In this document: piece by piece, positions 1-11,341 of the stretch | Layout: every line of letters begins with the position of its first letter | Numbering within the stretch: position 1 is the first letter of the stretch | Origin: Clostridia bacterium | Lineage (GTDB): Bacteria > Bacillota > Clostridia > Oscillospirales > Acutalibacteraceae | NCBI GenBank assembly: GCA_900754145.1 | Contig: CAAEBW010000109.1 | Span: 1 to 11,341 of the forward strand | Length of the DNA stretch: 11,341 nt | Direction of reading: 5' to 3' | Translations under genes and position numbers: made by a program | The notes under the pieces: model-generated | Databases searched by the model: none | Told to the model about the DNA's origin: nothing | What the model saw: the letters and a program-made list of their open reading frames with translations, nothing else

Positions 1-3
1 CTG

Positions 4-33
4 AAAACCGCCCCGAAAACGGGGCGGTTTTTT
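4..33. terminator. Strong hairpin terminator
   Basis: A perfect 12-bp stem (4-15 with 20-31, sequence AAAACCGCCCCG) closes an AAAA loop. On the plus strand it ends in a run of six T (28-33). On the minus strand the stem itself ends in TTTT and is preceded by an A run. It lies 9 bases beyond the stop of the Asn-rich ORF, so it most likely ends the rlmB-metG-tatD transcript. It could also end a plus-strand gene lying left of the window, so it is left unstranded. Confidence 0.85.
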
Positions 34-41
34 GACTGTAA

Positions 42-188
42 TCAGAAATTGTTGTTATTGTTATTGTTGTTATTCTTGTTCTGATTATTGTTCTGGTTGT
101 TCTTGTTCTGATTGTTGTTCTGATTATTCTGATTATTCTTATTCTGGTTGTTATTCTGGTTATTATTGTTTCGGTTGTTGTTTTCCAT
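42..188 (-). CDS. 48-residue Asn/Gln-rich low-complexity protein, unknown function
   Basis: I do not recognise a family. Read on the minus strand from ATG at 188 to TGA at 42-44, the product is MENNNR followed by Asn runs broken by single Gln and Lys, ending in nine Asn and one Phe. By count 34 of 48 residues are Asn, 7 Gln, 3 Lys and 1 Arg. A Q-N-K-N-N-Q motif recurs at residues 15-20 and 27-32, a 12-residue period. A GGGGTGA ribosome-site-like sequence ends 5 bases before the ATG and a terminator follows the stop, which supports a real gene. It has no signal peptide, membrane segment or Cys. It is the last gene of the operon, 51 bases past tatD, and may have its own expression. The opposite strand gives only a Cys/Tyr/Ser string with no ribosome site. 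Small Asn-rich proteins occur in spore-formers, but a spore role here is a guess. Confidence 0.6.
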   Translation of the reverse strand: MENNNRNNNNQNNNQNKNNQNNQNNNQNKNNQNNNQNKNNNNNNNNNF

Positions 189-193
189 TAAAA

Positions 194-233
194 TCACCCC
201 GCTTTCAGATTTAGTATCTGCAAGGCGGGGTGA
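194..233 (-). promoter_or_regulatory. Hairpin between tatD and the Asn-rich ORF, containing its ribosome site
   Basis: Bases 194-202 (TCACCCCGC) pair perfectly with 225-233 (GCGGGGTGA). The stem continues through one wobble pair, two A-T pairs and a one-base bulge (C221) into a 5-bp inner stem (206-210 with 216-220) closing a 5-base loop. On the minus strand the 3' arm reads GCGGGGTGA and is followed directly by TTTTA and the ATG of the small ORF. The only plausible ribosome site is therefore inside the stem. It could be a weak intrinsic terminator after tatD (only four T), a gate on translation of the small ORF, or both. Confidence 0.6.
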
Positions 234-239
234 AATATA

Positions 240-1025
240 CTATATACCAAATAATTTTTCCGTGTTTTTCCTTGCGGAGCTTAGCACCTTGTCAACCGTG
301 GTGCTTCTGATTTCGGCGATTTTTTTAGCCGTATGATAAATCATAGCCGAATGATTTATTTCCCCTCTGTGTGGAACGGGGGTTAAATACGGTGCGTCGG
401 TCTCAAGCAAAAAGCGGTCCTCGGGGAGCATTTCTACCACCTCGGGGAGCTTTTTGGCGTTTTTGAAGGTTATAACTCCCCCGATTCCTATATACATACC
501 TAATTCCAGTATTTCTTTTGCCATCTCGGGACTGCCCGAAAAGCTGTGAACAACACCCTTTGGTCGGTGCTTTTTTAAAATTTCAAGGGTGTCGGCGTGT
601 GCGTCTCGGTCGTGGACGATAACGGGGAGCTTAAGCTTATTCGCAAGGATTAACTGCTCCTCAAAAAGGGCTTTCTGCTCCTCCTTATTGTCCGAAACCC
701 AGTAGTAGTCAAGCCCGATTTCGCCGATTGCAACACATTTTTTGTGCCTTGCAAGCTCTTCTATTTCCGAAACCCTGCCGCCGCCGATATTTTCGGGGTG
801 AACGCCCACCGCGGCGTAAATGTAGGGGTATTTTTCGGCAAAGGCGAGGGCTTTTTTGGAAGACTCGGTATCGCACCCGCAGTTGATTACGCCGCATACC
901 CCCTGTCGGGGCAGTGAGTCCAAAAGCTCATCACGGATTTTGTCGAATTTTGCGTCATCATAATGAGCGTGGCTGTCGAAAATCAGGGGCTCGTTTAAAG
1001 GACTTTCCTCTAAAAAATCTATCAT
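240..1025 (-). CDS. tatD: TatD family metal-dependent deoxyribonuclease
   Basis: This is a cytoplasmic two-metal hydrolase of the TatD/YcfH family (TIM-barrel amidohydrolase superfamily), a DNase thought to act in DNA repair and turnover. At 261 residues it has the usual family length. Metal-ligand motifs appear in order: FDSHAH (H19, H21), GVHPE near 74-78, GEIGLDYY with E102, IVHDRDAH with H138, VHSFSG with H160, and LETDAPYL with D210. About 13 extra residues precede the first motif. The ATG at 1025 is kept because it overlaps the metG stop as ATGA and no later Met or obvious ribosome site offers a start. metG-tatD adjacency is common in Firmicutes, so the context fits an ordinary housekeeping copy. 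The family is well identified; its in vivo substrate is not known from sequence. Confidence 0.95.
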   Translation of the reverse strand: MIDFLEESPLNEPLIFDSHAHYDDAKFDKIRDELLDSLPRQGVCGVINCGCDTESSKKALAFAEKYPYIYAAVGVHPENIGGGRVSEIEELARHKKCVAIGEIGLDYYWVSDNKEEQKALFEEQLILANKLKLPVIVHDRDAHADTLEILKKHRPKGVVHSFSGSPEMAKEILELGMYIGIGGVITFKNAKKLPEVVEMLPEDRFLLETDAPYLTPVPHRGEINHSAMIYHTAKKIAEIRSTTVDKVLSSARKNTEKLFGI

Positions 1026-2923
1026 CTTATCTTACTTCCCGCGGGGACATTGTCGATAAACAGCACCTTGACATCGTCTTCGGCACAGTCGGCGGCTAAA
1101 ATCATACCGTTGGACTCGACGCCGCAAAGCTTAGCGGGCTTAAGGTTCGCCACAACGATTACGGTGTGTCTGATAAGCTCCTCGGGTTTGTAGTACTTGG
1201 CAATGCCCGAGGCTACCGTTCTCGGCGTTCCGCTGCCGTCGTCAAGGGTTAATTTTAAAAGCTTTTTCGCTTTCGGAATAGGCTCGCAGGCGGTGATTTT
1301 AGCCGCCTTAAGCTCAACCTTTGCAAAGTCCTCTATTCCGATTTGGGCAATACCCTCAATTTTTTCAGGCTCTGCCTTTGCTTCCTGCTCGGCGGCTATT
1401 TCGGCTAAAACCTTTTCAGTATCTAAACGGGGGAAGAGGTTAGCTGTTTTCTCGGGTGTGTAACTGTCAGCGGCGCGCAGCTCTTCGCTGATACTGTCTC
1501 CCGCAATGTTTTGAGCGGTTTCGGGCATAATGGGACGAAGTAACACACCGATAATTTTGATAAGGTCTAAAAGGTTGTAAAGAACATCGTTAAGGCGGTC
1601 TTTTTGCGCCTCGTCCTTTGCAAGCGCCCAGGGCATTGTCTCGTCAATATACTTGTTGCAACGCTTAGCTAAATCCAAAACAGCGGCACAGGCGTCGGCA
1701 TTACGGTAATCGTCCATACACTTGTGATATTTGGAGATACAGGTCTCAGCAAAACCGAAAAGCTCTTTATCTAAATCTTCTGTAATTTCGTGTTTTAGGG
1801 CAGTACCGCCGAAATACTTTTTGGTCATAGCCACGGTACGGCTTACAAGGTTGCCTATAGTATTTGCAAGGTCGGCGTTAAAGACATTTATAAAGCTTTC
1901 GTAAGTAAAGGTTCCGTCATTACCGAAAGGCATTTGAGAAAGAAGATAGTAACGAACCGCGTCGGCACCGAAGCGGTTTGCCAATTTGTCGGCATAAACC
2001 ACATTGCCCTTGGATTTTGACATTTTATCCTCACCTACAAGCACCCACGGATGCCCCAAAACCTGCTTGGGGAGAGGCAAGCCTAATGCCATTAAAATAA
2101 TAGGCCAGTAAATGGTGTGGAAGCGGACAATATCCTTGCCGATAACATGCAGGTCTGCAGGCCAGAGCTTACCGAATTTATCGGTACTGCCGTCGGGATT
2201 GTAGCCGATACCCGTAATATAGTTGGAAAGCGCGTCAATCCAAACATAAATAATGTGCTTATCGTCAAACTCAACCGGCACGCCCCATTTAAAGGAGGAA
2301 CGGGAAACACAAAGGTCTTGAAGTCCCGGCTTTAAGAAGTTGTTTATCATCTCGTTTTTGCGGGATTCGGGCTTAATAAAATCGGGGTTTTCCTCGAAAT
2401 ACTTTAATAATCTGTCCTGATATTTGCTGAGCCTTAAGAAGTAAGCCTCTTCCTTGGAGTCGATAACCTCTCTGCCGCAGTCGGGACATTTACCGTCTAC
2501 TAACTGGGATTCGGTATAAAATGACTCGCAGGGAACACAGTATTTTCCCTCATAGGTGCTTTTGTAAATATCCCCCTGCTCGTAAAGCTTGGTGAAAATT
2601 CTCTGTACTGCCTTTTCGTGATCGGCATCGGTAGTACGGATGAATTTATCGTAGGAAGTATTAAGGCTGTCCCAAACAGCTTTAATGTTTGCGGCGGCAT
2701 TATCCACATACTCTTTAGGGGTAATACCCTGCTCCTTGGCTTTTTCCTCAATTTTCTGGCCGTGCTCGTCGGAGCCGGTCATTAAATAAACCTCATAACC
2801 CATTTGTTTTTTATAGCGGGCTATCATATCAGCGAGAACTATATCGTAAGCGTTGCCGATATGCGGCTTGCTGGAAGCGTAGGCTATAGCAGTAGTAATG
2901 TAAAACTTTTTCTTTTCAGACAT
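1022..2923 (-). CDS. metG: Methionyl-tRNA synthetase with C-terminal tRNA-binding domain
   Basis: This class I aminoacyl-tRNA synthetase charges tRNA-Met and initiator tRNA with methionine in the cytoplasm. The HIGH signature is HIGN at 21-24, and KMSKS is exact at 300-304. A zinc knuckle of the CxxC...CxxC type lies at C129/C132 and C146/C149. The anticodon-binding helical domain covers about 350-500. A Glu/Ala-rich linker (about 505-525) leads to an OB-fold tRNA-binding domain at about 530-633, homologous to Trbp111, which gives the long dimeric form common in Firmicutes. AAGGAGG precedes the ATG with 8-base spacing and overlaps the TAA stop of the upstream membrane-protein gene; the gap is 13 bases. 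The 3' end overlaps tatD by 4 nt. No T-box leader is visible; expression presumably comes from the rlmB promoter. Confidence 0.98.
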   Translation of the reverse strand: MSEKKKFYITTAIAYASSKPHIGNAYDIVLADMIARYKKQMGYEVYLMTGSDEHGQKIEEKAKEQGITPKEYVDNAAANIKAVWDSLNTSYDKFIRTTDADHEKAVQRIFTKLYEQGDIYKSTYEGKYCVPCESFYTESQLVDGKCPDCGREVIDSKEEAYFLRLSKYQDRLLKYFEENPDFIKPESRKNEMINNFLKPGLQDLCVSRSSFKWGVPVEFDDKHIIYVWIDALSNYITGIGYNPDGSTDKFGKLWPADLHVIGKDIVRFHTIYWPIILMALGLPLPKQVLGHPWVLVGEDKMSKSKGNVVYADKLANRFGADAVRYYLLSQMPFGNDGTFTYESFINVFNADLANTIGNLVSRTVAMTKKYFGGTALKHEITEDLDKELFGFAETCISKYHKCMDDYRNADACAAVLDLAKRCNKYIDETMPWALAKDEAQKDRLNDVLYNLLDLIKIIGVLLRPIMPETAQNIAGDSISEELRAADSYTPEKTANLFPRLDTEKVLAEIAAEQEAKAEPEKIEGIAQIGIEDFAKVELKAAKITACEPIPKAKKLLKLTLDDGSGTPRTVASGIAKYYKPEELIRHTVIVVANLKPAKLCGVESNGMILAADCAEDDVKVLFIDNVPAGSKIR

Positions 2924-2936
2924 TTGTATTTCCTCC

Positions 2937-5582
2937 TTATGGCTTTTGAGTTAGATAAAGAATATAAGAAACTGCGGTTGAAGCAAGGCTGTATAATAAA
3001 ACCGTAACACCGCTCATAAGCGAGCCCGAGCCGTCAAAGGACATATAGGCGAAGAGCACCGCGCCGAGAACCGACGCTATTACATAAAGAACGGTAAGCA
3101 AAATATTGGATTTTTTTATCCTTGTGGCGTTGCTGATAATTGCGGCAAGCCCCACGGGATTGCCCCTGTAGGCGGCAGGAGCGGAGCAGGCGGGGACGGG
3201 GGGTACCGCGTTTTTATACATATGACAGCCCGCCGCGCTCATAACCTTTACCGAATCGCTGTAAAGCCCCATATAGTCGCAAATCATTTCCTCGGTCATA
3301 TTCGGGTCGGAGCTGTTAATTAACATTGTGACCCCGAGCGCCGAAACGCGGCGCAGCTCTTTGGCAATATCCTCGCGCACGGTGTAGCGCACGGTAATTA
3401 GGGCGCACGCCTTATCCTGTGACGCCACATAAACGGGGAAAAGCCCCTGACGGAGTATTTTTCGGTCAACCTCAACGCTCGGAACCTCGATTCCGTGCGC
3501 CTCCATAAGGGTGCGGTTGCCTATAAAGAGCAGTCGGTTGTCAACCCAGCCCGAAATACCCATTTTATCCTCGTACTTTACGGTGTCCGAATCGGGCAGT
3601 ACAACATTTCCGCCCGTGCCCGCTATTTTTTTGAAGATGGGGGCTAACGGACTGTTCATAGCCTCCGTAAGCGAGGCGGCGCGGATTATCGTGTCATCAA
3701 TGCTGTTGTCCGACAGAATCTGAAGCTGATGCATTTGCACCGTGCCCGAGGGGAAAAGCTCGTCGGCGCTGAAAACTACCGCGTTTGCGTTTTCGATCCG
3801 CTCCGCACCTGTTTTTCCCGCAATCATAGCGCCCATACGGGACAGCCGTTTGGCGGAGGAGTAAAGCGGCATACTGTCTATCATAAATATTACGGGCAAT
3901 GCGGCAAAGCACTGAATTGCCGCCGCGCTGTAAAAGCCGTATATAATTCCGTCAAAGTAGGAGGCGCAGGCAAAGCCGACGATAACCGAAAGCAAGAGTG
4001 AAATCACCGTTACTATAGGCAGTCTGCCCGATAAAAATACGCGGAAGGTGGAATATTTCATATAATCGTTTATCTGCTTTGTCTTTTGCGGGGCGGCGGC
4101 GAGAACGTCACCCTCAATCGCGTTTTTCGCCATTGCAAAGGTGACCGCCTGATCGCCTATAAGCTTTACCGCCCGCTTAGGCGAAGCGGCGGAAATCTGC
4201 CTGAAGCCCTCTAAAAGATAGGCGGAGTTCATAAAGGAGCAGAGCGCGCGGATAAAGAGTATTACCGCGCAAAGCAGTATAAGGTCGAGCGCAATCTCGT
4301 TTTTGAATACCGCGGCAACCGAGTAGGCGATAACAAAAAGCGAGGCGGTAGCCGCTAAGACATCGGGAGCCGAGCGGCGGCTGAATATTTTAGGCAGACT
4401 TTTGAACATATCGGCGTTGATAAGTGTTATTATTACCAAAACCGCGGCGCATATTATATTTGCCGTTCTTGTACTGCTAAGCAGCAGCTCGGACATAAAG
4501 GGAAGCTTTGCTACAATAAGCAAAATAAGGCACAGTCCCGAGAAAACAGTCCTTAAAAAGGCGGAGCGTTTTTTAAGCGAAAACCGCCTTAAAAACCGCT
4601 TTGCATCATTTTCGTCGGAAAATTCCTCTTTCGGTATGTATTCCTCGAACTCGGACAGCTCCAGCTGTACCTCGCTTTCCGCTTCGTCGGTACCTGCTTC
4701 GGGAAGACCTGTAAGCTCACCTGTTAAATCTATCGGTCTCGTCTTAGAGCTTACACTTATCCGCGAGGTATTATCCGCTCCGGATACAGGGGTGAATTTA
4801 ATTGTTGCCGTGTTTTGAATATCGGGCGTTTCGGGCTTTGCCGCGGGGGCGGAGGTGTCAATATCGGAAATTATGTTGGATACATTGGTCTGAACCTGAC
4901 TTACCTTAGGCAGGGAGGAAACAAGGTCCTCAAAGACCTCCCGCTCGGGCGCGGGGGACACCTCATCCTTTTCGGTGGGTTTATCGGGCGCTTCGGCTTT
5001 TTCGTATTTCCCGAGGTCGTCAAATGCGATTTCGTATTTTTGTGATAGCTTTTCAAGCGCCTTTTGGCTTTCGCTGTTTAAAATTTCCGCAACGCTTTCA
5101 AGCCTGTAGGTAGGTGCTGATTCCATGGCGCTGTCCCCGTCCTCGCCGTCCATAATAAAAGGTCGGCATTTTTCAAGCAGAGACTGCTCGTGCCGAGGGG
5201 GCTCCTTTGCCGCGAGGGGCTTGGGGTCGGTGTCGGACTGCCTTTCGGCTTTCACCCTTTTAAAGCTTTCCGAAAAGGCGTTAAGGTCGAAACCGTCATT
5301 ATCCTCGGGGTCGGGCTTTTCAGAGCGGTCCGCCGTAGGAACGGGAGCGGCTTCGGGTTTTTTATCTGCTTTAGCCTCAAGCATACGCTTTTTAAGGGAT
5401 TCCAGCGCGCCTGTTGAAGAAATTTCGCCGTCATTGGAATTTGACGAAAAATTTAAAACCTCGTCGGGAGTCAGCGCGTGATTGGGATGTGCCGCGCCGT
5501 CTGTTATAAATGAAAAGCCGTCGTCCTCGCTCTCTAACAGCGAGAAAAGCTCCTCATTTTCCTTTTTTGAAAAAAAGCTCAT
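2937..5582 (-). CDS. Degenerate P1B-type ATPase-like membrane protein, probably catalytically dead
   Basis: The 881-residue product has a long hydrophilic, mostly acidic and probably disordered N-terminus (1 to about 335). The rest has the layout of a heavy-metal P1B ATPase: eight hydrophobic segments (about 344-362, 374-391, 405-427, 431-450, 521-541, 546-568, 826-846, 854-876) grouped 4+2+2. The region from about 560 to 606 follows the P1B metal-site helix into the P-domain, but the CPC position reads LPV (562-564) and DKTGT is replaced by VVFSADEL (602-609, S605 for the phosphorylated Asp). A short cytoplasmic part (about 452-520) lacks TGE. The nucleotide-domain match is recognisable (GISGWVDNRLLFIGNR, 675-690), yet the SEHPL position reads NSPL (643-646), the TGDN position reads NSSD (756-759), and GDGxNDxP is absent. 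There is no metal-binding HMA domain. The ATG at 5582 overlaps rlmB by 4 nt and has AAGGAGGA 4 bases upstream. The frame is open throughout, so it looks like a maintained pseudoenzyme and not a decaying gene. Its function is unknown. Confidence 0.8.
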   Translation of the reverse strand: MSFFSKKENEELFSLLESEDDGFSFITDGAAHPNHALTPDEVLNFSSNSNDGEISSTGALESLKKRMLEAKADKKPEAAPVPTADRSEKPDPEDNDGFDLNAFSESFKRVKAERQSDTDPKPLAAKEPPRHEQSLLEKCRPFIMDGEDGDSAMESAPTYRLESVAEILNSESQKALEKLSQKYEIAFDDLGKYEKAEAPDKPTEKDEVSPAPEREVFEDLVSSLPKVSQVQTNVSNIISDIDTSAPAAKPETPDIQNTATIKFTPVSGADNTSRISVSSKTRPIDLTGELTGLPEAGTDEAESEVQLELSEFEEYIPKEEFSDENDAKRFLRRFSLKKRSAFLRTVFSGLCLILLIVAKLPFMSELLLSSTRTANIICAAVLVIITLINADMFKSLPKIFSRRSAPDVLAATASLFVIAYSVAAVFKNEIALDLILLCAVILFIRALCSFMNSAYLLEGFRQISAASPKRAVKLIGDQAVTFAMAKNAIEGDVLAAAPQKTKQINDYMKYSTFRVFLSGRLPIVTVISLLLSVIVGFACASYFDGIIYGFYSAAAIQCFAALPVIFMIDSMPLYSSAKRLSRMGAMIAGKTGAERIENANAVVFSADELFPSGTVQMHQLQILSDNSIDDTIIRAASLTEAMNSPLAPIFKKIAGTGGNVVLPDSDTVKYEDKMGISGWVDNRLLFIGNRTLMEAHGIEVPSVEVDRKILRQGLFPVYVASQDKACALITVRYTVREDIAKELRRVSALGVTMLINSSDPNMTEEMICDYMGLYSDSVKVMSAAGCHMYKNAVPPVPACSAPAAYRGNPVGLAAIISNATRIKKSNILLTVLYVIASVLGAVLFAYMSFDGSGSLMSGVTVLLYSLASTAVSYILYLTQKP

Positions 5583-6334
5583 AACTTCCTCCTTTTTCGC
5601 ACTACCTCATACATAAGCACGCCCGCCGCCACCGAGGCGTTGAGTGAGTTGATTTTTCCGAACATAGGCAGGCTTATTATCCCGTCGCACTTTTTGGCGG
5701 TAAGCGCGCCGATTCCGCTGCCCTCGTTACCGATTACAAGGGCTAAGGGACAGTCAAAATCGGTTTTTGTGTAGTCCTCGCCGTCCATATCCGCACCGAA
5801 GACCCACACGCCGCGCTCCTTTAGCTCATCTATCGTATTAGCGATATTTGTAACCCTTGCGACAGGCATATATTCGAGCGCGCCGCACGCCGCCTTGGCA
5901 ACCGTAGCGTTAAGGGAGGCACTCCTGCGCTTAGGGATAATTATTCCGTGAGCGCCGCAAATTTCGGCAGTTCTTATAATCGCGCCTAAATTGTGCGGGT
6001 CCTCTATTTCATCGCATATTATTATAAACGGCTTTTCATTTTTCTGTTCTGCAAGGGCGAAAATATCCTCAACCGTGGCATATTCCTGCGAGGCGATCAT
6101 AACCGCCACGCCCTGATGATTAGCTCCCCCGCAGTAATAATCAAGCTTTTGGGGGCTTACCTCTTTTATAAGCACCCCTTTGGCGCGGCATTTAGCGATT
6201 ATCGCGGCGACCGAGCCGCCCGAAACACCGTGTGCCACCAGCAGACGGTCGATTTCTCTGCCTGACCGCACCGCCTCAAGTACGGGGTTTCTGCCGCATA
6301 TTATATTTCCCGTGTGTTCTGTGTTATTATCCAT
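5579..6334 (-). CDS. rlmB: TrmH-family 23S rRNA (guanosine-2'-O-)-methyltransferase
   Basis: This is a SPOUT (knotted) methyltransferase of the TrmH group 3/RlmB type. It uses S-adenosylmethionine to 2'-O-methylate a guanosine in 23S rRNA (G2251 in E. coli). The 251 residues match the family length. An N-terminal substrate-binding domain (about 10-80, starting IICGRNPVLEAV) is followed by the three SPOUT motifs: DEIEDPHNLGAIIRTAE (108-124, with the conserved Asn and Arg), LVIGNEGSGI (199-208), and ISLPMFGKINSLNASVAAG (220-238). It is the first gene of the operon. The ATG at 6334 has an AAAAGGAT-like ribosome site about 11 bases upstream. Related TrmH enzymes act on tRNA, so the exact target nucleotide is inferred from the family. 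Confidence 0.93.
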   Translation of the reverse strand: MDNNTEHTGNIICGRNPVLEAVRSGREIDRLLVAHGVSGGSVAAIIAKCRAKGVLIKEVSPQKLDYYCGGANHQGVAVMIASQEYATVEDIFALAEQKNEKPFIIICDEIEDPHNLGAIIRTAEICGAHGIIIPKRRSASLNATVAKAACGALEYMPVARVTNIANTIDELKERGVWVFGADMDGEDYTKTDFDCPLALVIGNEGSGIGALTAKKCDGIISLPMFGKINSLNASVAAGVLMYEVVRKRRKL

Positions 6335-6375
6335 AATTTTAATTATCCTTTTTAAACAGTATACTCCAACTATAG

Positions 6376-6384
6376 ATTATACCA
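6376..6384 (-). promoter_or_regulatory. Extended -10 promoter for the rlmB operon
   Basis: On the minus strand the sequence reads TGGTATAAT: a perfect TATAAT (6376-6381) with the TG of an extended -10 one base upstream. The -35 position at 17-bp spacing reads TTTTAA, a poor match, so the extended -10 would have to carry recognition. The start point would lie near 6369, about 35 bases before the rlmB ATG. No other promoter is obvious before metG or tatD. Confidence 0.65.
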
Positions 6385-6388
6385 CAAA

Positions 6389-6402
6389 GAATTAAGAATT
6401 AA
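6389..6402. repeat. Two tandem GAATTAA heptamers in the rlmB promoter spacer
   Basis: GAATTAA occurs twice in exact tandem in the eno/rlmB divergent region. On the minus strand the copies read TTAATTC TTAATTC and occupy most of the spacer between the -10 and the -35 position of the rlmB promoter. The unit length matches the 7-bp repeats downstream of eno. Two copies in AT-rich DNA could be chance. Confidence 0.45.
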
Positions 6403-6453
6403 AATAGGCAATTTTATTAATAAACCGAAAATATGCAGAAATAATATATGTAA

Positions 6454-7806
<1,353 letters not shown>

Positions 7807-7809
7807 CGG

Positions 7810-7844
7810 TCTAATGTCTAAAATCTAAGGTCTAATATCTAAAC
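7810..7844. repeat. Five tandem TCTAANN heptamers
   Basis: Five consecutive 7-base units begin TCTAA and vary at the last two bases: TG, AA, GG, TA, AC. On the minus strand they read as NNTTAGA units. The array sits between repeat E and the hairpin at 7842 and touches both. The period is exact with no indel, which is hard to attribute to base composition alone. No coding role is seen. Confidence 0.7.
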
Positions 7845-7881
7845 AAGCACAAAACGGCTTAAAAACCGTTTTGTGCTTGTT
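7842..7881. terminator. Long hairpin between convergent eno and prfC
   Basis: A perfect 16-bp stem (7842-7857 with 7866-7881) closes an 8-base loop, CTTAAAAA. It lies between the stop codons of eno and prfC, where a shared bidirectional terminator is expected. Neither side has a clean T-run after the stem (GCTATTTCT on plus, TAGATATT on minus), so it may act poorly as an intrinsic terminator or mainly stabilise the 3' ends. Confidence 0.6.
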
Positions 7882-7889
7882 GCTATTTC

Positions 7890-9482
7890 TTAATCCTTGC
7901 TGAAATCCTCAAGGATAAGTCCCTCGTTGCGTTCTTCAGCCCAGTTTATGTTCCACTCGCTTGTGAAAATCAAAAGGTTGTTGTTTTTGAAGTCCTGCAC
8001 CCACTTGGTGTCCGAGGTGAGGTTAAGGGATTTCATATCAATATCCTTGTTTTTTACCCAGCGGATATACTGATACGGCAGGTCATTGCGGATAACGTCA
8101 ACATTGTATTCGTTTTTAAGGCGATATTCAAGCACCTCTAACTGCAAAATACCGACAACGCCTACTATAACCCGCTCCATGCCCGTATTAGGCTCGCGGA
8201 AAATCTGAATCGCGCCCTCTTGGGCTATTTGCTCGACGCCCTTTACAAACTGCTTTCGCTTAAGGCTGTCCTTTTGCTCGATAAGGGCAAAATGCTCGGG
8301 TGCAAAGGTAGGAATACCCTCGTATTTCACCTGCATTTTCTGTGAACAGACCGTGTCGCCTATCGAATAAATACCGGGGTCGAAAACGCCGATAATATCC
8401 CCCGCATATGCCTCGTTTATAACCTGACGCTCCTCCGCCATCATCTGCTGGGGCTGGGAAAGACGGACGGGCTTGCCCGCCTGAACATGGTAATAGTCGG
8501 CACCTCTCTCAAATTTACCCGAGCAAATTCGGAAAAATGTTATCCTGTCACGGTGGTTCTTGTTCATATTCGCCTGAATTTTAAAGGCGAAGGCTGAAAA
8601 ATTCTCGTCAAAGGGGCTTATTTCCTTGCCCTCCGAAATGCGCGGCAGGGGAGCGGTCGTCATTTTAAGGAAGTTTTCGAGAAACGGCTCTATGCCGAAA
8701 TTGGTAAGCGCGGAACCGAAAAATACGGGAGTAAGCTCGCCCTTTCGCACCTTACTGAGGTCAAATTCAAAGCTTGCGCCGTCTAGCAGCTCTATCTGGT
8801 CGACAAGCTCGGCGCGCTGGTACTCACCTATAAGCTCGTCTAACTTTTCGGTGTCTGTAATGTCGCACTTTATCGCGCTCAGCCTTTCCTGACCCTTGTG
8901 AAACTCGTTAAAGGTTAAAATCTCCCGCTTGTCGCGGTCAAAAACGCCCTTAAAGCTCACTCCGCACCCGATAGGCCAGTTTACGGGATAGGTGCCTATA
9001 CCGAACTCCTTTTCAAGCTCGTCAAGCAGCTCAAACGGGTCTCTCGCCTCGCGGTCAAGCTTATTGATAAAGGTGAAAATCGGGATATGCCGCATAGCGC
9101 ATACCTTAAACAGCTTTCTTGTTTGCGCCTCGATACCCTTTGCCGCGTCTATTACCATAACCGCGCTGTCCGCCGCCATAAGGGTGCGGTAGGTGTCCTC
9201 CGAGAAGTCCTGATGCCCCGGTGTGTCGAGAATATTTATGCAGTAGCCCTCGTATTCAAACTGCATTACCGAGGAGGTTATGGAAATTCCGCGCTGCTTT
9301 TCAAGCTCCATCCAGTCGGAAACCGCGTGCTTTGCGGTCGCCTTTCCCTTAACGGAGCCCGCGGTCTGTATAGCGCCGCCGTAAAGAAGGAATTTTTCTG
9401 TAAGTGTGGTTTTACCTGCGTCGGGGTGCGAGATGATAGCAAAGGTGCGCCGTCTTCCAATTTCGCGTTCTAATTCGGTCAC
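7890..9482 (-). CDS. prfC: Peptide chain release factor 3
   Basis: RF3 is a translational GTPase that removes RF1/RF2 from the ribosome after peptide release. At 530 residues it matches E. coli RF3 in length. The G-domain motifs are intact: G1 SHPDAGKTT (18-26), G2 RGISITSS (64-71), G3 DTPGHQDF (86-93), G4 NKLDR (140-144) and a G5-like GSALTNFG. The RF3-specific segment SVKGKATAKHAVSDWMELEK (43-62) separates it from EF-G and TetM-type proteins. Domains II and III follow, with GVVGILQLEVLEYRL near the C-terminal part. The start is GTG at 9480-9482: it has AAAGGAGA 9 bases upstream, and the RF3 N-terminus (ELEREIGRRRTFAIISHPDAGKTT) follows at once. It is a single-gene unit with its own promoter, convergent with eno. 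Confidence 0.97.
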   Translation of the reverse strand: MTELEREIGRRRTFAIISHPDAGKTTLTEKFLLYGGAIQTAGSVKGKATAKHAVSDWMELEKQRGISITSSVMQFEYEGYCINILDTPGHQDFSEDTYRTLMAADSAVMVIDAAKGIEAQTRKLFKVCAMRHIPIFTFINKLDREARDPFELLDELEKEFGIGTYPVNWPIGCGVSFKGVFDRDKREILTFNEFHKGQERLSAIKCDITDTEKLDELIGEYQRAELVDQIELLDGASFEFDLSKVRKGELTPVFFGSALTNFGIEPFLENFLKMTTAPLPRISEGKEISPFDENFSAFAFKIQANMNKNHRDRITFFRICSGKFERGADYYHVQAGKPVRLSQPQQMMAEERQVINEAYAGDIIGVFDPGIYSIGDTVCSQKMQVKYEGIPTFAPEHFALIEQKDSLKRKQFVKGVEQIAQEGAIQIFREPNTGMERVIVGVVGILQLEVLEYRLKNEYNVDVIRNDLPYQYIRWVKNKDIDMKSLNLTSDTKWVQDFKNNNLLIFTSEWNINWAEERNEGLILEDFSKD

Positions 9483-9521
9483 GGGAAAATTCTCCTTTAA
9501 AACTTAATTGCCTAATTAATA

Positions 9522-9550
9522 ATTTTAGCATAAAACGCGGTGATTATCAA
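9522..9550 (-). promoter_or_regulatory. Sigma-A-type promoter of prfC
   Basis: On the minus strand TTGATA (9545-9550, 5 of 6 to TTGACA) is followed after exactly 17 bases by TAAAAT (9522-9527, 5 of 6 to TATAAT). A TG one base before the -10 makes it extended. The start point would fall near 9515, giving a leader of about 30 bases that carries the AAAGGAGA ribosome site. There is no room for a long attenuator or riboswitch. Confidence 0.75.
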
Positions 9551-9626
9551 TAATTAATATCGGCTTTACCGTAAAAAGTTGTAAAAAATAAATCGGGGTT
9601 TGTGGAGAGAAAGCTTAAAGATATTT

Positions 9627-9704
9627 TGTAGGGGCGGGCGTCCTCGACCGCCCGAATAGCAATACAACAAGCCAAACGGGACGTCGAGGACGCCGTCCCC
9701 TACA
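9627..9704. repeat. Convergent pair of 28-nt palindromic units (A and B), MITE-like
   Basis: Unit A (9627-9654, plus) and unit B (9677-9704, minus) face each other across a 22-base spacer. Both follow TGTAGGGG-NN-GGCGTCCTCGAC-NN-CCCG. They differ only at positions 9-10 and 23-24 (CG with CG in A; AC with GT in B), so both differences keep the stem paired (positions 6-11 with 22-27, 10-base loop). The pair makes a 78-bp element with 28-bp imperfect terminal inverted repeats, extended by TTT/AAA outside. AAGCTTAA occurs on both sides (9611-9618 and 9706-9713), not flush with the ends. The region 9551-9802 holds no gene. Confidence 0.8.
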
Positions 9705-9721
9705 AAAGCTTAATTAGTCCA

Positions 9722-9764
9722 TGTAGGGTACGATGCCCACATCGTACCGTGAATCATCCCTACA
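9722..9764. repeat. Palindromic unit C with a partial inverted copy
   Basis: Unit C (9722-9749) starts TGTAGGG, ends CCG and is 28 bases long, like units A and B. It has a different but perfectly paired stem (positions 6-13 with 20-27, loop GCCCAC) in the same pairing register as A and B. It is followed by a truncated inverted end, CATCCCTACA (9755-9764), so the whole reads as a 43-bp element with TGTAGGG termini. It lies 17 bases from unit B and 38 bases before the stop of the exchanger gene. Confidence 0.7.
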
Positions 9765-9802
9765 AAGCCCGATTTGTGTTTTACATTACAATTGTTAAAA
9801 GT

Positions 9803-10774
9803 TCAAAACGGATTGAAAAAGGATATTGTCACCGTATAAGCGATATACAGCACAAGCAGTAATATTCCCTGCGCGCGGGTGAACTTGCCGCGCAGGAGCA
9901 TAGGAATGACCGCGAGCGCCAACAGCCCCAAGCAAACGGGAATATCAAGGAAAAGGTTTTGCGGGCAGGCGGTAAGTCTTCCGCCCGAAACAAGCGAGCA
10001 AATCGGCAGAATTATAGCTAAATCGATTAGATTCGCGCCTATGATATTTCCGACAGACAGCGAGGACTGCTTTTTGATAACGGCGCTTACCGTGGTGACA
10101 AGCTCGGGCAGCGAGGTGCCGACGGCGACAACGGTCGCCGAAATCACCGCCTCGGAAACACCGCTCGCCGCGGCAATTTCGGTGGCGGAATCGACGAGAA
10201 AGTCCGCACCGACGACTATACCCGCCGCGCCAATGATGAATTTTATTATATTAAACGGAATTTCTTTCTTTTCAAATACCCGCTTTTCGTTCTGTGCCGA
10301 TTCGGCTTTTCCGCTTTTAATGCTTTCGTAAACCGAGACGGCGAATATTATAAGCAACAGCACGCTACCGATAAGCGAAAAGCTTTTACCCAAGGAGGAA
10401 ATATAGAGTATCACGGCGGCGAGCAGTAAGAGCAGGGACTTTGCGGCGTACTGAGAGCGCTTTACCGCGGCGGGGATACAGATTATCGAAATCGCCATAA
10501 TAAGTCCCGTGTTCGCCGTGACCGAGCCTACCGCGTTGCCTATCGCAATCGCGTTAGAGCCGCGGGACGCTCCGAGACAGGAGACTATAAGCTCGGGCAG
10601 GGTAGTCGCAAGGCTTACGACCGTCGCTCCGATTACAAAATGAGGTATTCCCGAAACCTCCGCCATCCATACGGCGGCGTCAACAAAAAAATCCCCGCCC
10701 TTTATTATAAGTATCAGACCGCAGATAAACAGAATTATCAGCGCCCACATAGGCCAGCCGACCGCTGAAATCAT
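9803..10774 (-). CDS. CaCA-family sodium/calcium (cation) exchanger, YrbG-like
   Basis: This is an inner-membrane cation antiporter of the Ca2+/cation antiporter superfamily, probably expelling Ca2+ in exchange for Na+ or H+. The 323 residues carry about ten hydrophobic segments in two inverted halves joined by a charged loop (about 152-172). The alpha-1 repeat has ATVVSLATTLPEL (50-62) and GNAVGSVTAN (79-88); alpha-2 has ATVVAVGTSLPEL (213-225) and GNIIGANLIDL (242-252). Thr-x-Leu-Pro-Glu and the Asn residues are the known ion ligands. Alpha-1 has Ala where Gly is common (SLATTLPE), as a variant. The ATG at 10774 is chosen because GGAGG lies 7 bases before it; an in-frame TTG at 10795 would put that site inside the coding region. 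It starts 24 bases after the dehydrogenase stop, so both are probably one transcript. The ion is not determined by sequence. Confidence 0.9.
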   Translation of the reverse strand: MISAVGWPMWALIILFICGLILIIKGGDFFVDAAVWMAEVSGIPHFVIGATVVSLATTLPELIVSCLGASRGSNAIAIGNAVGSVTANTGLIMAISIICIPAAVKRSQYAAKSLLLLLAAVILYISSLGKSFSLIGSVLLLIIFAVSVYESIKSGKAESAQNEKRVFEKKEIPFNIIKFIIGAAGIVVGADFLVDSATEIAAASGVSEAVISATVVAVGTSLPELVTTVSAVIKKQSSLSVGNIIGANLIDLAIILPICSLVSGGRLTACPQNLFLDIPVCLGLLALAVIPMLLRGKFTRAQGILLLVLYIAYTVTISFFNPF

Positions 10775-10781
10775 TTTAATT

Positions 10782-10786
10782 CCTCC
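10782..10786 (-). promoter_or_regulatory. Ribosome site that sets the exchanger start
   Basis: On the minus strand TTTTTGGAGGAATTAAAATG places GGAGG 7 bases before the ATG at 10774. The longer reading from TTG at 10795 would bury this site and has no comparable site of its own, so the shorter 323-residue protein is preferred. Confidence 0.8.
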
Positions 10787-10798
10787 AAAAAGCAACCT

Positions 10799-11341
10799 TT
10801 AAGTTCCGCACATTTTCATTACTATACTATGCGGTAGAATTTTCGCTATAACTCGGTAAAATTTAAAAAAGAGACGATTTGTATAAACTCCCCGCTTTTT
10901 AGAAGAGGCTATAAGCGATTTCCTCGCCATAACCGCCGGATTGACCCGAGGCAGGGTATCAAAGGTGCGGCTTGAACCCTTAGCTATTCCCGCGACGGGC
11001 AAAAACTCGGTGTCCATAGGTCCGGGGCAGACCGCCAGCACATTAATGCCGCGGCTTTTAAGCTCGCTTCTGAGCGCCCTTGAAAGGCTCATTACATACG
11101 CCTTTGTCGAAGAGTAAACCGACATTCCCGTATTCGGCGCAAAGGCGGCTATAGAGCAAACATTTATTATTTCTGCCCCCTTTTCCATAAAGGGAAGGGT
11201 AAGCGAGGTCATAACCGTAAGCGCCTCGCAGTTAAGGCGTACCATACCGCCGTTGTCCTTTGCAGAAACGGTATCAAAATTTCCGTGTCTTCCAAAGCCC
11301 GCATTATTTATAAGGAGCGAAACCTGCGGGTTAAGCTCTGA
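10799..11341 (-). CDS. Short-chain dehydrogenase/reductase, 5' end outside the window
   Basis: This is an NAD(P)-dependent oxidoreductase of the SDR superfamily with a Rossmann fold, probably cytoplasmic; its substrate is unknown. The window holds the last 180 residues and the frame is open to the edge, so the cofactor-binding TGxxxGIG part (about 70-80 residues in this family) lies upstream. Visible motifs in partial numbering: NNAG (12-15, within SLLINNAGFGRHG), active-site Asn N37 (RLNCEAL), catalytic S63 (NVCSIAAFAP), Y76 and K80 (YSSTK) with normal spacing, and PGPMDTEF (cofactor loop). The basic, hydrophobic C-terminus (FFKFYRVIAKILP) resembles the DltE/YqjQ-like group of classical SDRs. 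An internal Met (base 11245) is not the start, because the NNAG motif is encoded before it. It lies upstream of the exchanger in a likely two-gene transcript. Confidence 0.92.
   Translation of the reverse strand, partial: SELNPQVSLLINNAGFGRHGNFDTVSAKDNGGMVRLNCEALTVMTSLTLPFMEKGAEIINVCSIAAFAPNTGMSVYSSTKAYVMSLSRALRSELKSRGINVLAVCPGPMDTEFLPVAGIAKGSSRTFDTLPRVNPAVMARKSLIASSKKRGVYTNRLFFKFYRVIAKILPHSIVMKMCGT

Follow-up and report, generated by a model that had tools for sequence, protein, structure and literature searches.

A candidate order-wide family of pump-dead P1B-type ATPases encoded downstream of rlmB in Clostridia

The locus and the encoded protein

The window, meaning the whole stretch of 11,341 nucleotides that was analysed (contig CAAEBW010000109.1 of the Clostridia bacterium assembly GCA_900754145.1), contains four genes arranged head-to-tail on the minus strand in the order rlmB, a putative pseudo-P1B-ATPase gene, metG and tatD:

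5579-6334, minus strand: rlmB, 23S rRNA 2'-O-methyltransferase (profile match); a near-constant neighbour that overlaps the start of the pseudo-ATPase gene
2937-5582, minus strand: putative pseudo-P1B-ATPase gene, 881 aa (open frame, profile match, structure model and motif alignment)
1022-2923, minus strand: metG, downstream of the pseudo-ATPase gene (profile match and locus comparison)
240-1025, minus strand: tatD-family hydrolase gene, next in the run after metG (profile match)

The rlmB stop and the ATG of the pseudo-ATPase gene share 4 nt (5579-5582), and the TAA of the latter overlaps the Shine-Dalgarno sequence of metG (TAAGGAGGAAATACAAATG, minus strand). The frame coordinates and the position of the Shine-Dalgarno sequence thus bear out a preliminary description of this DNA, which had reported an intact frame of 881 codons with both overlaps. 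A 4-nt overlap also exists between metG and tatD. Elsewhere in the window, positions 9803-10795 (minus strand) encode a calcium/sodium antiporter family protein (TIGR00367 above cut-off). The parts of the pseudo-ATPase protein are the following:

4623-5582, minus strand: N-terminal tail, residues 1-320, mostly of low model confidence, with 70 D+E against 35 K+R
4191-4613, minus strand: first membrane block, residues 324-464, where four helices are expected of a P1B ATPase (model helices)
4026-4178, minus strand: remnant of the A-domain, residues 469-519, shortened and missing the TGE part (model and hhalign alignment)
3882-4022, minus strand: helices 5-6, residues 521-567, with LPV at 562-564 in place of CPC (model and alignment)
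3744-3770, minus strand: SADELFPSG at residues 605-613, in place of DKTGTLTxG (alignments)
3384-3743, minus strand: N-domain-like lobe, residues 614-733 (PDB-profile match and alignment)
3300-3308, minus strand: DPN of the TGDN loop, residues 759-761 (alignments)
2949-3152, minus strand: last two membrane helices, residues 811-878 (model)

The structure model of the window protein has a mean pLDDT of 64.9 and a pTM of 0.55, with pLDDT mostly below 50 over residues 1-308, mostly 62-92 over residues 310-840 and 47-66 per block in the last helices. Its helices at 324-464, 521-582 and 811-878 agree with the 4+2+2 membrane layout previously proposed. The A-domain is shortened, not merely mutated, as 26 residues are aligned by hhalign with the 79 residues of the TGE-bearing block in a true pump. 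Short conserved stretches occur in the tail in the window-like set (ALTPxEV, LLEKCxPF, YxLESVAEIL, ISDID, TFTPV and IDLTGE).

Relationship to P1B-type ATPases and the altered catalytic sites

The P-type ATPase superfamily of enzymes takes its name from a phosphorylated aspartate. The window protein is matched by the NCBIfam CopA profile (5.7e-19) and by PDB entry 3rfu (1.7e-10 over residues 521-780), and hhalign against P1B gave 98.2 and 3.9e-14 over 422 columns. The best structural rows were 3rfu, 7si7 and 4bbj; Foldseek TM-scores were modest (0.30-0.34 by query, five best rows), and the absence of a row from these structure-library searches excludes nothing. Taken together, the CopA, 3rfu, hhalign and Foldseek matches led us to reject a chance likeness to P1B pumps. 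The fold obtained by structure prediction and Foldseek is that of P1B ATPases, and not the unrelated one that the preliminary description had named as evidence against its reading. The CopA profile further matches all 30 members of set A1 at E <= 0.001, and 19 of these 30 give PF00702 matches at E <= 1, the best being 0.00037. Wherever bits were available, the Pfam and NCBIfam models all stayed below their curated cut-offs: the window protein scored 13.4 against 26.4 bits for PF00702 and 67.8 against 1316 bits for CopA, and among eight deeper members seven had no Pfam match at 0.01, the other (P0232) reaching 23.4 of the 26.4 bits of PF00702. By fold and homology the family belongs with the P1B ATPases, the membrane block and the P and N domains all being present. 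It has this fold, membrane layout and P and N domains in common with the heavy-metal pumps CopA and ZntA, but differs from them in its long tail, rlmB-adjacent position and shortened A-domain, and in that DKTGT, SEHP, GDGxND and the metal-site triplet are all missing. In an unrooted tree of 62 rows, built by a quick method and containing three long terminal branches, 36 pseudo rows and 26 P1B rows are split by one long branch with an SH-aLRT of 100. True P1B pumps were also present in all six genomes tested.

Each catalytic change that the preliminary description had read from the window was recovered: LPV for CPC (L562-P563-V564), Ser for the phosphorylated Asp of DKTGT (S605), the missing His of SEHPL (N643-S644-P645-L646) and NSSD for TGDN (N756-S757-S758-D759), the protein also being without TGES or GDGxND. 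The changes are not confined to the window. The patterns D.TGT, SEHP, GDG.ND and G[MH][TS]CxxC were found in none of 294 proteins (230 proteins of the P series and 64 loci, some near-identical), and GDG.ND was equally absent from 43 further rows and 21 weak-set members in which motifs were checked. The sole DKTG among the 294 proteins lies in the linker of L044, and the only two in the 43 and 21 further sequences (L135 and L136) fall within the tail; catalytically intact close homologues, the finding by which the gene could have been dismissed as a single decayed copy, were not found among the sequences examined. TGES or TGEP strings occur seven times among 320 proteins, all in tails and at least 644 residues from the C-terminus. 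When the best match was opened in 20 of the weakest-match genomes and in G041, all 21 were without DKTG, GDG.ND, CPC-like and TGES strings; true P1B pumps from the same searches mostly carry all four motif types.

The preliminary description had proposed that the conservation of S605 and of LPV be checked, and the two sites behave differently. In an alignment of 80 sequences (the window, 64 loci and 15 proteins of the P series), position 605 is occupied by N in 27, S in 19, D in 8 and H in 7, with other residues in the rest. Asp also stands there in 23 of the 69 rows of the deep set, never followed by KTGT. This might be taken to mean that pumping persists by some unusual chemistry; however, with the three catalytic strings missing throughout the 294 proteins, the A-domain shortened and His at position 644 in none of the 149 rows of the two alignments, such a reading is hardly credible. 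Position 644, the His of SEHP, is S in 80/80 sequences, and in the deep set S in 34/69 and G in 27/69, His in 0/69. At 562-564 the loss is uniform, as CPC, SPC, CPH, TPC and CPS occur at this site in 0/80 sequences; P563 is retained in 73/80. Metal-triplet-like strings are present elsewhere in 19 of 320 proteins, at a distance from the C-terminus that differs from that of the 562-564 site. The retained membrane layout could be that of a passive channel or carrier derived from a pump, but the missing triplet, together with the observation that R344 (47/69) is the only charged helix-block position among the 45 best-conserved columns, makes this very improbable.

The altered sites carry a conserved signature of their own. 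In the 80-sequence alignment, F610 is found in 80, P611 and G613 in 79 each, D759 in 79 and N761 in 80 sequences, and G675, W679, G688, N689 and R690 are each invariant. In the deep set of 69 the corresponding counts are 68 for G675 and G688, 66 for D759, 65 for Y733, 63 for F650, 62 for F610, 56 for P611, 53 for N761 and 46 for G613; N689 and R690 fall to 41/69 and 47/69, and G673 of GxG survives in 17/69. Across the deep rows, the most frequent residue of a column has an average share of 0.55 for the TGD loop and 0.53 for the P-site loop, against 0.44 for the N lobe and 0.33 for the helices, so that the two dead-site loops are on average the best-conserved parts.

The main rival to the scaffold reading developed below is prompted by G675, G688 and N689, which never vary in the window-like set. 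It is that of a ligand sensor, in which the N-domain-like lobe would bind a nucleotide or small molecule without hydrolysis and thereby alter shape or partner binding. These three residues align with the GxG and GN of the ATP pocket, S644 occupies the position of the stacking His, and both glycines remain nearly invariant in the deep set. However, the adenine-binding Glu and His of ATP7B and CopA are replaced in the window by T639 and S644, and the pocket glycines may be merely structural. A single family-wide pocket also appears unlikely because N689, R690 and S644 vary among the deep rows as given above. We regard the sensor as clearly the less probable of the two.

Distribution, selection and gene order

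A homologue search gave 618 homologues, 120 of them among the matches listed, and 64 genome loci were retrieved. Matches at E <= 1e-30 were obtained for 348 of the 394 genomes from the order, presumably GTDB Oscillospirales. Twenty of the 46 genomes without a match at this threshold were inspected, and one of them (G041) does carry the family (L175). Among the other 19, RlmB was below the cut-off in 11 and above it in eight; five of these eight have the family downstream of rlmB, and in three the locus ends 223-907 nt past rlmB. Since G041 and the five rlmB loci add to the 348, at least 354 of the 394 genomes, whose completeness is unstated, carry the family. In the class, 17 of 391 genomes match at E <= 1e-39 and all 17 belong to the order sample; 30 weaker matches (1.2e-28 to 9.5e-21) follow, of which the three inspected (L152-L154) were true P1B pumps. 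RlmB scored above its cut-off in 113 of 118 class genomes surveyed, and the family was found downstream of rlmB in none of the 30 best-scoring loci of the wider class. The family occurs in gut bacteria, and a named carrier is Zongyangia hominis (Oscillospiraceae), whose homologue is P0232.

Frames were open across the match in all 64 retrieved loci. Of eleven pairs analysed for dN/dS by NG86, with two saturated pairs set aside, omega was 0.05-0.15 in the C-terminal part (nine pairs, one value being rough because dS is 2.0 in that part), 0.10-0.25 in the tail (eight pairs) and 0.07-0.20 over the whole gene (nine pairs). RlmB and MetG, at 0.03-0.06, are under stronger constraint than the pseudo-ATPase. 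Together with the synteny described next, this purifying selection lends support to the earlier proposal that the gene is kept for a role. A few copies elsewhere do contain an inner stop, which would be expected of a pseudogene or single decayed copy; however, the 64 open frames, omega values of 0.05-0.25 and matches in 348 of 394 order genomes leave that explanation with negligible probability, and it was rejected. One copy of this kind, L092 (G028:C38:4464-6551), has an in-frame TGA, which may reflect damage to the copy, recoding or a faulty assembly.

The family gene directly follows an rlmB gene of the same strand in 63 of the 64 window-like loci, with a gap of at most 144 nt; the remaining locus, L035, starts at a contig end. 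With longer flanks rlmB was found upstream in 23 of 23 deep-set loci (20/20 long-flank against 20/30 short-flank loci, seven of the ten misses being among the 20 long-flank loci and the other three, G084, G298 and G195, resolved on longer flanks). In the weak set the count is 20 of 21 (14/21 on short flanks, with six of the seven misses resolved on longer ones). In L262, 632 nt separate rlmB from the family gene, and L265 (G007:C17), with no RlmB within 4.0 kb upstream, is the clear exception among the opened loci. Downstream, metG is present in 62 of 64 loci, other genes intervening in L053, L056, L060 and L064; the deep members differ from one another in what follows (EF-G-like genes, a gene that looks by eye like an epimerase, and others). 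A gene of about 690 aa resembling a translation GTPase adjoins the family gene in L118, L122, L124, L129 (with one small frame between) and L131, and is EF-G-like by eye in the four that were inspected. A membrane protein of about 385-415 aa, forming one cluster, directly follows the family gene in L053, L056, L060, L062, L063 and L064; the three that were scanned all match Wzy_C/O-antigen ligase (PF04932) above cut-off.

These translation-gene neighbours (rlmB, metG and, in several deep loci, EF-G-like genes), together with the largely retained P563, could point to a membrane-protein chaperone or a lipid or helix holdase that needs no ATP cycle and would hold a client helix or lipid in its membrane block. 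However, conservation is lower in the membrane helices than in the dead-site loops, and the downstream neighbours are inconstant; a holdase therefore seems doubtful.

In Bacillus subtilis the gene order is rlmB-yacP-sigH, and Rae1 has a ribosomal role. YacP/Rae1, of the NYN family, occupies the slot after rlmB in many further Clostridia, where the frame following rlmB reads as YacP/Rae1, by eye, in 12 of 30 class loci (same-contig neighbours, for example in G438). PF05991 frames of at most 217 aa were found in 35 of 118 class genomes against one of 117 order genomes, other matches lying in longer frames in both. In the order, 31 of 32 PF05991 (YacP) matches fall in frames of at least 833 aa, some with an inner stop, frames of this length being frequent in the class as well. 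YacP/Rae1 is a different, small protein family to which we claim no similarity for the pseudo-ATPase, and the shared rlmB slot is a likeness of position, not of function.

A possible scaffold or adaptor role

The present data show homology to P1B ATPases and their fold, loss of the motifs in all members examined, purifying selection, a single branch and a near-constant place after rlmB. The family would accordingly qualify, as judged from sequence, as a pseudoenzyme, being homologous to an enzyme, deprived of its catalytic residues and kept by selection. Since a phosphoenzyme cycle appears impossible, its members presumably do not pump, and the selected non-pumping role that the preliminary description had suggested gains support from the motif loss in all homologues examined, the dN/dS values and the synteny. 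The reading that we favour, with confidence that is evenly balanced, is that of a pump-dead P1B-type ATPase family, undescribed and spread over the order, whose members act as a membrane-anchored scaffold or adaptor; the role itself, deduced from what is lost, is the less sure part. This model proposes that the membrane block and the P/N head form a platform, on which the loops round the dead phosphorylation site may have become a binding surface (FPxG and DxN). Short helical motifs in the long acidic tail would serve to dock a partner from the cytosol, possibly [FY]x[VL][DE][DE]ILxE in deep members and LTPxEV, YxLESVAEIL and others in the clade of the window. In the window, expression may be coupled to rlmB through the gene overlap.

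The tail provides some material for this model. An example of the short motif with which deep members start is YNVDDILEEIKRK. The pattern [FY]x[VL][DE][DE]ILxE, composed after the sequences had been seen, occurs in 30 of 46 deep members, in 11 of the 21 deepest ones and in only 12 of the 294 window-like proteins, against means of 0.08, 0.14 and 1.3, respectively, in shuffled sequences. In the model of a deep member, residues 7-21 form a helix. Tail length varies several-fold: in P0165, P0173, P0180, P0238 and P0239, which are 1292-1681 aa long, the N-terminal tail is greatly extended. The motif as a shared docking code was unsupported, a search of 12 genomes with the DNA pattern having given eight matches, of which two are the start of family members themselves. 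Another of the eight lies at the C-terminus of a different membrane protein (L191, 1467-2300, minus strand, genome G233), which ends in YDLEDILREVREMNANK and resembles the family tail motif; the only relatives found for it are weak, occur in 3 of 147 genomes and are all without the motif.

A more far-reaching scenario, which we consider rather improbable, is that the P-type fold was converted once, early in the whole order, into a non-catalytic membrane receptor that docks a cytosolic machine through its disordered arm and dead site. The machine could be translation-linked, because rlmB, metG and EF-G-like genes are neighbours and the slot is used by yacP/rae1 elsewhere. If true, prokaryotes would possess a class of P-type ATPases that is non-catalytic. 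An order-wide lineage that is without the catalytic cycle and retains the fold, a dead-site signature of its own and a near-fixed locus would constitute a pseudoenzyme class. TMEM94 is a eukaryotic, atypical P-type-like membrane protein, and its likeness to the family is one of description only. The apicomplexan guanylyl cyclases with a P4-ATPase domain, the activity of which is mentioned in the title of the report, likewise appear to have a P-type ATPase body within a larger non-classical protein; however, they are eukaryotic, of another subfamily and fused to a cyclase, being set apart here by their description and not by sequence (PMC7858053). Among the titles and abstract openings of open-licence PMC articles no description of the present family was found, in keeping with the preliminary description, which knew of no such family. 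The fold is thus a known one, and what would be new is a pseudoenzyme lineage inside a known superfamily. Its members are at risk of being misnamed: P0245 carries the NCBI name 'cation-translocating P-type ATPase', yet has none of the catalytic motifs.
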